Under the pieces are notes generated by a model. It did no database searches. It saw only the letters and a list, made by a program, of their open reading frames with translations, and had not been told where the DNA came from. A stretch of DNA of 64,000 bases, from contig QUBZ01000006.1 in NCBI GenBank assembly GCA_014338005.1, forward strand, positions 1 through 64,000. Direction: 5' to 3'. This stretch comes from Chloroflexota bacterium (GTDB lineage: Bacteria; Chloroflexota; Anaerolineae; Aggregatilineales; Phototrophicaceae). Both the position numbers and the translations under genes were made by a program. Shown here piece by piece: positions 1 through 64,000 of this stretch (the first letter of the stretch is position 1; each line of letters begins with the position of its first letter).

Positions 1-66
1 GACGATGACGACCTGCTCGATGACGAGGAAGACGAAGACTTCTACGAAGACGAGGACGAGTTTTAG
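1..66 (+). CDS. C-terminal end of an acidic-tailed protein (partial)
   Basis: Reading from base 1, the first frame gives about 21 codons that are almost all Asp and Glu, ending in Phe and a TAG stop at 64-66. Only this acidic tail lies in the window, so the family cannot be named. Such tails occur on several unrelated proteins. A hairpin followed by five T residues sits about 105 bases downstream and may end this transcript. Confidence 0.5.
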   Translation, partial: DDDDLLDDEEDEDFYEDEDEF

Positions 67-170
67 GTCTCGCTAGGCCGCTGACACAAACACCACATTC
101 ACTGCTGCGGTCGCCGGTTGGGAAGCGATGGAACGTCCTGTTCGGCGGCCCGTCTTGATTCCCTGCTCAG

Positions 171-193
171 GCGGGTACTTCCGGCCCGTTTTT
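171..193 (+). terminator. Probable intrinsic terminator of the upstream gene
   Basis: A short GC-rich stem (CGGGT at 172-176 with GCCCG at 184-188) is followed directly by TTTTT at 189-193. The stem is only five pairs with one G-T, so it is modest. Its 5' arm can also pair with CCCGTC at 149-154, giving a competing hairpin. It lies after the acidic-tail gene and before the promoter of the polysaccharide operon. Confidence 0.4.
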
Positions 194-203
194 GTTTAGG
201 CAT

Positions 204-233
204 TTGTTAGTTACCCCCTCTAGATTATACAAT
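204..233 (+). promoter_or_regulatory. Candidate sigma-70-type promoter of the polysaccharide operon
   Basis: TTGTTA at 204-209 is followed after 16 bases by TATACA at 226-231; the shifted hexamer TACAAT at 228-233 has 18-base spacing. Transcription would start near 240, leaving a leader of about 33 bases before the GTG at 273. This is pattern recognition only. Confidence 0.45.
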
Positions 234-272
234 AGGTTCATCATCGGCTGCGTTTAGCGAGGTACCGACGCT

Positions 273-2282
273 GTGAAGCAAGCATCTTCCCCTGTTACTG
301 CCGTGTTTCGGCTGCTGCTGAAGTGGTGGTGGCTGATCGCACTATCGGTCGCGCTCGGCGTCGGCGTCGGGTTTTTTATCCGCACCCAGCAGCCGAACAT
401 CTATTTTGCCAAAACCACCATTCTTTTTGGTCAGAACTTCGCCAGCAGCACAACGGGTTCGGCCAGTTCGCTGAAACAGCTTACCGACATGATTACGATT
501 TATTCCGGCCTGGTGCGCCGGCCCACGATTCTGGAGCCGGTCATCGAAGAGCTGGGGCTGGGCATCAGCGTGGATACGCTCAACGGCGTGATGGCCGTCA
601 CCCAGGTTGAAGACCTGCCGCTGCTGGAAATCACCATCGCCGACATCCGGCCAGACCGCGCCGCCGACATCGCCAACCGGGTCGCCCAGGAACTCATCAA
701 ACAAAGCCCGACCGAACAGATTTCGCAGGAAACCGAATTTAAGCGCGAACAGCTCCGCAGCCTGCAAGCGCAGATCGAAGAACTGCAAAGCGCCTACGAC
801 GCCAATATTGCCGTCGGGGCGAATCTTACCTCCGCCTTCGAGATCGCCCAGAATTTACAGGAACGCTCCGGCATCCTCCAGAATTTGCAGCAGCTTCGCG
901 CCCTGTATGCCGAAATGAGCGGCGGGCTGGCCGAACAGGTCAACCTGATGCGGATTTTTGAGTATGCCAATCCCGAAACCGCGCCGCTTGTCACCAGTTC
1001 GATCATCGGGGTGGCGCTGGCGGGCGGCGCCGGCCTGCTGCTTTCGGTGGCGACCATCGTGCTGATCGGTTATTTCGATGACCGGCTGCTGTGGCAGGAA
1101 GGGATGGAAACCATTCAAGGTATCAAGGTGCTGGGGCCGCTGGGGGTCGTGCCGCGCAATAAACTGCCGCTGTACGTGTTAACCATGCCCGACGCCATCG
1201 AAAGCGAGGTGCTGCGCCAGCTGCGGGCCAAACTGGTGCTGGCCGCCGGCGGCGACGTGCCGAAAATGCTCACCGTCACCAGCTACGACTCCGGCGATGG
1301 CAAAACCGTCACGGCTTCCAACTTGGCGCTGGTTTTCGCCCAGTCCGGGCTGCGGACGCTGCTGGTAGACGGCGACATCCGCAAGGGCGACCTGCACGAA
1401 CTGTTCCGCCTGCCCAACGTGATGGGCTTCTCGGACATCCTCGCCAGTCACGAGGACATCGGCGTGATGGTTTCGCGCGCTTTGCTCGACAGCACCTACG
1501 ACAACCTGACCATCCTCCCGTCGGGGCGTTCCAACGCCGACCCGGCGGCACTCTTAAGCGCCGCGCGTTTTACCCGGCTCATTACGCTGCTGAAGTCGCA
1601 GTTTGATATTGTCGTTATGGATTCGGTACCCACCATCGGCGGGCCGGATTCGGCCTTCATGGCAGAAGTCAGCGACGGCGTGTTGATCATCGTGGATTCG
1701 CGCCGCACGACCGAAAAAGCCCTCAAACGCACCCTCCAGGCGCTCCAGCAGGCGCGCCGGGCGAACATCTTCGGCGTGGCGTTTAACCGGGTGCATTTGC
1801 AGGTGACGGCCACCCACAACCAGCCTTACTACCGCCGCACGCTGGCGCTTAGCCCGGAACGGCTGAACCGCGAGCTGATGACCGCGAACAAACGTAAACT
1901 GGGCTTCAACCGCCACGTAATTACCGACAAAAAAGGCGAACGGCTGTACTCCTTTAAAGCGTGCGCCATTCACCTGGGCGTCACCGTCGAAACCATCCAG
2001 AACTGGACAAAAACCGGCCATCTAAACGCAGTGCGCGTGGGACGCCGCCGCTGGGTACGGGAAGGCGAAATTCAAGCCCTGCTGGAACGCCTGCCGCGCA
2101 GCGAGATCAGACTGGGCGGCAAAAACGATCATCTGCCGGAAGCCAACGGCTTAAAAGCCCCTGTCGAACCGTCGCTGCCGGCGCGGCTGCGCGACCAGCG
2201 AAACGCCCTGCTGGATTACGTGCGCGACCCGCAGGCCATCGAGGAAACCGACGACGAAACCGACCTGCCGCCCGGCGATTAG
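273..2282 (+). CDS. Chain-length determinant/BY-kinase with C-terminal HTH domain
   Basis: Bacterial tyrosine kinase fused to a Wzz-type chain-length regulator, expected to control polymer length in exopolysaccharide export at the inner membrane. The N-terminus has a membrane helix (about residues 14-33), an extracytoplasmic part, and a second helix near 240-262. The kinase follows: Walker A GDGKT at 341-345, Walker A' with D366 and D368, and Walker B D450. There is no tyrosine-rich tail, only a YY pair near 520. Instead residues about 557-607 form an excisionase/MerR-like helix-turn-helix (LYSFKACAIHLGV, then VGRRRWVREGEI). That fusion is unusual and suggests DNA binding. GTG start with GCGAGG upstream at 257-262. 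First gene of the operon. Confidence 0.85.
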   Translation: MKQASSPVTAVFRLLLKWWWLIALSVALGVGVGFFIRTQQPNIYFAKTTILFGQNFASSTTGSASSLKQLTDMITIYSGLVRRPTILEPVIEELGLGISVDTLNGVMAVTQVEDLPLLEITIADIRPDRAADIANRVAQELIKQSPTEQISQETEFKREQLRSLQAQIEELQSAYDANIAVGANLTSAFEIAQNLQERSGILQNLQQLRALYAEMSGGLAEQVNLMRIFEYANPETAPLVTSSIIGVALAGGAGLLLSVATIVLIGYFDDRLLWQEGMETIQGIKVLGPLGVVPRNKLPLYVLTMPDAIESEVLRQLRAKLVLAAGGDVPKMLTVTSYDSGDGKTVTASNLALVFAQSGLRTLLVDGDIRKGDLHELFRLPNVMGFSDILASHEDIGVMVSRALLDSTYDNLTILPSGRSNADPAALLSAARFTRLITLLKSQFDIVVMDSVPTIGGPDSAFMAEVSDGVLIIVDSRRTTEKALKRTLQALQQARRANIFGVAFNRVHLQVTATHNQPYYRRTLALSPERLNRELMTANKRKLGFNRHVITDKKGERLYSFKACAIHLGVTVETIQNWTKTGHLNAVRVGRRRWVREGEIQALLERLPRSEIRLGGKNDHLPEANGLKAPVEPSLPARLRDQRNALLDYVRDPQAIEETDDETDLPPGD

Positions 2283-2304
2283 GTCAGGATTTAAAACGCC
2301 AACC

Positions 2305-3759
2305 ATGCTGGTTCAACTATTTGGCCGAAAAACGCTGATCGGCAAGCTGCGATACTACTTTCTGGAACGTCATTACAGCCAGACTATTCGCTACAGCCTG
2401 ATTGCCTTGTGCATGGCGCTGACGCTGGCTTCCACCCTGCTGTTCCGGGGCGTGATTTTTTTCAACCTGGACTTCCTGCCGGGTTTAATCCCGATTCTGG
2501 CGATGATGGGGCTGGCGGCTGTAGTAGTCCTGTATGTCCATTTCACCGCAGCCATACCGTTGATCGTGGTGATTTCAACCATCATGGCCGAAGGCATAGG
2601 CACCGGCACCGGCACGAAAATCACGTTTACGTTCATCACGGCCTGGGCGCTGGTCGGCATCTGGGTGTTTAAGATGCTGGTCGTCGAAAAAAACGTGCGC
2701 CTGCGCGCCTCCCCGGCCAACCTGCCGGCGCTGATTTTTGTCATCGTGGTGGTCATTTCGCTGGTCTGGAGCAGCGGCTTCGCCGACCCCGATACCAAAC
2801 ACATTCTGGACAGCAAAATGATGCCCCGGCTGATGACCGCCGCCGTCCTCATTATATCGCCGCTCACCTATATGCTGTTCGCCAACAACATCAAATCCAC
2901 CAGCACCATACGGTTCATCGTCTGGTGGTTCATCGTGGTGGGCGCGGCTTTTATGGCTTTGCGGCTGGTCACCGGCAGCGTGCCGAATCCTTTCAACGAC
3001 GAAGGGCAGTTCCCGACCTGGGTGGGCGCTTTTGCGGTCGGCCAGATGCTGCTTAACAAAAAACTGCGCCCAATCGTGCGGCTTGGCCTGGGGGGAGTTG
3101 CAGCCGGCTGGTTTTACATCACGCTGGGGCTGGGTATATCCTGGTTGAGCGGGTGGCTGCCGTTAGTCGTCGCAGCGGCGATCATCCTGCTGTTTTATTC
3201 CCGCCCGCTTTTTATTATCGCTCTCCTCATCGGCGCTGTATTCATCGTTTCCCAGTGGCATGCCGTCAAAGACATTTTTTCGGCGGAAAGCGAGGAGTCC
3301 GGCCAGTCGCGCGTGGGGGCATGGCAGCAAGCCCTGACCGTCGCAAACGACCATTTAATGTTCGGCACGGGGCCGGCAGGTTACGCTTTTTACTTCCAGG
3401 CACGGCTGCGCGGGTTTTATCAGCTTTCACATAACAATTATGTGGACATCATCTCACAAACCGGTCTGGTCGGGTTCTTCTTTTTTGTCTGGTTCTGGCT
3501 GGGGGTCAACTGGGTCAGCCTCAGAACCTACCGCCTGGTGCCAAAAGGCGGCTTTGAACACGGGCTGGCGACGACACTGCTGGCCGCCAATTTATCCACC
3601 CTGGGCGTTATGATGCTCGGTGATTGGGTTACACCCTTCACTTATACCCAGGGTTTAGGGGGCATTGACTACACCATTTGGGCGTGGATATGGGCGGGGT
3701 TGAGTGTGGCGTATTACCACATCTGTCGTGAGCGAGTTCACGAGGTCGAAAAATCGTGA
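2305..3759 (+). CDS. O-antigen ligase/polymerase-like membrane protein
   Basis: Polytopic membrane protein of 484 residues with roughly ten to twelve hydrophobic segments, matching the Wzy/WaaL (O-antigen ligase) superfamily. The family hallmark is near the C-terminus: GTGPAGYAF, then SHNNYVDIISQTGLVG with the conserved His at about 376, in a periplasmic loop before the last helices. It probably polymerises or ligates lipid-linked repeat units at the outer face of the membrane. It starts 22 bases after the kinase and ends in a TGATG overlap with the sialidase-like gene, so translation is probably coupled. Polymerase and ligase cannot be told apart from sequence alone. Confidence 0.85.
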   Translation: MLVQLFGRKTLIGKLRYYFLERHYSQTIRYSLIALCMALTLASTLLFRGVIFFNLDFLPGLIPILAMMGLAAVVVLYVHFTAAIPLIVVISTIMAEGIGTGTGTKITFTFITAWALVGIWVFKMLVVEKNVRLRASPANLPALIFVIVVVISLVWSSGFADPDTKHILDSKMMPRLMTAAVLIISPLTYMLFANNIKSTSTIRFIVWWFIVVGAAFMALRLVTGSVPNPFNDEGQFPTWVGAFAVGQMLLNKKLRPIVRLGLGGVAAGWFYITLGLGISWLSGWLPLVVAAAIILLFYSRPLFIIALLIGAVFIVSQWHAVKDIFSAESEESGQSRVGAWQQALTVANDHLMFGTGPAGYAFYFQARLRGFYQLSHNNYVDIISQTGLVGFFFFVWFWLGVNWVSLRTYRLVPKGGFEHGLATTLLAANLSTLGVMMLGDWVTPFTYTQGLGGIDYTIWAWIWAGLSVAYYHICRERVHEVEKS

Positions 3760-5318
3760 TGGTATTCAAACGCGCCTGGATAGGCATCCTGTTGATTCTG
3801 GTCTTAAGCCTGACCCTGCCATCACCGTCTGCCGGGCAGCAGGCCGTTGACAGCGGTTGGACGCCCCCAAAACTGCTTGGCGGGGGCTGGTGGCAGAGCG
3901 TTGCCATAGATCAGGAAGGCCGGCTGCATGTCGGCTGGTTCGGCGGGGTTGAGATGAACGACGGCGGTATGCACGATGCCCTGATGTACGCCGTCCGCGA
4001 ACCCGACGGCACCTGGAAACCCACAAACGATGCCATCTATACTGGGGACGGCGGTTACACCGTCCGCAATGCGCTGGCCGTCACCAGCGACGGGATTCTC
4101 CATGCCGTTTTCCGCGCCGTAACCCGCCACCAGTACGCCCACGCGCCCGCGCGCGCCGCCGACTCGGCGGCGAACTGGACGACGCCGATAGAGATGAACT
4201 CCTTCGGCTACTACGTGGATATGACCAAAGATCGCAACGATGTGCTGCACCTGATGTACAGCGGCGGCCAGGGTATTATCAGCCGCGGCGGCACAATCAC
4301 AATGGCGGAACTCAGCCCGTGCGCGTTCTGTAACGATATGTTCTACCGCCGCTCAACCGACGGTGGCCGAACCTGGAGTTCCGACGTTCCGATCTCGTTT
4401 GAGGCGGAGTCCGGCTCCGACCGCATGGACATTTTTGAGGGCCTTAGCGGACGCCTGTACACCGTCTGGGACGAAGGACTCGACTGGTATCAGGGGCGCG
4501 GCGCAGCCCTTGACGTGCGTATGATCTACTCCGAAGACGGCGGCCTGACCTGGAGCGATAAAATCATCCTGGACGGGGGCGGCCATGCCGACCGCCGGCC
4601 AATCCAGATCGGAGCGGTCGAGATGCTGGACGGCGCGCTGATGGTCGTCTGGCGCTATTCGACCGACATAGACCGCAACATCTACTACCAGATAACAGAC
4701 GATCTCGGCCAGACCTGGACGCCCCCTCAGCCCATCCCCGGTTTTGTCGCCCGCAGCATCAACGACTCGCCGCTGGACGACTACGAACTGCTGCTCGACC
4801 GCCTGGGTACGGTGTGGTTGTTCGCCACCGGGCAGCCGAACTTGCAGCGGCAGGCCAACGCGGGGCTTTACGCGGTTCAGTACCGCAACGGCAGCTGGTT
4901 GACCCCGCAGCGGCTTTTTTACAGCCCAGAGTACCGCCCGGAATGGCCGAAAGCCGCGTTGGGCATCAACAACGATATTCACCTGACGTTTTTCCTGCGC
5001 GGGTGGAAAGAGTACGTGACGACCTACCAGGATGCCACCGCCGACCTGACGGTTTATTACACCTACTATCCGGGTAATCTGCCCTCAACGGCAGTGGCGT
5101 TTAACCCTACACAAACGCCCCGCCCTACGCCGACGATTGTCCAGGAGCTGCGGCCCACCCAGACACCCTTTACGCTGCAAGAGCCGATGGAACAGCCGCC
5201 CGGCCTGGTGACTGCCGATACCTATGCTGCCCAGACGATTCTGGGCGGCACGATCGCGGTCGGCGTCCTCTGTGTTTTCATTTTAAGCCTGGTGCAGTTT
5301 ATCATCCGGCGGCGCTAA
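3759..5318 (+). CDS. BNR/Asp-box sialidase-like exported protein, membrane-anchored
   Basis: About 519 residues with an N-terminal signal peptide (hydrophobic 8-25) and three clear Asp boxes: STDGGRTW at 199, SEDGGLTW at 258 and TDDLGQTW at 313. This is the repeat signature of the six-bladed sialidase fold. A Thr/Pro-rich linker and a C-terminal helix (about 490-513) ending IIRRR anchor it outside the membrane. I did not confirm the arginine triad of true sialidases, so glycan binding is as likely as hydrolysis. ATG 3759 is chosen because it overlaps the previous stop as TGATG; an in-frame GTG at 3756 is the alternative. Its place in a polysaccharide operon suggests trimming or sensing of the polymer. 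Confidence 0.75.
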   Translation: MVFKRAWIGILLILVLSLTLPSPSAGQQAVDSGWTPPKLLGGGWWQSVAIDQEGRLHVGWFGGVEMNDGGMHDALMYAVREPDGTWKPTNDAIYTGDGGYTVRNALAVTSDGILHAVFRAVTRHQYAHAPARAADSAANWTTPIEMNSFGYYVDMTKDRNDVLHLMYSGGQGIISRGGTITMAELSPCAFCNDMFYRRSTDGGRTWSSDVPISFEAESGSDRMDIFEGLSGRLYTVWDEGLDWYQGRGAALDVRMIYSEDGGLTWSDKIILDGGGHADRRPIQIGAVEMLDGALMVVWRYSTDIDRNIYYQITDDLGQTWTPPQPIPGFVARSINDSPLDDYELLLDRLGTVWLFATGQPNLQRQANAGLYAVQYRNGSWLTPQRLFYSPEYRPEWPKAALGINNDIHLTFFLRGWKEYVTTYQDATADLTVYYTYYPGNLPSTAVAFNPTQTPRPTPTIVQELRPTQTPFTLQEPMEQPPGLVTADTYAAQTILGGTIAVGVLCVFILSLVQFIIRRR

Positions 5319-5435
5319 ACAATCCCGTTTGATTATCCTGCCGGGCAGCGGGCGAACGTTAGGCTTTTGTAAGGCCGGTTCGCTACGCTTTTCTGTAGTT
5401 CCCATTCATAACGATCAAATACGGATTAATCTATC

Positions 5436-5870
5436 ATGGCTGTCCTGAAAACTGACCACCCCTTTACCATCCCGGAAAACCCAAAAACAACCAGCGCCAA
5501 CCTGCAATCGGTGGGGCTGGTGCTGGCAAGCGTGGCCTGCGGCGCGGTCGGGCAGCTTGTCCTCAAGGCCGCTATGAACGGCCTGGGGCAGCTTCAGCCG
5601 TCGCTCGAAACGCTGGTGGCGATGGCGACCAGCCCGCTGCTCCTGGTGGGAATCGGCATCTTCGGCATCAGCACGCTGCTGTGGCTGCTGGCGCTAATCA
5701 AAGCCGACCTCAGCTTCGCTTACCCCTTCCTCAGCCTGACGTATATCGCAGTTCTGATCGGCGGGGCGGTGCTGTTCCACGAGCAGGTAACGCTTGATCG
5801 CGTTCTGGGTTTTGCGGTGATCGTCACGGGTGTATGGATTGTCGCGCGCAGCGAAAAACGGTCGGCCTGA
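5436..5870 (+). CDS. EamA/SMR-type small multidrug-like transporter (four TM)
   Basis: 144 residues with four hydrophobic helices at about 24-46, 68-92, 97-117 and 123-140 after a polar N-terminus. The size and GQLVLKAAM plus SFAYPFLSLTYI motifs fit the DMT superfamily, SMR/EamA branch, which includes the ArnE/ArnF-type undecaprenyl-linked sugar flippase subunits. In this operon a role in flipping a lipid-linked sugar is plausible, but that is inference from context. Its stop is one base before the ATG of the oxidoreductase gene, so the two are cotranscribed. The 117 bases upstream contain no gene. Confidence 0.8.
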   Translation: MAVLKTDHPFTIPENPKTTSANLQSVGLVLASVACGAVGQLVLKAAMNGLGQLQPSLETLVAMATSPLLLVGIGIFGISTLLWLLALIKADLSFAYPFLSLTYIAVLIGGAVLFHEQVTLDRVLGFAVIVTGVWIVARSEKRSA

Positions 5871-5871
5871 A

Positions 5872-7188
5872 ATGCGTATCGGAATCATCGGCGGCGGTTT
5901 GATGGGCATCGCCCTGGCTTACTTTTTAACCGAAGCCGGGGAGCAGGTGACTGTCTTGGAACAGAGCGCCGAGTTGGGCGGTCTTAACGGACAGCTGGCG
6001 TTTGGCGAAGGGCTGACGGTGGCGCGTTACCAGCACGCTATCCTGCCGCGCGATGACGCCACACGCCGCCTGTGCGCCCGCCTGGGGCTGGAAAACGAGC
6101 TGGTTTTTGGCGACGTGCAAACCGGCTTCATCCACGACAATCGCATTTACCCGATGACCACCCTGCGGGACTTTTTTTCCTTCACGCCGCTCAGCTTCCG
6201 CAGCCGGATTCAACTGGGCGGCGCGCTGCTGCAAGTCCGCCGCCGCGGAAACTGGGAAAGCCTGGACGACGTTCCGGTTAAAAGCTGGCTGGTGAAAGCC
6301 AGCGGCGCGGAAACCTTCGAGCGCATCTGGCGACCGCTGTTGGAAACCAAATTCGACGGCGCTTACGAAACCGTCCCCGCTACCTACGTCTGGGCCTGGC
6401 TGAACCGGATGCTGGCAATCCGGCGGCCCCCCCGCTTTAACAGCAGCGTGGGCTACCTGCGGCGCGGGCATTATTCGCTCATTCAAGCCCTGGCGGACGA
6501 CCTGACCGCGCGCGGCGGGCAGATACAAACGCAGGTGCGCGTGCGCGAAATCATCGTGGCGGACGGCCGTTTGCAGCAGGTCCGCACCCACAGCGGCCTG
6601 CTGGAATTCGACGCCCTAGTGGCGGCCATCGCCACCCCGGTTTTTGCGCGGCTTATCCCCGGTGCGGATAAAACCTACCTGGAACGCCTGAGCCGCGAGA
6701 AATACCTCGGCCTCATCTGCCCGGTGATGGTGCTGGACAGGCCGCTTTCCGGCTACTGGACGCTCAACTTGACCGACCCGAACAGCCCGTTTTCCAGCAT
6801 CATCGAAACGCCGCACCCGGAGTACAACGGGTATTACATTGTTTATCTGCCCCGCTATACCGCGCCGGATAACGACTGGATGGGGGTTTCTGACGACGAC
6901 ATCCGGGAGGCATGGCTTTCGCATCTGCGGCAGCTTTTCCCGCAGATGGCTTCAAAAGACCCGCTCCATTTTTCCGTCAGCCGGTCGCGTTATGTTGAGC
7001 CGGTCTATTCGATTCATGACACCGAAAAAGCCGCCTCCGCGCAAACCCCCTACCAGGGGTTGTATCTGGCGAACACCGGCCAGGTCTACCCGCAGCTTCC
7101 GACCAGCGAAGCCGTCATCGTCCAGGCGCAGCGCGTCAGCCGGCTGGTTCGCCAGCAGCGCATGATGCCGGCCGCCGTTTTGAGTTAA
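5872..7188 (+). CDS. NAD(P)/FAD-dependent oxidoreductase (amine oxidase/UDP-galactopyranose-mutase-like)
   Basis: 438-residue flavoprotein. The N-terminus reads MRIGIIGGGLMG, a Rossmann dinucleotide-binding loop at residues 7-12, with an acidic residue ending the second strand (VTVLEQ). The C-terminus has a second FAD contact (GLYLANTGQVYP). It resembles protoporphyrinogen-oxidase/amine-oxidase-type proteins common in polysaccharide loci. The exact reaction cannot be read from sequence; sugar-ring isomerisation like UDP-galactopyranose mutase, or oxidation of a nucleotide sugar, are possibilities. An in-frame upstream ATG at 5830 lies inside the previous gene; ATG 5872, right after that gene's stop, is the natural start and places the Rossmann strand at residue 3. 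Confidence 0.8.
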   Translation: MRIGIIGGGLMGIALAYFLTEAGEQVTVLEQSAELGGLNGQLAFGEGLTVARYQHAILPRDDATRRLCARLGLENELVFGDVQTGFIHDNRIYPMTTLRDFFSFTPLSFRSRIQLGGALLQVRRRGNWESLDDVPVKSWLVKASGAETFERIWRPLLETKFDGAYETVPATYVWAWLNRMLAIRRPPRFNSSVGYLRRGHYSLIQALADDLTARGGQIQTQVRVREIIVADGRLQQVRTHSGLLEFDALVAAIATPVFARLIPGADKTYLERLSREKYLGLICPVMVLDRPLSGYWTLNLTDPNSPFSSIIETPHPEYNGYYIVYLPRYTAPDNDWMGVSDDDIREAWLSHLRQLFPQMASKDPLHFSVSRSRYVEPVYSIHDTEKAASAQTPYQGLYLANTGQVYPQLPTSEAVIVQAQRVSRLVRQQRMMPAAVLS

Positions 7189-7240
7189 ACAGACCCGGAG
7201 GAAAACGGTTTTCCCTCCGCCAACGGATGAACAAACAACC

Positions 7241-8440
7241 ATGCGCGTTCTTTTGCTCACTCAGGTGCTTCCCTACCCGCCGGACAGCGGGCCGAAGGTT
7301 AAGACCTACTATGTCCTCAAATATCTGGCGCGGCAGCACGCCGTGACGCTGGTTTCGTTCGTGCGGGATGGCGACAGGCCGGAACACATTCGCCACCTGG
7401 AAACCCTCTGCGAGCGGGTCGTCACCGTGCCGATCAGCCGCTCACCCGTCCGCGACCTGGGTTTCCTGTTCAAAAGCCTGGCCGGCGGCCAGCCCTGGAT
7501 GATGCTGCGCGACGAGCGCGCGGAAATGCAGGCCGCCCTGCGCGAACTGGCGACGGCGCGCTTCGACGTGGTACACGCCGACCAGCTTAACATGGGACAG
7601 TACGCCCTGCCCTTTACCGGCAGCCGCAAGGTTCTTGACCTGCACAACGCCCTGTGGGTGCTGTACAAACGGCTGGCCGAAACCTTGCCGCCGACCAAAC
7701 CGATGAAATATATCCTGCTGCGGGACTGGCGGCTGCTTAAACGATACGAAGGCGCGCTGTGCCGCGCTTTCGACGCCGTGACGGCCGTCAGCCAGGAAGA
7801 CCGCGCCGCTTTGATCGAAGCCGGCGCGCGCGACGACATCGTGGTAATCCCCATCGCCATTGATACCGACGAACAGGCTTTCATCGAGCGGCAGCCCGCC
7901 GGGCCGCACATCGTCCACATCGGCACCATGTACTGGCCGCCCAATATTGACGGCATCACCTGGTTTCTGGACGAAATTTACCCGCTCATCAAACAGCAGA
8001 TACCGAATGTTCGCTGCACGCTGATCGGCGCGCGCCCCCCGGCCAGCATCGTGGAACGCGCCCAGAACGACCCCTCGCTGACCGTCACCGGCTACGTCGA
8101 AGACCCGCTGCCCTATCTGCGCGACTCCAGCATGATGATCGTGCCGCTGCGCGCCGGCGGCGGGATGCGCGTGAAAATCCTCAACGCGCTCTCGCAGGGT
8201 ATCCCGATGGTCAGCACTACCGTCGGCTGCGAGGGCATCGCGGTCGAAAACGACCGGGATATTCTGATCGCCGACGAGCCGCAGCCGTTCGCTGCCGCCT
8301 GCGTTCGCCTGCTGGCGGACGCGGATTTGAACGCGCGCATCACCCGCGCCGGACGCCAGACCGCCGAGCAGCAGTACGACTACCGGCAGGCCTGCCGCCC
8401 GCTGGATGAAATTTATATGCCCCAGGTGCTTAAACCATGA
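7241..8440 (+). CDS. Glycosyltransferase, GT4 family (GT-B fold)
   Basis: 399-residue cytoplasmic glycosyltransferase. The N-terminal acceptor half begins MRVLLLTQVLPYPPDSG, typical of GT4 enzymes. The C-terminal donor half contains GTMYWPPNIDG and VPLRAGGGMRVKILNALSQG with the conserved Lys and following TTVGCEG loop that contacts the nucleotide sugar. It should transfer a hexose from a nucleotide sugar to a lipid-linked oligosaccharide during repeat-unit assembly. Its stop overlaps the next glycosyltransferase start as ATGA. Donor and acceptor are unknown. Confidence 0.88.
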   Translation: MRVLLLTQVLPYPPDSGPKVKTYYVLKYLARQHAVTLVSFVRDGDRPEHIRHLETLCERVVTVPISRSPVRDLGFLFKSLAGGQPWMMLRDERAEMQAALRELATARFDVVHADQLNMGQYALPFTGSRKVLDLHNALWVLYKRLAETLPPTKPMKYILLRDWRLLKRYEGALCRAFDAVTAVSQEDRAALIEAGARDDIVVIPIAIDTDEQAFIERQPAGPHIVHIGTMYWPPNIDGITWFLDEIYPLIKQQIPNVRCTLIGARPPASIVERAQNDPSLTVTGYVEDPLPYLRDSSMMIVPLRAGGGMRVKILNALSQGIPMVSTTVGCEGIAVENDRDILIADEPQPFAAACVRLLADADLNARITRAGRQTAEQQYDYRQACRPLDEIYMPQVLKP

Positions 8441-9639
8441 GAATCCTATTCATAGTTCCCTACATTCCTTCGCTGGTCAGGGTTCGCTCCTATAACTTTT
8501 TGCGCGTTCTGGCAGAAAACAAGCACTCGATTACGCTGATGGTACTTCAGCCGCCAGGCGATACTGGCGAAGCGCTTCCGCAGCTCCGCGAGTGGTGCGA
8601 ATCGGTGATTGTTGTTCCGCACAAAACCAGCCGCGCTATCCTTAATGGCCTGATGGCGCTGCCCGGCGGCCGTCCGCTTCAGGCAGTTTATTCACGGTCG
8701 CCGGAGTTTTCCCGCCAGTTGCGTGAACTGCTAGCCCGGCAGACTTTTGATGTGGCACATGTCGAACACTTACGGGGTACGGTGCTGGCCGACTCGCTGT
8801 CGGAATTACCGATCATGTTTGACTCGGTGGACAGCATCTCGCTGTTATTCGAAAAAGTGCTGGCAAACCCGCCTAACGTTAAAAGCCGCCTGATGGCAAC
8901 CCTTGACCTGGGGCGAACGCAGCGATTCGAGGGACAATTGACGCGGCGCTTTGACCAGGTGGCAATCACCAGCCCGATAGACCGCCAGTCCGTCATTGAC
9001 CTGGGCTGTGACGCAAATCGTGTGGCGGTCGTCCACAACGGCGTGGACACGCGCTATTTTCAGCCGCAAGACCTGCCGCGTGACCCTCTGCGGTTGGTAT
9101 TCACCGGCAAAATGAGCTATCACGCCAACATAGCTGCTGCGTTGGATCTGGCAGAGAAAATTATGCCGTTGGTGTGGGCGCAGCAGCCCAATGTAACATT
9201 GCAGATTGTTGGCAAAGATCCATCGCCGGTCATCCAGGATTTGGCCCAGCACCCTAACATCAGCGTGACCGGCTTCGTGGCGGATATGCGCCCATATCTG
9301 GCGCAGGCCGCCATCGCGGTTGTCTCGCTTCGTTACGGAGTTGGCAGCCAGTTTAAGGTACTTGAGGCGATGGCAATGGGAACACCGGTTGTCTGCTCCG
9401 CTCAAGCCAGTTCGGCACTGACCGCAGAACACGGGCGAGACCTGCTGATAGGCGATACGCCGGAAGCCATCGCGCAGCACATTCTGGAACTACTGGCCTC
9501 GCCGGAGCAGCGTGCGTTGATAGGCGCGAATGGGCGGCGGTATGTCGAAACCCATCATTCGTGGGATAGTGCTGCCGCGCATCTTGAAAACCTGTATATG
9601 GCGGCGATACAGCATCATCAAAACCACAGGGGTTTATAA
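8437..9639 (+). CDS. Glycosyltransferase, GT4 family (second of pair)
   Basis: 400-residue GT-B enzyme paralogous to the preceding gene. It opens MRILFIVPYIPSLVRVRS and carries the donor-site segment VGSQFKVLEAMAMGTPVV near residue 305, with Lys and Glu in the expected places. Translationally coupled to the previous gene by an ATGA overlap. The two probably add successive sugars to the same lipid-linked repeat unit; specificity is not predictable. Codon use is slightly less GC-biased than in its neighbours, which may hint at separate acquisition, but the effect is small. Confidence 0.88.
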   Translation: MRILFIVPYIPSLVRVRSYNFLRVLAENKHSITLMVLQPPGDTGEALPQLREWCESVIVVPHKTSRAILNGLMALPGGRPLQAVYSRSPEFSRQLRELLARQTFDVAHVEHLRGTVLADSLSELPIMFDSVDSISLLFEKVLANPPNVKSRLMATLDLGRTQRFEGQLTRRFDQVAITSPIDRQSVIDLGCDANRVAVVHNGVDTRYFQPQDLPRDPLRLVFTGKMSYHANIAAALDLAEKIMPLVWAQQPNVTLQIVGKDPSPVIQDLAQHPNISVTGFVADMRPYLAQAAIAVVSLRYGVGSQFKVLEAMAMGTPVVCSAQASSALTAEHGRDLLIGDTPEAIAQHILELLASPEQRALIGANGRRYVETHHSWDSAAAHLENLYMAAIQHHQNHRGL

Positions 9640-9658
9640 GTAAAGGGAACCATTGATT

Positions 9659-11185
9659 ATGGGAACAGGAGTCATTGAGCCAAAATTGGAAACGGGTTAT
9701 CCGGCCTTCAACCCGGCTGATCTGATTAATGCCATCCGCCAGAACAACACGACTAAACTGCGCACGGTGCGGATCGGACTGGTCGTCGCGGATTTCCTGG
9801 CAATCGGCCTCGCCTTTCTGGTGGCCTACAACTTCCGGTTTACGGGACCGACGGCGCTCTTTTTCGACCCGACCGGGTTCACCGATTCTGATTATTATTC
9901 GGGTTTTGCCTATATTCTGATCCCGCTGTGGCTGATTTTGTTCGCTTTATTCCGGCTGTATGACCCCAGTATCCTGTTCGGCGGCCACCAGGAATACATG
10001 AATGTATTTAATGCCTGTACGGCCGGGATTATGGTCGTCATCGTCGCCACTTACCTCGACCCAACGCTGCTGGTCGCGCGCGCCTGGCTGTTAATCGCCT
10101 GGCTGTCGGCCATCCTCCTGGTGAATACGGAACGGTTCGCCGTCCGGCGCATCGTGTACGCGCTGCGCCGCCGGGGGCATTTTATGGCTCCGGCGTATAT
10201 CGTCGGCGCGAATTCGGAAGGCATCGCCATCGCCGAGCAGTTGTTGAGCGCGCCGGTCGCGGGGGTGAATATCATCGGCTTCCTGGACGACAATATCCGC
10301 CCCGGCGAAGAAGTGCTGCCAGGCATCGTCGTTCATGGCCCTACCAGCCGCGCCGAGGAACTGTCGGCGCGTTTCGGCGTCGAGCGCCTGATCGTTGCTA
10401 CCAGCGGCGTCCAGCGCGACAACCTGCTTGACCTGTTCCGGCGTTTCGTCAACTCGGAAGCGATCTCCGTCTGGCTGTCCTCCGGCATGTATGAAATCAT
10501 GACTACCGGCGTGCGGGTGCAGGATGTCGGCTCGGTGCCGATGGTCAGCGTCAACCGCGTGCGGCTGACCGGTTTGAACGTGGTGGCAAAAGCCATCCTG
10601 GATTACGTGGGCGCGACGCTCGGTTTGCTGGCGCTGTCGCCGATCTTCCTGGTCATCATCATCATCATGAAGCTGACCGACCCCGGCCCCATCGTCTACC
10701 GCCGGCGGGTGGTGGGCGTGGGTGGTAAGGTCTTCGACGCCTTCAAGTTCCGCACGATGGTGGTAAATTCGCAGGAAGTATTGGACGAACTGCTGGCGCG
10801 CGACCCTGAAGCCCGCGCCGAATACGAGCAGTATTACAAGCTGAAAAATGACCCGCGCATCACAAAGATCGGCGCGTTCCTGCGTAAGACCAGCATTGAC
10901 GAACTGCCGCAGCTCCTCAACGTCCTGCGTGGCGAGATGAGCCTGGTCGGGCCGCGTATGATTACGATGGCCGAAGTCGAAAAATACGGCAAGTGGGGGC
11001 TGAACCTGCACACCGTCAAACCCGGCATCACCGGGTTATGGCAGGTGGCCGGGCGCAGCGACATCACTTACGAGGAGCGGGTGCGGCTGGACATGCGTTA
11101 TATCCGTAACTATTCCATCTGGCTCGACCTGCAAATTTTGTTCCAGACCATCCCGGCGGTGGTGATGAGCAAAGGCGCATATTAG
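9659..11185 (+). CDS. Polyprenyl glycosylphosphotransferase (initiating sugar transferase)
   Basis: WbaP/EpsE-type enzyme that moves a sugar-1-phosphate from a nucleotide sugar onto undecaprenyl phosphate, starting repeat-unit synthesis at the inner membrane. The N-terminal half has four to five membrane helices and a Rossmann-like soluble part ([17 protein letters not shown]). The C-terminal catalytic domain (about 305-508) shows the family motifs [31 protein letters not shown] and [16 protein letters not shown] 9659 fits AAAGGGA at 9642-9648 better than the in-frame TTG at 9653. Last gene of the operon, ending 8 bases from a convergent gene. Confidence 0.92.
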
Positions 11186-11193
11186 TCGCCAGC

Positions 11194-12828
11194 CTACGCC
11201 TGAATTTCCACCACGACGCCTTCTTCCGCCCAGGTGTACAGCGCCTGGGCGTTTTCGTTGCTCAGCAGGATGCAGCCGTAAGTGACGCGCGTCCCCAGGC
11301 TGTTCGTCCACAAAAGCTGGCTGCCGCCCCGCGTGGGAAAACCGTGAAAGCCGTTGGTGAAATCCGCGCCGGGGATGGGCCGGTAAACCCCCATAAAATT
11401 CGGCATCCACAGGTTCCAGTTGGCGGCGTAAGCGTTGTCCACATGCGAGATGATTTGGTAAATGCCCGGCCAGGTGGGGCTGGAGTTGATGCCGGTGCTG
11501 ACCGGCCACTCCCACTTCAGCGTTTCGTTTTCGTACACCCAGGCGCGCTGGCGGCTGATGCTGACCACGATGCGTTTGTCCGGGTTGATTGGGTACAGCA
11601 AAAACGTATCCGGCGACGGAACGGCGATGCTCTGGCCGGGAGTCAGGCTCTCCAGGCCGCCGTTGGCCTGCTGGATGTACGGGTACGGCACGCCGTAATC
11701 CCAGGCGATGCTGATGATCGTCTCGCCCGGCCTGACGATATGCTGCCGGTCGTGATGGTAAACGCGAATGTGCGGGTCGGTGCGCTCCTGCCGGATGGCC
11801 GCCTGAACGCCGGCGACAGCTTCATCCAGTTTGAGGTAGCGGCTGCCGTCCAGCGCCGCGCCCGCCTCAGCCTCCAGGTAAGCGCGTACCTGCCGCGCAT
11901 CGGCAGACAGCGCCAATCCGGTCGGGCTGTCCGGGTCCGGCTCGGCGGTCAGCCATTCGCCCCAGGCGGTTGGCGGCAGCGACCAGTACACCGAATCGCC
12001 CGTAACGGGGTCAAACACGCGAATATCCAGAAAGCTGGACAGCAAACGCGCGGCGCGCTCCACCATCGGGGAAGCATCAGTCACGGCGGGCAGCACCGGC
12101 TGCATAACCAGTTCCAGCGAGCCATCGGCCAGCGCCGCGCCGGCGTTCTGCCGCAGCCGCGCCAGTGTGCCGGCTACATCCAGCGCGCGCCCGGCCACCG
12201 GCGCGGTCGGCTGCGCCTGGCCGTTTATCAGCCGCACACCCGCATTAACCGGCGGCTGCTCGAACTGCGCCGCGAACTCGCGCAGGTTGACCTCGGCAGT
12301 CGCCAGATCAACCACTACCACCGGCGGCACATCCACCCGCCCGATCAAACCGGGCAGCAGCCCGCCGAACTGCGCCCGCCCCTGGGCATAAGCGGCCCTG
12401 GCCGTCGCTTCGACATCCAGGGAAATGCCGAACATACCGGGATGAAACGTCCAGGCGCGGTCGCCATCCCGCACCGTGATGGCCTGCCAGCCGGTTTGCA
12501 GCGCGGAAACCGCCTCTTTTTCCGACAAACCGCCCAACGCCACCCCGCCGGCGCGGACGCCGGGCAGGATTCCGCCGGCGTACACCAGCCCCAAAACCAG
12601 CGTCAGCGCCGCACAGGCCATCGCGGCCATACCTGCCAGCCCCAGAGCGGCATATAACGGCCATGTTCTGCGCCGGGACTGAGGGCGCGGCGGGCGGCTT
12701 TGCGCGGGTATATTTCGGCGCGCCGGCTGCGGGCGCGGCGGCGCGGGGCGATAAGGCACGGCAGCCGCGCGCACGCGCACCGGCTGCGTGATTTGTGAAT
12801 GGCTGGAAAGTCGGCGGCGAGTCGGCAT
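11194..12828 (-). CDS. L,D-transpeptidase (YkuD) with VanW-like and LysM domains
   Basis: About 544 residues: a basic, proline-rich cytoplasmic start, one membrane helix near 56-85, VanW/PG_binding_4-like repeats, a LysM domain (about 350-400; HIVRPGETIISIAWDYGV) and a C-terminal YkuD domain. It should make 3-3 peptidoglycan cross-links or attach proteins outside the membrane. Catalytic Cys is near residue 519 in TYGCILL; the usual motif is SHGC, so the His before Gly-Cys is Tyr here. HGFPTRGG supplies the upstream His. ATG 12828 is preferred to the in-frame TTG 12840. Convergent with the sugar transferase. Confidence 0.85.
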   Translation of the reverse strand: MPTRRRLSSHSQITQPVRVRAAAVPYRPAPPRPQPARRNIPAQSRPPRPQSRRRTWPLYAALGLAGMAAMACAALTLVLGLVYAGGILPGVRAGGVALGGLSEKEAVSALQTGWQAITVRDGDRAWTFHPGMFGISLDVEATARAAYAQGRAQFGGLLPGLIGRVDVPPVVVVDLATAEVNLREFAAQFEQPPVNAGVRLINGQAQPTAPVAGRALDVAGTLARLRQNAGAALADGSLELVMQPVLPAVTDASPMVERAARLLSSFLDIRVFDPVTGDSVYWSLPPTAWGEWLTAEPDPDSPTGLALSADARQVRAYLEAEAGAALDGSRYLKLDEAVAGVQAAIRQERTDPHIRVYHHDRQHIVRPGETIISIAWDYGVPYPYIQQANGGLESLTPGQSIAVPSPDTFLLYPINPDKRIVVSISRQRAWVYENETLKWEWPVSTGINSSPTWPGIYQIISHVDNAYAANWNLWMPNFMGVYRPIPGADFTNGFHGFPTRGGSQLLWTNSLGTRVTYGCILLSNENAQALYTWAEEGVVVEIQA

Positions 12829-12846
12829 ATCAACGCTCAAACCTGG

Positions 12847-12886
12847 TTATAACGGTTATTTAATGCTGATCGTTATAATCATTATA
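12847..12886 (-). promoter_or_regulatory. Candidate promoter and operator of the L,D-transpeptidase gene
   Basis: On the minus strand TATAAT lies at 12886-12881, placing transcription start near 12874. Overlapping it is an inverted repeat, TTATAACG at 12847-12854 and CGTTATAA at 12871-12878, 16 bases apart, which could be a repressor site. The -35 match is poor. Confidence 0.4.
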
Positions 12887-12950
12887 GGACAAAACCGGCG
12901 CAGCAAAAGCCGACACAGACCATTCGTCGGGGAAGCGTCAGCCCGGCGGC

Positions 12951-12985
12951 ACAAAAAAGCGAGGCGCGGGGTTAAACGCGCCTCG
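12951..12985 (-). terminator. Intrinsic terminator after the DUF2917-like gene
   Basis: Nine-pair GC-rich stem, CGAGGCGCG at 12960-12968 with CGCGCCTCG at 12977-12985. On the minus strand it is followed by CTTTTTTG (the A-run at 12953-12958 on the plus strand). It lies 33 bases past the stop of the gene at 13018. Confidence 0.75.
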
Positions 12986-13017
12986 GCTGTTCGCCCGGTT
13001 GGGCGAAGTGATCTGTT

Positions 13018-13281
13018 TCAGCGAATTTCATACACCAGCGTCTCACGATTCACGCTGGAAATCACCGCCGGCTGTTTGCCCTGCCTAAGGTAAACTTCCT
13101 GTCCGTTTTTTAACACCATGTCCTCACCGTCCAGCGAAATCCAGGCCTGCCCTTTAACCACCCGCACCACCTGCGAGATGCGTTTGAGCGTCGCTGCATT
13201 GCCGTTTTCCAGCCGTTTAACCTGAGCGGCGTCCTGAAAAACCCCGATCTGATTCATAACTGCGGAGTCGTGCGCGTTCAT
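13018..13281 (-). CDS. Small DUF2917-like (cupin-like) protein
   Basis: 87 residues. The core RVVKGQAWISLDGEDMVLKN resembles the DUF2917 pattern (Gly-x-x-Trp-x-[ST]-x-[DE]-Gly, followed by a turn and a basic strand), a small beta-rich fold of unknown role. ATG 13281 is chosen because GAGAGGA lies just upstream with five to six bases spacing; the ATG further upstream at 13299 has no such site. It faces the STAND regulator across a 225-base region holding an inverted repeat, so it may be a target of that regulator. Function unknown; the family match is by eye. Confidence 0.6.
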   Translation of the reverse strand: MNAHDSAVMNQIGVFQDAAQVKRLENGNAATLKRISQVVRVVKGQAWISLDGEDMVLKNGQEVYLRQGKQPAVISSVNRETLVYEIR

Positions 13282-13344
13282 TTTGTTCCTCTCGCCCATG
13301 CTCTGTCAGTTCATTCCAGATAAACTTACGATACTCGCCGAACG

Positions 13345-13362
13345 GTCAGGTTGTCACCTGAC
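13345..13362. promoter_or_regulatory. Inverted repeat operator candidate between divergent genes
   Basis: Perfect dyad GTCAGGT-TGTC-ACCTGAC at 13345-13362, with a related GTCAGGAGGT at 13379-13388. It lies between the DUF2917-like gene and the STAND regulator, a typical place for a binding site controlling both. Confidence 0.4.
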
Positions 13363-13506
13363 TAAAGATAGGTTCACGAGTCAGGAGGTGGTCTGTAGGG
13401 ATATTTCACGACCCGATCTGGATAGTTATGATAGAATCGTGTGTTAATAATAAAAGTCCATAACAGCGGGCAGCTTCGATCAGGGTTATTGGGGTTAAGG
13501 GATTAT

Positions 13507-16419
13507 ATGGACGGTTTTCAGCCTGGCCTGCTTACGGAACGCGAGATCGAAATCCTGGGACTCATCGCCGACGGCCTTTCCAACCAGGAAATCGCCGAAA
13601 AACTTTTCCTCACCCTGGGTACGGTTAAGTGGTACAACACCCAGATTTACGGTAAACTGGGCGTTAAAAACCGCACCCAGGCGATTGTCCGCGCGCGCGA
13701 ACTCGAACTGACGCCCCTGGACGCCCGGCAGCCCGCCCCTACCCCGGCAGCCGACGCCAGACGCCGCACCCTCAGCCTGCCGGCGCAGCCGCTGTCGTTC
13801 ATCGGGCGCGAGGATGAGCTGGCGCGTCTGGCCGATCTGCTGGCCGCGCCGGACTGCCGCCTGCTCACGCTGGTGGGGCCGGGCGGCATCGGCAAAACCA
13901 GCCTGGCGATTGAAACCGCCGAACGCCAGACCGCCAGCTTCCCGGACGGGGTTTATTTCGTCTCGCTGTCGCCGCTCAGCGCGCCGGAGGACATCCTCAC
14001 TGCCCTGACGGCGGTGGCGAACGCCGTAAATTTCCGGTTCAAAGAAGGCGAAAACCCCAAACAGCAGCTATTGGCCTCTTTTCGAGACCGGCGGCTGCTG
14101 CTGGTGCTGGACAACTTCGACGAACTTTTGAGCGGCGCAGACCAACTGGCCGAACTGCTGCGCGCCGCGCCCGGCGTCAAGGTGCTGACCACCTCCCGCG
14201 AACGCCTTAACCTGCAAGAGGAAGTGGTGTTCCGCGTCGAAGGGATGCCCCTACCCCAACAGACCGCGCCGGACGCCGTTCGCCAGAATGCGGCGGTGCG
14301 GCTTTTCATCCAGGGCGCGCATCATGCCCGCCCGGATTTTACGTTCGATGATGAAAACCTGCTGCACGTGCTTCGCATCTGCCGGCTGGTTGAAGGGATG
14401 CCGCTGGGCATTGTGCTGGCGGCGGCCTGGGTGGAAATGCTTTCCCCGGCGGAAATTGCCGACGAGATCGGCAAAAACCTGGATTTTCTCGAAACCCGAC
14501 TGCGGAACATGCCGGAGCGCCATCGCAGCCTGCGTGCCGTTTTCCAGTCGAGCTGGAACCTGCTGGCCGAGCCGACACGCCGCGCCTTCGCCCGGCTTTC
14601 GGTCTTTCGCGGCGGCTTCACGCGGGAGGCCGCCCAGCAGATCGCCGGGGCCGACCTGCACGCGCTGATGGCGCTGGTGAACAAATCGCTGCTGCGCCGC
14701 GCCCTGGACGGGCGTTACGAAACCCACGAACTGCTGCGGCAGTATGCCGCCGAACAACTGCGGCAGTCAGGCGAGGAGGACGCGGCGCGTCAGGCCCACA
14801 GCCGTCATTACCTGGAACTCCTGGGCCGGGTAACGCCGGATACCCTGCCGTCGCTCGACCGCATCGAGGCGGACTTTGAAAACATCCGCGCTGCCTGGAA
14901 TCGCGCCGTCGAAAGCGGCTCATTCGATCTCATCGAGCGGGCGCTGCCGAACCTGTACGGCTTTTGTGCGCGCCGCAGCCGCTACCAGGACGCCGCTTCC
15001 CTGTTCGACCGTGTGTTAGATATGGCCGAAGGCAGCGCCGCCGCGGCCAGGCCGCTTTTGCTGCGCCTGCGCGAATGCCGGGGCAAAGTGCGCGGGCTGA
15101 TGGGCGAGTTTAACGGCGCGGTGGCCGACCTGAGCTACGTCCGCGACGCGGCGCATGAAGCCGGCGATCTGGCCTGGGAGCGCGAACTGCTGGTTAACCT
15201 CGGCCAGCTTTACCGCAAGGCCGAACGCCACGACGAAGCCGCCCATCACCTGGGCAAAGTGCTGCATTTTGCCCAGTCCAGCGGCAACCTGCGCGCCGCC
15301 GCCGACACGCTGTATCATCTGGGAACGGTCGCCTGGGACGAAGGTGACAATACCCAGGCCGCCATGTACCACCAGGAGGCCGCCGACATCTGCCGCCGCC
15401 TGGGGCTGCAAGATGTCGTGGCCGTCCAGGCGGCGCACGGCCTGGGCGAAACCACCCTTATGTCCGGCCAGCCGCAGCGCGCGCTGGAACTTTTTGAAGA
15501 GTCGCTGGCGCTTTCGCGTCTGATCGGCGACAGCGCCTACGAAGCCGAAAACCTGCAAATGATCGGCTGGGCCTGCGTCGGCGCGGTCGGCACGGCGGAC
15601 TACCCGCGCGCGCTGGAATGTTTCACCCGCGCGCTGGAAATGAGCGAAGCCGCGCACCTGGACTGGCACACGGTCTGCTCACAGATCGGCCTGGGGCTGG
15701 CGCAGGGGGCGATCGGTGACTTCGAGGCCGGTTTTAAGCATGTTCACCTGGGGCTGCACACCGCCGAATCGCTGGGCGTCATCCGTTTTGTGTGCATGGC
15801 ACTCGACTGCCTGGGGCAGCTTTACCAGGACTTAAACCTGCTGTCGCAGGCGGAGGCCATCCACGCGCGCGGCGCCGAATTGATGCTGCGCCACGAATCC
15901 ACCTACTGGCTGTCCCGGCTGCAAGCCAATCTCGCCGTTGACCGGATGCGGCAGGGCGACCTGAACGTTGAGCGCGACCTGTTATCCGCGCTGGAAGCGG
16001 CACAGGCGCGCGGCCAGGAAATGCACGCCACCCGCTGCCTGGAGGGGCTGGCCGAGCTGCACATCGCGCGGCAGCAGCCGGACGCTGCGCTGGATTATGC
16101 CAACCGGCTGCTGACGCTGGCGGACGCCGACGGGCTGCGCGAGAGCGCCGCCCAGGCGCGCCGGTGGCGTGGCGAAGCCTTTTTGATGGCGGGGAAGCCG
16201 GCAGAAGCGGAAGCCGAACTTAAACAGGCGGGCCGGCGAGCCGGGGAAATCGGCGGGGTGCGGCTGATCTGGGACATTCACGCCGCGCTGTCCCGCCTGT
16301 ATCTGGCGCAGGGACATGACGAAGCCGCCCAAATGCACCAGGCCGCCGCGCGAGAAATGGTCGAACGTATAGCCCACCGTCTGCCCTACGCCGACCTGCG
16401 CGCCGGGCTGCCGCGTTAG
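13507..16419 (+). CDS. LuxR-HTH/STAND ATPase/TPR transcriptional regulator
   Basis: 970-residue cytoplasmic regulator. Residues about 9-65 form a LuxR-type HTH (LTEREIEILGLIADGLSNQE, then GTVKWYNTQIYGKLGVKNRT) at the N-terminus; in the MalT/LuxR-STAND family it is normally C-terminal. A STAND/NB-ARC ATPase follows: P-loop GGIGKT around 126-131, Walker B LLLVLDNFDELL, sensor VLTTSRERL. The rest is TPR-rich (from about 480). Ligand binding to the TPR part would release the ATPase switch and the DNA-binding domain. ATG 13507 has AAGGGA four bases upstream; a GTG at 13441 in the same frame has none. Target genes are unknown; the divergent DUF2917-like gene is one candidate. Confidence 0.85.
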   Translation: MDGFQPGLLTEREIEILGLIADGLSNQEIAEKLFLTLGTVKWYNTQIYGKLGVKNRTQAIVRARELELTPLDARQPAPTPAADARRRTLSLPAQPLSFIGREDELARLADLLAAPDCRLLTLVGPGGIGKTSLAIETAERQTASFPDGVYFVSLSPLSAPEDILTALTAVANAVNFRFKEGENPKQQLLASFRDRRLLLVLDNFDELLSGADQLAELLRAAPGVKVLTTSRERLNLQEEVVFRVEGMPLPQQTAPDAVRQNAAVRLFIQGAHHARPDFTFDDENLLHVLRICRLVEGMPLGIVLAAAWVEMLSPAEIADEIGKNLDFLETRLRNMPERHRSLRAVFQSSWNLLAEPTRRAFARLSVFRGGFTREAAQQIAGADLHALMALVNKSLLRRALDGRYETHELLRQYAAEQLRQSGEEDAARQAHSRHYLELLGRVTPDTLPSLDRIEADFENIRAAWNRAVESGSFDLIERALPNLYGFCARRSRYQDAASLFDRVLDMAEGSAAAARPLLLRLRECRGKVRGLMGEFNGAVADLSYVRDAAHEAGDLAWERELLVNLGQLYRKAERHDEAAHHLGKVLHFAQSSGNLRAAADTLYHLGTVAWDEGDNTQAAMYHQEAADICRRLGLQDVVAVQAAHGLGETTLMSGQPQRALELFEESLALSRLIGDSAYEAENLQMIGWACVGAVGTADYPRALECFTRALEMSEAAHLDWHTVCSQIGLGLAQGAIGDFEAGFKHVHLGLHTAESLGVIRFVCMALDCLGQLYQDLNLLSQAEAIHARGAELMLRHESTYWLSRLQANLAVDRMRQGDLNVERDLLSALEAAQARGQEMHATRCLEGLAELHIARQQPDAALDYANRLLTLADADGLRESAAQARRWRGEAFLMAGKPAEAEAELKQAGRRAGEIGGVRLIWDIHAALSRLYLAQGHDEAAQMHQAAAREMVERIAHRLPYADLRAGLPR

Positions 16420-16435
16420 CCGTAAAACCGCGCGC

Positions 16436-17386
16436 CTACAGCACCGGGTTGCTGATGAAATACACTGTAAACACCGCCAGCGAAAAAACGGTGTGTACCA
16501 TCAGCGTATTGTTCACGTACTGGCGTTCTTCCGGCATACCGGCTTTCATGTACAGCGGCACGATGAACGGCGGCGGCAGCACCAGCAGCGTGAACAGCGC
16601 GGCCTCAAACGGTCGCTCCAGGTTCAGCAGGCCGCGAATCAGCACCGCGTTTAGCAGCAGCGCCAGCGGGATGAGCAGCGCCAGCCGCACCCCGGCCACC
16701 AGCAGCGTTTCGCGGATGCCCTGCCGGTCGAACTTGATGCCGTAGCCGACGATTATCAAAATCAGCGGGATAGTCAGGCTGCTTAAAAACCGGACGGTGG
16801 ACATCAGCGCGCCTGTCACCGGCGTCTCGTCCAAAAACTGCTGCGCGTTCAGCAGATTCAAAACGATGCCGGAGATGACGGCAATAATCACCGGCGAGGT
16901 GAAAAACGTCCGCGCCAGCTGGCCGGGGTTTTGCACGCCGTCGCGTTTCATCAGCAGCAGCGCCAGGAAAACGAACCAGATGAACAGTTCGTGGCCCAGG
17001 TCAACGACGGCGATATACCCGATTTTCTCCAGGCCATACGCCCCGCCAAACAGGCTGACCCCCAACATGCCGTACTCAAAACCTGTCATCAGGAACGGGA
17101 AGTAGGGGTGTTCGATACGCAGCCACCGCTTGAGCAGATGGCCGAAGCCGTACAGCCCCACGCACAGGGCGAAGATGGCGACAAAAACGACCAGATAGGC
17201 CGGCTGGAGTTCGATCTGCAAAAACGAGATGAACAGCACCGAAGGCATTGCCAGATTGACGACGATCTTCCGCAGGTCTTCGATGGTGTTTTCGGCCAGG
17301 AATTGACGGCGGCGTATCCAGTAACCCAGGCCGATGAGCAGAAAAATAGGCAGCACCCGGTTGATGATGAGCGTGGTTTGATCCAT
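16436..17386 (-). CDS. AEC-family permease (auxin efflux carrier/malonate type)
   Basis: 316 residues with about ten membrane helices and the two-fold repeat of the AEC transporter family. Family features are an N-terminal LPIFLLIGLGYWIRRR, NLAMPSVLF in the first half, and LTIPLILIIVGYGI in the second half. Relatives move small organic acids or auxin-like acids, but the substrate here cannot be predicted. Convergent with the STAND regulator, with only 16 bases between stops. The Shine-Dalgarno upstream is weak. Confidence 0.85.
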   Translation of the reverse strand: MDQTTLIINRVLPIFLLIGLGYWIRRRQFLAENTIEDLRKIVVNLAMPSVLFISFLQIELQPAYLVVFVAIFALCVGLYGFGHLLKRWLRIEHPYFPFLMTGFEYGMLGVSLFGGAYGLEKIGYIAVVDLGHELFIWFVFLALLLMKRDGVQNPGQLARTFFTSPVIIAVISGIVLNLLNAQQFLDETPVTGALMSTVRFLSSLTIPLILIIVGYGIKFDRQGIRETLLVAGVRLALLIPLALLLNAVLIRGLLNLERPFEAALFTLLVLPPPFIVPLYMKAGMPEERQYVNNTLMVHTVFSLAVFTVYFISNPVL

Positions 17387-17400
17387 GAAATATTTTTACC

Positions 17401-17599
17401 CTGTGTAAATGGGCTTTCGCCCTTTGCCCCTCCCCCCAACCCCCTCCCCTCAAGGGACGTTCGTCCCCGTTCGGGTCGCCGAATTTAGGGAGGGGGCTTA
17501 AAACGCTTCTTACTCCCCCTTTCTCCGTGTACGGCCAGCGGAGAAAGTCCCTTCAGGGAGGAAAGGGAGATGGGAGATGGGGGATAGGGGTTAAGCGGC
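17401..17599. repeat. Repeat-like intergenic element: hairpins, C/G tracts and G-quadruplex motif
   Basis: Gene-free stretch with dense structure. CCCCCTCCC at 17440-17448 pairs with GGGAGGGGG at 17488-17496, enclosing a smaller stem GGGAC/GTCCC at 17454-17467. CTTTCTCCG at 17519-17527 pairs with CGGAGAAAG at 17539-17547. Then GGGAGATGGGAGATGGGGG and AGGGG (17566-17590) form four G-runs able to make a quadruplex. It looks like a dispersed intergenic repeat; only a 12-base piece (GGGGACGAACGT) recurs, near 24993. It lies between the stop of the aldolase gene and the start of the AEC gene. Confidence 0.45.
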
Positions 17600-18550
17600 T
17601 TAACTCACCGCTTCACGAACGGCGGCCAGCTGCCCGGCAGACCCCAGTTTTTCCGACTTGTGAACGATAAACCGGGCGTACTCGTCTACAAAAATTGCCC
17701 CCGGCTTACGAAAGTCAAATTCCGCCGGCTGGTCGCGGAAGTATTCGCGGTGTACCCGCGTCCAGACCAGCCGCCCGTCGGTGTCAATATTGACTTTGGT
17801 TACGCCCAGCGACGCCGCGCGCTGGAACTCGTTTTCGTCCACGCCGCGCGCCGACGGGTCCAGCGCGCCGCCGGCAGCATTAATGCGCTGCACTTCTTCC
17901 TGCGGCACGGAACTTGACCCGTGCATCACCAGCGGCAGGCCGGGCAGCTTCTGCTGAATGGCGGCGATGCGGTCAAAATGTAACGACTGCTGCCCTTTAA
18001 ACTTGTACGCGCCATGACTGGTTCCGATGGCGACCGCCAGGCTGTCGCAGCCGGTCTGTTCCACGAACGCTTTCGCCTCATCAGGGTCGGTGAGCATGGC
18101 GTGTTTTTCATCCAGCGCGATGTCTTCTTCCACGCCGCCCAGCATTCCCAGTTCGGCCTCGACCGAGATGCCGCGCGCGTGGGCGCGTTCGACCACCCGC
18201 CGCGTGATCGCCACATTCTGCGCGAACGGCTCGTGCGAGGCATCAATCATCACCGACGAATAAAAGCCGGAATCAATGCACGAATAACAGGTGGCTTCGT
18301 CTCCGTGATCGAGATGAACGGCGTAAATCGCGTCGGGGTAAAGCTGTTCGGCGGCGCGGATGATCGCCTCGATCATAGGGATGCCGGCGTATTTGCGCGC
18401 GCCTTTGGAAATCTGGATGATGAAAGGCGCCTGCGCCTCCATATGCCCTTTGAAGAGTCCCAATGCCTGTTCCATGTTGTTGATGTTATACGCGCCGACA
18501 GCGTATTTTCCATAAGCAACGCGGAAAAGCGCGTCTGTGGTGACGATCAT
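17600..18550 (-). CDS. fba: Class II fructose-bisphosphate aldolase
   Basis: 316-residue zinc-dependent aldolase, interconverting fructose 1,6-bisphosphate with glyceraldehyde 3-phosphate and dihydroxyacetone phosphate in glycolysis/gluconeogenesis. HLDHGDE at 79-85 supplies the catalytic Asp81 and zinc His82. Further zinc and phosphate ligands lie in GTSHGAYKF and LVMHGSSSVP, and the NIDTD segment near the C-terminus binds substrate. A strong AAGGAG sits eight bases before ATG 18550. Tagatose-bisphosphate aldolase is the alternative within the same family. It sits between pdxS and an AEC permease with no glycolytic neighbours. Confidence 0.92.
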   Translation of the reverse strand: MIVTTDALFRVAYGKYAVGAYNINNMEQALGLFKGHMEAQAPFIIQISKGARKYAGIPMIEAIIRAAEQLYPDAIYAVHLDHGDEATCYSCIDSGFYSSVMIDASHEPFAQNVAITRRVVERAHARGISVEAELGMLGGVEEDIALDEKHAMLTDPDEAKAFVEQTGCDSLAVAIGTSHGAYKFKGQQSLHFDRIAAIQQKLPGLPLVMHGSSSVPQEEVQRINAAGGALDPSARGVDENEFQRAASLGVTKVNIDTDGRLVWTRVHREYFRDQPAEFDFRKPGAIFVDEYARFIVHKSEKLGSAGQLAAVREAVS

Positions 18551-18646
18551 GGTTTTAGCTCCTTAAACCAGGATAAAGATACGGGGCGATTCAACCACAA
18601 AGCCGCACCCCCCGCAAGCAGGATAGGCTCATATGGCCTGAACATA

Positions 18647-18679
18647 AAACGGGCGTGCCGGTTTCGGATACGCCCGTTT
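18647..18679 (-). terminator. Intrinsic terminator downstream of pdxS
   Basis: AAACGGGCGT at 18647-18656 pairs with ACGCCCGTTT at 18670-18679. Read on the minus strand the stem is followed by TTTTATGTT. It begins 23 bases after the pdxS stop. Confidence 0.65.
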
Positions 18680-18701
18680 GTGAACCTGCTGTGTTCTGCC
18701 G

Positions 18702-19613
18702 CTACCAGCCGCGCCCGGCGATTTTGTCGCCTTCCGGCATGGTCGTCACGTTGATGCCCACCATCGGCTCGCCCAGCGCGCGGCTGACGTTGAGCAGCAC
18801 CTCCGGGTTGTCGAAGTGTGTTACGGCCTCGACAATCGCTTTGGCGCGTTTGGCCGGGTCGCCGCTTTTGAAGATGCCGGAGCCGACAAACACGCCGTCC
18901 ATGCCAAGCTGCATCATCAGGGCGGCGTCGGCGGGGGTCGCCACACCCCCAGCGGCGAAGTTGACCACCGGCAGGCGGCCAAGCTGCGCCGTTTCTTTCA
19001 CCAGTTCGTAGGGCGCCTGGATGTTTTTGGCATAGGTGAACAGTTCATCATCGTCCATGCTGGTCAGGCGGCGGATTTCGCCCTGTACGGCGCGGGCGTG
19101 CCGAACCGCTTCCACCACATCGCCCGTGCCGGCTTCGCCTTTGGTGCGGATCATGGCCGCGCCTTCGGACACGCGGCGCAGGGCCTCGCCCAGGTTGCGG
19201 CAGCCGCACACAAACGGCACTTTAAATTTGTGTTTGTTGATGTGGTGTTCTTCATCGGCGGGGGTTAATACTTCGCTTTCGTCAATATAATCAATGCCCA
19301 GCGCCTCTAAAATCTGCGCCTCGACGAAGTGACCGATGCGTACCTTCGCCATCACCGGGATGGTGACGGCCTTCATGATCTGCTCGATCATATCCGGGTC
19401 GCTCATCCGCGCCACCCCGCCCTGAGCGCGAATATCCGCCGGGACGCGCTCCAGCGCCATCACCGCACACGCGCCGGCGTCCTCCGCGATTTTGGCGTGT
19501 TCCGGCGTCACCACGTCCATAATCACGCCGCCTTTAAGCATCTGCGCCAGCCCGCGTTTGACGGTTTCGGTGCCGGTTTGTTTTCCATTATCATGCACGC
19601 CGTTGGTTGTCAT
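18702..19613 (-). CDS. pdxS: Pyridoxal 5'-phosphate synthase, lyase subunit PdxS
   Basis: 303-residue PdxS (Snz/PDX1): condenses ribose 5-phosphate, glyceraldehyde 3-phosphate and ammonia into pyridoxal 5'-phosphate. Near-universal family blocks are present: VIMDVV with Asp33, [19 protein letters not shown], the Schiff-base Lys90 in [10 protein letters not shown], a second Lys in [10 protein letters not shown], and [16 protein letters not shown]. Ammonia comes from the glutaminase PdxT, normally the next gene; no pdxT is adjacent, so it must be elsewhere. It has its own terminator and probably its own promoter. GGAAAGGGAA precedes the ATG. Confidence 0.96.
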
Positions 19614-19734
19614 CGGTTTTCCCTTTCCTTCTCATCGAGGGCAGGCCGCATACATGCCCCACCCACAGCCTATGACGGTTATTTACTGCCAGAATAGCCC
19701 TCGCCCCCGGCAGCGAGTATGTCCATTTAAGTCC

Positions 19735-19740
19735 ATTATA
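19735..19740 (-). promoter_or_regulatory. Candidate -10 box of pdxS
   Basis: TATAAT on the minus strand about 120 bases upstream of the pdxS ATG, in the divergent region shared with cheW. The -35 match is weak (TTAGAT, 19 bases away). The leader would be about 115 bases. Confidence 0.35.
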
Positions 19741-19834
19741 TCCAAGTTATGTATAAAGAATCTAACCCAAGCTCCCGTGCGACCCGCGAAAGCCGGGTGT
19801 ATACTAAAACAATCGTTAAAAGCGTGTAATACCG

Positions 19835-20422
19835 ATGCTCCAAAAACCCGGTTCGATTGATTGGGAAGCCGTCTGGAAAAGCCTGAACTGGGACGACGCG
19901 CAGCGCCAGCAGGCCGCCGAACGCGAACGCCTGCGCCAGCGCGCCCACCAGTATGCCGCGCCGGCGGCGCAAGCCCCCACACCGGAGGACAGCCGTTCGC
20001 TGCTGACCTTCACCCTGGGCCACGAACGCTACGGCGTGGACGTGATGCTGGTGCGCGGCGTGCGGGCGGTGGCAAAAATCGCGCGGCTTCCGGGCGTGCC
20101 GGCTTTTTACCGGGGCGTTACCAACGTGCGCGGACGCATTATCACCGTTATGGATTTGCGATATTTTTTCGACATCAGCATCGAGCCTGAAGCCCTTCCC
20201 CCCGGCGAGATGGTGATCGTGCGGTCGAATGACCTGGAAATCGGCCTGCTGGCCCACCAGGTCAACGGCATCAGCGCCGTCTCGCCGGCGGCCATCAGGC
20301 CGGTGGAGCATATGCCGTATATGGCGGGTTTGACCGACGAGCGGGTAATCGTCCTCCAGATGGCCTGGCTGCTGGCGGACGAACGTTTGATAGTGGGGAG
20401 CGCAACCAGTAGTGGACAGTAA
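19835..20422 (+). CDS. cheW: CheW-like adaptor protein (first copy)
   Basis: 195-residue CheW adaptor that links chemoreceptors to the CheA kinase. An Ala/Arg/Gln-rich helical lead (about 1-50) precedes the CheW domain: LLTFTLGHERYGVDVMLVRG, RLPGVPAFYRGVTNVRGRIITV with the usual G-V-x-N-x-R-G turn, and LLAHQVNGI. It is the first gene of a chemosensory operon with the MCP, CheA-REC and CheB genes that follow, and overlaps the region just before the MCP start. No convincing Shine-Dalgarno is visible before its ATG. Confidence 0.9.
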   Translation: MLQKPGSIDWEAVWKSLNWDDAQRQQAAERERLRQRAHQYAAPAAQAPTPEDSRSLLTFTLGHERYGVDVMLVRGVRAVAKIARLPGVPAFYRGVTNVRGRIITVMDLRYFFDISIEPEALPPGEMVIVRSNDLEIGLLAHQVNGISAVSPAAIRPVEHMPYMAGLTDERVIVLQMAWLLADERLIVGSATSSGQ

Positions 20423-20426
20423 AACC

Positions 20427-21647
20427 ATGACCGACACAATCGAAACCGACCGAACCGCCCCGATGATGGCGGCCATGACCAGCGGCTCCAGCCTGGCGAT
20501 GGCCGCCGCAGCCGCCCTGCCGGTGCTGTTCATGGGGCTGACGATGGACGCCGACTCATCCTTCCTGCTTTTATGGTCGGTCGGCTCGCTGCTCGGCGGC
20601 TGGGTGGCCGGCATCGCCATCCACATGGTCACGCGCCCGCGCGCCGGCCACGTTTTGAACGACTACGTGCAAACCCTGGAGCAGGTCGTCCGGGGGGATT
20701 TGCGCCAGCGGTTAAATACGCAGATCGCCGCCCGCAGCAGCGAGGAAAAAACGCTCGTCCGGCTGGGCAGCGCCATCAACCGGATGCTCGACCGCTTGCA
20801 GGATGTCGTGACCGAGATCAGCGATGCGCTCAAACGTATGGAGGCCGACACGCAGGAAATCCTGGACGCGACCGCCCAGCAGATTTCGATGGCGAACGAG
20901 CAGGACGACGTGGTGACGGAAACGACCGCCACCGTCAACGAAGTGCGCGCGACCGTCACCGAGACGGCGGAGCGCGCCCAGAGTGTGGCCGAGACGGCCC
21001 AGGTTTCGGTGGATACCTCGCGCAAAGGCATTGATTCGGTTTCGCAGGCTATTTCCGGCATGGAACTCATTCGCCGGCGGGTGGAGGACATCGCCGACAA
21101 TATCCTGGTGCTGTCCGAACACACGCAGCAGATCGGGGAAATCATCGCCACCGTCAATAACCTGGCCGACCAGTCGCGGATGCTGGCGCTCAATGCTTCG
21201 GTCGAGGCCGCCCGCGCCGGCGAGGAAGGCAAAGGTTTCGCGGTCGTCGCCCTGGAAGTCCGCAACCTGGCCGACCAGAACCGCGACGCGACGGTGCAGG
21301 TGCGCGAAATCCTGGGCGAAATCCAGCGCGCCACCAACGCCGCCGTGATGGTGACGGAAGAAGGCAGCAAGGGGGTGGATCACGGCCAGATGTTGGTGAA
21401 CAGCGCCGGCGACTCGATCCGCAACCTGTCCCACGCCATCGAAGAAGCCGCGATGGCGGCCATGCAGATCGCCGCCAGCACGCGCCAGCAGACCATCGGC
21501 ATGGATCAGCTGACCCAGGCCATGCGGATGATTAAACACGCCACGACCGAAACGCTCAACAGCACCATGCAGGTCAAGGCCAGCGTGCAGAATTTGCGCG
21601 AGGTCGCCAGCCGTATCAACGCCGTGTTAAGCGGGCTGAAGATTTAA
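20427..21647 (+). CDS. Methyl-accepting chemotaxis protein without a periplasmic sensor domain
   Basis: About 406 residues. Two adjacent membrane helices (about 20-60) are separated only by a few polar residues, so no ligand-binding domain is present. A HAMP-like linker and a long coiled coil follow, with the conserved kinase-binding hairpin tip QSRMLALNASVEAARAGEEG and GFAVVALEVRNLA. It should control CheA through CheW. With no external sensor it may respond to membrane state, or to partner proteins. ATG 20427 follows GGACAG with about eight bases spacing; a GTG at 20412 in the same frame overlaps cheW. Sits between cheW and cheA. Confidence 0.9.
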   Translation: MTDTIETDRTAPMMAAMTSGSSLAMAAAAALPVLFMGLTMDADSSFLLLWSVGSLLGGWVAGIAIHMVTRPRAGHVLNDYVQTLEQVVRGDLRQRLNTQIAARSSEEKTLVRLGSAINRMLDRLQDVVTEISDALKRMEADTQEILDATAQQISMANEQDDVVTETTATVNEVRATVTETAERAQSVAETAQVSVDTSRKGIDSVSQAISGMELIRRRVEDIADNILVLSEHTQQIGEIIATVNNLADQSRMLALNASVEAARAGEEGKGFAVVALEVRNLADQNRDATVQVREILGEIQRATNAAVMVTEEGSKGVDHGQMLVNSAGDSIRNLSHAIEEAAMAAMQIAASTRQQTIGMDQLTQAMRMIKHATTETLNSTMQVKASVQNLREVASRINAVLSGLKI

Positions 21648-21660
21648 ACCGCGCCTATCC

Positions 21661-23922
21661 ATGACTACCCCCAGCGACGCCGACCTGCTGAGTATCTTCT
21701 GGGTGGAGGTGGGTGACTACCTCCAAACCCTGAACAACGGCCTGCTGCAAATCGAAACCGGCGCGGCGGAAAACGAAGCCGCCGTCCTGCGGGAGATGAA
21801 CCGCGTCGCCCACAGCATGAAGGGCGCGGCGCGCGCAGTCGGCATCAGCATCATCGAAACCATCGCGCACTACCTGGAGGCCATCTTCGCGGCAGCCTTA
21901 AACGACCGGCTGGCGCTGACACCTAACCTGTGCGACCTGCTGTACGACGGCATAGACCTGATTCAAAACGTCGTCAACGGCGTGGAAAACCCGACCGAAA
22001 TACTGGCCGCCGCGCTGGCCCGGCTGGAACAAACCGTCGCCGCCCGCGCCCCGGAAACGCGGCAGCACACCGCCCGGCCAGCAGCCGACTCCAGACGCGC
22101 CGCCAGTACGGTTGAACTGGCCGAAACCGGTACGCTGCTGCTGCGCCCGGCGGAGGACGGCGTGCGCGTGCCGGTTTCCAAACTCGACCGGCTGAGCGGC
22201 GAGATCAGCGAGCTGCTGGTTACGAAAATGCACGGCGAGGAACGCCAGCGCGACCTCTACCGCCTGCAAAGGCTGCATCACCGCTGGCAGCGGGAATGGC
22301 GCAGTGTGCGGACGGCCTACATCCGGCTGGCGCGGCGGCTGCAAAACCAGGCGCGCGACGAAAACGCCGCCGACCTGGCGGCACTGCTGGAGTTCCTGGA
22401 AACCAACCAGCACTACCTGACCGAAACCAACCGGCACATCGCGCAGCTGGCCCGCGATGTCGCGCAGTACAACGCCCAGGTCGGCGCGCTGGTGGAACAG
22501 CTTCAGGATGATGTCGGGCGGATGCGCCTCGTGCCGTTCGAGTCCATCCTGGGCGGCTTTCAGCGTATGGTGCGCGACCTGGCGCGCGATGTCGGCAAAA
22601 GCATTTATCTCGATCTGGTCGGCTCGACGGTCGAGCTGGACAAAACCACCCTGGACGCGCTGCGCGAGCCGATTATGCACCTGCTGCGAAACGCGGTAGA
22701 TCACGGCATCGAACCCGGCCCGGAGCGCACCCGCCTGGGCAAGCCGGAAACAGGGCGGATTCAACTGGCGGTGGAGCAGCGCGGCAAGGAAATCGTCGTG
22801 CGCGTCAGTGACGATGGCCGGGGGCTGGACGCCGAAAAAATCAGCCGGGCCGCCCAGGCCGCCGGGCTGGTCGGCCCGCAGGAATCGGTCGTTTTAAGCG
22901 AGGAGGAAATCCACAGCCTGATTTATCAGCCCGGCCTGACCACCAGCGAAAACGTGACCCGCCTCAGCGGGCGCGGCATGGGGCTGGACATCGTGCGGAC
23001 GCGGGTGGAAAGCCTGCGCGGGCGCGTCAGCGTTCAAAGCATCCCCGGCCAGGGGACGACCTTCACCCTAAGCGTCCCCCTGGTACTCAGCCGGTTAAGC
23101 TGCGTGGTGCTGCAAGTCGGCGACCAGAACTTCGCCGTGCCGTCGGCGCGCGTTTCCCGGATGCTCAAAATTAGGCGCGATCAGGTGTTCACAGCGGAAG
23201 GGCGCGATATGGTGCAGATTCACGGCCAGCCGATGCCCATCCTTTCGCTGCACGCCCTGTTGGGGATTGCGCCCGCCGCGCCCGACGACGACGAAATTAC
23301 CCTGCTGGTGCTGGCGGCGGACGAGCGGCAGATCGCCTTCCAGATTGACGCGCTGCACAGCGAGCAGGAGTTGGTATTAAAGCCGCTGGGGCGCGAGGTG
23401 GAAAACGCCCATTACATCTCCGGCGCGGCGCTGCTAGGCTCCGGCGATGTTATCATCGTCCTGGACGCCAACGACCTCATCCGCAGCACGCCGGCAGCCG
23501 CCCCGGTTTTCCCCCACACCGCCGACCCGGACGACCCCGCGCCCAACGCCCCACCCAGCCGCCGGCGCGTGCTGATCGTGGACGATTCCATCACCACTCG
23601 GACGCTGGAAAAACACATCCTGGAAACCGCCGGTTTTGATGTCAGCGTGGCGATTGACGGCGTAGAAGCCTGGACGATGCTGGCCGAAAACGCCTTCGAC
23701 GTGGTGATCGCCGACGTGGAGATGCCCAACATGGACGGCCTGGAACTGACCCGCCGCATTAAAAACGACGGCCACCTGGGGCAGCTTCCGGTCATCCTGC
23801 TCACGTCGCTTTCCAGGCCGGAACAGCGCGAAGCCGGCCTGAAAGCCGGCGCGGACGCCTACGTGATGAAATCACAGTTCGACCAAGCCGAACTGCTGCG
23901 GATTATTCAGGCTGTGATGTGA
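21661..23922 (+). CDS. cheA: Chemotaxis histidine kinase CheA with C-terminal receiver (CheA-REC)
   Basis: 753-residue hybrid kinase. P1/Hpt domain with phosphorylated His51 in HSMKGAARAVG; dimerisation and HATPase region with N box HLLRNAVDHGIEPG, G1 VSDDGRGLD and G2 GRGMGLDIVR; CheW-like P5 domain; then a receiver (about 636-753) starting RRVLIVDDSITTRTLEK with phosphoacceptor Asp in VIADVEMPNMDG. No obvious CheY-binding P2 domain. CheA-REC fusions occur in type IV pilus and other alternative chemosensory systems more than in flagellar ones; no flagellar genes are seen here. Stop overlaps cheB as TGATG. Confidence 0.93.
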   Translation: MTTPSDADLLSIFWVEVGDYLQTLNNGLLQIETGAAENEAAVLREMNRVAHSMKGAARAVGISIIETIAHYLEAIFAAALNDRLALTPNLCDLLYDGIDLIQNVVNGVENPTEILAAALARLEQTVAARAPETRQHTARPAADSRRAASTVELAETGTLLLRPAEDGVRVPVSKLDRLSGEISELLVTKMHGEERQRDLYRLQRLHHRWQREWRSVRTAYIRLARRLQNQARDENAADLAALLEFLETNQHYLTETNRHIAQLARDVAQYNAQVGALVEQLQDDVGRMRLVPFESILGGFQRMVRDLARDVGKSIYLDLVGSTVELDKTTLDALREPIMHLLRNAVDHGIEPGPERTRLGKPETGRIQLAVEQRGKEIVVRVSDDGRGLDAEKISRAAQAAGLVGPQESVVLSEEEIHSLIYQPGLTTSENVTRLSGRGMGLDIVRTRVESLRGRVSVQSIPGQGTTFTLSVPLVLSRLSCVVLQVGDQNFAVPSARVSRMLKIRRDQVFTAEGRDMVQIHGQPMPILSLHALLGIAPAAPDDDEITLLVLAADERQIAFQIDALHSEQELVLKPLGREVENAHYISGAALLGSGDVIIVLDANDLIRSTPAAAPVFPHTADPDDPAPNAPPSRRRVLIVDDSITTRTLEKHILETAGFDVSVAIDGVEAWTMLAENAFDVVIADVEMPNMDGLELTRRIKNDGHLGQLPVILLTSLSRPEQREAGLKAGADAYVMKSQFDQAELLRIIQAVM

Positions 23923-24980
23923 TGAACGAGCGCGTGATTCGCGTGCTGGTGGCCGAGGACAGCCCGACCGTCCGCCACCATCTGGCCGGCATCATCAACG
24001 AAACGCCTGGTTTGACGGTGATCGGCGAAGCGCGTGATGGCCGGGAAGTCATCGAACTGGCGCAGGCGCTCCAGCCGGACGTGATTTCGATGGATATTCG
24101 GATGCCGGGCATAGACGGCCTGGAGGCGACCCGGCAGATCATGACCTTATGTCCGATGCCGATTGTGGTGGTCAGCGGCCTGGTGGACGAAGATATTGAT
24201 CTGGCTTTCCGGGCGCTCCAGGCGGGGGCGCTGGCGGTGGTCGGCAAACCCACCGCCCGCAGCGCGCCGGACTTCGCTGCCCGGCAGCGGCAGCTGGCGC
24301 ACACACTGGCGGCAATGGCTGGGGTGCGCGTCATCCGGCGCTGGGAGCGCCCGCCCGGACAGAACGGCGCCGATACCGGACGGTTGATACCGCCCGCCGC
24401 CCCCACCGCCCCCGCGCCGGAGATCATCGCCATCGGGGCCAGCGCCGGGGGGCCGGGCGCTTTGAGCATCCTGCTGGCCGGGCTGCCCACTTTACCCGTC
24501 CCGGTGGTCATCGTCCAGCACATGCCGGACGAGTTCATGCCAGGGCTGGCGCGCTGGCTGGACAAAACCACGCCGCTGACGGTTCAGATCGCCGCAGACG
24601 GCGACACGCTGAAACCGGGGACGGTCTACCTGTCGCCGGGGCGCGCGCACCTGGCCGTGCGCCGCCAGGGGGCAACGCTGGCCTCCGCGCTGATCCACGA
24701 GCAGGGTATTTACCGCTACCAACCGGCGGTGGACGTGCTTTTTCAATCGGTCGCGGCGGCCTGCGGCGCGGCGGCGGTCGGTGTGGTGTTGACGGGTATG
24801 GGCGAGGATGGCGCGGACGGCCTGCTGGCGATGCGCCGGGCAGGCGCGCGCACCTTTGCCCAGGATCGCGCCAGCTGTACGGTGTTCGGGATGCCCGCCG
24901 CCGCCATCCAACGCGGCGCGGCAGAACAGGTGCTGCCGCTCAAACGGCTGCCGGGCGCGCTGCTGCGGCTGGCAAAATAG
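23922..24980 (+). CDS. cheB: Chemotaxis methylesterase/deamidase CheB
   Basis: 352 residues: receiver domain with phosphoacceptor Asp58 (ISMDIRMPGIDG), linker, then the methylesterase domain with the catalytic triad in IGASAGGPGAL (Ser), QHMP (His) and GMGEDGADGL (Asp). It removes methyl groups from receptor glutamates and is activated by CheA. No methyltransferase CheR gene is in the window, so its partner must lie elsewhere. ATG 23922 overlaps the cheA stop (TGATG); a GTG one codon upstream is possible. It ends the first chemosensory operon. Confidence 0.94.
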   Translation: MNERVIRVLVAEDSPTVRHHLAGIINETPGLTVIGEARDGREVIELAQALQPDVISMDIRMPGIDGLEATRQIMTLCPMPIVVVSGLVDEDIDLAFRALQAGALAVVGKPTARSAPDFAARQRQLAHTLAAMAGVRVIRRWERPPGQNGADTGRLIPPAAPTAPAPEIIAIGASAGGPGALSILLAGLPTLPVPVVIVQHMPDEFMPGLARWLDKTTPLTVQIAADGDTLKPGTVYLSPGRAHLAVRRQGATLASALIHEQGIYRYQPAVDVLFQSVAAACGAAAVGVVLTGMGEDGADGLLAMRRAGARTFAQDRASCTVFGMPAAAIQRGAAEQVLPLKRLPGALLRLAK

Positions 24981-25042
24981 CCTAACGGTTGGGGGGACGA
25001 ACGTTCGGGTCTGGGTGTAGAATCACAAAGGCCGAACTATAC

Positions 25043-25089
25043 TATAATGAGGAAATAAAGGAGGGCGAAGCGGCAGGCAACGCTGCCGC
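25043..25089 (+). promoter_or_regulatory. Candidate promoter, distant Shine-Dalgarno and hairpin before cheY
   Basis: TATAAT at 25043-25048 could be the -10 box of the second chemosensory operon. A strong AAAGGAGGG at 25057-25065 lies 35 bases before the only plausible ATG (25101). A seven-pair hairpin, GCGGCAG with CTGCCGC (25070-25089), sits between them. Confidence 0.4.
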
Positions 25090-25100
25090 CGACAAACCAT

Positions 25101-25475
25101 ATGGCACCAGAAGTGCTGCTGATTGAGGACAGTAAAACTCAGGCGGCGCAGATTAAAGCGACGCTGGAAAGCCTGGGATTGCAGGTGCGGGTCGCTTATG
25201 ACGGCCCGGACGGGCTGCGCGCGGCGCTGGAACACCGCCCGTCGCTGATCGTGCTGGACGTTAAGCTGCCCACAATGGACGGTTTTCAGGTGTGCCGCCG
25301 CTTAAAACGCGCGCCGGAAACCCAGTCCATCCCGGTTATCATGCTCACCGAAAAAGACGGCGCGCAGGCTACCCTGTCGGGCTTGCAGGCCGGGGCGGAC
25401 GATTATATCCCAAAGGATATTTTCGCCACCGAACACTTGATTAATACCTTGCAGGAACTCGGTATCGTGGAATAA
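25101..25475 (+). CDS. CheY-like single-domain response regulator
   Basis: 124-residue receiver only. The acid pocket is IEDS (Glu9, Asp10), the phosphoacceptor Asp53 in VLDVKLPTMDG, Thr in MLTEKDG and Lys in YIPKD. It should carry the phosphoryl signal from CheA to an effector. It starts a second chemosensory operon with the RsbT-like, CheW and receiver-Roadblock genes. PilG/PilH-like proteins of twitching systems have this size and sequence style. The Shine-Dalgarno is unusually far from the ATG and separated from it by a hairpin. Confidence 0.92.
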   Translation: MAPEVLLIEDSKTQAAQIKATLESLGLQVRVAYDGPDGLRAALEHRPSLIVLDVKLPTMDGFQVCRRLKRAPETQSIPVIMLTEKDGAQATLSGLQAGADDYIPKDIFATEHLINTLQELGIVE

Positions 25476-25479
25476 ATTC

Positions 25480-25917
25480 ATGTCTCGACCCAAAGGCCCA
25501 TACAGCCTGCAGCCTCCGGTGATGTCCGTGCAGATCGAAAATGCGATGGACATCATGATCGTGCGGAATACCGCCCGTCGGGCCGCCGGTTTGCTGGGGT
25601 TTACGCCGGCGCATCAGGCTCAGCTTGCCAGCGCCGCCGCCACCCTGGCCGAACTGGTGCTTAAAACCGGCGATCTGCACGCCGTACATTTCAGCGGCGT
25701 GGTGAATAACGAAAAAAAAGGCATCCAGATTTCGATTGCCATGCCCTGGCTGGCCGGCATTTCGCAGCCCAATGTGTTGATCGCGCTGCGCTCCAAACTG
25801 GGCAACCTGGTGGACGAAATCCTGGTCGAAGGCGACAGCCCGCCCACCGTCATCATGGTGATGTGGCGCGGCAGTACGGACGCCGGCGATGTTGACGACT
25901 CCTCCGGCCTCGGCTGA
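25480..25917 (+). CDS. RsbT/anti-sigma-factor-like protein with degraded ATP site
   Basis: 145 residues. The region IMIVRNTARRAAGLLGFTPA followed by QLASAAATLAELVLKTG matches the start of RsbT-type GHKL kinases (V-x-x-x-R-x-x-x-x-A-x-x-x-G-F, then helix before the N box). The N-box Asn expected after the helix is not seen (AELVLKTG) and no DxGxG box follows, so ATP binding is probably lost. The later half has beta strands without known motifs. Placement between cheY and cheW suggests a structural or switching partner of the chemosensory complex. The assignment is tentative. Confidence 0.55.
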   Translation: MSRPKGPYSLQPPVMSVQIENAMDIMIVRNTARRAAGLLGFTPAHQAQLASAAATLAELVLKTGDLHAVHFSGVVNNEKKGIQISIAMPWLAGISQPNVLIALRSKLGNLVDEILVEGDSPPTVIMVMWRGSTDAGDVDDSSGLG

Positions 25918-26347
25918 CCTGACGGCCATCCTCACTTTCAGGCTCGACGAGCAGCTTTACGGGCTGCCGATTGATGAAGTGGTGGAAGTCGCCGCAATGG
26001 TTGAACTGACGCACGTGCCAGGCGCGCCGGACGCGCTGTTAGGCATCGCCAACCGGCATGGCAGGATGCTGCCCCTGCTGGATTTGCGGCGTGTTTTTAA
26101 CCACGAAGCCGCCCCGATCACCCCTTCGACCTTTTTCATCGTCGCTGCCCACGCGGAGCGGCTGGCCGGGCTGGTTGTGGACGAGGTTCGGCAGGTGGAG
26201 TACGTCCATTTTTCAGAAAACCTTCGCACAACCGGCAAAACCATTCGTGGTATCATAACGCACAAGGAACAATTAATTCAGATTATTGCGCTGTCCGGCA
26301 TTTGGGAAGCCTATTTCAACGACGCAGGCCTTGAGGAAAACGATTGA
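25889..26347 (+). CDS. cheW: CheW-like adaptor protein (second copy)
   Basis: 152-residue CheW domain: LTFRLDEQLYGLPIDEVVEV, HVPGAPDALLGIANRHGRMLPLLD and LVVDEVRQVEYV show the two-barrel CheW pattern. It overlaps the RsbT-like gene by 29 bases in another frame and ends in a TGATG overlap with the receiver-Roadblock gene, so all four genes are coupled. Together with the first cheW it offers two adaptors for one CheA, as in PilI/ChpC-type systems. Confidence 0.88.
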   Translation: MLTTPPASADLTAILTFRLDEQLYGLPIDEVVEVAAMVELTHVPGAPDALLGIANRHGRMLPLLDLRRVFNHEAAPITPSTFFIVAAHAERLAGLVVDEVRQVEYVHFSENLRTTGKTIRGIITHKEQLIQIIALSGIWEAYFNDAGLEEND

Positions 26348-27261
26348 TGTCCACACCAGATACACGCCGTCAGGAGCATATCCTGATCGTGGCTAAAGAT
26401 GAAGAACTCCGCACCAGCCTGACCGATACGCTTGAGTCGGTGGGCGGTTATACGGTGAACCAGGCCGGCAGCTTCGAGGATGCCCTGACCGAAATCCTGC
26501 TGACCGATTTTGATTTGATCGTTACCGAAGCCGAACTGCCGGATTTGAGCGGGATGGACCTGCTGGCGGTGGTGGGCGGCCTGCGCCCCAAAGCGCGGGT
26601 GATCGTTATTGATGACGATCTTTCTGCCAAAAGCGCGGTGGCCGTTTACCGCCTGGGCGCGGTGGACTACCTGTACAAACCGCTTAACATGACCTTCGTG
26701 CTGATGCAGATCGAGCGGCAGCTTGAAATTCGCCGCGCCGAAATACGGCTGGTCGAACACGTCGAGCCGCCGAAAATTCAGAAAGAAACGGTAGACCGCG
26801 CCCGCCGCCTGGACCCGCGCACGCGCCCGGCGGCGCTGGTGCTGGGGCGGCAGCAGTTCAAACGCATCAACTGGGAATTAAGCCGCCTGCTGGGGCATGT
26901 CAAAGCCCGTTTTGTGGGGCTGGTGGACAGCGACGGCAACATGGTCGGGGCGGCAGGCACGCTGGAGGACTATGACTTGCAGCTGCTCACCCAGGCGTTA
27001 AGCATTGACCACAGCGCCCAACGCTCCCTGGCAAGCATCCTGGAAGAAACCAAGTTCCATTCGACCTATTTTGAAGGGGACAACAACGGCGTTTATATTA
27101 TTGAATTCAGCGCGCCGTACACCGTTTCGCTGGCTGTCATCTGCGATACCGACGTAAAACCGGGTATGGTCTGGCTGTACAGCAAACGCACGGCCAACCT
27201 GATAGACGAAATCCTGAAGTCCATCCCCCTGCCAAAAACTGTGCCGCAAATTCATAGTTAA
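26347..27261 (+). CDS. Degenerate receiver fused to a Roadblock/LC7 domain
   Basis: 304 residues. The N-terminal 125 are receiver-like (HILIVAKDEELRTSL) but the phosphoacceptor Asp is Glu61 (LIVTEAELPD), and the acid pocket is Ala-Lys-Asp, so normal phosphorylation is unlikely; Glu may mimic the phosphorylated state. The C-terminal part (about 180-295; GLVDSDGNMVGAAG, then YTVSLAVIC) resembles Roadblock/LC7, a fold that regulates small GTPases such as MglA. It would link chemosensory signalling to a GTPase or polarity system. ATG 26347 overlaps the cheW stop. Ends 2 bases before a convergent GAF gene. Confidence 0.75.
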   Translation: MSTPDTRRQEHILIVAKDEELRTSLTDTLESVGGYTVNQAGSFEDALTEILLTDFDLIVTEAELPDLSGMDLLAVVGGLRPKARVIVIDDDLSAKSAVAVYRLGAVDYLYKPLNMTFVLMQIERQLEIRRAEIRLVEHVEPPKIQKETVDRARRLDPRTRPAALVLGRQQFKRINWELSRLLGHVKARFVGLVDSDGNMVGAAGTLEDYDLQLLTQALSIDHSAQRSLASILEETKFHSTYFEGDNNGVYIIEFSAPYTVSLAVICDTDVKPGMVWLYSKRTANLIDEILKSIPLPKTVPQIHS

Positions 27262-27263
27262 CG

Positions 27264-27710
27264 TTAAAGGTTTTCAACCTGCCGGTAAAGGGCTTCGAGT
27301 TCCTCCGGGCTGATGTCTATCTGCCGGTTGTTGGCGGCCTGCTCCGCCACCATCCACAGGCGGTTGACCACTTCCTTCGGGATGACGCCCATCCGGATAT
27401 GCTGGTCGAGATAAACCGCGCCGTATTCTTCCGCCGGGATAACCACCACCACGCGCAGATTGCTGAAACTGGTATTCGTCACCGGCGCGCGTTCGGGGTC
27501 CATCACGGCGTTGTTGGTGATGATCGGCTCGCCTTCATCCAGCGCCTGCCGGATGACCTCAATGCCGGTAAACTGCGGCGACAGCAGGTCAGCCTGTTCC
27601 AGATTCACGGTGGCGACGATGGAGAGATTGCCGTCGGCGGCCATCGCCCGTTCCGCGCCCGTTTTTTGCAGCGCGAGCCGCATAAAATTGACCAAAAACG
27701 TTGCGCTCAT
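27264..27710 (-). CDS. Small GAF-domain protein
   Basis: 148 residues. The pattern GIEVIRQALDEGEPIITNNA, VVVVIPAEEYGAVYLDQHI and a C-terminal helix is that of a GAF domain, used to sense small molecules. A preceding helix (NFMRLALQKTGAERAM) and GNLSIVATVN fit GAF start strands. No output domain is attached. It is convergent with the chemosensory operon and divergent from the nucleotidyltransferase gene. AAGGA lies eight bases before ATG 27710. Ligand unknown. Confidence 0.7.
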   Translation of the reverse strand: MSATFLVNFMRLALQKTGAERAMAADGNLSIVATVNLEQADLLSPQFTGIEVIRQALDEGEPIITNNAVMDPERAPVTNTSFSNLRVVVVIPAEEYGAVYLDQHIRMGVIPKEVVNRLWMVAEQAANNRQIDISPEELEALYRQVENL

Positions 27711-27772
27711 CGAAAAATCCTTGACTTCGCTCCGCCCGATGCTCCAGCCTGGAAACGGGTGTTAAAGTAAAG

Positions 27773-27778
27773 ATTATA
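27773..27778 (-). promoter_or_regulatory. Candidate -10 box of the GAF gene
   Basis: TATAAT on the minus strand about 63 bases upstream of the GAF gene start. The hexamer expected at -35 (ATGGCA) is a weak match. Confidence 0.35.
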
Positions 27779-27856
27779 CTCGCATTATGCTAACTTGCCA
27801 TGCCTGCCCTTTCACCATTTGTTAGAATAACCGCCTGAACTCGACAAGGAGGCGCT

Positions 27857-29158
27857 ATGGCTCAAATTCCTGTTTTGATTATCCTGGCCGGCGGGGCGTC
27901 GTCGCGCATGTGGCCGCTGCGCGAAAAATCACTGCTGCGGTTCGGCGCGCAGCCGCTGCTGACCGGCCAGCTTCAACGCTACCGGGCGCTTGGCTTCCGG
28001 CAGGCGGTGGTCGTCGCCAACCCCGAAAACCATGCCGATATAACCGGACTGGTGGCGCAGGTGGACAGCATGGATATACAGGTGGCCGTTCAGCCGGAGC
28101 CGCTTGGTATGGGCGACGCCATCCTGCGCGTCGAGCCGCTGCTGGCCGGGCGCGGACAGACGGCCTTGTACATCAACCAGGTGCATGACGTGGTGGACGA
28201 CAGCCTGCACCGCGCCCTGCTGGACGCCTACCAGGCCGACCCCGAAGCTACTTACCTGGCCGGGTACGAAACCCCCGATTATTTCCCCGGCGGCTACCTG
28301 ATTGTCGGCGGCGGCGGGCGCATCACCGGCATGGTGGAGAAACCCGGCGCAGCCAACCGCCCCAGCAATCTGGTGAGCATCGTCGCCCACATCCACCAGG
28401 ACGCCGGGCGGCTGTTCGACGCGCTGCGCGCCGAATACGCCAAAGCTGCCACCTCCGACGACCATTACGAACGCGCGATGGACGGCCTGATGAAAACCTC
28501 CGTCTACCGGGTCGTGCCTTACGCTGGCGTGTGGAGCGCCCTCAAATATCCCTGGCATGTGCTGGACGTGATGAACGTTTTCCTGGCGCAGATCAAAGGG
28601 CAGCAGGTGGCGGAAAGCGCCTTCGTCGCCAAAACGGCGGCGCTGGTCGGGGATGTGTTCATCGGCGAAGGCGCGAAAATCTTCCCTGGCGCGGCGGTGG
28701 TCGGCCCCGCTTACGTCGGCGCGCATACCATCGTCGGCAACAACTCGCTGGTGCGGAACTCGATGGTTCTCGACCGCTGCGAGGTCGGCTTTACGACCGA
28801 AATCGCCCGCAGCTACGTGGCCGACGGCTGCGCCATGCACGCCTGCCGGGTGCTGGATTCGGTGTTCGCGCCGGGGGTCAATTTTTCCGCCGGCTGCACC
28901 ACCGCCAACCTGCGGATTGACCGGGGATCCGTGCCGAGCATCGTCAAAGGGCAAAAGCTGGACACCGGGCGCGATAAACTGGGCGCGATCATCGGGCGCG
29001 GCGCTTTCCTGGCGGTGGATGTGATGACCATGCCGGGCGTGAAGATCGGGGAAGGCGCGCAGGTGGGGCCAGGGACGCACGTCATACGCGACGTGGCCGA
29101 CGGCCTTCGCATTTACGTCAAACAGGAATTGGGCGTGGTCGGCGGTGACGAAAGATGA
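27857..29158 (+). CDS. Sugar-phosphate nucleotidyltransferase with left-handed beta-helix
   Basis: 433 residues. The N-terminal nucleotidyltransferase domain starts LIILAGGASSRMWPLREKSL (signature GGxxxRxxPL with a Lys), with metal/sugar contacts later. From about 240 hexapeptide repeats form a left-handed beta-helix (GDVFIGEGAKIFPG, then PGVKIGEGAQVGPGTHV). This is the GlmU/GlgC/RmlA-like architecture, making an NDP-sugar from NTP and sugar 1-phosphate. The sugar is not certain. AAGGAGG precedes the ATG, and the stop overlaps the phosphohexomutase gene (ATGA), whose product would be its substrate. Confidence 0.85.
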   Translation: MAQIPVLIILAGGASSRMWPLREKSLLRFGAQPLLTGQLQRYRALGFRQAVVVANPENHADITGLVAQVDSMDIQVAVQPEPLGMGDAILRVEPLLAGRGQTALYINQVHDVVDDSLHRALLDAYQADPEATYLAGYETPDYFPGGYLIVGGGGRITGMVEKPGAANRPSNLVSIVAHIHQDAGRLFDALRAEYAKAATSDDHYERAMDGLMKTSVYRVVPYAGVWSALKYPWHVLDVMNVFLAQIKGQQVAESAFVAKTAALVGDVFIGEGAKIFPGAAVVGPAYVGAHTIVGNNSLVRNSMVLDRCEVGFTTEIARSYVADGCAMHACRVLDSVFAPGVNFSAGCTTANLRIDRGSVPSIVKGQKLDTGRDKLGAIIGRGAFLAVDVMTMPGVKIGEGAQVGPGTHVIRDVADGLRIYVKQELGVVGGDER

Positions 29159-30534
29159 TCGAGCCAAAAATCTTCAAAAAATATGATATTCGAGGCCAAG
29201 CCGAAGGCCCAAACGCCGCCATCACGCCGCAGGCCGCGCGGCTGATCGGCCAGGCGTTCGGCACGTATCTCCAGCGGATGGAAGGTAAAAAACTGGCCGT
29301 CGTCGGGCGCGACAACCGCACCACCTCATATGATCTGGCCGAAGCGGCGCTGCAAGGGCTGGCCGACAGCGGGTGCGGCGCGGTTCAGATCGGCCTGGTT
29401 TCGACGCCGCTGGTGTACTGGGAAGCCATCCAGCGCGGCGAGGCCGGCGGTGTGATGGTCACGGGCAGCCATCTCGCGCCCGACCAGAACGGCTTCAAGC
29501 TGAGCGTTGGGGCGCGCAACCTATATGACGAAAAAATTCAACTGCTGCGACTGCTGATCGAACGGAATGAACTGGCGTATGGCTCTGCCGAAATCGAACT
29601 GGACGAAACCACCTACAGCCGTTATGTCCGCGACCTGGAAAAACGTCTGCCCCGGATGAGGCCGCTTAAAATCGTGATGGACGCCGGAAACGGCACGGCG
29701 GGGCTGTTTGCGCCCAATCTGTTCAAACGCTGGGGACATACACTGGTGGAGTGCCTGTACTGCGAGCCGAATGGCCGCTACCCCAACCACCAGCCCGACC
29801 CGCAGCAGCCGCAGAATTTACAGGCGCTTTGCGCGGCAGTGCGCGCCGCCGGGGCAGACATCGGCCTGGCCTTCGACGGCGACGGCGACCGGGTGGGCGT
29901 GGTGGACGAAACCGGCCAGATCATCGTGGCCGACCGCGTGCTGGCCCTGCTGGCGCGCGACCTGCTGGCGCGGCGTCCCGGCGCGGCGGTGGTGGCGGAT
30001 GTGTTGAGCAGCCAGGTATTGTTCGACGAAATAACGCGCTCCGGCGGCCAGCCGGTGATGTGGATCAGCGGCCATTCCCTGATTAAAGCCAAAATGGCAG
30101 AAATCGGCGCGCCGCTGGGCGGCGAAATGAGCGGGCATATCTTCATGGGCGAGGATTATTACGGCTTCGATGACGCCTATTTTGTGGCCGGTCGGCTGTT
30201 ACAACTGCTGGCGGCGGGCAACAGGCCGCTTTCCCAACTGGATGCAGAACTGCCTCGCCTGTACAGCACGCCGGAATACCGCCCCCACTGCCCCGACGAG
30301 GCCAAATCGCGCGTCATCGCCGGCGTGAAAGACGCATTGGCCGGGCGCGGCGACATCGTGGACGTAGATGGCATTCGTATTCGCTTCGAGCGTGGTTGGG
30401 GGCTGCTGCGCGCCAGCAATACCGAGCCGGTATTGAGCCTGCGTTTTGAGGGGCAGACCGAGGCCGACGCGCTGGCCTACCGGGACGTGTTTTTCGAGGC
30501 ACTGGCGGCCTTCCCGGAAGTCGTGTTAACCTGA
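29155..30534 (+). CDS. Phosphoglucomutase/phosphomannomutase family protein
   Basis: 459-residue alpha-D-phosphohexomutase interconverting hexose 6- and 1-phosphates. Signature sites: catalytic Ser in VTGSHLAPDQNGFK (usual form TASHNP; here Gly and Leu replace Ala and Asn), the Mg loop DGDGDRVGVV, sugar-binding GEMSGHIF and phosphate-binding RASNTEPVLSLR. It should supply sugar 1-phosphate to the coupled nucleotidyltransferase. ManB/AlgC-like enzymes are closest in motif order; glucose, mannose and glucosamine substrates are all possible. Confidence 0.9.
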   Translation: MIEPKIFKKYDIRGQAEGPNAAITPQAARLIGQAFGTYLQRMEGKKLAVVGRDNRTTSYDLAEAALQGLADSGCGAVQIGLVSTPLVYWEAIQRGEAGGVMVTGSHLAPDQNGFKLSVGARNLYDEKIQLLRLLIERNELAYGSAEIELDETTYSRYVRDLEKRLPRMRPLKIVMDAGNGTAGLFAPNLFKRWGHTLVECLYCEPNGRYPNHQPDPQQPQNLQALCAAVRAAGADIGLAFDGDGDRVGVVDETGQIIVADRVLALLARDLLARRPGAAVVADVLSSQVLFDEITRSGGQPVMWISGHSLIKAKMAEIGAPLGGEMSGHIFMGEDYYGFDDAYFVAGRLLQLLAAGNRPLSQLDAELPRLYSTPEYRPHCPDEAKSRVIAGVKDALAGRGDIVDVDGIRIRFERGWGLLRASNTEPVLSLRFEGQTEADALAYRDVFFEALAAFPEVVLT

Positions 30535-30556
30535 AACGCGGGGGGCGCGCCGCCCA

Positions 30557-31162
30557 TCAGTTCCCTAATTTTTCCAGCGCCTCGGTTGCCCGGCGTTTCA
30601 AAAAAATGTCGCCCGTCTGCGAAACCGCGTTCAGCGCCGGTACGGCGCGCCGGTCGCCAAGCTGCCCCAGCGCCCAGGCCGCGTTATAACGCGCCCACAG
30701 GCCGTCGCCGGACAGCACCGCCAGCAGGGCGTCTACCGCTTCGGCGGCCTTCAGCATCCCCAGGGCGACCGCGGCGCTGCCCTGCACCCAGTCTTCCCGG
30801 TCGGCCAGCAGTTCGATCAACGGCTGGACGGCCCGCCGCGCGCCGATGCGCCCTAGCGCGTTGGCCGCGCCGCCCCGCACCCAGGGGTCGTCATCCCACA
30901 GGCAGTTCAACAGTGTTTCCACCGCGCGGCTGTCCCCGATGTACCCCAGCGCCAGCGCCGAATTGCGCCGGACACCCGCATCCGGGTTCAGCAGCGCCTC
31001 GATCAGCGGTTCTACCGCGTCGGGGTCACGGATTTCGCCAAGCGCCGAGGCCGCCCAGTCCTGCACCGTCGGGTTTTCGTCGGTCAGCAGGGTATCAATC
31101 AGGGGGCGGACGCTGCGCCGGTCGCCGATCATACCCAGCGCCCAGGCCGCGTAATAACGCAC
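30557..31162 (-). CDS. HEAT-repeat protein (5' end frameshifted)
   Basis: 201 residues as read from GTG 31162: six HEAT/PBS-lyase-type repeats with the pattern VRxxAAxALGxIGDxRAVxPLIxxL. Such solenoids bind proteins; no catalysis is implied. The frame is open further upstream and encodes NLAALKHESW directly before residue 1, completing the first repeat, but has no start codon there. A good start (ATG 31251 with GAGGA upstream) is in another frame, which stops at 31180. So the gene seems to carry a one-base indel near its 5' end, or the GTG is a secondary start. Downstream of the KARI-like gene on the same strand. Confidence 0.75.
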   Translation of the reverse strand: MRYYAAWALGMIGDRRSVRPLIDTLLTDENPTVQDWAASALGEIRDPDAVEPLIEALLNPDAGVRRNSALALGYIGDSRAVETLLNCLWDDDPWVRGGAANALGRIGARRAVQPLIELLADREDWVQGSAAVALGMLKAAEAVDALLAVLSGDGLWARYNAAWALGQLGDRRAVPALNAVSQTGDIFLKRRATEALEKLGN

Positions 31163-31179
31163 CCGCCAGCTTTCGTGCT

Positions 31180-31251
31180 TCAGCGCCGCGAGGTTTCGCT
31201 TAACTGCCCGATCAGTCGGGCGATACGTTCGGCATTTTGCACATCGGGCAT
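31180..31251 (-). pseudogene. Out-of-frame original 5' end of the HEAT-repeat gene
   Basis: ATG 31251, with GAGGA about nine bases upstream and 17 bases after the previous gene's stop, reads MPDVQNAERIARLIGQLSET and then stops at 31180. The HEAT frame takes over within this interval. The distance from this ATG to GTG 31162 is 89 bases, so the two frames are joined by losing two bases or gaining one. Confidence 0.5.
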
Positions 31252-31268
31252 AAGGTTTTCATCCTCGG

Positions 31269-32270
31269 TTACAGACTGGAATCGCCCGGACGCCCCAGCA
31301 AATCAAGCACCTGCTGTTCGAGTTCAAACAGTTCCAGTTCTTTCTGGTTTTTCAGCAGCCCGTTCAAACGGCGGCAGCCGTCCGCCACATCTTTGGCCCA
31401 TTCCTGGGCAAACCGGCCATCGTGGATTTCATCCAGCGTAACTTCCATCAGCCGCTCCAGCTTCAGGTCGTTGAAACGATCCAAACGGCTGAACATGCCG
31501 TACTGCCCGGTCAGGGAAGCCCGGTGCAGCGCGGGCAGCAGCCCTGTGCTTTCGGCCTGGTGCAGATAGTCGCCCAATTCGCCGGACAGATACAGTTCCG
31601 TCACGACCGCCTCCGGCGGATAGCCCCGGCTGACCAGCAGGCTGGCTGCTTTGACCATCACATGCTGCAACATCGGCAGGACGACCTGCTGGGCGAACAG
31701 GTCAAGTTCGGCTTCCTGCTCGAAGCTCACTTCCACCGCGCCGCCGCGCAGCGCGCCGCAGGCTTTCGCCAGCGCCAGCAGAACCGGCCATGCCTGGCCG
31801 GTGGCGTCCTGGCCGACGGCCACAAAACTGCAAAATCCCTCGCCGCTTTCAAAACGTTCGCGCAGGGCCGCGCCCAGCATTCGCGGCGCGACCAGCCCCA
31901 CGTCCACAAAAGCCGGCGCTTCGATAAAACCGAAAGCGACATTGTAGGCGCTGCCAAAAACCAGCATATCGCCGCGTTTGAGATGCGGCGAAACCAGTTC
32001 CAGATAAAATTCCGGCATCACTTCGTCCGGCAGCAGCATAAAGATGATCTGCGAGCGCCGAACCGCCTCCTCAATCGAGACGGTTTCAAAACCCTCCGCC
32101 CGCGCCTGGTCGCGGCTGTTTTCACCCCGCGCGCCGATCACCGCCGCCACGCCGCTGTCGCGCAGGTTTAGCGCCATGGCGCGGCCCAGATTGCTATAAC
32201 CGATGATGCCGACCTGCCTGCCGGACAAATCACCGAGATCGCCATCGTCTTCATGATACACAAAGGGCAT
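31269..32270 (-). CDS. Ketol-acid-reductoisomerase-like protein (IlvC paralogue, altered active site)
   Basis: 333 residues, aligned by eye along the whole length to class I ketol-acid reductoisomerase: LSGRQVGIIGYSNLGRAMAL is the NADPH site, IIFMLLPDEVMPEFY the second strand, and ELDLFAQQVVLPML the metal-site helix. Known KARI residues differ: VAPKGPGH reads VAPRMLGA (Lys to Arg), and the helix ETDLFGEQ reads ELDLFAQQ (metal-binding Glu to Gln). The conserved Asp stays. It may have lost acetolactate chemistry and act on another substrate or as a binding protein. No other ilv genes are near. AGGATG precedes ATG 32270. Confidence 0.75.
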   Translation of the reverse strand: MPFVYHEDDGDLGDLSGRQVGIIGYSNLGRAMALNLRDSGVAAVIGARGENSRDQARAEGFETVSIEEAVRRSQIIFMLLPDEVMPEFYLELVSPHLKRGDMLVFGSAYNVAFGFIEAPAFVDVGLVAPRMLGAALRERFESGEGFCSFVAVGQDATGQAWPVLLALAKACGALRGGAVEVSFEQEAELDLFAQQVVLPMLQHVMVKAASLLVSRGYPPEAVVTELYLSGELGDYLHQAESTGLLPALHRASLTGQYGMFSRLDRFNDLKLERLMEVTLDEIHDGRFAQEWAKDVADGCRRLNGLLKNQKELELFELEQQVLDLLGRPGDSSL

Positions 32271-32346
32271 AGCAACATCCTGCCGGCGAACCGGCCAATC
32301 TGTAGCAGATCAGAAAATATCACACCAGAAGCCTGTCGCGCAAGCC

Positions 32347-33195
32347 CTACAGGGTTATTACCCAGTATGGCAGGTCATAACCGTTGGGGGCAAAGCCGTA
32401 CCGTTCGTACAGGCGGCGCGAACGCCGGTTGCTGGACTGGGTATTTAAGGTCATGCCGTAAATACCCCGGCGGAAAAATCGCTGAAGCCCATCGGCCAGC
32501 AGCGCGCCGCCCAGCCCCAACCCCTGAACCGAGGGAATCACCGCCAGCCGCGCCAGATGCGCCCCATCAAAATACAGCGTGCTGAGTTGATACCCCACCA
32601 TCATATCATCCAGCAGGCCGACCGTACAGCTTGCCGAAATACGAACTGCCTGCCGCAGTTCGTCCGGCGAAAGCTGCCAGGGCGGCTCGAAAGCGGCGTT
32701 ATCCACCCGCGCCAGTTCATCCAGGTCTTCCGGCTGCGCCGCGCGGATGACCAGCCGGTTCGGCAGCGTTTCCGGCAGTTCGGCCCCATTGCGCGCCAGG
32801 GTGATGATGTCCTCGACATAACGGAAGCCCAATACCGGCACGTAACGCACAATCCAGTCGCGCACGGCCAGCAGCGCCACCGTCTGGACGTACCGGCTGC
32901 GTAGTTCGATGACCAGGTCTTCCCACAGGGCGCGCAGCACCCGCGAATGATCGGACTGGTGGTGGATGGCCGCCAGCCGCAGCCAGCAGGTGCGGTTTAA
33001 GGGGGACGAAACACCCATCACGCCGACCAGCCGCCCGCGCTGCCAGGCGCACCGCATCGGCACACTTTGCGTATCCAGCCATTGATCGGTTTCCTGCCAG
33101 TCGAGATGCGAATGCACCAGCTCACTGTGGAAGATTAAATCGCGCACGCGCTGTAAATAGCGGCGCTCGTAGGGGGTGACGACAATGGGAATCAA
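32347..33195 (-). CDS. GNAT-family N-acetyltransferase (tandem-GNAT size)
   Basis: 282 residues. The C-terminal half is a GNAT domain: LARLAVIPSVQGLGLGGALL holds the acetyl-CoA pyrophosphate loop (QGLGLGGAL), followed by LNTQSSNRRSRRLYERYGF typical of RimI-like enzymes. The N-terminal half also looks GNAT-like without the CoA loop. Start is TTG 33195 with AGGA upstream; no better start is present. It lies 28 bases downstream of the DnaC-like gene on the same strand. The acceptor may be a protein N-terminus or a small amine. Confidence 0.75.
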   Translation of the reverse strand: MIPIVVTPYERRYLQRVRDLIFHSELVHSHLDWQETDQWLDTQSVPMRCAWQRGRLVGVMGVSSPLNRTCWLRLAAIHHQSDHSRVLRALWEDLVIELRSRYVQTVALLAVRDWIVRYVPVLGFRYVEDIITLARNGAELPETLPNRLVIRAAQPEDLDELARVDNAAFEPPWQLSPDELRQAVRISASCTVGLLDDMMVGYQLSTLYFDGAHLARLAVIPSVQGLGLGGALLADGLQRFFRRGIYGMTLNTQSSNRRSRRLYERYGFAPNGYDLPYWVITL

Positions 33196-33223
33196 CGTCT
33201 ATCCTATCCTGCCCCGGCACATC

Positions 33224-34600
33224 TCAGACGCGCTTTTTTCGCAAGGGGTAGCCCTGCGCGGTAATGGCAAACGTGGTGCAGCACTGGTCATCAATCAGCC
33301 GGCTCTGGATGCGTTTGTCCAGTTCTTCCAGCCGCCGGGCGGTGGTGATGACGGTGGGCAGGCGCGCGACGTAGCGGTAATCCATGATCTGGAACAGTTT
33401 TTCCCTGGCCCAGGCGCTGGAATTTTCTGTCCCCAGGTCATCCAGCACCAGAAACGCGGCGCTGCGTACCATCTGAAACCGGCGGTCGAACCGGACGGGC
33501 GTATCAGGATAATAAGCATCCCGCAGGTGATCCAGCAAATCCGGCACAGTGATAAAGACTACCTGCGCCCCCTGCTGTTCCCGAAAATGCGCGATTGCGG
33601 CGGCCAGATGCGTTTTGCCGCAGCCATACGGCCCCAGGAACACCAGCCAGCCCTGGGGACTCGCAGCGTAGGAGTGGGCGATTTGCAGCGCCATATCCAG
33701 GTTGCGGTGTTCGTCCGGCGTCACATAATGGCGGGTATCAAAATTTTCAAACGTTTTTTCTTTATACAGGCTCAGGCTGGACAGCAGCGTATCGCGCTGG
33801 TTTTGAATGGCCGAGCGGTAATCCGGGGCGGTGATTTTGACGCGGTGAACAAAATCCTGGTCAAGCAGGCGGCTGCGAATACGCGGGTCGAGGGCATCCA
33901 GTTCGGCATTGGTCGTCACCACCATCGGCAGGCGGCGGCTGTAGCGAAAATTAAGCAGTTGGAACAGTTTTTCCTGCGCCCAACTGCTGGCGTTTTCCGC
34001 GCCCAGATCATCCAGAATCAACAGCGGCACGTTCCGCACACGGTCGAACAGCTCGTCGTAGCCGATTTCGGAAGCCGGGCCGAAGGTATTCCGCAGGTAA
34101 TCCAGCAAATCCGGCACGGTAAGGAACAGCACAATATCCCCCTGGGCCAGCCGCGCATTGCCGACCGCCGCCGCCAGATGCGTTTTGCCGCAGCCGTAAC
34201 CACCTTCCAGCAGCAGCCAGCCCTCCGGTTCGGCGGCAAAGTTTTGCGCCACCCCCAGGGCCATCCTCAGCGAATCCGCTTCCGGCTGGGTGAGCGTGGA
34301 CAGGCTGGTGTTAAAACTCTCGAATACCTTATCGGCGTAAGCGTCCAGGTTGCTGAACCGGCGCAGCCTGTCCTGCCGCTCCAGGTCTTTTTCGACCGGG
34401 TTGTTCGGGCAGCGAAACAGCTTGCCAAAACGCGGGTCGTTTACCGGCACATCGTACCGCACGACGCCTAACCCCTGGCAAATCGGCTCGCCGCCGCAGA
34501 TTCGGCAGCGGCCTTCGTCATCAGTGTTTGATGAATCGGGATAGTTCTCCTGTGACATAACTTTGTCCATCTTGCTCAGGATACTGCCCAGCGATTTCAC
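33224..34600 (-). CDS. Tandem DnaC-like helicase loader (two AAA+ domains)
   Basis: 458 residues. An N-terminal Cys-rich region (CRICGGEP, then a third Cys in LFRCPN) resembles the zinc site of DnaC/DnaI-like loaders. Two successive DnaC/IstB-type AAA+ modules follow, each with Walker A (GGYGCGKTHLAAAVG and GPYGCGKTHLAAAIA), Walker B (LLILDDLGAENAS and FLVLDDLGTENSS) and arginine-rich C-termini. Loaders normally have one such domain. Its place with DnaD and DnaB genes points to loading of the replicative helicase. GTG 34600 has GGGAAG six bases upstream but overlaps the DnaD gene by 80 bases; ATG 34570 or 34558 are alternatives. Confidence 0.85.
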   Translation of the reverse strand: MKSLGSILSKMDKVMSQENYPDSSNTDDEGRCRICGGEPICQGLGVVRYDVPVNDPRFGKLFRCPNNPVEKDLERQDRLRRFSNLDAYADKVFESFNTSLSTLTQPEADSLRMALGVAQNFAAEPEGWLLLEGGYGCGKTHLAAAVGNARLAQGDIVLFLTVPDLLDYLRNTFGPASEIGYDELFDRVRNVPLLILDDLGAENASSWAQEKLFQLLNFRYSRRLPMVVTTNAELDALDPRIRSRLLDQDFVHRVKITAPDYRSAIQNQRDTLLSSLSLYKEKTFENFDTRHYVTPDEHRNLDMALQIAHSYAASPQGWLVFLGPYGCGKTHLAAAIAHFREQQGAQVVFITVPDLLDHLRDAYYPDTPVRFDRRFQMVRSAAFLVLDDLGTENSSAWAREKLFQIMDYRYVARLPTVITTARRLEELDKRIQSRLIDDQCCTTFAITAQGYPLRKKRV

Positions 34601-35231
34601 GGCTCTTCCCTTCCGACTCCCACCGCTTCAGGATGCGCTGGATGTAGCGCCAGCTTCGTTTGTTATTCTCCACCGCTTCCCGGATGGCTTCTTCAATCCA
34701 GTGGGACGGATAGTCTTTTTCGGCATCCTTCAGCGCGTCCGCGATCATGGCGGTCAGCGGCCCGATATTTTCCTCGTACAGGCGGTAGATATTCGGGCGC
34801 TCCGGCAGGATTTCGACCGGGTTCACGGTGTCAAACGGCTTCCAGCGCCCCTGCTGCACCTGCTGGACGGCGGTTCTGCCCAGGGCGGTATTGGCGAAAT
34901 ACAGGGTTTCGCGCCCGTTTTCGGCTGTCACATCGGCGCATAGCAGCGCGCCGCGCTCGACCGCCCGCCCCAGCGCCGCATCCAGCGTGTCATCCGGGTC
35001 GGCGTCCGGGTCGGCGGCGGCCAGGCCGCGCATCAGGTCGGGGCTGTCGGCAAAGTCCTGGCGGCGCAGATAACGAAACCGCTCGTCCTTTTGCGGCAGC
35101 GCCCAGAAGCAGAACAAGATAACTTTCAGTTCGGCCAGGTCGTCCACCAGCGGCAGCAGTTCCGCGAAAAACGGCGCCGGCATTTCCACCATCCGCACCT
35201 TGCCGGGCGGGAAGCCATTAAACTTCTGCAT
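34521..35231 (-). CDS. dnaD: DnaD-domain replication initiation protein
   Basis: 236 residues. The C-terminal part (about 148-213) is a DnaB_2/DnaD domain: IYRLYEENIGPLTAMIADAL, then HWIEEAIREAVENNKRSWRY and IQRILKRW, ending in the conserved W-x-Y-I-x-x-I-L-x-x-W pattern. The N-terminal part looks winged-helix-like. DnaD proteins remodel DNA and help load the helicase. ATG 35231 overlaps the dnaB stop (TGATG), so DnaB, DnaD and DnaC are produced together. Confidence 0.85.
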   Translation of the reverse strand: MQKFNGFPPGKVRMVEMPAPFFAELLPLVDDLAELKVILFCFWALPQKDERFRYLRRQDFADSPDLMRGLAAADPDADPDDTLDAALGRAVERGALLCADVTAENGRETLYFANTALGRTAVQQVQQGRWKPFDTVNPVEILPERPNIYRLYEENIGPLTAMIADALKDAEKDYPSHWIEEAIREAVENNKRSWRYIQRILKRWESEGKSREIAGQYPEQDGQSYVTGELSRFIKH

Positions 35232-37564
35232 CAGATTCGACTCAAATCCACGCTGCGTTCGGCAGCGTTCAAAAACTTGGTGAGCGTCTTTTCAAAGTAC
35301 AGCGACACCGTGCCGGTCGGGCCGTTGCGGTGTTTGGAGATGATGAGATCGGCCTGGTTGGGGAACTCGGTGGCCTCGTTATAGACTTCATCACGATAGA
35401 GGAATATCACGATGTCCGAGTCCTGCTCGATACTGTTATGAGCAACAATATCGTTTGCCACAAAACACTGATTCCCCGGCACGGTCAGGTCGTATACCTG
35501 CGCCTCGCCATCCGGTTCAATATACCTGATCTGATCCCAGTATACGCCGCTCTCCGCCAGCCGCTCAACGTTCACCGATACGGACATGTTTACAGCCCGC
35601 GCGTTCTGCCGTTCAGCATTGTCCATCGTCTGTTCGCGCGGCCCATCCAGGCGGCGCGGCAGCGCGATATGATCTTCCGGCGTCAGTTCGTCCAGGCGCT
35701 TCCAGCCGTGAATGGTGAGAAACCTGTGATTGGCGGTGGCGCGAATGGTGCGGCCTAGCTGCGTGGTCAGCCGGTAGACCGGTTTCGTCCCGGTGCAGAA
35801 AGCGTTCGTCACCGTGCCGGGTTCGAGTTTCCAGGTTTCGGTGTTAAGGCTCATCACGCGGAAACCGACGCGCCCGCACAACTCCGCAATCGGCACATAA
35901 CATCCACTGTCCGGCAGATAAATGAGCGTGTCCCCCGTGAGGCAGCCGGACTCGCGCAGGTCGCTGAGAACAGGCCGCTTGTCCTGGCGCTGTTCCACCG
36001 CGCGGGAAAGCTGCGCCGCCGACAGCACCGGCACGTTTAATTCGCGCGCCATCTCCTTCAGGCTGCGGCTGATGAAGCTGATCTCCTGCACGCGGTTGTT
36101 GGAGTACGCGCCGCCGGCGTTCATCAACTGCATATAATCCACAATCACCAGATCGAGGCCGTGTTCCCGCGCCAGACGAAAACATTTCGTCCGCATCTGG
36201 ATGGGGTTCATAGCCGGCGTATCGTCAATGAAAACGCGGAAGCTGCTGAGGGTTCCCGCCGCGCGGACGAAACGCCCCCATTCCTGATTGGTAAGCTGGC
36301 CGGTGCGGAGGTTCTGGCTGTTGATGGCCGCCTCCATCGAAACCAACCGCTGCACAATCTGTTCGACACCCATCTCCATGCTGAAGATGGCGATTCGCGC
36401 CCCCAGCCGCGCCATATTCACGGCAGCGGACAGCATGAACGATGTATTGTGGCAGACGATACCATTGGCGATAAAAGCCTGGCCTTCGGGAACGGTGAGG
36501 TCATAACAGTGCTGCGGGCCGGAGTCCTCAATCTGCGTGATTTCGTCCCGGTAAAACTCAACCCTGTCCCACACGGCGGCGCGGCGCTGGACGGCGACAT
36601 AATCCCCGCACGACAGCTCGGCGAGCTGCTTCCAGACCTTCCTGCCATTTTTCGCCAGAACCAGCACCGGATGGTTAAACGTTCCGGTCAATGAATAACC
36701 CGCCCGCGTCGTCAGCTTCAGGGTGGGCTTCACGCCGCTGTCGTAGAAGTAGGCGGTCTGGCGCATTCCGTCCGGCGTCTGGATGCCGATCTCCAGCGGG
36801 TAGTAGCAGCCGCCTTCATCGTCCGGGAAACCCGGCCCGTCGGGCTTTAACATTTCAATCGGGACTGCACCCCGTTCAGTGTTGACCAGCGTCCCACCTG
36901 CAACACATTTTCCCATGCCGGGCCGGCCCGCGAAAATGATGAGGTCGGACTTTTGTAGGCCGCCGAGCAGCTTGTCCAGGTCTTTGAAGCCGGTCGGCAG
37001 ACCCAGCGCCTCGTCCTGGTAGCGCATCAGGTGTTCGATGCGGTCATAATAGGCGCTGATGGCCTCGCGCATCGGCACCATTTCTTTGGTAAGCTGGCGT
37101 TCGGTCACGTCAAACAAACGCGCTTCGGCATCGGCGATGACCTGCTCAATCGCCAGTTCTTCGTTCAGCGCCAGCGCCTTGATCTGGTCGGAAGCCGCCA
37201 TCAGCCGCCGCCGGGTGGCCGCGCGCTCCACCAGGCGGCCATAAACTTCGGCGTGCATGGCCGACGGCGCGCTGTTAATCAAATGCGTCAGGTAAGCCGG
37301 GCCGCCGATTTCATCCAGCTTGCCCAGGTCGTCCAGTTCTTTAGAGAGCGTGACATATTCAATCGGCTCGTCGCGCTCCACCAGGCGCTGCATGGCCTGC
37401 CAGATGTAGCGGTGGCGCAGCAGAAAAAAATCGTCGGCCTGCAAAAAGGCGGCCACGCCAAAATACGCCGGCGGGAAGGTGATAACCGCGCCGATGGTGG
37501 CTTCTTCAGCTTCCTGGCTGTAGGGGGCGGGCTGACTGCCCCAACCGTCGAACAGATTGCTCAT
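35231..37564 (-). CDS. dnaB: Replicative DNA helicase DnaB with two mini-inteins
   Basis: 777-residue precursor. The N-terminal DnaB domain starts YSQEAEEATIGAVI. The RecA-like ATPase domain is split by two inteins: one inside the Walker A loop (GRPGMGK before, TSFML after) and one at LRESG/SIEQD. Removing 154 and 170 residues leaves about 453 residues, the normal DnaB length. VIVDYMQLM is Walker B. DnaB unwinds DNA ahead of the replisome. Because the P-loop is interrupted, the helicase should be inactive until splicing. ATG 37564 is preferred to the in-frame TTG 37588, since MSNLFDGWG is close to the usual N-terminus. Coupled to DnaD by TGATG. Confidence 0.95.
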   Translation of the reverse strand: MSNLFDGWGSQPAPYSQEAEEATIGAVITFPPAYFGVAAFLQADDFFLLRHRYIWQAMQRLVERDEPIEYVTLSKELDDLGKLDEIGGPAYLTHLINSAPSAMHAEVYGRLVERAATRRRLMAASDQIKALALNEELAIEQVIADAEARLFDVTERQLTKEMVPMREAISAYYDRIEHLMRYQDEALGLPTGFKDLDKLLGGLQKSDLIIFAGRPGMGKCVAGGTLVNTERGAVPIEMLKPDGPGFPDDEGGCYYPLEIGIQTPDGMRQTAYFYDSGVKPTLKLTTRAGYSLTGTFNHPVLVLAKNGRKVWKQLAELSCGDYVAVQRRAAVWDRVEFYRDEITQIEDSGPQHCYDLTVPEGQAFIANGIVCHNTSFMLSAAVNMARLGARIAIFSMEMGVEQIVQRLVSMEAAINSQNLRTGQLTNQEWGRFVRAAGTLSSFRVFIDDTPAMNPIQMRTKCFRLAREHGLDLVIVDYMQLMNAGGAYSNNRVQEISFISRSLKEMARELNVPVLSAAQLSRAVEQRQDKRPVLSDLRESGCLTGDTLIYLPDSGCYVPIAELCGRVGFRVMSLNTETWKLEPGTVTNAFCTGTKPVYRLTTQLGRTIRATANHRFLTIHGWKRLDELTPEDHIALPRRLDGPREQTMDNAERQNARAVNMSVSVNVERLAESGVYWDQIRYIEPDGEAQVYDLTVPGNQCFVANDIVAHNSIEQDSDIVIFLYRDEVYNEATEFPNQADLIISKHRNGPTGTVSLYFEKTLTKFLNAAERSVDLSRI
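35435..35944 (-). other. DnaB mini-intein 2 (LRESG/SIEQD site)
   Basis: 170 residues from Cys1 (CLTGDTLIYLPDSG) to the terminal His-Asn (VANDIVAHN), followed by Ser of the extein. Block B is TANHRFLTIHGWKRLDEL, block F is VYDLTVPGNQCFVAND. Site and sequence resemble the well-known Synechocystis DnaB intein, but there is no room for a homing endonuclease, so this is a natural mini-intein. All splicing residues (Cys1, block B Thr/His, His-Asn, Ser+1) are present. Confidence 0.92.
36446..36907 (-). other. DnaB mini-intein 1, inserted in the Walker A loop
   Basis: 154 residues from Cys1 (CVAGGTLVNTERGAVPIEML) to NGIVCHN, with Thr as the +1 extein residue. Block B is SLTGTFNHPVLVLAKNG, block F is CYDLTVPEGQAFIANG. 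The insertion lies between Lys and Thr of the P-loop GMGKT. No endonuclease domain. A Cys sits immediately before the terminal His-Asn. Confidence 0.92.
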
Positions 37565-37677
37565 GAAATTCCAGGTATTGGGAAACAAAACGGCGCGAGA
37601 AAATGGCGCACCGTTTTAGACTCTTGAATCTATCATAGTCGCCGGGGAAAGCCGGCGCAAGCGTACCGGCGGCGCGG

Positions 37678-38202
37678 TCAGTCCTCGCTGTCCTCTAAAT
37701 CGTCAAAATCCAGCGTGTCCACAAAGTCGGCAAACGCGCTCAGGCGGGATTCATCCACCTCGCTGGCGGGGGTTTCGCTGGCGGCTTCCTTCTCAACATC
37801 TTCATCCGGCTCGGTCGCCGCCCGGTCCATCACCGTTTCGGAGACGAAAATCGGCGCGCTCACCCGCACGGCCAGCGCGATGGCGTCGCTGGGCCGCGAG
37901 TCAATTTCGAGCTGCTCGCCGGCGACATCCACCACAATCCGCGCGTAATACACGTCCTGGCGCAGATCGCTGATAAGAATGTGAACTACGCGGCCACCCA
38001 GTTCGTGGATGACCGACTTCAGCAAATCGTGTGTTAAGGGGCGAGGGGTGGGCATGTCCTGAAGTTTGACCGTGATGGCTTCCGCTTCGCACGGGCCGAT
38101 CCAGATCGGCAGGTAACGCTCGCTGTTGACATCTTTGAGGACAACCACCCGATGCTGCGACATTAAGCTCACACGGATGCTGTCAATGATTACCTCTATC
38201 AT
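37678..38202 (-). CDS. Bifunctional nuclease family protein (DUF151/BFN)
   Basis: 174 residues. The BFN domain is clear: [49 protein letters not shown] and [20 protein letters not shown], matching DUF151 proteins reported as DNase/RNase in Thermotoga and plants. The C-terminus (about 130-174) is a strongly acidic tail. Divergent from the flavodoxin gene across a 211-base region. The Shine-Dalgarno is weak. Physiological role in bacteria is unclear. Confidence 0.88.
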
Positions 38203-38367
38203 GAGATTTTTACTTTACCCCTCAGTGCCAGTCTTCTCACTGATTTTGCTGTTAAAGCCGATTATACCCCGAAGCAGGCAGACGGCAATATACAAAACAG
38301 CTCTCGTTTCCTTTTTTAAAGTCGGCCAGCCGCCCGCCGCAGGTGGCGCGCAGCGGCCTACTTCGCC

Positions 38368-38390
38368 TATAATGAAACACAAAATTTGTG
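38368..38390 (+). promoter_or_regulatory. Candidate -10 box and palindromic operator of the flavodoxin gene
   Basis: TATAAT at 38368-38373 is followed five bases later by the perfect 13-base palindrome CACAAAATTTGTG (38378-38390), overlapping the expected transcription start, where a repressor would block initiation. No clear -35 hexamer. Confidence 0.5.
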
Positions 38391-38413
38391 ATTTTTTAAC
38401 GAGGAGCGAGGCC

Positions 38414-38938
38414 ATGAACATCCTGATCGGTTACGCCAGCGCGCACGGTTCCACTGCCGAAATTGCCGAATTTATGAGCGGCATTTTTAACGAGCGCGGT
38501 TTTAAAGTCACGGTCGCCAGCGTGGAGACGATCAAACTGATCGGCCCTTACGACGTGGTGATCCTGGGTACAGCCATCCATGCCGGAACGTGGCTGCCGA
38601 AGATGGTGGATTTCGTGACCGCCTTCCATGACGCGCTGGCGGATAAGCCGCTTTACCTGTGGGTCAACTGCATCCGCGTGCTGGAAGCGCATGGTTACGA
38701 CCACGTGATTGAATATTACATGGTTCATGACCTGCTGAAAGGACTGGACGTGCGCGAGATTACGGCCTTCGCCGGCAAGCTGGACTTGCAGCGCGTGGAC
38801 TGGAACGAACGCTGGACGCTGGCCGCGCGTTACGACGGCACAACCTGGCCGAGCAATTTTGACGGCGATTTTCGGGATTGGGACAAAATCCGCACCTGGT
38901 GTGAAAAAATCGCTGCCAGCGTTTCAGCTCAGGCATAA
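38414..38938 (+). CDS. Flavodoxin-domain protein (HemG-like)
   Basis: 174 residues. The FMN phosphate loop is at the start: MNILIGYASAHGSTAEIAEF, with a second FMN region VVILGTAIHAGTWLP and a third ending in LYLWVNCI. This matches the flavodoxin_5 type, which includes the menaquinone-dependent protoporphyrinogen dehydrogenase HemG. Long-chain electron transfer partner is unknown, and no haem genes are adjacent. ATG 38414 follows GAGGAGCGAG; an upstream frame extension from 38126 has no support. It has its own promoter, palindromic operator and strong terminator, so it is probably a single regulated gene. Confidence 0.8.
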   Translation: MNILIGYASAHGSTAEIAEFMSGIFNERGFKVTVASVETIKLIGPYDVVILGTAIHAGTWLPKMVDFVTAFHDALADKPLYLWVNCIRVLEAHGYDHVIEYYMVHDLLKGLDVREITAFAGKLDLQRVDWNERWTLAARYDGTTWPSNFDGDFRDWDKIRTWCEKIAASVSAQA

Positions 38939-38943
38939 ACGAT

Positions 38944-38972
38944 AAAAGTGCCTGGCGGCCAGGCACTTTTTT
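38944..38972. terminator. Strong bidirectional intrinsic terminator
   Basis: Perfect 12-pair stem, AAAAGTGCCTGG at 38944-38955 with CCAGGCACTTTT at 38959-38970, three-base loop, T-run to 38972. The A-rich 5' arm gives a T-run on the other strand, so it can end both the flavodoxin (+) and LysM (−) transcripts. Confidence 0.85.
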
Positions 38973-39061
38973 ACCGACAATCCCGATCACCCGCTCTCCC
39001 GCAGCCGCGCCGGTTCTTTCGGCAGCCCCGGTTTGTTGTGTCTGCCCTGCCCCCTTGTGGT

Positions 39062-39922
39062 CTAATTAGAGGGAATCACCAGCTCCTGCCCGACCGACAG
39101 CCGGTCGGGGTTAGCCAGGTTGTTGGCCTCGATAATCGCCTGAACGTTAGTGTTAAAACGCCGCGCGATGGCGAACAGCGTATCGCCGGATTGAACCGTG
39201 TAGGTCGTGCCGCCAACCGGCGCGACCACCGGCGGCTGCTCGTCCGTCCCCTCGATGCCGGCAGCCGGTTCACCGGCGGGCGCGCCCGGCACGCAGCCGG
39301 GGATTTGCAGCGTTTGCCCCGGCTGAAGCAGATCGCCCACAACCTGCGGGTTCGCGGCGCGCAGTTCCGCCAGGTTGACGTTATTGTTGACGGCAATCCG
39401 AAACAGGTTGTCGCCGGGGCGGACAGTATAGGTGCATTCGCCGGGTTCGGCAAAAGCGGTCGGCGTAATCAGCCCTGATGGCGTGGCCGTCGGCAGATCA
39501 AAAACGACCGCCAGCGTCGGCACGACCGGCGTCACCGGTCCCAACGGGCTGAACGGGGTGATGAAGGTGGCCGGGGTCGGCGTGGTTTCCACCGGCGGCT
39601 CCGGCGCGGCTTCGGTGGCCGCTTCCGGCTCGTTCAGTTCAAAGGTCGGCAGCACCATTTCCGTCGGCGTGGTTTCCACCGGCGGCGCGATTTCCTGCGG
39701 GGTCGGCGTGGCCGGGAAGTCGCGCGTTGGCGCGATCAGGGTGATGGGCGGCAGCGTCGCCGTCGCCGGGAAATCGGTCAGTTCCGGGTTATCGGCTTCC
39801 GGGACGTTAATCGGTATCTCGGTGCTGCTGACGGGCTGGAAGGATTCGCCTGCCTGCTGGTAGCAGCCTGCCAGCATCAGCAGCAGGAGAATAACAATCC
39901 CACGCCCGCTTATTTTCCACAT
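39062..39922 (-). CDS. LysM-repeat lipoprotein
   Basis: About 286 residues. A signal peptide ends in the lipobox LLLMLAGC, so it is a lipoprotein on the outer face of the membrane. A long Pro/Thr/Val-rich low-complexity linker (about 25-165) is typical of Chloroflexota surface proteins. Two LysM domains follow: TYTVRPGDNLFRIAVNNNV with TLQIPGC, and TYTVQSGDTLFAIARRFN ending in VIPSN. LysM binds peptidoglycan glycan chains. ATG 39922 has GAGGAG about eleven bases upstream; the in-frame GTG at 39940 overlaps that site. No enzymatic domain is seen. Confidence 0.85.
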   Translation of the reverse strand: MWKISGRGIVILLLLMLAGCYQQAGESFQPVSSTEIPINVPEADNPELTDFPATATLPPITLIAPTRDFPATPTPQEIAPPVETTPTEMVLPTFELNEPEAATEAAPEPPVETTPTPATFITPFSPLGPVTPVVPTLAVVFDLPTATPSGLITPTAFAEPGECTYTVRPGDNLFRIAVNNNVNLAELRAANPQVVGDLLQPGQTLQIPGCVPGAPAGEPAAGIEGTDEQPPVVAPVGGTTYTVQSGDTLFAIARRFNTNVQAIIEANNLANPDRLSVGQELVIPSN

Positions 39923-40046
39923 AAAACACGCGCTCCTCACTTCAGTAACTCAACCTTTGAGCATACACCCAAGCGCGTTTACAGGCAAAAAGGGTTGCAA
40001 TTGCCCCCTGCTTGGGTTAAAACTAACCGGGCTGCCGGAAAGAAAG

Positions 40047-40457
40047 GTGGATAATCACGTGGCCGCAGAGGGCAAGAGGCGGGTTCTGGTCGTTGATGAT
40101 GACCCGGAATTGCAGAATCTCGTGAAGATACTGCTCGACCGGGTGAGTATAGACACTATTCCGGCATTAAATGTCGCCGAAGCCGTCCAGATTTTACGCG
40201 GCAAACCCCTGCCCGATCTGGTTCTGCTTGACCTGATGCTGCCGGACATCAGCGGTTTGGAACTTTTACGCCAGATGCGCGCCAAAGAAGCCTTTGACCA
40301 TCTGCCGGTGGTGATCCTGTCCGCGATGGCCGACCCCAAAGAAATCCGTGAAGGGTTGGAGATGGGCGCGGATCGTTACCTGACCAAACCGTACATCGCC
40401 CACAATCTGATTAAAACCGTCCAGGAAGTGATACGCACAGGCCGCCGGCAGAAATAA
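40047..40457 (+). CDS. Single-domain response regulator (receiver)
   Basis: 136 residues from GTG 40047. Receiver motifs: VLVVDDDPELQNL (acid pocket Asp17-Asp18), phosphoacceptor Asp62 in LLDLMLPDISG, Ser in VILSAMAD and Lys in YLTKPYIAHN. No output domain, so it probably acts by protein contact. The start is uncertain: GTG 40047 has GGAAAGAAAG before it, and GTG 40059 also fits; a TTG at 39957 would add a non-conserved 30-residue lead. It is followed by a PadR regulator after 82 bases. Partner kinase unknown. Confidence 0.85.
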   Translation: MDNHVAAEGKRRVLVVDDDPELQNLVKILLDRVSIDTIPALNVAEAVQILRGKPLPDLVLLDLMLPDISGLELLRQMRAKEAFDHLPVVILSAMADPKEIREGLEMGADRYLTKPYIAHNLIKTVQEVIRTGRRQK

Positions 40458-40539
40458 ACCACGCAGCTTGACTCTATTCCCGCACCCCTGCTATGCTTAC
40501 CGTAAGTCCTGCCATGCAGCAAATGGAATAAAACCGGTG

Positions 40540-41226
40540 ATGAACGATGCCGAATTAACCATCCTGAGTCTGGTCGCCGAAGGCCCGCGCTACGGGTACG
40601 AGATTCAAGAACTGATTGACGAGCGCGGCCTGCGCGAATGGCTGACCATCGGTTTTTCCTCAATTTATTACATCCTCAACAAACTTGAGCGCCAGAACAT
40701 GCTCACCGGCCAGTACCGCGCGGAGGGGCGCGGCCCGGCGCGTAAGCTCTACACTATCACCGAGGCCGGGCGCGGCATCCTGCAAACGGCGGTGGCCGAC
40801 CTGCTGCGCCAGCCGCGCGCCCTGGGGTCGGGCTTCGAGCTGGGGCTGGCAAACCTGCGCGCGCTCAAACCCCGCCAGGTGTACCAGGTGCTTCACCACC
40901 ATTTGATTGACCTGCGGCACAACCTGGAGTCGGTCGAAAAAGCCTGGCAGCGGCACGAACAGGAAGGCACGTCCAACGCCGAACATATCCTGGCGCTTTA
41001 TACGCACAGCCTGGCGATCATGCGCGCCGAAGAAACCTGGCTGGTCGGTTTTCTGGATGACTGGAAAACGCGCTACCCCGGCGTGGAACAGGACAGCCCG
41101 AAAAACAACGAGGACGAAAACGACCCCGCCCGCGCCGCCACGCGCATCAACCCGCGCACGGCCACGACCGACCCGGCCAAGATGATCCAGCGCCTCAAAC
41201 GCCGCCCTCCAACGGCGGAAAATTAA
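40540..41226 (+). CDS. PadR-family transcriptional regulator
   Basis: 228 residues. The N-terminal winged helix is typical: ELTILSLVAEGPRYGYEIQE, SSIYYILNKLERQNML and KLYTITEAGRGIL. A C-terminal helical domain (about 90-175) mediates dimerisation and ligand response (PadR subfamily Vir_act_alpha_C type), followed by an Asn/Asp/Arg-rich low-complexity tail. PadR proteins usually repress transporter or stress genes. ATG 40540 is one codon after a GTG in the same frame. Its 3' end overlaps the convergent GT39 gene by 32 bases. Confidence 0.9.
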   Translation: MNDAELTILSLVAEGPRYGYEIQELIDERGLREWLTIGFSSIYYILNKLERQNMLTGQYRAEGRGPARKLYTITEAGRGILQTAVADLLRQPRALGSGFELGLANLRALKPRQVYQVLHHHLIDLRHNLESVEKAWQRHEQEGTSNAEHILALYTHSLAIMRAEETWLVGFLDDWKTRYPGVEQDSPKNNEDENDPARAATRINPRTATTDPAKMIQRLKRRPPTAEN

Positions 41227-42676
41227 GCGCGTAAACGACAAAACGCCCATCGTCGTAAGCAACCGATATGTCCACCCCGGCGGCGCGCAGCGCATCCAGC
41301 CAGGGCTGGGCCGGCTGGTGGCGCGGGACGGGGAAATAACGCGCGCCGCGTTCGTCCAGACGCAGGGCGCCCGCCACCAGCGCCGCCGGAGTTGGATAAT
41401 ACACCCGCCGTTTGTCCGACCACGCCCCCAGATAATAATCCAGTTCCCACCCCAACCAGTGATCGTAAATGACCGCCGCCACCGGCTGCTTGCTCAGGTA
41501 GGCCGCCAATGCATCAATGCCGGCGTGTTTCCCCCGGTCGCCGCCGACCGGCACGCGGCCAGATGCGGCCTCTACCGCGCCCGCCAGCAGCAGCGCCCCG
41601 ACGATCAAACCGGCGGCACGCTGCGGCGCGACCAGCCAACCGCGCGTATTTTCCCACGCCCAATCCAGGCCGCGCGCCGCCAGCAGCACAATCAGCGGCA
41701 GCGCCGGCAGCAGGTAGCGGTCGTAGATGTTGAACGCCACCACCACATGCAGCAGCAGGTAACCGAGCAGGTAGGCGGCCAACAGCAGGTCGGCCCGCGC
41801 TGAACGGCTGCGCGGAAAACACGCGCCCCGCGCCGCCAGCGCCGCAGCGGCCAGCACGCCCAGCAGCGCCGTCATCAGGGGATAGGCCGCCAGCCACCCG
41901 CTCAGTTCCGCCCAGGCGCGCAGACGCGGAACGATCTCGTCGAAGCGCACCAGCAAGCGGCCAGGGTCGTTATGCGCCGCCGCCAGCGCCCACACGCCGT
42001 CCGGCTGCGCGCGCGCCGCGTCCCAGGCCAGCAGCAGCGCAAAACCCAGAGCCGCCGGCAGGCACAACCGCATGGTGTCGAAAACCGCCGAACGCCAGCC
42101 GCCGCCCTGCCCCGCCCGGCTGCCCCAACCGGCCAGCGCCAGCAGCGGCAGATAATAAAGCGCCTGCTGTTTGCAGCCAAAACCCAGCGCCAGCCACAGC
42201 CCCGCCCACAACCAGCGGCGGGCGCTCGCCAGCCGCAGCGCCAGAACGATACACAGCAGCATCAGGCCGTCGGTGAAGGCAGTGGCGCTGAAAGCGACCG
42301 CATAGGGCGACAGCGCCAGCAGCAGCATCGCCAGCAGGGGCGTCCGCCCGCGCCCGTACAGCCGCCGCGCCAGCGCGTAAACCAGCGCCACCAGGCATAG
42401 GCTCGCCAGCGCGTTCGGCAGGCGCGCGGCGAATTCCCCGGCGTACACATCCAGCGTTAACACGCCATCCGGCAGGCGCGTAACGCCGACCAGCGTCATC
42501 GAAAGGGCGCTGGCATAAATGCTCAGCGGCGGTTTGTCCAGCGGGCCGCGCAGCAGCCAGTCGCCGTTCACCGCCGCGCGGCGGGCGAAGGTGGCGAACA
42601 GGGCTTCATCCGGGTGAAAACGCGCCTCCCGCGCCAGCACGTGGAAGCGCAGCACCGCCGCCAGCAGCAGAATCAA
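41195..42676 (-). CDS. GT39-like (ArnT/PMT-type) membrane glycosyltransferase
   Basis: 493 residues with about ten to twelve helices. RFHPDEALFATFARRA in the first loop has the Asp-Glu pair of the PMT/ArnT class, and LDKPPLSIYA follows as in that family. These enzymes use polyprenyl-phosphate sugars to glycosylate lipids or proteins outside the membrane. TTG 42676 is the only start codon in the open frame, and has no clear Shine-Dalgarno; it begins 35 bases after the DUF1028 stop. The last 32 bases overlap the convergent PadR gene, so antisense effects are possible. Acceptor unknown. Confidence 0.8.
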   Translation of the reverse strand: MILLLAAVLRFHVLAREARFHPDEALFATFARRAAVNGDWLLRGPLDKPPLSIYASALSMTLVGVTRLPDGVLTLDVYAGEFAARLPNALASLCLVALVYALARRLYGRGRTPLLAMLLLALSPYAVAFSATAFTDGLMLLCIVLALRLASARRWLWAGLWLALGFGCKQQALYYLPLLALAGWGSRAGQGGGWRSAVFDTMRLCLPAALGFALLLAWDAARAQPDGVWALAAAHNDPGRLLVRFDEIVPRLRAWAELSGWLAAYPLMTALLGVLAAAALAARGACFPRSRSARADLLLAAYLLGYLLLHVVVAFNIYDRYLLPALPLIVLLAARGLDWAWENTRGWLVAPQRAAGLIVGALLLAGAVEAASGRVPVGGDRGKHAGIDALAAYLSKQPVAAVIYDHWLGWELDYYLGAWSDKRRVYYPTPAALVAGALRLDERGARYFPVPRHQPAQPWLDALRAAGVDISVAYDDGRFVVYALNFPPLEGGV

Positions 42677-42711
42677 CAGGGGCAGCCCGCGACCACCCCG
42701 CAGCCGTCCGG

Positions 42712-43584
42712 CTATCGAAACCGCTCCCGCAGGTATTCCAGCGCCACCCGGTCAATCCAGTCCGGGTCACGATCCAGCCGCCAGCGTTCTTCCAGGTTTT
42801 CCGCCCCCACCAGCGCCCAGAAAGCCTGTTTGGAAGCGTCATCCCAGATGCCGGTTGTTTCGCGCCGCAGGTAGCCCTGCTTCAGCAGCCAGCTTTGCAG
42901 CTCGCGGGCGATGTCCTCGGTGATCGGCAGGCGGTCTTCGGCGCGCGGCATCCCGAAAAAGACGTGGTGAATGTTCACCAGCCGCCGCAGTTCGCGCACC
43001 GGGTCGGGGTGGTCATCCACGCGCAGGTCGAGGTAGCGGTCGTTGTCGCCGCCGTAACCGCCGTCCGGGCGCGCCACCAGCACCCCTGCCGACTGTTTGC
43101 CGCGCCGGTCGCCGCCGGCATCCTCGCCGGCTTGCAGCGCCGTTACCAGCCGGTCGGCCAGTTCACCAGAGGCGGACAAATACGCCGCCGCCATTGTTTC
43201 CAGTACGTCCGGCCCCGCCAGGATGTTGCCCTGGCAGGCAAAACCCTGGCCGGTTTTGTGGCCGGCCCAGCCGTAACAGTCTTCCCCGGTGAAGGCCGCC
43301 GACCCGCCGCGCGCGTCTACCATGCCCACCTGCCGGTGCGCGCGCTGCGCGTCCGCCGCCAGCAGCGTTTCCAAAGCCGACTCGGCGCTTGCGCCATTCG
43401 CCATCAGCGCCAGCCCGTCCGGGCCGAAGCTGACCTTCGCCAGCGATTGAGTCGCCACCGCCCCCGCCCCGGTGCGCGCCCAACTGACGACCGCCCCGGC
43501 GGCTAAAAATTTGCTGGCGACGGCCACACCCCAGGCCGGCTCGTCCGGGTCGTGGGCAACAATCGAAAAAGTGCTTGGCCGCAT
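42712..43584 (-). CDS. DUF1028 protein with peptidoglycan-binding-like C-terminus
   Basis: 290 residues. The N-terminal 200 are a DUF1028 (Ntn-hydrolase-like fold) domain: TFSIVAHDPDEPAWGVAVAS, GAGAVATQSLAKVSFGPDGL, GWAGHKTGQGFACQGNIL. The C-terminal part (ITEDIARELQSWLLKQGYL, then GIWDDASKQAFW) is a PG_binding_1-like helical repeat. DUF1028 is annotated as putative hydrolase or proteasome-like, without proven activity. GAGGAG lies seven bases before the ATG, inside the end of the PNPOx gene. Precedes the GT39 gene. Confidence 0.85.
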   Translation of the reverse strand: MRPSTFSIVAHDPDEPAWGVAVASKFLAAGAVVSWARTGAGAVATQSLAKVSFGPDGLALMANGASAESALETLLAADAQRAHRQVGMVDARGGSAAFTGEDCYGWAGHKTGQGFACQGNILAGPDVLETMAAAYLSASGELADRLVTALQAGEDAGGDRRGKQSAGVLVARPDGGYGGDNDRYLDLRVDDHPDPVRELRRLVNIHHVFFGMPRAEDRLPITEDIARELQSWLLKQGYLRRETTGIWDDASKQAFWALVGAENLEERWRLDRDPDWIDRVALEYLRERFR

Positions 43585-43587
43585 TAT

Positions 43588-44031
43588 TCACTCCTCGTCA
43601 AAATGCCAGTCGGTGCGGGTGGCAACCACGCCGTATTCCCAGGCCATTACATGCCGCACGCGCACGTGATATAACAGGTCGTCGGTGTTCAAAAAAGTGG
43701 CCTTGACGCCGCTGTGCGGGTCTACGTATTTTTCCATATAAGCCCCGTTCACCCGCTCCCGCTCGGCCTGGTCGGTCACGACCGCCGCGCGCCCCTCCAG
43801 AATGATCGTATCGTCGCCGTCGCCGGCATGGACGATCACCCAGGGTTGGAACGCCAGGTTGCGGGCTTTTTGCGACCCCGGCGGCGTGGTGAAATAAACG
43901 TCCCGCCCGTTCCACCAGTACCAGACCGGGACGGCGTGCGGGCGTCCGTCCGGGCGGGTGGTGCTGACCCAGATGGTGCGAAAACCTTGCAGCCACAGGT
44001 CTACTTTGCGCCAGGGAATATGTCCACCCAT
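43588..44031 (-). CDS. Pyridoxamine 5'-phosphate oxidase-family protein (FMN/F420 split barrel)
   Basis: 147 residues with the split-barrel pattern of the PPOX family: FRTIWVSTTRPDGRPHAVPV, WYWWNGRDVYFTTPPGSQKA and IILEGRAAVVTD. Members bind FMN, F420 or haem; the VPVWYWWNGRDVYF run fits the F420/FMN-dependent general-stress group. Substrate unknown. GGAGGT is well placed before ATG 44031. Divergent from the TIR gene, overlapping regulation possible in the 67-base gap. It is followed by DUF1028 at 3 bases. Confidence 0.85.
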   Translation of the reverse strand: MGGHIPWRKVDLWLQGFRTIWVSTTRPDGRPHAVPVWYWWNGRDVYFTTPPGSQKARNLAFQPWVIVHAGDGDDTIILEGRAAVVTDQAERERVNGAYMEKYVDPHSGVKATFLNTDDLLYHVRVRHVMAWEYGVVATRTDWHFDEE

Positions 44032-44098
44032 GAACTACCTCCAGGTTGGCGATGAAACATAAGATGGTATTATATGAGAGAACCGAACGCGAGGAAAT

Positions 44099-44947
44099 AT
44101 GAGCCACATTTTTGTCTGTTACAGCCGAGTAGATCGGGCCATCACCGAGCAGCTTGCCGGCCTGCTGCGAAAAGCCTACAATCACGTCTGGTACGACGAC
44201 AACCTGCACGGCGGTGAAGAATGGTGGACGGAAATTCTGAAGGAAATCGCCCGCTGCCACCATTTTATCTTCCTTATGTCTGACGAATCCATCGGCTCGG
44301 AGTGGTGCCGCCGCGAACTGGACGAAGCCCGGCGGCTGACCAAACACGTCCTGCCGGTGCTGGTGCGCGCCCGGACGCTCATCCCGGCGGAACTGCAAAA
44401 ACTCCAGCGTATTGATATGTCGTCCGGCATCACCGTCGAAAACCTGAACGCCTTGTACGCCGCTTTAATCCGCGCCGTCAACGATGACCAGTCGTCCATC
44501 AGCCGGCAGAAGCAGCGCGCCGCCGACCGCCGCGCCCTGGAGCGGCTGTGGCCGTTCATTCATGGCAGCTACATCGAAGCCCTGTGCGACCAGGTGCAGT
44601 GCGGCAAGCTTGACTGGGAGCTTTACACTTCGCACATCGCCAAATACCTGGATTTGCGCGCCAAAACCCGCGACCGTTTTTCCAACCTCATCCTGGAAGA
44701 AGTTTTCGAGTCCTTCGACGACGCGCTCATCCGGCTGGACGGCCAGCTTGGCTGGACGTATGAACTGCGGGAAAACGATGGGCGCTCCTACATGATGCAG
44801 CCGGAAAAAGCGATGGAAGACAGCTACTGGTTCGAGAAGTACAACCGGCTGGTGCGCCGCTCCACCGACGTGCTGATGCGGCACATCGGTCTGGTGGAAA
44901 CCATCAAAACGATTCTGCCGGACTTCGACGTACAAAAGGAAGAATAA
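44099..44947 (+). CDS. TIR-domain protein with unassigned C-terminal domain
   Basis: 282 residues. The N-terminal 125 form a TIR domain: MSHIFVCYSRVDRAITEQLA (box 1), VWYDDNLHGGEEWWTEI, FIFLMSDESIGSEWCRREL with the candidate NADase Glu73. TIR domains cleave NAD or signal by self-assembly, often in phage defence or TIR-STAND systems. The C-terminal half (about 150-282; RRALERLWPFIHGSYIEALC and later aromatic-rich helices) matches nothing I know. GAGGAA precedes the ATG. It starts an operon with an HAD phosphatase gene 7 bases downstream. Not next to R-M or other defence genes. Confidence 0.8.
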   Translation: MSHIFVCYSRVDRAITEQLAGLLRKAYNHVWYDDNLHGGEEWWTEILKEIARCHHFIFLMSDESIGSEWCRRELDEARRLTKHVLPVLVRARTLIPAELQKLQRIDMSSGITVENLNALYAALIRAVNDDQSSISRQKQRAADRRALERLWPFIHGSYIEALCDQVQCGKLDWELYTSHIAKYLDLRAKTRDRFSNLILEEVFESFDDALIRLDGQLGWTYELRENDGRSYMMQPEKAMEDSYWFEKYNRLVRRSTDVLMRHIGLVETIKTILPDFDVQKEE

Positions 44948-44954
44948 AAACACC

Positions 44955-45758
44955 ATGCAGCTTTCCACCATCACCGGCATCATCGCCGATATGGACGGTG
45001 TGCTGTGGCGCGGCAGTCAGCCGCTGCCCGGCCTGGCCGACTTTTTCGACTTTTTGCGCGCCGGCGGCATCCCCTTCGTGCTGGCGACCAACAACAGCAG
45101 CCAGACGCCGCAGGCGTACCTGCACAAACTGTCCGGCATGGGCGTCAACGGCCTGGCCGAAAATCAGATCATCACATCCGGCACAGCCACTGCCGATTAC
45201 CTCCAGACAGCCTACCCGCCCGGCACACCGGTTCACGTCCTGGGCGGCGACGGGCTGAAGCAGATCATCCGGCAGGCCGGTTTTCCACCGGGGCAGGACG
45301 AAGCGCGCGTGGTGGTGGCCGGGGTGGACTTCGACCTCACCTATGCCAAACTCAAACATGCCTGCGCTCTGGTGCGCGCCGGCGCAGATTTCATCGGCAC
45401 AAATGCCGACGCCACCTTCCCTTTGCCGGACGGCCTCGCGCCCGGCGCGGGCAGCATCCTGGCGGCGCTGGCGACCGCGACCGGGCGGCAGCCCACCATC
45501 ATCGGCAAACCGGGCGCGCCGATGTTCCAGACGGCGCTGCGCCGCCTGGGTACAGCGCCGGAAAACACGCTCATGATCGGCGATCGACTGAACACCGACA
45601 TCGAAGGCGCGCGGCGGACCGGGCTGAAGACGGCACTGCTGCTGACCGGCGTCACCACCCGCGAGGAACTGGCCGCCAGCCCCATCCAGCCGGATGGCGT
45701 TTACGACGGTTTGCCCGACTTAGTAGCCGCCTGGCAGCGCGCGCTGGCCGGGCATTGA
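44955..45758 (+). CDS. HAD-IIA family phosphatase (NagD-like)
   Basis: 267 residues. HAD motifs: Asp12-x-Asp14 in IIADMDGVLWRG, motif II VLATNNSSQT, Lys in GKPGAPMF and acidic MIGDRLNTDIEGA. The IIA cap and size match NagD/p-nitrophenylphosphatase/phosphoglycolate phosphatase-type enzymes that dephosphorylate small sugar phosphates or nucleotides. Cotranscribed with the TIR gene. A substrate in sugar-phosphate metabolism is likely but not readable. Followed by a convergent deazaflavin oxidoreductase gene. Confidence 0.9.
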   Translation: MQLSTITGIIADMDGVLWRGSQPLPGLADFFDFLRAGGIPFVLATNNSSQTPQAYLHKLSGMGVNGLAENQIITSGTATADYLQTAYPPGTPVHVLGGDGLKQIIRQAGFPPGQDEARVVVAGVDFDLTYAKLKHACALVRAGADFIGTNADATFPLPDGLAPGAGSILAALATATGRQPTIIGKPGAPMFQTALRRLGTAPENTLMIGDRLNTDIEGARRTGLKTALLLTGVTTREELAASPIQPDGVYDGLPDLVAAWQRALAGH

Positions 45759-45769
45759 CCGCCGTCGGC

Positions 45770-46141
45770 CTATAACTGCACCCGGATCATCAGCATATCC
45801 GCCGCTTTGTCGGCAGACATGCGCGGATACATGGCCTTCAGCAGTTCCCGGCTGGTCTCGTCTTCGGGACACAGTTCCGCTCTGGCGGGGACATCCTTGC
45901 CGCGCAGACGCAGCGTAACCGGCGCGCCGCCCGCGAGGTTGCGTATCCATTTCCGGTCTTTGCCGCTGAAGAAATAAATGCTGTCCCCCTGGCGGCCATA
46001 GGCCACCGGCGTGGTATACAGCCGCCCGGTTTTGCGCCCCGTCACAGTGATGAGCATCAGGCCGTGACTGGCGACAAAATGCAGCGGCGAGCGCAGCAGG
46101 GGTTTCAAAACGGCGTTGCCAATATCCAGCATCACAGGCAT
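45770..46141 (-). CDS. Deazaflavin (F420)-dependent nitroreductase-family protein
   Basis: 123 residues. The family hallmark is a short split barrel: GLMLITVTGRKTGRLYTTPV, YGRQGDSIYFFSGKDRKW, WIRNLAGGAPVTLRLRGKDV. This matches DUF385/Ddn proteins, which bind F420 and reduce diverse substrates, often for detoxification. AAAGGA is eight bases before ATG 46141. Its presence suggests that the organism makes or uses F420. Convergent with the HAD gene; divergent from the aldo/keto reductase. Confidence 0.88.
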   Translation of the reverse strand: MPVMLDIGNAVLKPLLRSPLHFVASHGLMLITVTGRKTGRLYTTPVAYGRQGDSIYFFSGKDRKWIRNLAGGAPVTLRLRGKDVPARAELCPEDETSRELLKAMYPRMSADKAADMLMIRVQL

Positions 46142-46329
46142 GGTCGGTATCCTTTCGTCTTATCTGGTATACGCTGCTCAGGCCGTGAGCGCCGCATGAT
46201 AAAGCCACCTATCATGACATGACATTCGTCAGGTTCGGGCGACGGTCTGGCGCGGCCATTGGCAGGATGAGCGACCGCCGATAAACTCACTTCTCCCTCA
46301 ACAACAACGTATTTTTATGGAGATAAATC

Positions 46330-47301
46330 ATGGAATACACCCGATTAGGACGAACCGCGCTTAAGGTCAGCCGCCTGTGCCTGGGAACGATGAACTTCGG
46401 CCCGCATACCACCGAAGCCGACAGCTACGCCATCATGGACAAGGCGCTCGACCTGGGCATTAACTTTTTCGACACGGCCAACGTCTACGGCTGGAAAAAG
46501 GGCGAAGGCGTCACCGAGCAGATCATCGGGCGCTGGTGGGCGCAGGGCGGCGGACGGCGGGAAAAAGTGGTCATCGCCACTAAAGTTTACGGCGTGATGG
46601 GCGACTGGCCGAACGAAAGCCGCCTGTCGGCGCTGCACATTCGCCGCGCCTGCGAGGACAGCCTGCGCCGGATGCAGACCGATTATATTGACCTGTACCA
46701 GATGCACCACATTGACCGCAACGCGCCCTGGGAAGAAGTGTGGCAGGCGATGGAAACGCTGGTGCAGCAGGGTAAAGTGATCTACGTCGGCAGCAGCAAC
46801 TTCGCCGGCTGGCACATCGCCCAGGCCAACGAAGCCGCCAAAGCGCGGCACTTCATGGGGCTGGTCAGCGAGCAAAGCCTGTACAACCTCAAAGACCGCA
46901 TGATTGAAATGGAGGTCATCCCGGCCTGCGAATATTACGGCCTGGGCATCATCCCCTGGAGTCCCCTGGCGGGCGGGATGCTGGGCGGCGCGCTGCAAAA
47001 AGCGAAGGAAGGCCGCCGCGCATCCGAAAACCAGCAGAAGATGATCGAAAAACACTACAGCCAGTTAGAGCGGTACGAAGCCTTCTGCGCCGAAATCGGC
47101 GAACAGCCCGCCGACGTGGCGCTGGCCTGGCTGTTGAAAGACCCCATCGTCACCGCGCCGATCATCGGCCCGCGCACAATGGAACAGCTTACCGGCAGCC
47201 TGCGCGCCCTGGAGATCAAACTGAGCCAGGAGCAGCTTAAAACGCTAGATGAAATCTGGCCCGGCCCCGGCGGCCCCGCCCCGGAAGCCTACGCCTGGTA
47301 A
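46330..47301 (+). CDS. Aldo/keto reductase
   Basis: 323-residue NADPH-dependent reductase of the (beta/alpha)8 AKR superfamily. Catalytic tetrad: Asp48 in FFDTANVYG, Tyr53, Lys85 in VVIATKVYG, His126 in YQMHHID. Cofactor site near the C-terminus: IIGPRTMEQLTGSL. The start GRTALKVSRLCLGTMNFG matches the YghZ/YajO-type (AKR11/13-like) subfamily, which reduces aldehydes of mixed structure. GGAGAT precedes the ATG. Physiological substrate unknown; the neighbour beta-lactamase-like gene does not narrow it. Confidence 0.92.
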   Translation: MEYTRLGRTALKVSRLCLGTMNFGPHTTEADSYAIMDKALDLGINFFDTANVYGWKKGEGVTEQIIGRWWAQGGGRREKVVIATKVYGVMGDWPNESRLSALHIRRACEDSLRRMQTDYIDLYQMHHIDRNAPWEEVWQAMETLVQQGKVIYVGSSNFAGWHIAQANEAAKARHFMGLVSEQSLYNLKDRMIEMEVIPACEYYGLGIIPWSPLAGGMLGGALQKAKEGRRASENQQKMIEKHYSQLERYEAFCAEIGEQPADVALAWLLKDPIVTAPIIGPRTMEQLTGSLRALEIKLSQEQLKTLDEIWPGPGGPAPEAYAW

Positions 47302-47381
47302 CGCCGACGCGGGGGCATGTGACACATGCCCCCCAAAATCCCGCCTACCCGCCGCCCGCGTCATCCGCTACAATCGCCGGC

Positions 47382-48311
47382 ATGAAAGTAAACCGACGCC
47401 GATTTATCGTTTTATTGGGCGGGATGTTTTTAACGCTCACCAACAGGCTGTTCGCCCACGACTGGGAAGACGAAACGCCCGCTGTAGCTGCCGCGCGCGC
47501 GGCACTGGAGTCGGCTTTTGCCGGACGCCAGATGGCGCTGGATTTCCGGCGTTTTAACCGCAGTTTCGATGAGCTGTTCCGCATCCAGATCAACGCGCTT
47601 GACCTGTTCCCGGTGGCAAGCTGTTTTAAAGCCTGGCTGGCGCTCTATTATTTCGTGCATGTGCCGCCGGACGAATGGGATACCGGCGAATACAGCCCGG
47701 TTTACCAGATGGCCGTCAGCAGCGACAACGTGAACACCGGCGTCGTCCTGGATATGGTCGCCCGCCGCGCGCGCAGCCGCAAAAACGCCATCGAAATCTT
47801 CAACGACTTTCTGACCCAGACGGTCGGCATGGCGAACGGCCTGCACACCTGGAACTGGCTGGACAGCCCAACCGTAGGCCTCACCGACCCGCGCTTCGCG
47901 CCCTCGGCGGTGCGGTCGGTGCGCCTGGGCGGGCAGGAATACCGCGTGGACAATGCCTTCACGGCTGCCGACCTGGCGCGCGGTTACGATTTTTTGCTGC
48001 GCGGCGAATACTTCACCCGGTCGCCGGAGCTAAAAGCGGCCATCCAGGCGGCGCGGGCGCTGCTGTCTATACCCGCCCACAACTATCGCTCACCCATCGA
48101 AAGGGTTTATGCCGACGGTTATACCGGCAAAGACGGCATTTTACCGTCGGCGGACATCAGCACCGGGCGCGTGGTCAACGACGCCGGTTTAATCCGGCGC
48201 GGCGACTATCATTACATCATCGCCTTTATGTCGGCGGGCGAAAGCGAGTCTACCGCCCTTTCCGTACTGGGACAGGTCATCGGCCAGATGCAGACATTTG
48301 ACGAGTCGTGA
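47382..48311 (+). CDS. Exported class A beta-lactamase-like serine hydrolase
   Basis: 309 residues. The N-terminus MKVNRRRFIVLLGGMFL is a Tat-like twin-arginine signal. Serine-hydrolase motifs are present in the expected order: SCFK at 80-83 (SxxK), SDN at 114-116, and GKDG further on in place of the usual KTG/KSG. This is the PF13354-type beta-lactamase-like family, acting outside the cytoplasm on peptidoglycan or beta-lactam substrates. The Ser-Cys-Phe-Lys form and Asp in KDG are atypical, so lactamase activity is not assured. A frame extension up to 47319 lacks a better start. The stop overlaps the GNAT start region. Confidence 0.75.
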   Translation: MKVNRRRFIVLLGGMFLTLTNRLFAHDWEDETPAVAAARAALESAFAGRQMALDFRRFNRSFDELFRIQINALDLFPVASCFKAWLALYYFVHVPPDEWDTGEYSPVYQMAVSSDNVNTGVVLDMVARRARSRKNAIEIFNDFLTQTVGMANGLHTWNWLDSPTVGLTDPRFAPSAVRSVRLGGQEYRVDNAFTAADLARGYDFLLRGEYFTRSPELKAAIQAARALLSIPAHNYRSPIERVYADGYTGKDGILPSADISTGRVVNDAGLIRRGDYHYIIAFMSAGESESTALSVLGQVIGQMQTFDES

Positions 48312-48313
48312 TT

Positions 48314-49105
48314 ATGCCAGCTTTTATTGATGCGCTTACCCAGGTCTACCTGGAAAACCCCTGCCGGGTGCTGCCCAACCCGCTGTGGAAAACCCTGGCG
48401 GAGCTAGATCACTTCCGAACCACCGTTGAAGTCGGGCGCGATGGGCTGGTTAAACGGCTGGAAGCCGCCGGCGACGACCAACTGTTCGTCCATTGGACGC
48501 GCGAGGGGCGCAAACCAAGCCTGCTGATGCGCCGCCGGCTGGAAACCATGCGCCGGGCGCTGGTTCACCAGCATTATCTCGACCCCGACACAACCGCCGG
48601 ATTCGCCACGCGGCTGCCGTTTTTTCGCCTCATCCACCGGGGCGACCCCGCGCCACCCAGCCTGCCGCCGGGTTATCGTTTTGAAGCGGTTGACCCAACC
48701 GGTCAGGCGCAGGCGGTGGCAGATTTTATCGCCGAATGTTACGACGACCTGAAACCCGCCGCCGGAACCGTCCAGAACTGGTCGCGGCATCCCGTTTACG
48801 CGCCTGACCTGTGGGCCTGGGTGGTAAACGAACAGATCGGCGAACGCGCCGCGCTGGTGATCGGGGAACTTGACCCGGCCATCGGCGAAATGTCGCTGGA
48901 ATGGGTGCAGGTGCGTTCGGCTTACCGGGGCAAGGGCCTGGGCAAAGCGGCGGTGCTGGAGCTGCTGAGGCGTGCTGCTGGCCGGGCGGCCTTTACGACC
49001 GTCTCCGGGCCGGTGGAGAACCGGGACAAACCAGGCGGGTTTTACCGCGCCTGCGGTTTCACCGGCTACGATGTGTGGTGGCTGCTGGCCGATCCGTTCC
49101 GCTAA
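48314..49105 (+). CDS. GNAT-family N-acetyltransferase
   Basis: 263 residues. The C-terminal half carries the GNAT core: LEWVQVRSAYRGKGLGKAAV, with the acetyl-CoA loop RGKGLGKA, followed by NRDKPGGFYRACGFTGYDVWW. The N-terminal half is conserved in neither catalytic motif; it may bind the acceptor. ATG 48314 is preceded by a GTG at 48308 in the same frame; both are possible. It overlaps the stop of the endonuclease V gene by 4 bases, convergently. Confidence 0.8.
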   Translation: MPAFIDALTQVYLENPCRVLPNPLWKTLAELDHFRTTVEVGRDGLVKRLEAAGDDQLFVHWTREGRKPSLLMRRRLETMRRALVHQHYLDPDTTAGFATRLPFFRLIHRGDPAPPSLPPGYRFEAVDPTGQAQAVADFIAECYDDLKPAAGTVQNWSRHPVYAPDLWAWVVNEQIGERAALVIGELDPAIGEMSLEWVQVRSAYRGKGLGKAAVLELLRRAAGRAAFTTVSGPVENRDKPGGFYRACGFTGYDVWWLLADPFR

Positions 49106-49770
49106 GTTCCGAAATCGCCGGCGGCCAGGTGCGCGCGGCGAATCGGCTCCGGCAGGCGGTAGCGGGTGGCACAGCGCAGGATAAGCTCAACCGAAGTCGG
49201 CAGGTCGGCCAGATGGCCGGGCGAGATATACACCGGTTTGACGCCGGTTCGTGTCCGCACCACCGCGCCGATGACCTGTCCCCGGTCTACTAGATGGCTG
49301 TAAGCGCCCTTCTCGCTGCCGGGTTCGGCATAACGCCCGGTTAGCAGCGTTTTGCCGCAGCCGATGGTTGGCTTTTGCAGCCACAATCCCAGGTGGCTGG
49401 CGATGCCGATGCGGCGCGGGTGCGCGATGCCCATGCCGTCGAAGATGAACACGTCCGGGACGTGCTGCAAACGCTCGAAGGCCGATTCCAGCACCGGCCC
49501 TTCCCGAAAGCTCAACAGCCCCGGAATATACGGGAACGGCGTGGGCATGGCGGCGGTGACGGTTTCGACCGGCTGCAAATCGGGGAACGCCAGCACCACG
49601 ACCGCCGCGTGAGACAGGTCGTTTTTCACGCTCACGTCCACGCCGGCGACCAACCGCACATCATCCAGCGCAATCGGCTGATCGGTGACCAGTTCGCTCG
49701 CAAGCTGCTTTTGCAGAGCGACGGCCTGTTCCGGCGATAAATTCCAGTCATGGCGGTGGTGTATTTTCAT
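49102..49770 (-). CDS. nfi: Endonuclease V (deoxyinosine 3' endonuclease)
   Basis: 222-residue repair nuclease cutting DNA (or RNA) one base 3' of inosine. Family motifs: AGVDVS with metal-binding Asp45, PYIPGLLSFREGP with the tyrosine/proline wedge, DGMGIAHPRRIGIASHLG, KTLLTGRY and PVYISPGHLADLPTS. Length is normal. The usual Tyr after AGVDVA is Val here. Overlaps the GNAT gene stop by 4 bases at its 3' end. The start ATG has no strong Shine-Dalgarno. Confidence 0.94.
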   Translation of the reverse strand: MKIHHRHDWNLSPEQAVALQKQLASELVTDQPIALDDVRLVAGVDVSVKNDLSHAAVVVLAFPDLQPVETVTAAMPTPFPYIPGLLSFREGPVLESAFERLQHVPDVFIFDGMGIAHPRRIGIASHLGLWLQKPTIGCGKTLLTGRYAEPGSEKGAYSHLVDRGQVIGAVVRTRTGVKPVYISPGHLADLPTSVELILRCATRYRLPEPIRRAHLAAGDFGT

Positions 49771-49869
49771 GGCGTTATCCTGTTGGGCAAACCCCTATTA
49801 CAGCAGGCAAAAAGCGTAACGCAAAGAGGCGAAGAAGCAAAGGCACAGAGGCATAGTGTGTTTGTGGCG

Positions 49870-49897
49870 TAGGGGAGCGCACGGCGGCGCTCCCCTA
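49870..49897. other. Perfect 11-pair hairpin between nfi and merR
   Basis: TAGGGGAGCGC at 49870-49880 pairs fully with GCGCTCCCCTA at 49887-49897, six-base loop. There is no T-run on either strand, so it is not a standard intrinsic terminator, though it could stop decay or act with Rho. The rest of 49771-49916 holds purine-rich GCAAAG/GAGGC repeats and no gene. Confidence 0.45.
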
Positions 49898-49916
49898 TAA
49901 GAACGTGTGTCGCGGA

Positions 49917-50747
49917 CTAGGCAGAGGCTTTTTCGACGGGGAACTGGATTTCGGTTACAGCGTCCGCCGGGGCACAGCCGCCCGCCAGATAGATTTCGCG
50001 CGGCGGGCCGACCACACGGTAGCCGTTGGCCTCGATCCAGCGGCCAATCGCCAGGTAGACATCACCCAGGCCGCTGTAATCACCTTTGTGGACGGCGCAG
50101 GCCGCCTGCGGCACGGCGGGCAGGTCATGTGCCGTCATGTGCCGTCCACCCGACAGGTCAATCGTTTGTGGGCTGCCGGCTGCTACCGGAAAGGCAAACT
50201 CGATGTCCATGTCAGCCGCCGCGAATGCTTCGTCATAGTACAGGCAGAACGGCGGAGCGATCATCTCCACGCCGGCCATCTGGAGCGACTGCATGGTTTC
50301 ATTCCAGATGGTTCCAAGGTGGTCGAAGGTCGGCACGATTTGCCGCAGCGAAAGGATACGCTGTGCGGGCAAAGGCTTGAGAAGCACTTCATAGTCGGGC
50401 ATTTTATCCTCCATTTCGATTTGTCTCAGGCGGGCTTCCACCCGCGCCAGCCGTTCCTGCTCCTCGCGCACGCGCTGCTGAAGTTCGGCCTGTTTGAGCC
50501 GGAACATGCCACGAAGCTGCTCCGGCGTCAGGCATTCGTCCAACACCTGCGCGATCTGTTCCAGCGACAGCCCCAGGTCTTTTAGCGCCAGGATGCGGTT
50601 AAGCCGGGGAAGCTGGTCAAACGAGTAGTAGCGGTAGCCGGTGAAGCGATCAATGCGCGCCGGTTTGAGCAGGCCGAGTTCGTCGTAGTAGCGCAGGGCG
50701 CTCACCGGCACCTGTGTCAATCTCGAAAAGTCACCGATCTTAAACAT
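49917..50747 (-). CDS. MerR-family regulator with GyrI-like effector domain
   Basis: 276 residues. The N-terminal MerR HTH reads MFKIGDFSRLTQVPVSALRY, then YYDELGLLKPARIDRFTGYRYY. A coiled coil (about 80-115) carries the dimer contact. The C-terminal half (about 120-270) is a GyrI/AraC-effector-binding-type barrel: YEVLLKPLPAQRILSLRQ, ending in EIQFPVEK, as in BmrR. It should sense a small hydrophobic ligand and activate a promoter with 19-base spacing. AAGGGGAAA precedes the ATG. Its regulated gene is not evident; the neighbours are nfi and a broken nuclease gene. Confidence 0.9.
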   Translation of the reverse strand: MFKIGDFSRLTQVPVSALRYYDELGLLKPARIDRFTGYRYYSFDQLPRLNRILALKDLGLSLEQIAQVLDECLTPEQLRGMFRLKQAELQQRVREEQERLARVEARLRQIEMEDKMPDYEVLLKPLPAQRILSLRQIVPTFDHLGTIWNETMQSLQMAGVEMIAPPFCLYYDEAFAAADMDIEFAFPVAAGSPQTIDLSGGRHMTAHDLPAVPQAACAVHKGDYSGLGDVYLAIGRWIEANGYRVVGPPREIYLAGGCAPADAVTEIQFPVEKASA

Positions 50748-50858
50748 GGTTTCCCCTTTGCGCGCGTCAGGCTAACCCGAGCGGCTGGCCGGGCCGCCCC
50801 TGCATCCTTATCATGCACCCTCAAGCGGCTTGAGAGTCAAGGGGGTGCGGGCAACAAA

Positions 50859-50891
50859 AACGCCGCGTCCGGCAAATCGAACGGCGGCGTT
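50859..50891 (-). terminator. Intrinsic terminator after the restriction-modification genes
   Basis: AACGCCGC at 50859-50866 pairs with GCGGCGTT at 50884-50891. On the minus strand a T-run (AAAAA at 50856-50860 on the plus strand) follows. It ends 11 bases past the nuclease stop. Confidence 0.6.
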
Positions 50892-50901
50892 AGCGGCGGA
50901 T

Positions 50902-51540
50902 TTATATCGCCAGGTCAAGCGGCAAATCGCTGATGTCTCGTAAACGATGGCCGTCTATCAGCGTCATCAGCATATCCAGTTGGGCGTCGCTCTGCGTTCG
51001 ATTCACGGCTTCGATCAGCTCATTCAGCGCGAAATGATAGACATGATCCACATCGCCCGTTCCCAGAGCCACCGAAGCCAGGCGTGTCGGCAGCGGCTCA
51101 GCCGTAACAACCATGACATGCGGCGTGCGCCCTTTTCGATTGCGGATGAGGTTCAAGCCCTCGGTGCGGACATTCTGGGCCCGGTCGCTGCGAATCGTCC
51201 ATTTACAGGAGATGCTGGCGTGAAGTATCAGATTGGGCTGATTCCTGGCTCTCAAAGAACTATAATGGCAAAAATCGTCCGCATCACCGACAACCGTCTG
51301 ATGTGTGTTAATTTCCTCATCCGTCACCGGATAACGCGCAACGACAATATCCGGCGTGATGAGATAATCGCCCCCCAAAGCCGCCCTTAACTGTGGGTTG
51401 TCTGAAACCGCCGCCTGAATCGCGGCCAGATGATGATACTGGTCAAAACCGGCAATAGTCGCATTCAGCGAGAATCGCCACTGTCCAGGCCGCAGATGAT
51501 GCAGCAGGGCAAAAGCCTGCTCTAAAAAATCTCTGGTCAC
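50902..51540 (-). pseudogene. NgoMIV-type restriction endonuclease, C-terminal three quarters
   Basis: 212 residues from GTG 51540, strongly resembling NgoMIV, a tetrameric nuclease for GCCGGC: LLHHLRPGQW, TPDIVVARYPVTD, LHASISCKWTIRSDRAQN, LNLIRNRKGRTPHV and ISDLPLDLAI. The catalytic Asp (PDIVV) and Lys (SCKW) are present, but the family's first Glu lies just upstream (PGQGLGSQFE, one codon before GTG 51540 and outside the open frame after the last stop). The true N-terminus is encoded at 51606-51803 in a different frame. At least two lesions separate the parts, so the gene looks broken. Confidence 0.8.
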
Positions 51541-51605
51541 AAGTTCAAACTGGCTGCCCAGTCCTTGACCGGGGATGAGGTCTGAGGTTAGTCAACGACC
51601 AGCCG

Positions 51606-51803
51606 CTAAAGCGGCCGGCTTGTCCCTGGCGCTGCGCCCGCCGCTTCGGTGACAGCAGCAGTGATGGCGGGTGCATCCGAGACAATATCCCGACTGGCGC
51701 GGCTGGCTTTATCGGCGATGTTAACCAAATAATCACGATTTGTCCGCAGTACATCCCGACAAAGACGCTGATGATACTGACGACGTAATTCGGCGATGCT
51801 CAT
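51606..51803 (-). pseudogene. N-terminal fragment of the NgoMIV-type nuclease gene
   Basis: ATG 51803 overlaps the methyltransferase stop as TGATG and reads MSIAELRRQYHQRLCRDVLR, then DYLVNIADKASRASRD, as in the first helices of NgoMIV-like enzymes, before a TAG at 51606-51608. The C-terminal frame only opens below an in-frame TGA at 51592-51594. So no single frameshift joins the two parts. Confidence 0.65.
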
Positions 51804-53110
51804 CACTGCCCCTCTACAGGTTTAAAGAAGCCAATCACGTATTCCTCGTGCATTCGCTTTTCAATCTGTGAATCGGCGTCGGTTTGCCGGCGCGCCGGCA
51901 TCATCCGGCGATTACGGTCTATGCGCCGGACGCCAATATGCGGCACTTCAAAACCGAGACTCTGTCCGATCTCTGCCAGGCAGCCGTGTACGTTCTTATC
52001 CCCCCGCAGGCGCGAACTGCCTACCACCATCACGGCAGCTTTTCCCGACTTTAATACGCGGAACATCTCACGCAGAACGCGGGTCATTTCGGAATAATAG
52101 CGTTCGACTGCGCGGCCTTTTTTATGATCCAAAGCGGCGACGGCGGCGATCACCTGCCGCGTTTGATCGGGTAGCGGCTCGAATTCCACGCCGTTTACTG
52201 CCTCGCTGCCAATATAGGCTTTACGAAGCTCCGACAGCGAGTCGAGTTTATAACCGAGCCAGACCAATGAGAATTTATGGGCGCGCATGTAGTCAATCGC
52301 GTTTGAGGGATACGGCGGGGATGTGACCACCAGGTCTATTGTACTGTCGCGCAGCGAAAGTGCCTGAGCATTGCCCATACTGATAATCGGAGCGAGGCCG
52401 TTTGCAGGCAGATCAGCCAAGCTGCGAAGGTTGCGCTGAAAGCGTTTTTCAAACTCCTTCACAGGTGACCGGTATCTTTTGTCCGCGACCTTATGCGGGC
52501 GCGTATGCGCCAGATCAAAAGCCAGCGAAACCCCGCCCGACTTTGTAATAATGATGGCTGAAAGTGTCAGGGCGAGAAAAGCGCGAATCCGGTCATCACG
52601 CACCTGCCGGATTTCGTCCAGCAGGAAAATCAACTCCCGCTGCGACTCGCGGTCAAACCAGTAATCCACAAACTCCTGTGTTCGTGTATCCAGAAGCATC
52701 GTCGGGATGTCATCAGCAGCATCAAACAGGCGTGTTTTTACGCGGCTGATGACTCGGCTGCCGGCCTCTGCCGCTTCGATTAACGGGAGCGGCGTGGTTT
52801 TTACGCGGCAGACATGCAGCGCCAATGGGTCAATATCCACAATCACAGGCTGCCGGCCGGCGACAAACGCCTCCAGCGGCGTGGTGCCAGAACCGGCCAT
52901 CGGATCGAGAACATGATCGCCCGGCATCGTCAGCGCCTCAATAAACTTTCGCGGCAGCTGCGGGGGGAACTTGGCCGGAAAAGCGTGAAGATCGTGCGTA
53001 TATTCGCTGCTGGAGCGATTGTGAAAGTCCAGGTCATCGGACAGCAGCGCGATCAGTTTTTCTTTCAGCCGTTCCGCTTCGCGCAGCTGGGCATCCTGGG
53101 GATATAACAT
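51803..53110 (-). CDS. DNA methyltransferase, TSPPY (N4-cytosine) type
   Basis: 435 residues. Motif I DPMAGSGTT is at 69-77 and motif IV TSPPY at 263-267, with EYTHDLHAFPAKFPPQLPRK near the N-terminus. TSPPY marks N4-cytosine methyltransferases; motif I before motif IV is not the usual beta order. It should protect the site of the adjacent NgoMIV-like nuclease (GCCGGC by family, inferred), unlike M.NgoMIV which is a 5-methylcytosine enzyme. The reading frame is intact. TGATG couples it to the nuclease. It follows rpoB after a terminator. Confidence 0.85.
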   Translation of the reverse strand: MLYPQDAQLREAERLKEKLIALLSDDLDFHNRSSSEYTHDLHAFPAKFPPQLPRKFIEALTMPGDHVLDPMAGSGTTPLEAFVAGRQPVIVDIDPLALHVCRVKTTPLPLIEAAEAGSRVISRVKTRLFDAADDIPTMLLDTRTQEFVDYWFDRESQRELIFLLDEIRQVRDDRIRAFLALTLSAIIITKSGGVSLAFDLAHTRPHKVADKRYRSPVKEFEKRFQRNLRSLADLPANGLAPIISMGNAQALSLRDSTIDLVVTSPPYPSNAIDYMRAHKFSLVWLGYKLDSLSELRKAYIGSEAVNGVEFEPLPDQTRQVIAAVAALDHKKGRAVERYYSEMTRVLREMFRVLKSGKAAVMVVGSSRLRGDKNVHGCLAEIGQSLGFEVPHIGVRRIDRNRRMMPARRQTDADSQIEKRMHEEYVIGFFKPVEGQ

Positions 53111-53185
53111 TGTTTCGCTTAACCCATCAAAGTCCAGTTATCATCCCTATCATAGCCGAAGAACAAAGTTTCGCCTAGCGCGGGA

Positions 53186-53226
53186 AAACAAAAACGCCGC
53201 GCCACCAAAAGACGATGGCACGGCGT
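53186..53226 (-). terminator. Intrinsic terminator of rpoB
   Basis: Stem ACGCCGCGCCA (53194-53204) with TGGCACGGCGT (53216-53226), one internal mismatch, followed on the minus strand by TTTTTGTTTT (A-run 53186-53194). It lies 24 bases after the rpoB stop, isolating rpoB from downstream genes. Confidence 0.75.
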
Positions 53227-53249
53227 CGGCTGCGGATGAAGCAGAAACG

Positions 53250-57182
<3,933 letters not shown>

Positions 57183-57533
57183 CGCACCGCTCCTCAATCC
57201 ATTCAGCTAAACGAGAATGCCTCGAGTCGCAACACTCATCGGCAGATTATGGGGAATAGATAATCCGATCAAAAGAGGAACAACCTAGAAAAACGCGAAC
57301 CATAAGTATAACGAAAATAGCCATCTGAGTCAATCATCAGTTTGGCGCGGTCTGTATGCAAGTCGCACAAAAGTACGACGCAAGGTTATTTTATTCGTAC
57401 ATTTTCCCTGCGCGAAATTAACCTGTCTTAAGGCTTGTGCGCGCCTTTTGGCATTTACAATGAATTTATCCTTACTACAAATTGCCCTGCACGCCGTCGT
57501 AAACCGCGCCAGCGCGCCAAGAGGTAAACAGCT
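57183..57533. other. Divergent regulatory region between rpoB and the Cache sensor
   Basis: No gene is seen here. It holds the rpoB leader (about 115 bases) and promoter. On the plus side it has an inverted repeat GTACGA (57373-57378) and TCGTAC (57395-57400), a possible -10 TACAAT at 57456-57461 with weak -35, and the GAGGTAA site before the ATG at 57534. Nothing else could be assigned. Confidence 0.5.
57305..57333 (-). promoter_or_regulatory. rpoB promoter
   Basis: On the minus strand TTGACT (57333-57328) is followed after exactly 17 bases by TATACT (57310-57305), each one mismatch from the sigma-70 consensus. Transcription would start near 57298, 115 bases before the rpoB start. Confidence 0.8.
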
Positions 57534-59480
57534 ATGTCCGTTTCCCAGACACCGTCAATGCCCAGACGCACCATGCTGGGGCCGCTTGCCAACCTTCCCA
57601 TTTATGCCAAATTGATCCTGGCATTTCTGTTTGTGGCCGCGTTTGCTACCCTCACCGTCATCTACTTCACCAACCAGGCCGCCGCCGACAACCTGCTCCT
57701 CACCGTCGGCACCACCCTGCGCGCGCGCGCCGTCGCCCATGCCCAAACCATAGACAACCTGCTGCGGGATCGTGTGGTCGGCAACCTGCAAACGCTGGCT
57801 TTAGCCGATCAAATTGAGAACGCGGTGGCAAAACAGAATTCCGAATATACCGGCGGCATCCCCCAGATTCGCGCCGAGATCGGCCAGATTGACCGGCAGT
57901 GGGTCGCGGCTGCCGACTCTCATCCGATGATTGAAAGCCGCCTGTTTAACGCCGTCGCCGACAACCTGCGGCAGTACCGCAGCAAGTTTGTTGACCACAC
58001 CGAGATTTTTGTCACCGACCGCTATGGCGCGCTGGTGAGCGCCACCAACCGCACCAGCGACTACGACCAGAGTGATGAGGAGTGGTGGCAAAAAACCTGG
58101 AACAACGGCCAGGGAGCCGTTTACATCGGCCAGCCGGAATACGACGACAGCGCCCGCGCCTACAGCATCGTGGTGAGCGTGCCGATTTATGCCCGCAGCA
58201 GCGGCGATTTAATCGGCGTTTTACGCACCACCTACCTGCTCACTTCCATTCTGGATGTCATCAGCAGTTTCGAGGCCGCAGAAACCGGTCGCGCCGACCT
58301 GTATCTGCCCGGCGATAAAGTGCTGCCGCACGACGACCTGAACGATGTTCAGTTCAGCCCCGATGATACAGCCGATTTAAAAACCCTTGAAAACCTGCCT
58401 TACGGCCAGATCACCCTTGAAGGCGACTCGGTTCTTGCCACCCAGGTCCCGCTGGCTTCAGTCACCCAGTTGGATTACGTGGCGAACCTGGGCTGGACGC
58501 TGGTCATCCATCAGGATGTGACGGAAGCCTTCGCCCCCCTGGCCGGCGCGGCGCAGGCCTCCGTCCTGGCCGGCGGGGTTGTGATGATTGTGGCAATGGC
58601 GCTGGTATTCGTGGTGGCGCAGATCATCGCCGCACCAATCCGGCGGCTGAGTGCGACCGCCCGGCAGATCGCCGCCGGCGACCTGAGCGCCCGCGCGGAC
58701 ATCGCCTCGCGCGACGAAATCGGCCAGATGGCGCAGACCATGAACGAGATGGCCGACCAGCTGCAAGACCTGATTAACACGCTGGAAGCGCGCATCGCCA
58801 GCCGCACCCGCGACCTGGAAACTGCCGCCCAGGTGAACGCGCAGATTTCCACCATTCTGGATACCGACCGCCTGCTGCAAGACGTGGTAGACCTGACTAA
58901 AGAACGCTTCGGCCTGTACCACGCGCACGTGTATCTGTTAAGCGAGGACGGGCGCGCGCTGATCCTCACCGCCGGCGCGGGCCATGTGGGGCGGCAGATG
59001 GTGTCCGAAGGGCAGCGCATTGAGATGCAAAACCCGCAGAGCATCGTGGCGCAGGCCGCCCGCACCCGCCAGATCGTCACCGTCAACGACGTTTCGGCGT
59101 CCCCGAGCTTTTTGCCCAACCCGCTGCTGCCGGATGCCCAGGCCGAACAGGCCATCCCGCTGATCGCGCGCGGCCAACTGTTGGGCGTGCTGGATATTCA
59201 AAGCGCGCGGGTGAATCACTTCACCCAGGACGCCCAATCCACGATTGAAGTGCTGGCCGGCCAGATCGCCACCGCCATCAGCAACGCCCGCCTGTACGAA
59301 GCGGCAGAACGCACCAGCCGCCACGAAAAGGCGCTGGGCAGCATTGACCGGAAAATCCAGGAAGCGGTGAATATGGACGAAATCCTGCAAGCGACCGTGC
59401 GCGAACTGGGCAAGGCGCTGCGCGTGCCGTACACCGCCATTGAACTGCAGCTTCAGGGCGAGGATGAAACATCGCAATGA
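57534..59480 (+). CDS. Cache-HAMP-GAF membrane sensor without output domain
   Basis: 648 residues. Membrane helix about 26-46; an extracytoplasmic double-Cache-like domain (about 50-340; TEIFVTDRYGALVSATNRTS, WWQKTWNNGQGAVYIG); second helix about 345-372; HAMP (IRRLSATARQIAAGDLSARA); coiled coil; one GAF domain (about 430-590; LPNPLLPDAQAEQAI). The C-terminus ends just as another GAF begins (ALGSIDRKIQEAVNMDEILQ), and there is no kinase or receiver domain. It may signal through a partner, or be a shortened version of the paralogue at 60598. It precedes the NMT1-like lipoprotein gene. Confidence 0.88.
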   Translation: MSVSQTPSMPRRTMLGPLANLPIYAKLILAFLFVAAFATLTVIYFTNQAAADNLLLTVGTTLRARAVAHAQTIDNLLRDRVVGNLQTLALADQIENAVAKQNSEYTGGIPQIRAEIGQIDRQWVAAADSHPMIESRLFNAVADNLRQYRSKFVDHTEIFVTDRYGALVSATNRTSDYDQSDEEWWQKTWNNGQGAVYIGQPEYDDSARAYSIVVSVPIYARSSGDLIGVLRTTYLLTSILDVISSFEAAETGRADLYLPGDKVLPHDDLNDVQFSPDDTADLKTLENLPYGQITLEGDSVLATQVPLASVTQLDYVANLGWTLVIHQDVTEAFAPLAGAAQASVLAGGVVMIVAMALVFVVAQIIAAPIRRLSATARQIAAGDLSARADIASRDEIGQMAQTMNEMADQLQDLINTLEARIASRTRDLETAAQVNAQISTILDTDRLLQDVVDLTKERFGLYHAHVYLLSEDGRALILTAGAGHVGRQMVSEGQRIEMQNPQSIVAQAARTRQIVTVNDVSASPSFLPNPLLPDAQAEQAIPLIARGQLLGVLDIQSARVNHFTQDAQSTIEVLAGQIATAISNARLYEAAERTSRHEKALGSIDRKIQEAVNMDEILQATVRELGKALRVPYTAIELQLQGEDETSQ

Positions 59481-59553
59481 CACACCCTCACCCACAAAAA
59501 CCCTTTATAAACAACCGATGCGGTTTAAACCCGATAAAGGAAGGTCAGTTAGC

Positions 59554-60567
59554 ATGTCCCCTCAAACACGCTTGCACATAACTTTGATGCTCATTCTGGC
59601 CGCTGTTCTGGCCGCTTGCGGCGGTCAGCCCGCTTCGCCAACTGCCGCCCCGCTGACCGAAACCAGCATCCAGTTTTCCTGGCTGGCAAACAACGAATTT
59701 GCCGGTTTTTATATGGCCCAGAGTGAGGGCTACTACACTGCCGAGAACTTAAAGGTTGAATTTGTGCCCGGCGGTTTTGACGACCAGGGGAGCTACATCA
59801 ACCCTATTGAACAGGTTGCGACAGGAAATGCTGATTTTGGCGTTGCGGATGGGGCGGATTTACTCGACGCGCGGGCGCAGGGAAAACCGGTTGTCGCCAT
59901 TGCTTCGATTTTCCAACGTCACCCGGAGGCTTATGTCTCGCTGGCCGAGAAAAACATTGTCCGTCCCGAAGATTTGATCGGGAAGAAAGTGCTGGTTGCG
60001 ACCAAAGCCAAAATCCTGCTGAATGCGCTTCTGGCAGCTCAAAACATTGACCCTTCCCAGGTGGACATTATTGACCGCACGGACTTCAGCTTCCAGCCTT
60101 TACTGACCGGTGATGTAGATGTGATTGATGCCTTCATCACAGATGCTGTTGTCCGGTTGAAAGCGGAAGGCCATGCCGTCAACAGCATTCTGCTGACCGA
60201 CTACGGAATCGATTCCTACCCCAATGCCATCTTTACGACCGAAGATATGGTTAAAAACAAACCAGACGTTGTAGAGCGTTTTCTGCGGGCAACCCTGAAG
60301 GGGATTCAGAGCGCCGTTGACAACTCTGAAGAGGCAGCCAAACAAGTCCTCGTTTACAACCAGGACCTTACCCTGGAGTCGCAGCTCCAGGGCCTGCAGG
60401 CCGCCCTGCCGCTGTTCAAACCAGCCGGCGCTAACCCTGGCATGATGACCGCGCAAACCTGGGAATTTACGGCCAACATGCTGCTTGAACAGGGTATTTT
60501 GCAGCAGTCGCCAGAACTCAACCAGGTTTACACGCTGGAATTTCTGAACAAAATCTACGGCTCGTAG
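59554..60567 (+). CDS. NMT1/THI5-like substrate-binding lipoprotein
   Basis: 337 residues. Signal peptide with lipobox (VLAACGG), Ala/Pro/Thr spacer, then an NMT1/THI5 (SsuA/ThiY-like) periplasmic-binding domain: FSWLANNEFAGFYMAQSEGY, FGVADGADLLDARAQGKPVV, and hydrophobic core. Such proteins bind pyrimidine precursors, sulfonates or nitrate-type ligands for ABC transporters. Here no permease or ATPase gene is adjacent; two membrane sensors flank it, so it may feed a signalling rather than a transport system. ATG 59554 follows AAAGGAAGG. An upstream frame extension overlaps the previous gene. Confidence 0.88.
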   Translation: MSPQTRLHITLMLILAAVLAACGGQPASPTAAPLTETSIQFSWLANNEFAGFYMAQSEGYYTAENLKVEFVPGGFDDQGSYINPIEQVATGNADFGVADGADLLDARAQGKPVVAIASIFQRHPEAYVSLAEKNIVRPEDLIGKKVLVATKAKILLNALLAAQNIDPSQVDIIDRTDFSFQPLLTGDVDVIDAFITDAVVRLKAEGHAVNSILLTDYGIDSYPNAIFTTEDMVKNKPDVVERFLRATLKGIQSAVDNSEEAAKQVLVYNQDLTLESQLQGLQAALPLFKPAGANPGMMTAQTWEFTANMLLEQGILQQSPELNQVYTLEFLNKIYGS

Positions 60568-60597
60568 GCGGTAAAAAACGAGCGGCGGAGATCAACT

Positions 60598-61506
60598 ATG
60601 AAACAACCACCCGGAAAAATATCGCTTCCCTTCCGGCGACAATTTCGCTGGAATTTGACCGCTTACTCGCTTTTGCTGGCCCTTATACCCATACTGTTTG
60701 TCGCCTATATCGTGCTGACCGGCGAATATCAGCAGACGGTTGGGTCGGTCACGAACCAGCTTGAGTCGGTCGCCACTCTGAAACAAAACCAGATTAACTT
60801 CTGGCTGAATCAGGTGAATGCGGGAGCTAACCGAACACTTGTTAATGTCAACGGCCCGGCTGTTGAACTGACCATCGTCTCCAACGAAAAACGCGAAACG
60901 TCCCGTTCCATTCTCAACAGCATCCTGCGACAGCTCACGCGGGTTAATGACCTTTTCGACGAAACGTTCGTTTATACCCTGAACGGCGAGGTGCTGGCGG
61001 CGTCGAATGAGGTGCGAGTCGGCCAGCGCGTGACGGCGCAGCCCTACTTTCAGGCCAGCCTGACGGGCGACTACTTGCAGTCGCCATATTACGAACTGGG
61101 CAGCAGCGCGCTGACAATGGTAGCAACCCGCCAGATCATTGATGAAGATGGGCGAATTGCTGCTGTCATGGCGGTGCGGCTCAATCTCGACATTCTCGGC
61201 CAGATCATGGCCGAGCGCGCCGGCCTGGGAGAAACGGGCGAAACCTATCTGGTCAGCAGCGAAAGCAACTATCTGCTCACCCCCAGCCGGTTTGAAGAAT
61301 ATATTCAGACGCGCGCTTACCACAGTGAAGGCATTGATAACGTCCTCACCGGGCAGAACGGCGCGGGAACATACCCAGACTACCGAGGCGAACCGGTCAT
61401 CGGCGTTTATAAGTGGATTCCTGAGCTAAATGCCGGCCTGCTGGCCGAAGTAGACGAAGACGAGGCGCTCGCCAGTTACTACGAGACGGCGCGCGCCAGT
61501 GGATAG
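60598..61506 (+). CDS. Cache sensor, N-terminal part, ended by an in-frame TAG
   Basis: 302 residues to the TAG at 61504-61506. Membrane helix about 25-45, then a double-Cache-like domain (about 50-295; VGQRVTAQPYFQASLTGDYL, LVSSESNYLLTPSRFE, and GVYKWIPELNAGLLAEV). The stop falls exactly before the second membrane helix. Two codons later the same frame continues from ATG 61510 into TM2, HAMP and GAF with no gap in homology to the sensor at 57534. The TAG probably replaced TGG. Alone, this part would be a membrane-tethered Cache domain with no way to signal. Coupled 31 bases downstream of the lipoprotein gene. Confidence 0.8.
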   Translation: MKQPPGKISLPFRRQFRWNLTAYSLLLALIPILFVAYIVLTGEYQQTVGSVTNQLESVATLKQNQINFWLNQVNAGANRTLVNVNGPAVELTIVSNEKRETSRSILNSILRQLTRVNDLFDETFVYTLNGEVLAASNEVRVGQRVTAQPYFQASLTGDYLQSPYYELGSSALTMVATRQIIDEDGRIAAVMAVRLNLDILGQIMAERAGLGETGETYLVSSESNYLLTPSRFEEYIQTRAYHSEGIDNVLTGQNGAGTYPDYRGEPVIGVYKWIPELNAGLLAEVDEDEALASYYETARASG

Positions 61507-61509
61507 GCG

Positions 61510-64000
61510 ATGGCGATAGCAGGGCTGGCAGCCGCTTTCACCGCGCTGTATTATGCCAACCGCGTTGCAAAACCCATCGCGGCGCTGACACGAACTGCCG
61601 AGCAGATCGCCGGCGGCGACCTGAGCCAGCGCGCCCACATTCGCTCGCGCAATGAAATCGGCCTGCTGGCACAGGCGTTTAACAGCATGGCCGAGCAGCT
61701 TCAGGAGTTCATCGGCAGCCTGGAAAACCGCGTTGCCGCCCGCACGCGCGACCTGGCGCTGACGCTGGAAGTCGGCCATCTGGCGACCAGCCTGTACACG
61801 CAGAAAGACCTGCTCACCAGCCTGGTAAACTTCATCCGCGACCAGTTTGACCTGTATTATACCCAGATTTACCTGCTGGATGAGGCCGGACTCCACGCCG
61901 TGCTGCGCGCCGGTACGGGCGAGGTCGGTCAGCAGCTTTTAGCGCGCAATCACCGCCTGAATTTAAGCGAAACCTCGCTGGTGGCGCGCGCCGTCCAGAC
62001 CAACCAGCCGGTGCTGGTGGCGGACACGCAAACCAGCGCCATCCACAAAGCCAACCCGCTGCTGCCGGATACCCGGTCAGAAGTGACCATTCCGCTGGTC
62101 GTGGGCGGCGTCATCATCGGCGTGCTGGACATGCAGTCGAACCGCGAGGGGACTTTTAACCAGGAAAATCTGCCGGTGTTTGAAGCGATGGCAAGCCAGA
62201 TCGCTTCGGCGCTGCGCGGCAGCCAGGCGTTTGAGGAAGCGCAGGCCGCCATTCAGCGCGCCGAGATGGTCAACCGGCGGCTGACCGAAGAAACCTGGGA
62301 CAGCTACCTGGGGCAGCTTGGCGAAGGCCGCTGCCTGGGCTACCAGTACGACCTGGAAGCGCCGCGCCCGCTGGAACCCCACAGCAACGGCCACGATGAC
62401 GGCAGCCGCATCGTCCAGCCGGTTTTCCTGCGCGGCCAGCCCATCGGCAAAATCGTGATCGCCGAGGATACTGAGCGCCAGTGGAAGCCGGAAGAAATGC
62501 TGCTGGTTGAGGATGTCGCCAAGCGCGTCGCCCAGGCGCTCGACCAGTTCCGCGCTTTTGACCAGATTAAACAGGCCGAAGCCGAAACCCGCAAGCGCGC
62601 CGCCGAACTTCAGACGGTGGCCGAGGTGAGCGCAGCGACCACCACCCTGCTCGAAATTGACGACCTGCTGCTGGCCGTCAGTGACCTGACCAAAGAGCGC
62701 TTCGGCCTTTACCATGCCCATATCTACCTGCTCGACGAAGCGGGCGAAAACCTCGTCCTGGCCGCCGGCGCAGGCGAGGCCGGGCGCATCATGAAAACCG
62801 AAGGCCGCTCCATCCCGCTCAACCATCCGCACAGCCTGGTCGCCGGCGCTGCCCGCGAACACAAAGGTGTGGTCGTCAACGACGTGACCCGCACGCCGGA
62901 CTTCCTGCCCAACCCGCTGCTGCCGGATACCAAGTCCGAAATGGCCGTGCCGATGCTGGTCGGCGATCAGCTCATCGGCGTGCTGGACGTGCAGGCCAGC
63001 GTCACCGACCGTTTCACCAGCGAAGACGTGCGGGTGAAAACCACGCTGGCCGCTCAGGTGGCCGTCGCCGTCCAGAATGCCCGCGCCTACATGCAGACCA
63101 AACAGCAGGCCGCCATCATCGAAACCTCGCGCGATTTCATCTCGCTGGCCGACCTGAATGGCAAAATCCTCTATGTCAATCCTGGCGGCCTGGAGATGGT
63201 CAGCAGAAAATCCTTCGCGGACACAAACATCGCGGACTTCTATCCCGAAGACGAATACCGCCGAATCGAGCAGGAAGCCCTGCCCACAGCCCTCCAGGTA
63301 GGCTACTGGCGCGGCGAAGTCAGCCTCCGTAAAACCGACGGCAGCACCCTGCCGGCAGACGAAACAATCTTAGTCGTGCGCGACGCCGACGGCATTCCGA
63401 CCAATTTCGCTACCATCATCACCGACATCAGCGAGCGTAAGCAGGCGCAGGCCGTTCTGGAAGAAAACGAGGCCCGCTTCCGGTCGCTGGTCAGCAACGT
63501 ACCCGGCATCATCTACCGCTGCGCCATTGACGAGTTCTGGACGATGCAGTTCATCGGCCCGGCCATCGCCGACTTGACCGGCTACCCGGATACCGACTTC
63601 ATCCAGAACAACGTGCGTTCCTACGCCAGCGTCATCCACCCGGACGACACGGCGAAAGTGGACGAAGCGGTGTGGCGGGGCGTGGAAAACCGGATGCCCT
63701 ACGAAATTGAATACCGGCTTGTCCACGCCGACGGAACCGTCCGCTGGGTGAACGAGCGCGGCCAGGCCGTTTACGGTCAGGACGGCACGCCGCTGTGGCT
63801 GGACGGCGCGGTTTTCGACATCACCGAAAGCAAGCGGGCCGAGGCCGAACGCGAACAACTGCTGGCCGAAATGCAGCGCAATGCCCGTTTGATCCGCACC
63901 GTGATTGACGCCACGCCGGACTGGATTTTCGCCAAAGACCGCGACTACCGCTATATTCTGGCGAACCAGGGTTACGCCAACGCCATCGGCACAACCACCG
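61510..64000 (+). CDS. HAMP-GAF-GAF-PAS-PAS sensor, continuation of the interrupted gene (partial)
   Basis: Open frame from ATG 61510 to the end of the window (about 830 residues, incomplete). One membrane helix (AIAGLAAAFTALYYANRV), HAMP (IAALTRTAEQIAGGDLSQRA), coiled coil, GAF 1 (ANPLLPDTRSEVTIPLVVGG), a degenerate GAF-like region, GAF 2 (LPNPLLPDTKSEMAVPMLVG), PAS (FISLADLNGKILYVNPGGLE), a second PAS/PAC (HADGTVRWVNERGQAVYGQD) and the start of a third PAS. A kinase or cyclase output beyond 64000 is expected. It is in the same frame as the preceding gene, with only the amber codon between. The start used here could be an internal re-initiation site. Confidence 0.85.
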   Translation, partial: MAIAGLAAAFTALYYANRVAKPIAALTRTAEQIAGGDLSQRAHIRSRNEIGLLAQAFNSMAEQLQEFIGSLENRVAARTRDLALTLEVGHLATSLYTQKDLLTSLVNFIRDQFDLYYTQIYLLDEAGLHAVLRAGTGEVGQQLLARNHRLNLSETSLVARAVQTNQPVLVADTQTSAIHKANPLLPDTRSEVTIPLVVGGVIIGVLDMQSNREGTFNQENLPVFEAMASQIASALRGSQAFEEAQAAIQRAEMVNRRLTEETWDSYLGQLGEGRCLGYQYDLEAPRPLEPHSNGHDDGSRIVQPVFLRGQPIGKIVIAEDTERQWKPEEMLLVEDVAKRVAQALDQFRAFDQIKQAEAETRKRAAELQTVAEVSAATTTLLEIDDLLLAVSDLTKERFGLYHAHIYLLDEAGENLVLAAGAGEAGRIMKTEGRSIPLNHPHSLVAGAAREHKGVVVNDVTRTPDFLPNPLLPDTKSEMAVPMLVGDQLIGVLDVQASVTDRFTSEDVRVKTTLAAQVAVAVQNARAYMQTKQQAAIIETSRDFISLADLNGKILYVNPGGLEMVSRKSFADTNIADFYPEDEYRRIEQEALPTALQVGYWRGEVSLRKTDGSTLPADETILVVRDADGIPTNFATIITDISERKQAQAVLEENEARFRSLVSNVPGIIYRCAIDEFWTMQFIGPAIADLTGYPDTDFIQNNVRSYASVIHPDDTAKVDEAVWRGVENRMPYEIEYRLVHADGTVRWVNERGQAVYGQDGTPLWLDGAVFDITESKRAEAEREQLLAEMQRNARLIRTVIDATPDWIFAKDRDYRYILANQGYANAIGTTT

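Follow-up and report, generated by a model that had tools for sequence, protein, structure and literature searches.

The restriction endonuclease NgoMIV (PF09015; 1FIU, 4ABT; CCGG family, G/CCGGC) is the closest described relative of the nuclease considered here, and its partner in Neisseria is a C5 methyltransferase. Two of its residues matter for what follows: Q63, which contacts the minor groove, and E70, an active-site residue that is conserved across the CCGG family (PMC4652773, PMC6344858). The second point of reference is the TnpB-carrying type of mobile element exemplified by ISDra2, whose guide RNA (reRNA) spans the tnpB 3' end, the right end of the element and the flanking DNA (PMC8612924). 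Loss of the nuclease with retention of the protective methyltransferase is an ordinary route of decay for restriction-modification systems of this kind. The locus described below combines the two: a nuclease gene that is broken, very likely by the scar of a TnpB-type element that inserted and was then deleted except for its right end.

A restriction-modification cassette with a broken nuclease gene

The window (the whole stretch of 64,000 nucleotides that was analysed) holds, between rpoB and a MerR-type gene, a two-gene Type II restriction-modification cassette consisting of an N4-type methyltransferase followed by an NgoMIV-family nuclease (Table 1). The nuclease gene occupies 50902-51803 on the minus strand, downstream of the methyltransferase gene, and its ATG at 51803 overlaps the methyltransferase stop codon (TGATG). 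In another genome, G008, rpoB adjoins the MerR gene directly and the cassette is absent, so that it is either mobile or often lost; three of the 17 genomes of the genus carry the nuclease, and the same three carry a close methyltransferase.

Table 1. Positions of the cassette, the scar and the boundary genes in the window
Feature	Position	Strand	Basis
Intact DNA methyltransferase, 435 aa	51803..53110	(-)	open frame; PF01555 63.6 bits; PADLOC MTase_II
Nuclease N-terminal coding remnant, ~40 codons, to left junction ...GGGATATTG	51683..51803	(-)	alignment with L002 and L003
92-nt scar, read as 5'-truncated TnpB (IS200/IS605-type) right end	51591..51682	(-)	replaces 33 nt of gene
Right-end hairpin AGCCGGCCGCTTTAGCGGCTGGTC, directly before terminal GTTGAC	51597..51620	(-)	stem-loop fold, TTTA loop
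TAG closing the N-terminal frame; tnpB stop codon, same reading frame	51606..51608	(-)	C205 translation
TGA ahead of the C-terminal frame, within the element's terminal TTGAC	51592..51594	(-)	aligned copies
Nuclease C-terminal coding remnant; D140- and K187/E201-type motifs (TPDI, SISCKW...E)	50902..51590	(-)	PF09015; 1fiu_A alignment
Codons matching NgoMIV Q63 (CAA 51567-51565) and active-site E70 (GAA 51546-51544)	51544..51567	(-)	1fiu_A alignment
MerR/GyrI-like regulator, downstream boundary gene	49917..50747	(-)	PF13411 + PF06445
rpoB, upstream boundary gene	53250..57197	(-)	

The C-terminal part of the nuclease matches PF09015 with 308 bits (6.8e-92; cut-off 23.2) in a profile search and the NgoMIV chain 1fiu_A at 1.8e-70: membership of its sequence in the NgoMIV family is far beyond chance. 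An earlier note on this DNA had described an NgoMIV-type nuclease, broken, beside an intact methyltransferase; these matches and the interrupted frame bear it out for the nuclease, as the open frame in Table 1 does for the methyltransferase. Its coordinates also proved exact on re-reading: nuclease sequence from 51803 to 50902, an N-terminal frame that ends at TAG 51606, a C-terminal frame that opens after TGA 51592, and a third frame (ORF 51545-51754) that bridges the gap between them.

What is left of the gene? Read for membership of PF09015, it offers no continuous coding frame that includes the counterpart of E70, being broken at 51606/51592, and to judge by its frames it is a remnant of an NgoMIV family member, not a working one. 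The first ATG, GTG or TTG start in the C-terminal frame is the GTG at 51540, which follows closely after the codons for the Q63 and E70 counterparts. The enzyme is very probably inactive, since the C-terminal part has no start upstream of that GTG, would be made without its E70 and Q63 counterparts, and has lost the N-terminal part.

The break is readable because intact relatives exist. A search of genome contigs yielded 80 nuclease loci, of which the nearest, L002 (Anaerolineae MAG AMX57), has the same gene order and a continuous nuclease of 281 aa; the frame of L003 is likewise continuous (290 aa). Residues 6-281 of the L002 protein align end to end with NgoMIV 7-286 (4.4e-80), and the L002 DNA is ~96% identical to the window on either side of the break. 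Set against L002, the gene in the window is intact to 51683, is followed by 92 nt that end in GTTGAC (51591), and resumes with TAACCTC at 51590. In place of these 92 nt L002 has 33 nt, and the net gain of 59 nt shifts the frame. Both stop codons (TAG 51606 and TGA 51592) fall inside the 92-nt block. The earlier note had held that two or more lesions were needed to account for them; a single foreign block supplies both, and it leaves a sequencing slip without support as well.

The low dN/dS of the C-terminal part against L002 (0.095, with 0.138 for the methyltransferase) makes the break look recent when measured against the divergence of the two lineages. Within the genome, the sole candidate copies of the uninterrupted site carry 3 mismatches in 21 and are at other locations.

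Two observations touch on the cassette more broadly. The dS of the MerR gene (window 49917-50747 against L002:4793-5617) is 0.52, compared with 0.11 for the methyltransferase and 0.18 for rpoB; this higher divergence suggests recombination near the cassette. And at L027, L029, L032 and L037 an NgoMIV-family nuclease frame with an in-frame stop or a frame shift stands beside a homologous methyltransferase: unless these are draft errors, nuclease decay recurs at four further loci.

Origin of the 92-nt block

The block recurs about 20 times elsewhere in the same genome, with 88-100% identity across the part that contains the right-end hairpin; the hairpin itself finds 21 matches in the genome, a reversed control none. 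The other copies usually lie at contig ends, as expected of a repeat that stops assembly. All of the aligned copies end in TTGAC, and the sequence after it differs in each. Directly upstream of the copy on contig C205, and continuous with it, is coding sequence for a TnpB C-terminus, zinc ribbon included (PF07282, 85.6 bits), and this tnpB frame crosses the block and closes at the same TAG (...AITAAVTEAAGAAPGTSQPL, compared with ...AITAAVTEAAGAAPGTSRPL in the window), which makes the TAG at 51606 tnpB's own stop. Judged by these copies, the 92-nt block is the right end of a TnpB transposon. A mobile unit of 92 nt in its own right is unlikely: the other copies extend upstream past TATTG as element, as far as their contigs go.

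When folded, the right end forms a closed stem that encloses a variable hairpin, followed by a terminal hairpin. The inner stem comes in three sequence variants that for the most part still pair, with both partners altered in 5 pairs. Such folding suits the 3' portion of a guide-RNA scaffold for TnpB, by analogy with ISDra2; Rfam gave chance matches only at the scar. One genome holds two variants of the element (L094-L101 and L083-L092) whose inner stems in the right end differ and yet pair.

The element as a whole is less accessible. In this fragmented draft, in which the element body is unassembled, no complete copy that includes a left end or tnpA was found; the genome gave a single Y1 match, on C49, inside a frame of 974 aa that may have nothing to do with the element. 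A full-length element was likewise not recovered from the relatives of the genus, where copies also lie at contig ends, and a search of G005, the genome with the intact nuclease, found no match to the element. G015 has a related element with a different right end. At L102:1210-1542, in mid-contig, there is a short relative of the TnpB element (~320 bp) with hairpins at both ends and without tnpB; it is apparently non-autonomous, and right ends similar to it are numerous in genome G006.

These comparisons suggest an order of events. A TnpB-carrying element of the IS200/IS605 type would have entered the nuclease gene within its 5' part and in the gene's own orientation--the simplest start, because the 3' boundary of the scar is the element's normal end. 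A deletion at a microhomology would then have removed, in one step, the 5' bulk of the element together with the adjoining nuclease codons. The left edge of the scar is in fact ambiguous by 5 nt (to 51687), and the TATTG responsible occurs in gene (GATATTG) and element (CCTATTG) alike. As a result the gene has 92 nt of element where 33 nt of its own are missing, and the N-terminal nuclease frame now reads in frame into the last TnpB residues and stops at the tnpB TAG. A nuclease gene broken by the scar of a TnpB element, with insertion and deletion probably in that order, is the account that we hold with high confidence.

Could the join be an artefact of assembly, the true locus containing an intact nuclease or a full-length element, with two contigs misjoined at the repeat? 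The repeat does break the assembly, nearly all of its other copies being at contig ends. Several contigs start exactly 99 nt before the end of the element, which suggests an assembler overlap of 99. Scar and microhomology together measure 97 nt, close to this apparent overlap, and the join depends on reads not seen; on the other hand, it is because 97 nt falls just below 99 that this copy could be assembled through. A graph assembler would require far more than the 5-bp TATTG overlap for joining, however; a full-length element would have ended the left contig within the element's left end and not 33 nt short in the gene; and the gene order equals that of L002 on either side of the break. A misjoin is accordingly very unlikely. 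It is somewhat less probable still that the C-terminal fragment is made alone, continues to cut or bind DNA, and is under selection for doing so. The fragment does keep the TPDI and SISCKW...E motifs, and its dN/dS is low, but a recent break explains the low value equally well, translation from the first ordinary start would miss the E70 and Q63 counterparts (PMC6344858), and the N-terminal part is gone.

A more elaborate possibility can be imagined on top of insertion and deletion: the retained right end might still be transcribed, yielding a short guide RNA for TnpB that carries sequence of the nuclease gene as its guide, and TnpB copies elsewhere in the genome would then cut incoming intact nuclease alleles, locking the locus in its nuclease-off, methyltransferase-on state. 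We give it very little credence. Finally, there is next to no chance that the break consists of two or more independent point lesions or that a programmed frameshift or bypass keeps the nuclease active: two stops in different frames with a third frame across the gap would suit either, and the hairpin at the break could resemble a recoding signal, but the block is foreign, a genome-wide repeat carrying tnpB coding sequence and stop, so that point lesions are rejected by the alignment with L002 and L003 (the two closest relatives, which need no recoding) and bypass at the hairpin is rejected because the hairpin is part of the repeated element and 33 nt of the gene are missing.

The methyltransferase and its partners

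The earlier note took the methyltransferase to be of the N4-cytosine type, and the motifs agree: an AdoMet motif I, DPMAGSGTT, at aa 69 precedes a TSPPY-type motif IV at aa 263, although m4C and m6A enzymes are not separable with certainty by motif alone. The match to the PvuII N4 methylase (1boo) is weak and covers residues 41-95 only.

The same note took the pairing of an NgoMIV-type nuclease with such an enzyme to be non-homologous to the Neisserial one. The difference in class stands, provided that the Neisserial enzyme is indeed of the C5 type: the partner in the window belongs to PF01555, and a search of the same genome for a C5 methyltransferase (PF00145) gave no match. But the partner is no oddity, nor is the pairing peculiar to this locus. 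A homologue of the methyltransferase is found with the nuclease in 75 of the 80 relatives, nearly always adjacent and upstream, so that an N4-type partner is the norm for these nucleases. Of the remaining five, L070, L080 and L081 have a C5 methyltransferase close by, and in the other two the nuclease lies at the edge of its contig. (The frame at L080:2792-3604, minus strand, opens as a C5 methyltransferase and continues as an FlhB-type export domain, and probably reflects truncation or a join made in the draft.) The relatives are spread over phyla that, judged by record titles, include Chloroflexota, Deltaproteobacteria, Ignavibacteria, Planctomycetota and Acidobacteriota; within Chloroflexota and across many further phyla, nucleases of the NgoMIV lineage mostly pair with N4-type and not C5 methyltransferases.

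The methyltransferase would have stayed under purifying selection until recently and has probably become an orphan, as the earlier note had proposed from its intact state beside a broken nuclease. GCCGGC occurs 108 times in the window where 152 are expected, a mild avoidance that says little, many palindromes being avoided more strongly. Over positions 1-64000 the strongly depleted ones are CCCGGG (0, with 28 expected), GGCGCC (7, with 91), CGGCCG (7, with 101) and TCCGGA (1, with 18); depletion of these GC-rich palindromes suggests past or present restriction of those specificities.

Relation to known systems

The finding is real, well explained and well resolved, and the event itself an ordinary one. 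Its interest is threefold: it is a clear case of a restriction system losing its cutter, with a scar that can be read base by base against intact relatives; it cautions that a single mobile-element event can account for stops in two frames; and it draws attention to the partnerships of the nuclease lineage noted above.

How does the locus compare with the systems that it most resembles? The intact relative L002 is homologous to NgoMIV over the full length and shares with it PGQ...FE, TPDI and SISCKWTIRSDR; unlike NgoMIV, the gene in the window is split by a scar, and its partner is a methyltransferase of the PF01555 N4/N6 type, of another class than the C5 partner of the Neisserial system. With the TnpB elements of the IS200/IS605 type (ISDra2, for example, with reRNA or omega RNA at the right end) the block has in common a right end that overlaps the 3' end of tnpB, a terminal hairpin, a fixed 3' boundary and a variable flank; unlike those elements, it retains 92 nt only, and has neither left end nor tnpA nor the body of tnpB. 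In having an intact methyltransferase beside a broken nuclease gene the cassette is like other orphan methyltransferases that have survived nuclease loss; it departs from the generic case in that the loss can be traced to the scar of a specific mobile element, and looks recent.

What the first reader, a model, noticed from the sequence alone, without database searches (positions are those of the whole stretch)
60598..64000. Large Cache-HAMP-GAF-PAS sensor split by a single in-frame amber codon
Frame from 60598 stops at TAG 61504-61506 and continues in the same frame from codon 304 to the window end. The domain series across the stop (Cache, then TM2, HAMP, GAF) matches the intact paralogue at 57534. 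TGG to TAG in GGATAGGCGATGGCG is the simplest explanation. Possibilities are a real lesion, a strain variant, amber read-through, or a two-protein arrangement using ATG 61510.
Basis: seen in the sequence. Interest (0 to 1): 0.6.

Follow-up and report, generated by a model that had tools for sequence, protein, structure and literature searches.

The report
Sensor kinase gene with nonsense codon
A large bacterial sensor gene carries one lone stop codon where its two closest relatives encode tryptophan, so this is most likely an ordinary recent mutation (or a base error in the assembly) and not a new kind of gene.

Summary
In detail: the frame from 60598 stops at TAG 61504-61506 and is otherwise open. 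It runs beyond the window to TAG 66037-66039, giving 1813 codons with one internal stop. The whole gene is a dCache-HAMP-GAF/PAS histidine kinase ending in HisKA and HATPase_c. The two nearest relatives held (G005, 90% protein identity over the sensor; G006, 69%) have TGG at this codon and an open frame across it. All 19 relatives examined have a sense codon there; only those two have Trp. The possible restart Met at 61510 is in 1 of those 19 and has only a 3-base Shine-Dalgarno match, so a conserved two-gene arrangement is not supported. None of 43 tRNAs found has a CUA anticodon, so read-through has no visible machinery. Both sides of the stop show purifying selection since the split from G005 (window-branch omega 0.39 before, 0.16 after), so the stop is recent or a consensus error. 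Reads are needed to choose. Ordinary. Side observations may be worth more: a conserved threonine-synthase-like enzyme fused to two receiver domains directly downstream, and a nearby NgoMIV-type restriction gene broken by a repeat fragment.

The parts
60598..61503 (+). 5' part of the sensor histidine kinase gene: TM1 and dCache_1 sensor (302 codons)
   Evidence: dCache_1 E 1.5e-21; TM1 by hydropathy at residues about 18-45; 90% identical to G005
61504..61506 (+). in-frame TAG, codon 303; TGG in G005 and G006
   Evidence: sense codon in 19 of 19 relatives
61510..64000 (+). same frame continued: HAMP, GAF and PAS modules; goes on outside the window to 66039 (HisKA, HATPase_c)
   Evidence: ATG 61510 not conserved (1 of 19)
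59554..60567 (+). NMT1/THI5-like substrate-binding protein just upstream (start inferred)
   Evidence: NMT1 E 9.1e-53, on the ORF from 59440; weak SsuA-family hit, under cut-off
57534..59480 (+). intact dCache-HAMP-GAF protein of 648 aa, no kinase domain found; the comparison paralogue
   Evidence: 84% identical to the G005 copy

Best explanation
The gene at 60598-66039 was until recently one intact membrane sensor histidine kinase (TM1, periplasmic dCache, TM2, HAMP, GAF/PAS array, HisKA, HATPase_c). In the genome sequenced here one G-to-A substitution turned the Trp codon at the start of TM2 into amber. If real, most product is a 302-residue dCache fragment held by TM1 and cut off from the kinase. 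The large downstream frame is lost, or made at a low level from ATG 61510 as a kinase without its sensor. Shown: the stop, the intact relatives, and constraint on both sides. Inferred: TM2 by position, that the change is real, and what the product does.
For: One stop in 1813 codons, no frameshift. TGG in both nearest relatives with the frame open across it. 19 of 19 relatives with a sense codon there. Pairwise dN/dS window-G005 is 0.226 before and 0.229 after the stop. Window-branch changes give omega 0.39 before (95% upper 0.75) and 0.16 after (upper 0.34), so there has been no long neutral decay. No suppressor tRNA among 43. The part of the contig compared with G005 has few broken genes, so the sequence does not look generally error-ridden.
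Against: A single wrong consensus base in a draft assembly would look the same, and no reads are available. The constraint after the stop is also what an error, or a still functional product, would give. For codons 304-560 alone the upper bound on omega is 1.11, so that shorter stretch decides nothing.
Confidence: 0.65

Rival explanations
1. Consensus or assembly error: the organism has a sense codon here and the gene is intact.
For: Single base, otherwise perfect frame with constraint on both sides. The gene holds internal repeats and differs in module number from G005, which makes it a hard region to assemble. The genome is a 214-contig assembly.
Against: The stop lies about 350 codons before the rearranged stretch, in sequence that is about 95% identical to G005 with no indel nearby. 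No other lone nonsense codon was found among the flagged genes that I inspected.
Confidence: 0.25
2. Working two-protein arrangement: ribosomes stop at 61506 and restart at ATG 61510, giving a dCache protein and a separate TM2-HAMP-GAF kinase.
For: Only 3 nt lie between stop and ATG. In E. coli reporter pairs coupling dropped by 5, 20 and 70% at 2 nt, and about 20 nt nearly abolished it in the six pairs tested (PMC10666635, abstract and passages). The downstream frame is under constraint.
Against: No stop in any of 19 relatives; Met at codon 305 in 1 of 19, and G006 has ACG. The Shine-Dalgarno match is only 3 bases, 2 nt from the ATG. The split separates TM1 plus sensor from TM2 plus HAMP.
Confidence: 0.07
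3. Amber read-through or a sense meaning of TAG in this organism.
For: Long open frame behind the stop.
Against: No CUA anticodon among 43 of 43 tRNAs; the same gene itself ends in TAG; relatives have TGG or another sense codon here.
Confidence: 0.03

Closest known systems
dCache_1-HAMP-GAF/PAS sensor histidine kinases (Pfam PF02743, PF00672, PF01590/PF13185, PF08447/PF08448, PF00512, PF02518)
   Same: Full domain series in one frame if the stop is ignored; intact relative of 2614 aa in G005
   Different: One internal amber codon; four GAF stretches where G005 has seven
Recent nonsense allele or young pseudogene (general knowledge)
   Same: Lone stop, intact relatives, constraint on both sides
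   Different: Whether it is real rather than a base error was not testable

Membership tests
Sensor histidine kinase | HisKA and HATPase_c in the gene | tested here: met
   HisKA E 5.9e-21, HATPase_c E 1.1e-33, outside the window but in the same frame
Sensor histidine kinase | Sensor and kinase in one continuous reading frame | tested here: not met
   TAG at codon 303; met in G005
Recent nonsense allele | Close relatives intact at the site | tested here: met
   TGG in G005 and G006; 19 of 19 sense
Recent nonsense allele | Base call backed by reads or a second strain | not testable with these tools
   No reads; one genome per species held
Split gene pair with coupled restart | Stop and restart codon conserved among relatives | tested here: not met
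   Stop in 0 of 19, Met in 1 of 19
Amber recoding or suppression | tRNA with CUA anticodon | tested here: not met
   0 of 43 tRNAs; genome 96.78% complete, so one could be missing

The most novel reading that the evidence does not exclude
The stop plus ATG 61510 has just created a two-polypeptide receptor: a dCache half and a kinase half made by restart, so that the kinase feeding the downstream enzyme-receiver fusion has lost its direct link to the sensor in this lineage.
Probability: 0.05. Interest if true: 0.45.

Novelty: already known. Interest (0 to 1): 0.12.

Why it matters
It matters mainly as a caution: an automatic annotation would call two genes here, and a survey of sensors would count a 302-residue dCache protein and a 1509-residue kinase that are one gene in relatives. 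If the stop is real, it would be a natural loss-of-sensing allele in a system that lies beside the same receiver-fused enzyme in several related genomes.

Tried and rejected
Read-through was tested by anticodon census and rejected. A class II synthetase search (PF00587) gave five hits that I did not identify further; no dedicated search for a pyrrolysyl enzyme was made. The two-gene reading was tested by conservation of stop and start and rejected as a conserved arrangement. A general error rate for the assembly was sought by comparing genes of the contig with G005. The flagged cases that I inspected were the glycosyltransferase at 8437 (differs at its end only), the region 45.7-46.2 kb (no Pfam domain in the flagged reverse-strand ORFs) and the restriction gene (real interruption). 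The flags near 19.7, 25.4 and 88 kb I judged to be start differences or opposite-strand ORFs without inspecting them. Hydropathy at a cut-off of 1.6 showed TM1 but not TM2 in either sequence; TM2 rests on its position before HAMP. Rfam gave nothing in 50000-64000; DNA folding of the repeat fragment was no better than shuffles. Paper searches gave no precedent that I used (listings only); in those three listings I saw no paper on this gene.

Full report
Observation. The frame that starts at ATG 60598 meets TAG at 61504-61506 (codon 303) and is open in the same frame to the end of the window. The window is bases 1-64000 of contig C43 of a 4.82 Mb, 214-contig genome. Taken beyond the window, the frame ends at TAG 66037-66039: 1813 codons with a single internal stop. 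The two neighbouring forward frames of the same stretch have 59 and 51 stops. The open frame is therefore coding sequence and not chance.

What the gene is. Pfam finds dCache_1 before the stop. After it come HAMP, four GAF stretches, PAS folds, HisKA and HATPase_c. It is a large sensor histidine kinase, of which the window shows about the first 60%. Upstream lie an NMT1-like substrate-binding protein and a 648-aa dCache-HAMP-GAF protein without a kinase domain. Downstream, 12 bases after the stop codon, starts a 708-aa protein with a PALP domain and two receiver domains. Its best NCBIfam hits are threonine synthase models, below their cut-offs, and the translation holds SSFKDR, which I recall as the usual lysine motif of this enzyme class.

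Relatives. Of 61 genomes searched with the 302-aa sensor part (own genome included), 36 have a match, and no listed match has a stop inside. That query ends before codon 303, so I aligned a longer piece to 19 loci (L008-L026, all the loci returned other than the window's own; L006 was left out as a copy of L008). All 19 have a sense residue at position 303: Trp in the two nearest, other residues in the rest, with a two-column gap just before it in L015. The nearest, G005, has TGG and one frame of 2614 aa. The same contig is named in public data as Anaerolineae bacterium AMX57, a name that occurs in the study PMC9942424 on Chloroflexi of wastewater reactors (listing and passages seen). G006 also has TGG and is open to its contig end.

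Selection. Pairwise dN/dS between window and G005 is 0.226 before the stop and 0.229 after it, to codon 830. Changes assigned to the window's branch with G006 as outgroup are 16 silent and 15 not before the stop, and 22 and 8 after it. For G005 the same counts are 19 and 8, and 68 and 59. The difference between branches is not significant before the stop (Fisher P 0.18) nor, at the 0.05 level, after it (P 0.064). The relatively higher share of amino-acid changes in the window's sensor part could hint at relaxation, but the numbers are small. Both parts reject neutrality over the whole branch (P 0.007 and 2e-6). The stop is thus recent against the split from G005, or it is not real.

Two proteins or read-through. 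ATG 61510 follows the stop by 3 bases. Such a distance allows restart in reporter tests in E. coli (PMC10666635, abstract and passages). But Met at this place occurs in 1 of 19 relatives, G006 has ACG, and the only Shine-Dalgarno match is AGG, 2 bases from the ATG, against GGAG at 7 bases for the real start at 60598. For read-through, all 43 tRNA genes found by Rfam in the genome were typed with ARAGORN and none has a CUA anticodon. With 96.78% completeness one could be missing.

Error or lesion. Comparison of the contig with G005 shows gene-by-gene collinearity over most of about 92 kb, in several blocks. Among the flagged cases that I inspected, one other gene is broken, by an insertion and not by a base change. 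This speaks mildly against a generally poor consensus but cannot settle one base. No reads are held.

Module number. Codons 1-843 of the window gene align with codons 1-843 of G005, and codons 589-1813 with 1399-2614. From codon about 650 to 800 the window gene is nearer to G006 (92-94%) than to either of the two closest G005 copies (78-90%), and from about codon 950 on it is again about 95% identical to G005 at an offset of about 801 codons. G005 thus has extra GAF/PAS modules, or the window copy lost them; collapse in assembly is possible.

Verdict. An ordinary nonsense codon, real (most likely) or a base error, in one copy of a conserved kinase gene. Interest is low. The fused enzyme downstream is the more curious object. 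In 8 of these 19 (own included) the two lie on one contig within 7 kb, in 2 they are over 150 kb apart, and in 9 they are on other contigs (genes between were not checked). My two paper searches for such a fusion gave no paper on it; I saw the listings and one paper's two passages, which concern ordinary thrC expression.

Noticed in passing
L005:9053-11179 (contig position 66052-68178, outside the window): 708-aa threonine-synthase-like PALP domain with SSFKDR motif fused to two receiver domains, just after the kinase gene; full-length relatives in many genomes of the order, in 8 of 19 compared genomes within 7 kb of a dCache sensor match. Probably the output partner of the kinase; two paper searches gave nothing on such a fusion.
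   Followed up: partly
50902-51806, minus strand; insert about 51591-51687: NgoMIV-type restriction gene interrupted by about 97 bp that recurs in at least 10 further near-identical copies in the genome, mostly at contig ends and there part of a longer repeat with a common right end; G005 has a whole gene. A DNA methylase-like gene follows at 51803-53110.
   Followed up: partly
62500-63500 and L079:200-8041: The kinase differs in number of GAF/PAS modules between relatives: four GAF stretches here, seven in G005, with the change between codons about 650 and 950.
   Followed up: partly
L005:9053-11179 and G000:C114:39807-41447: A second, shorter group of about 560 aa matching the enzyme and first receiver part at 43-51% identity is found in many of the genomes searched.
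   Followed up: no
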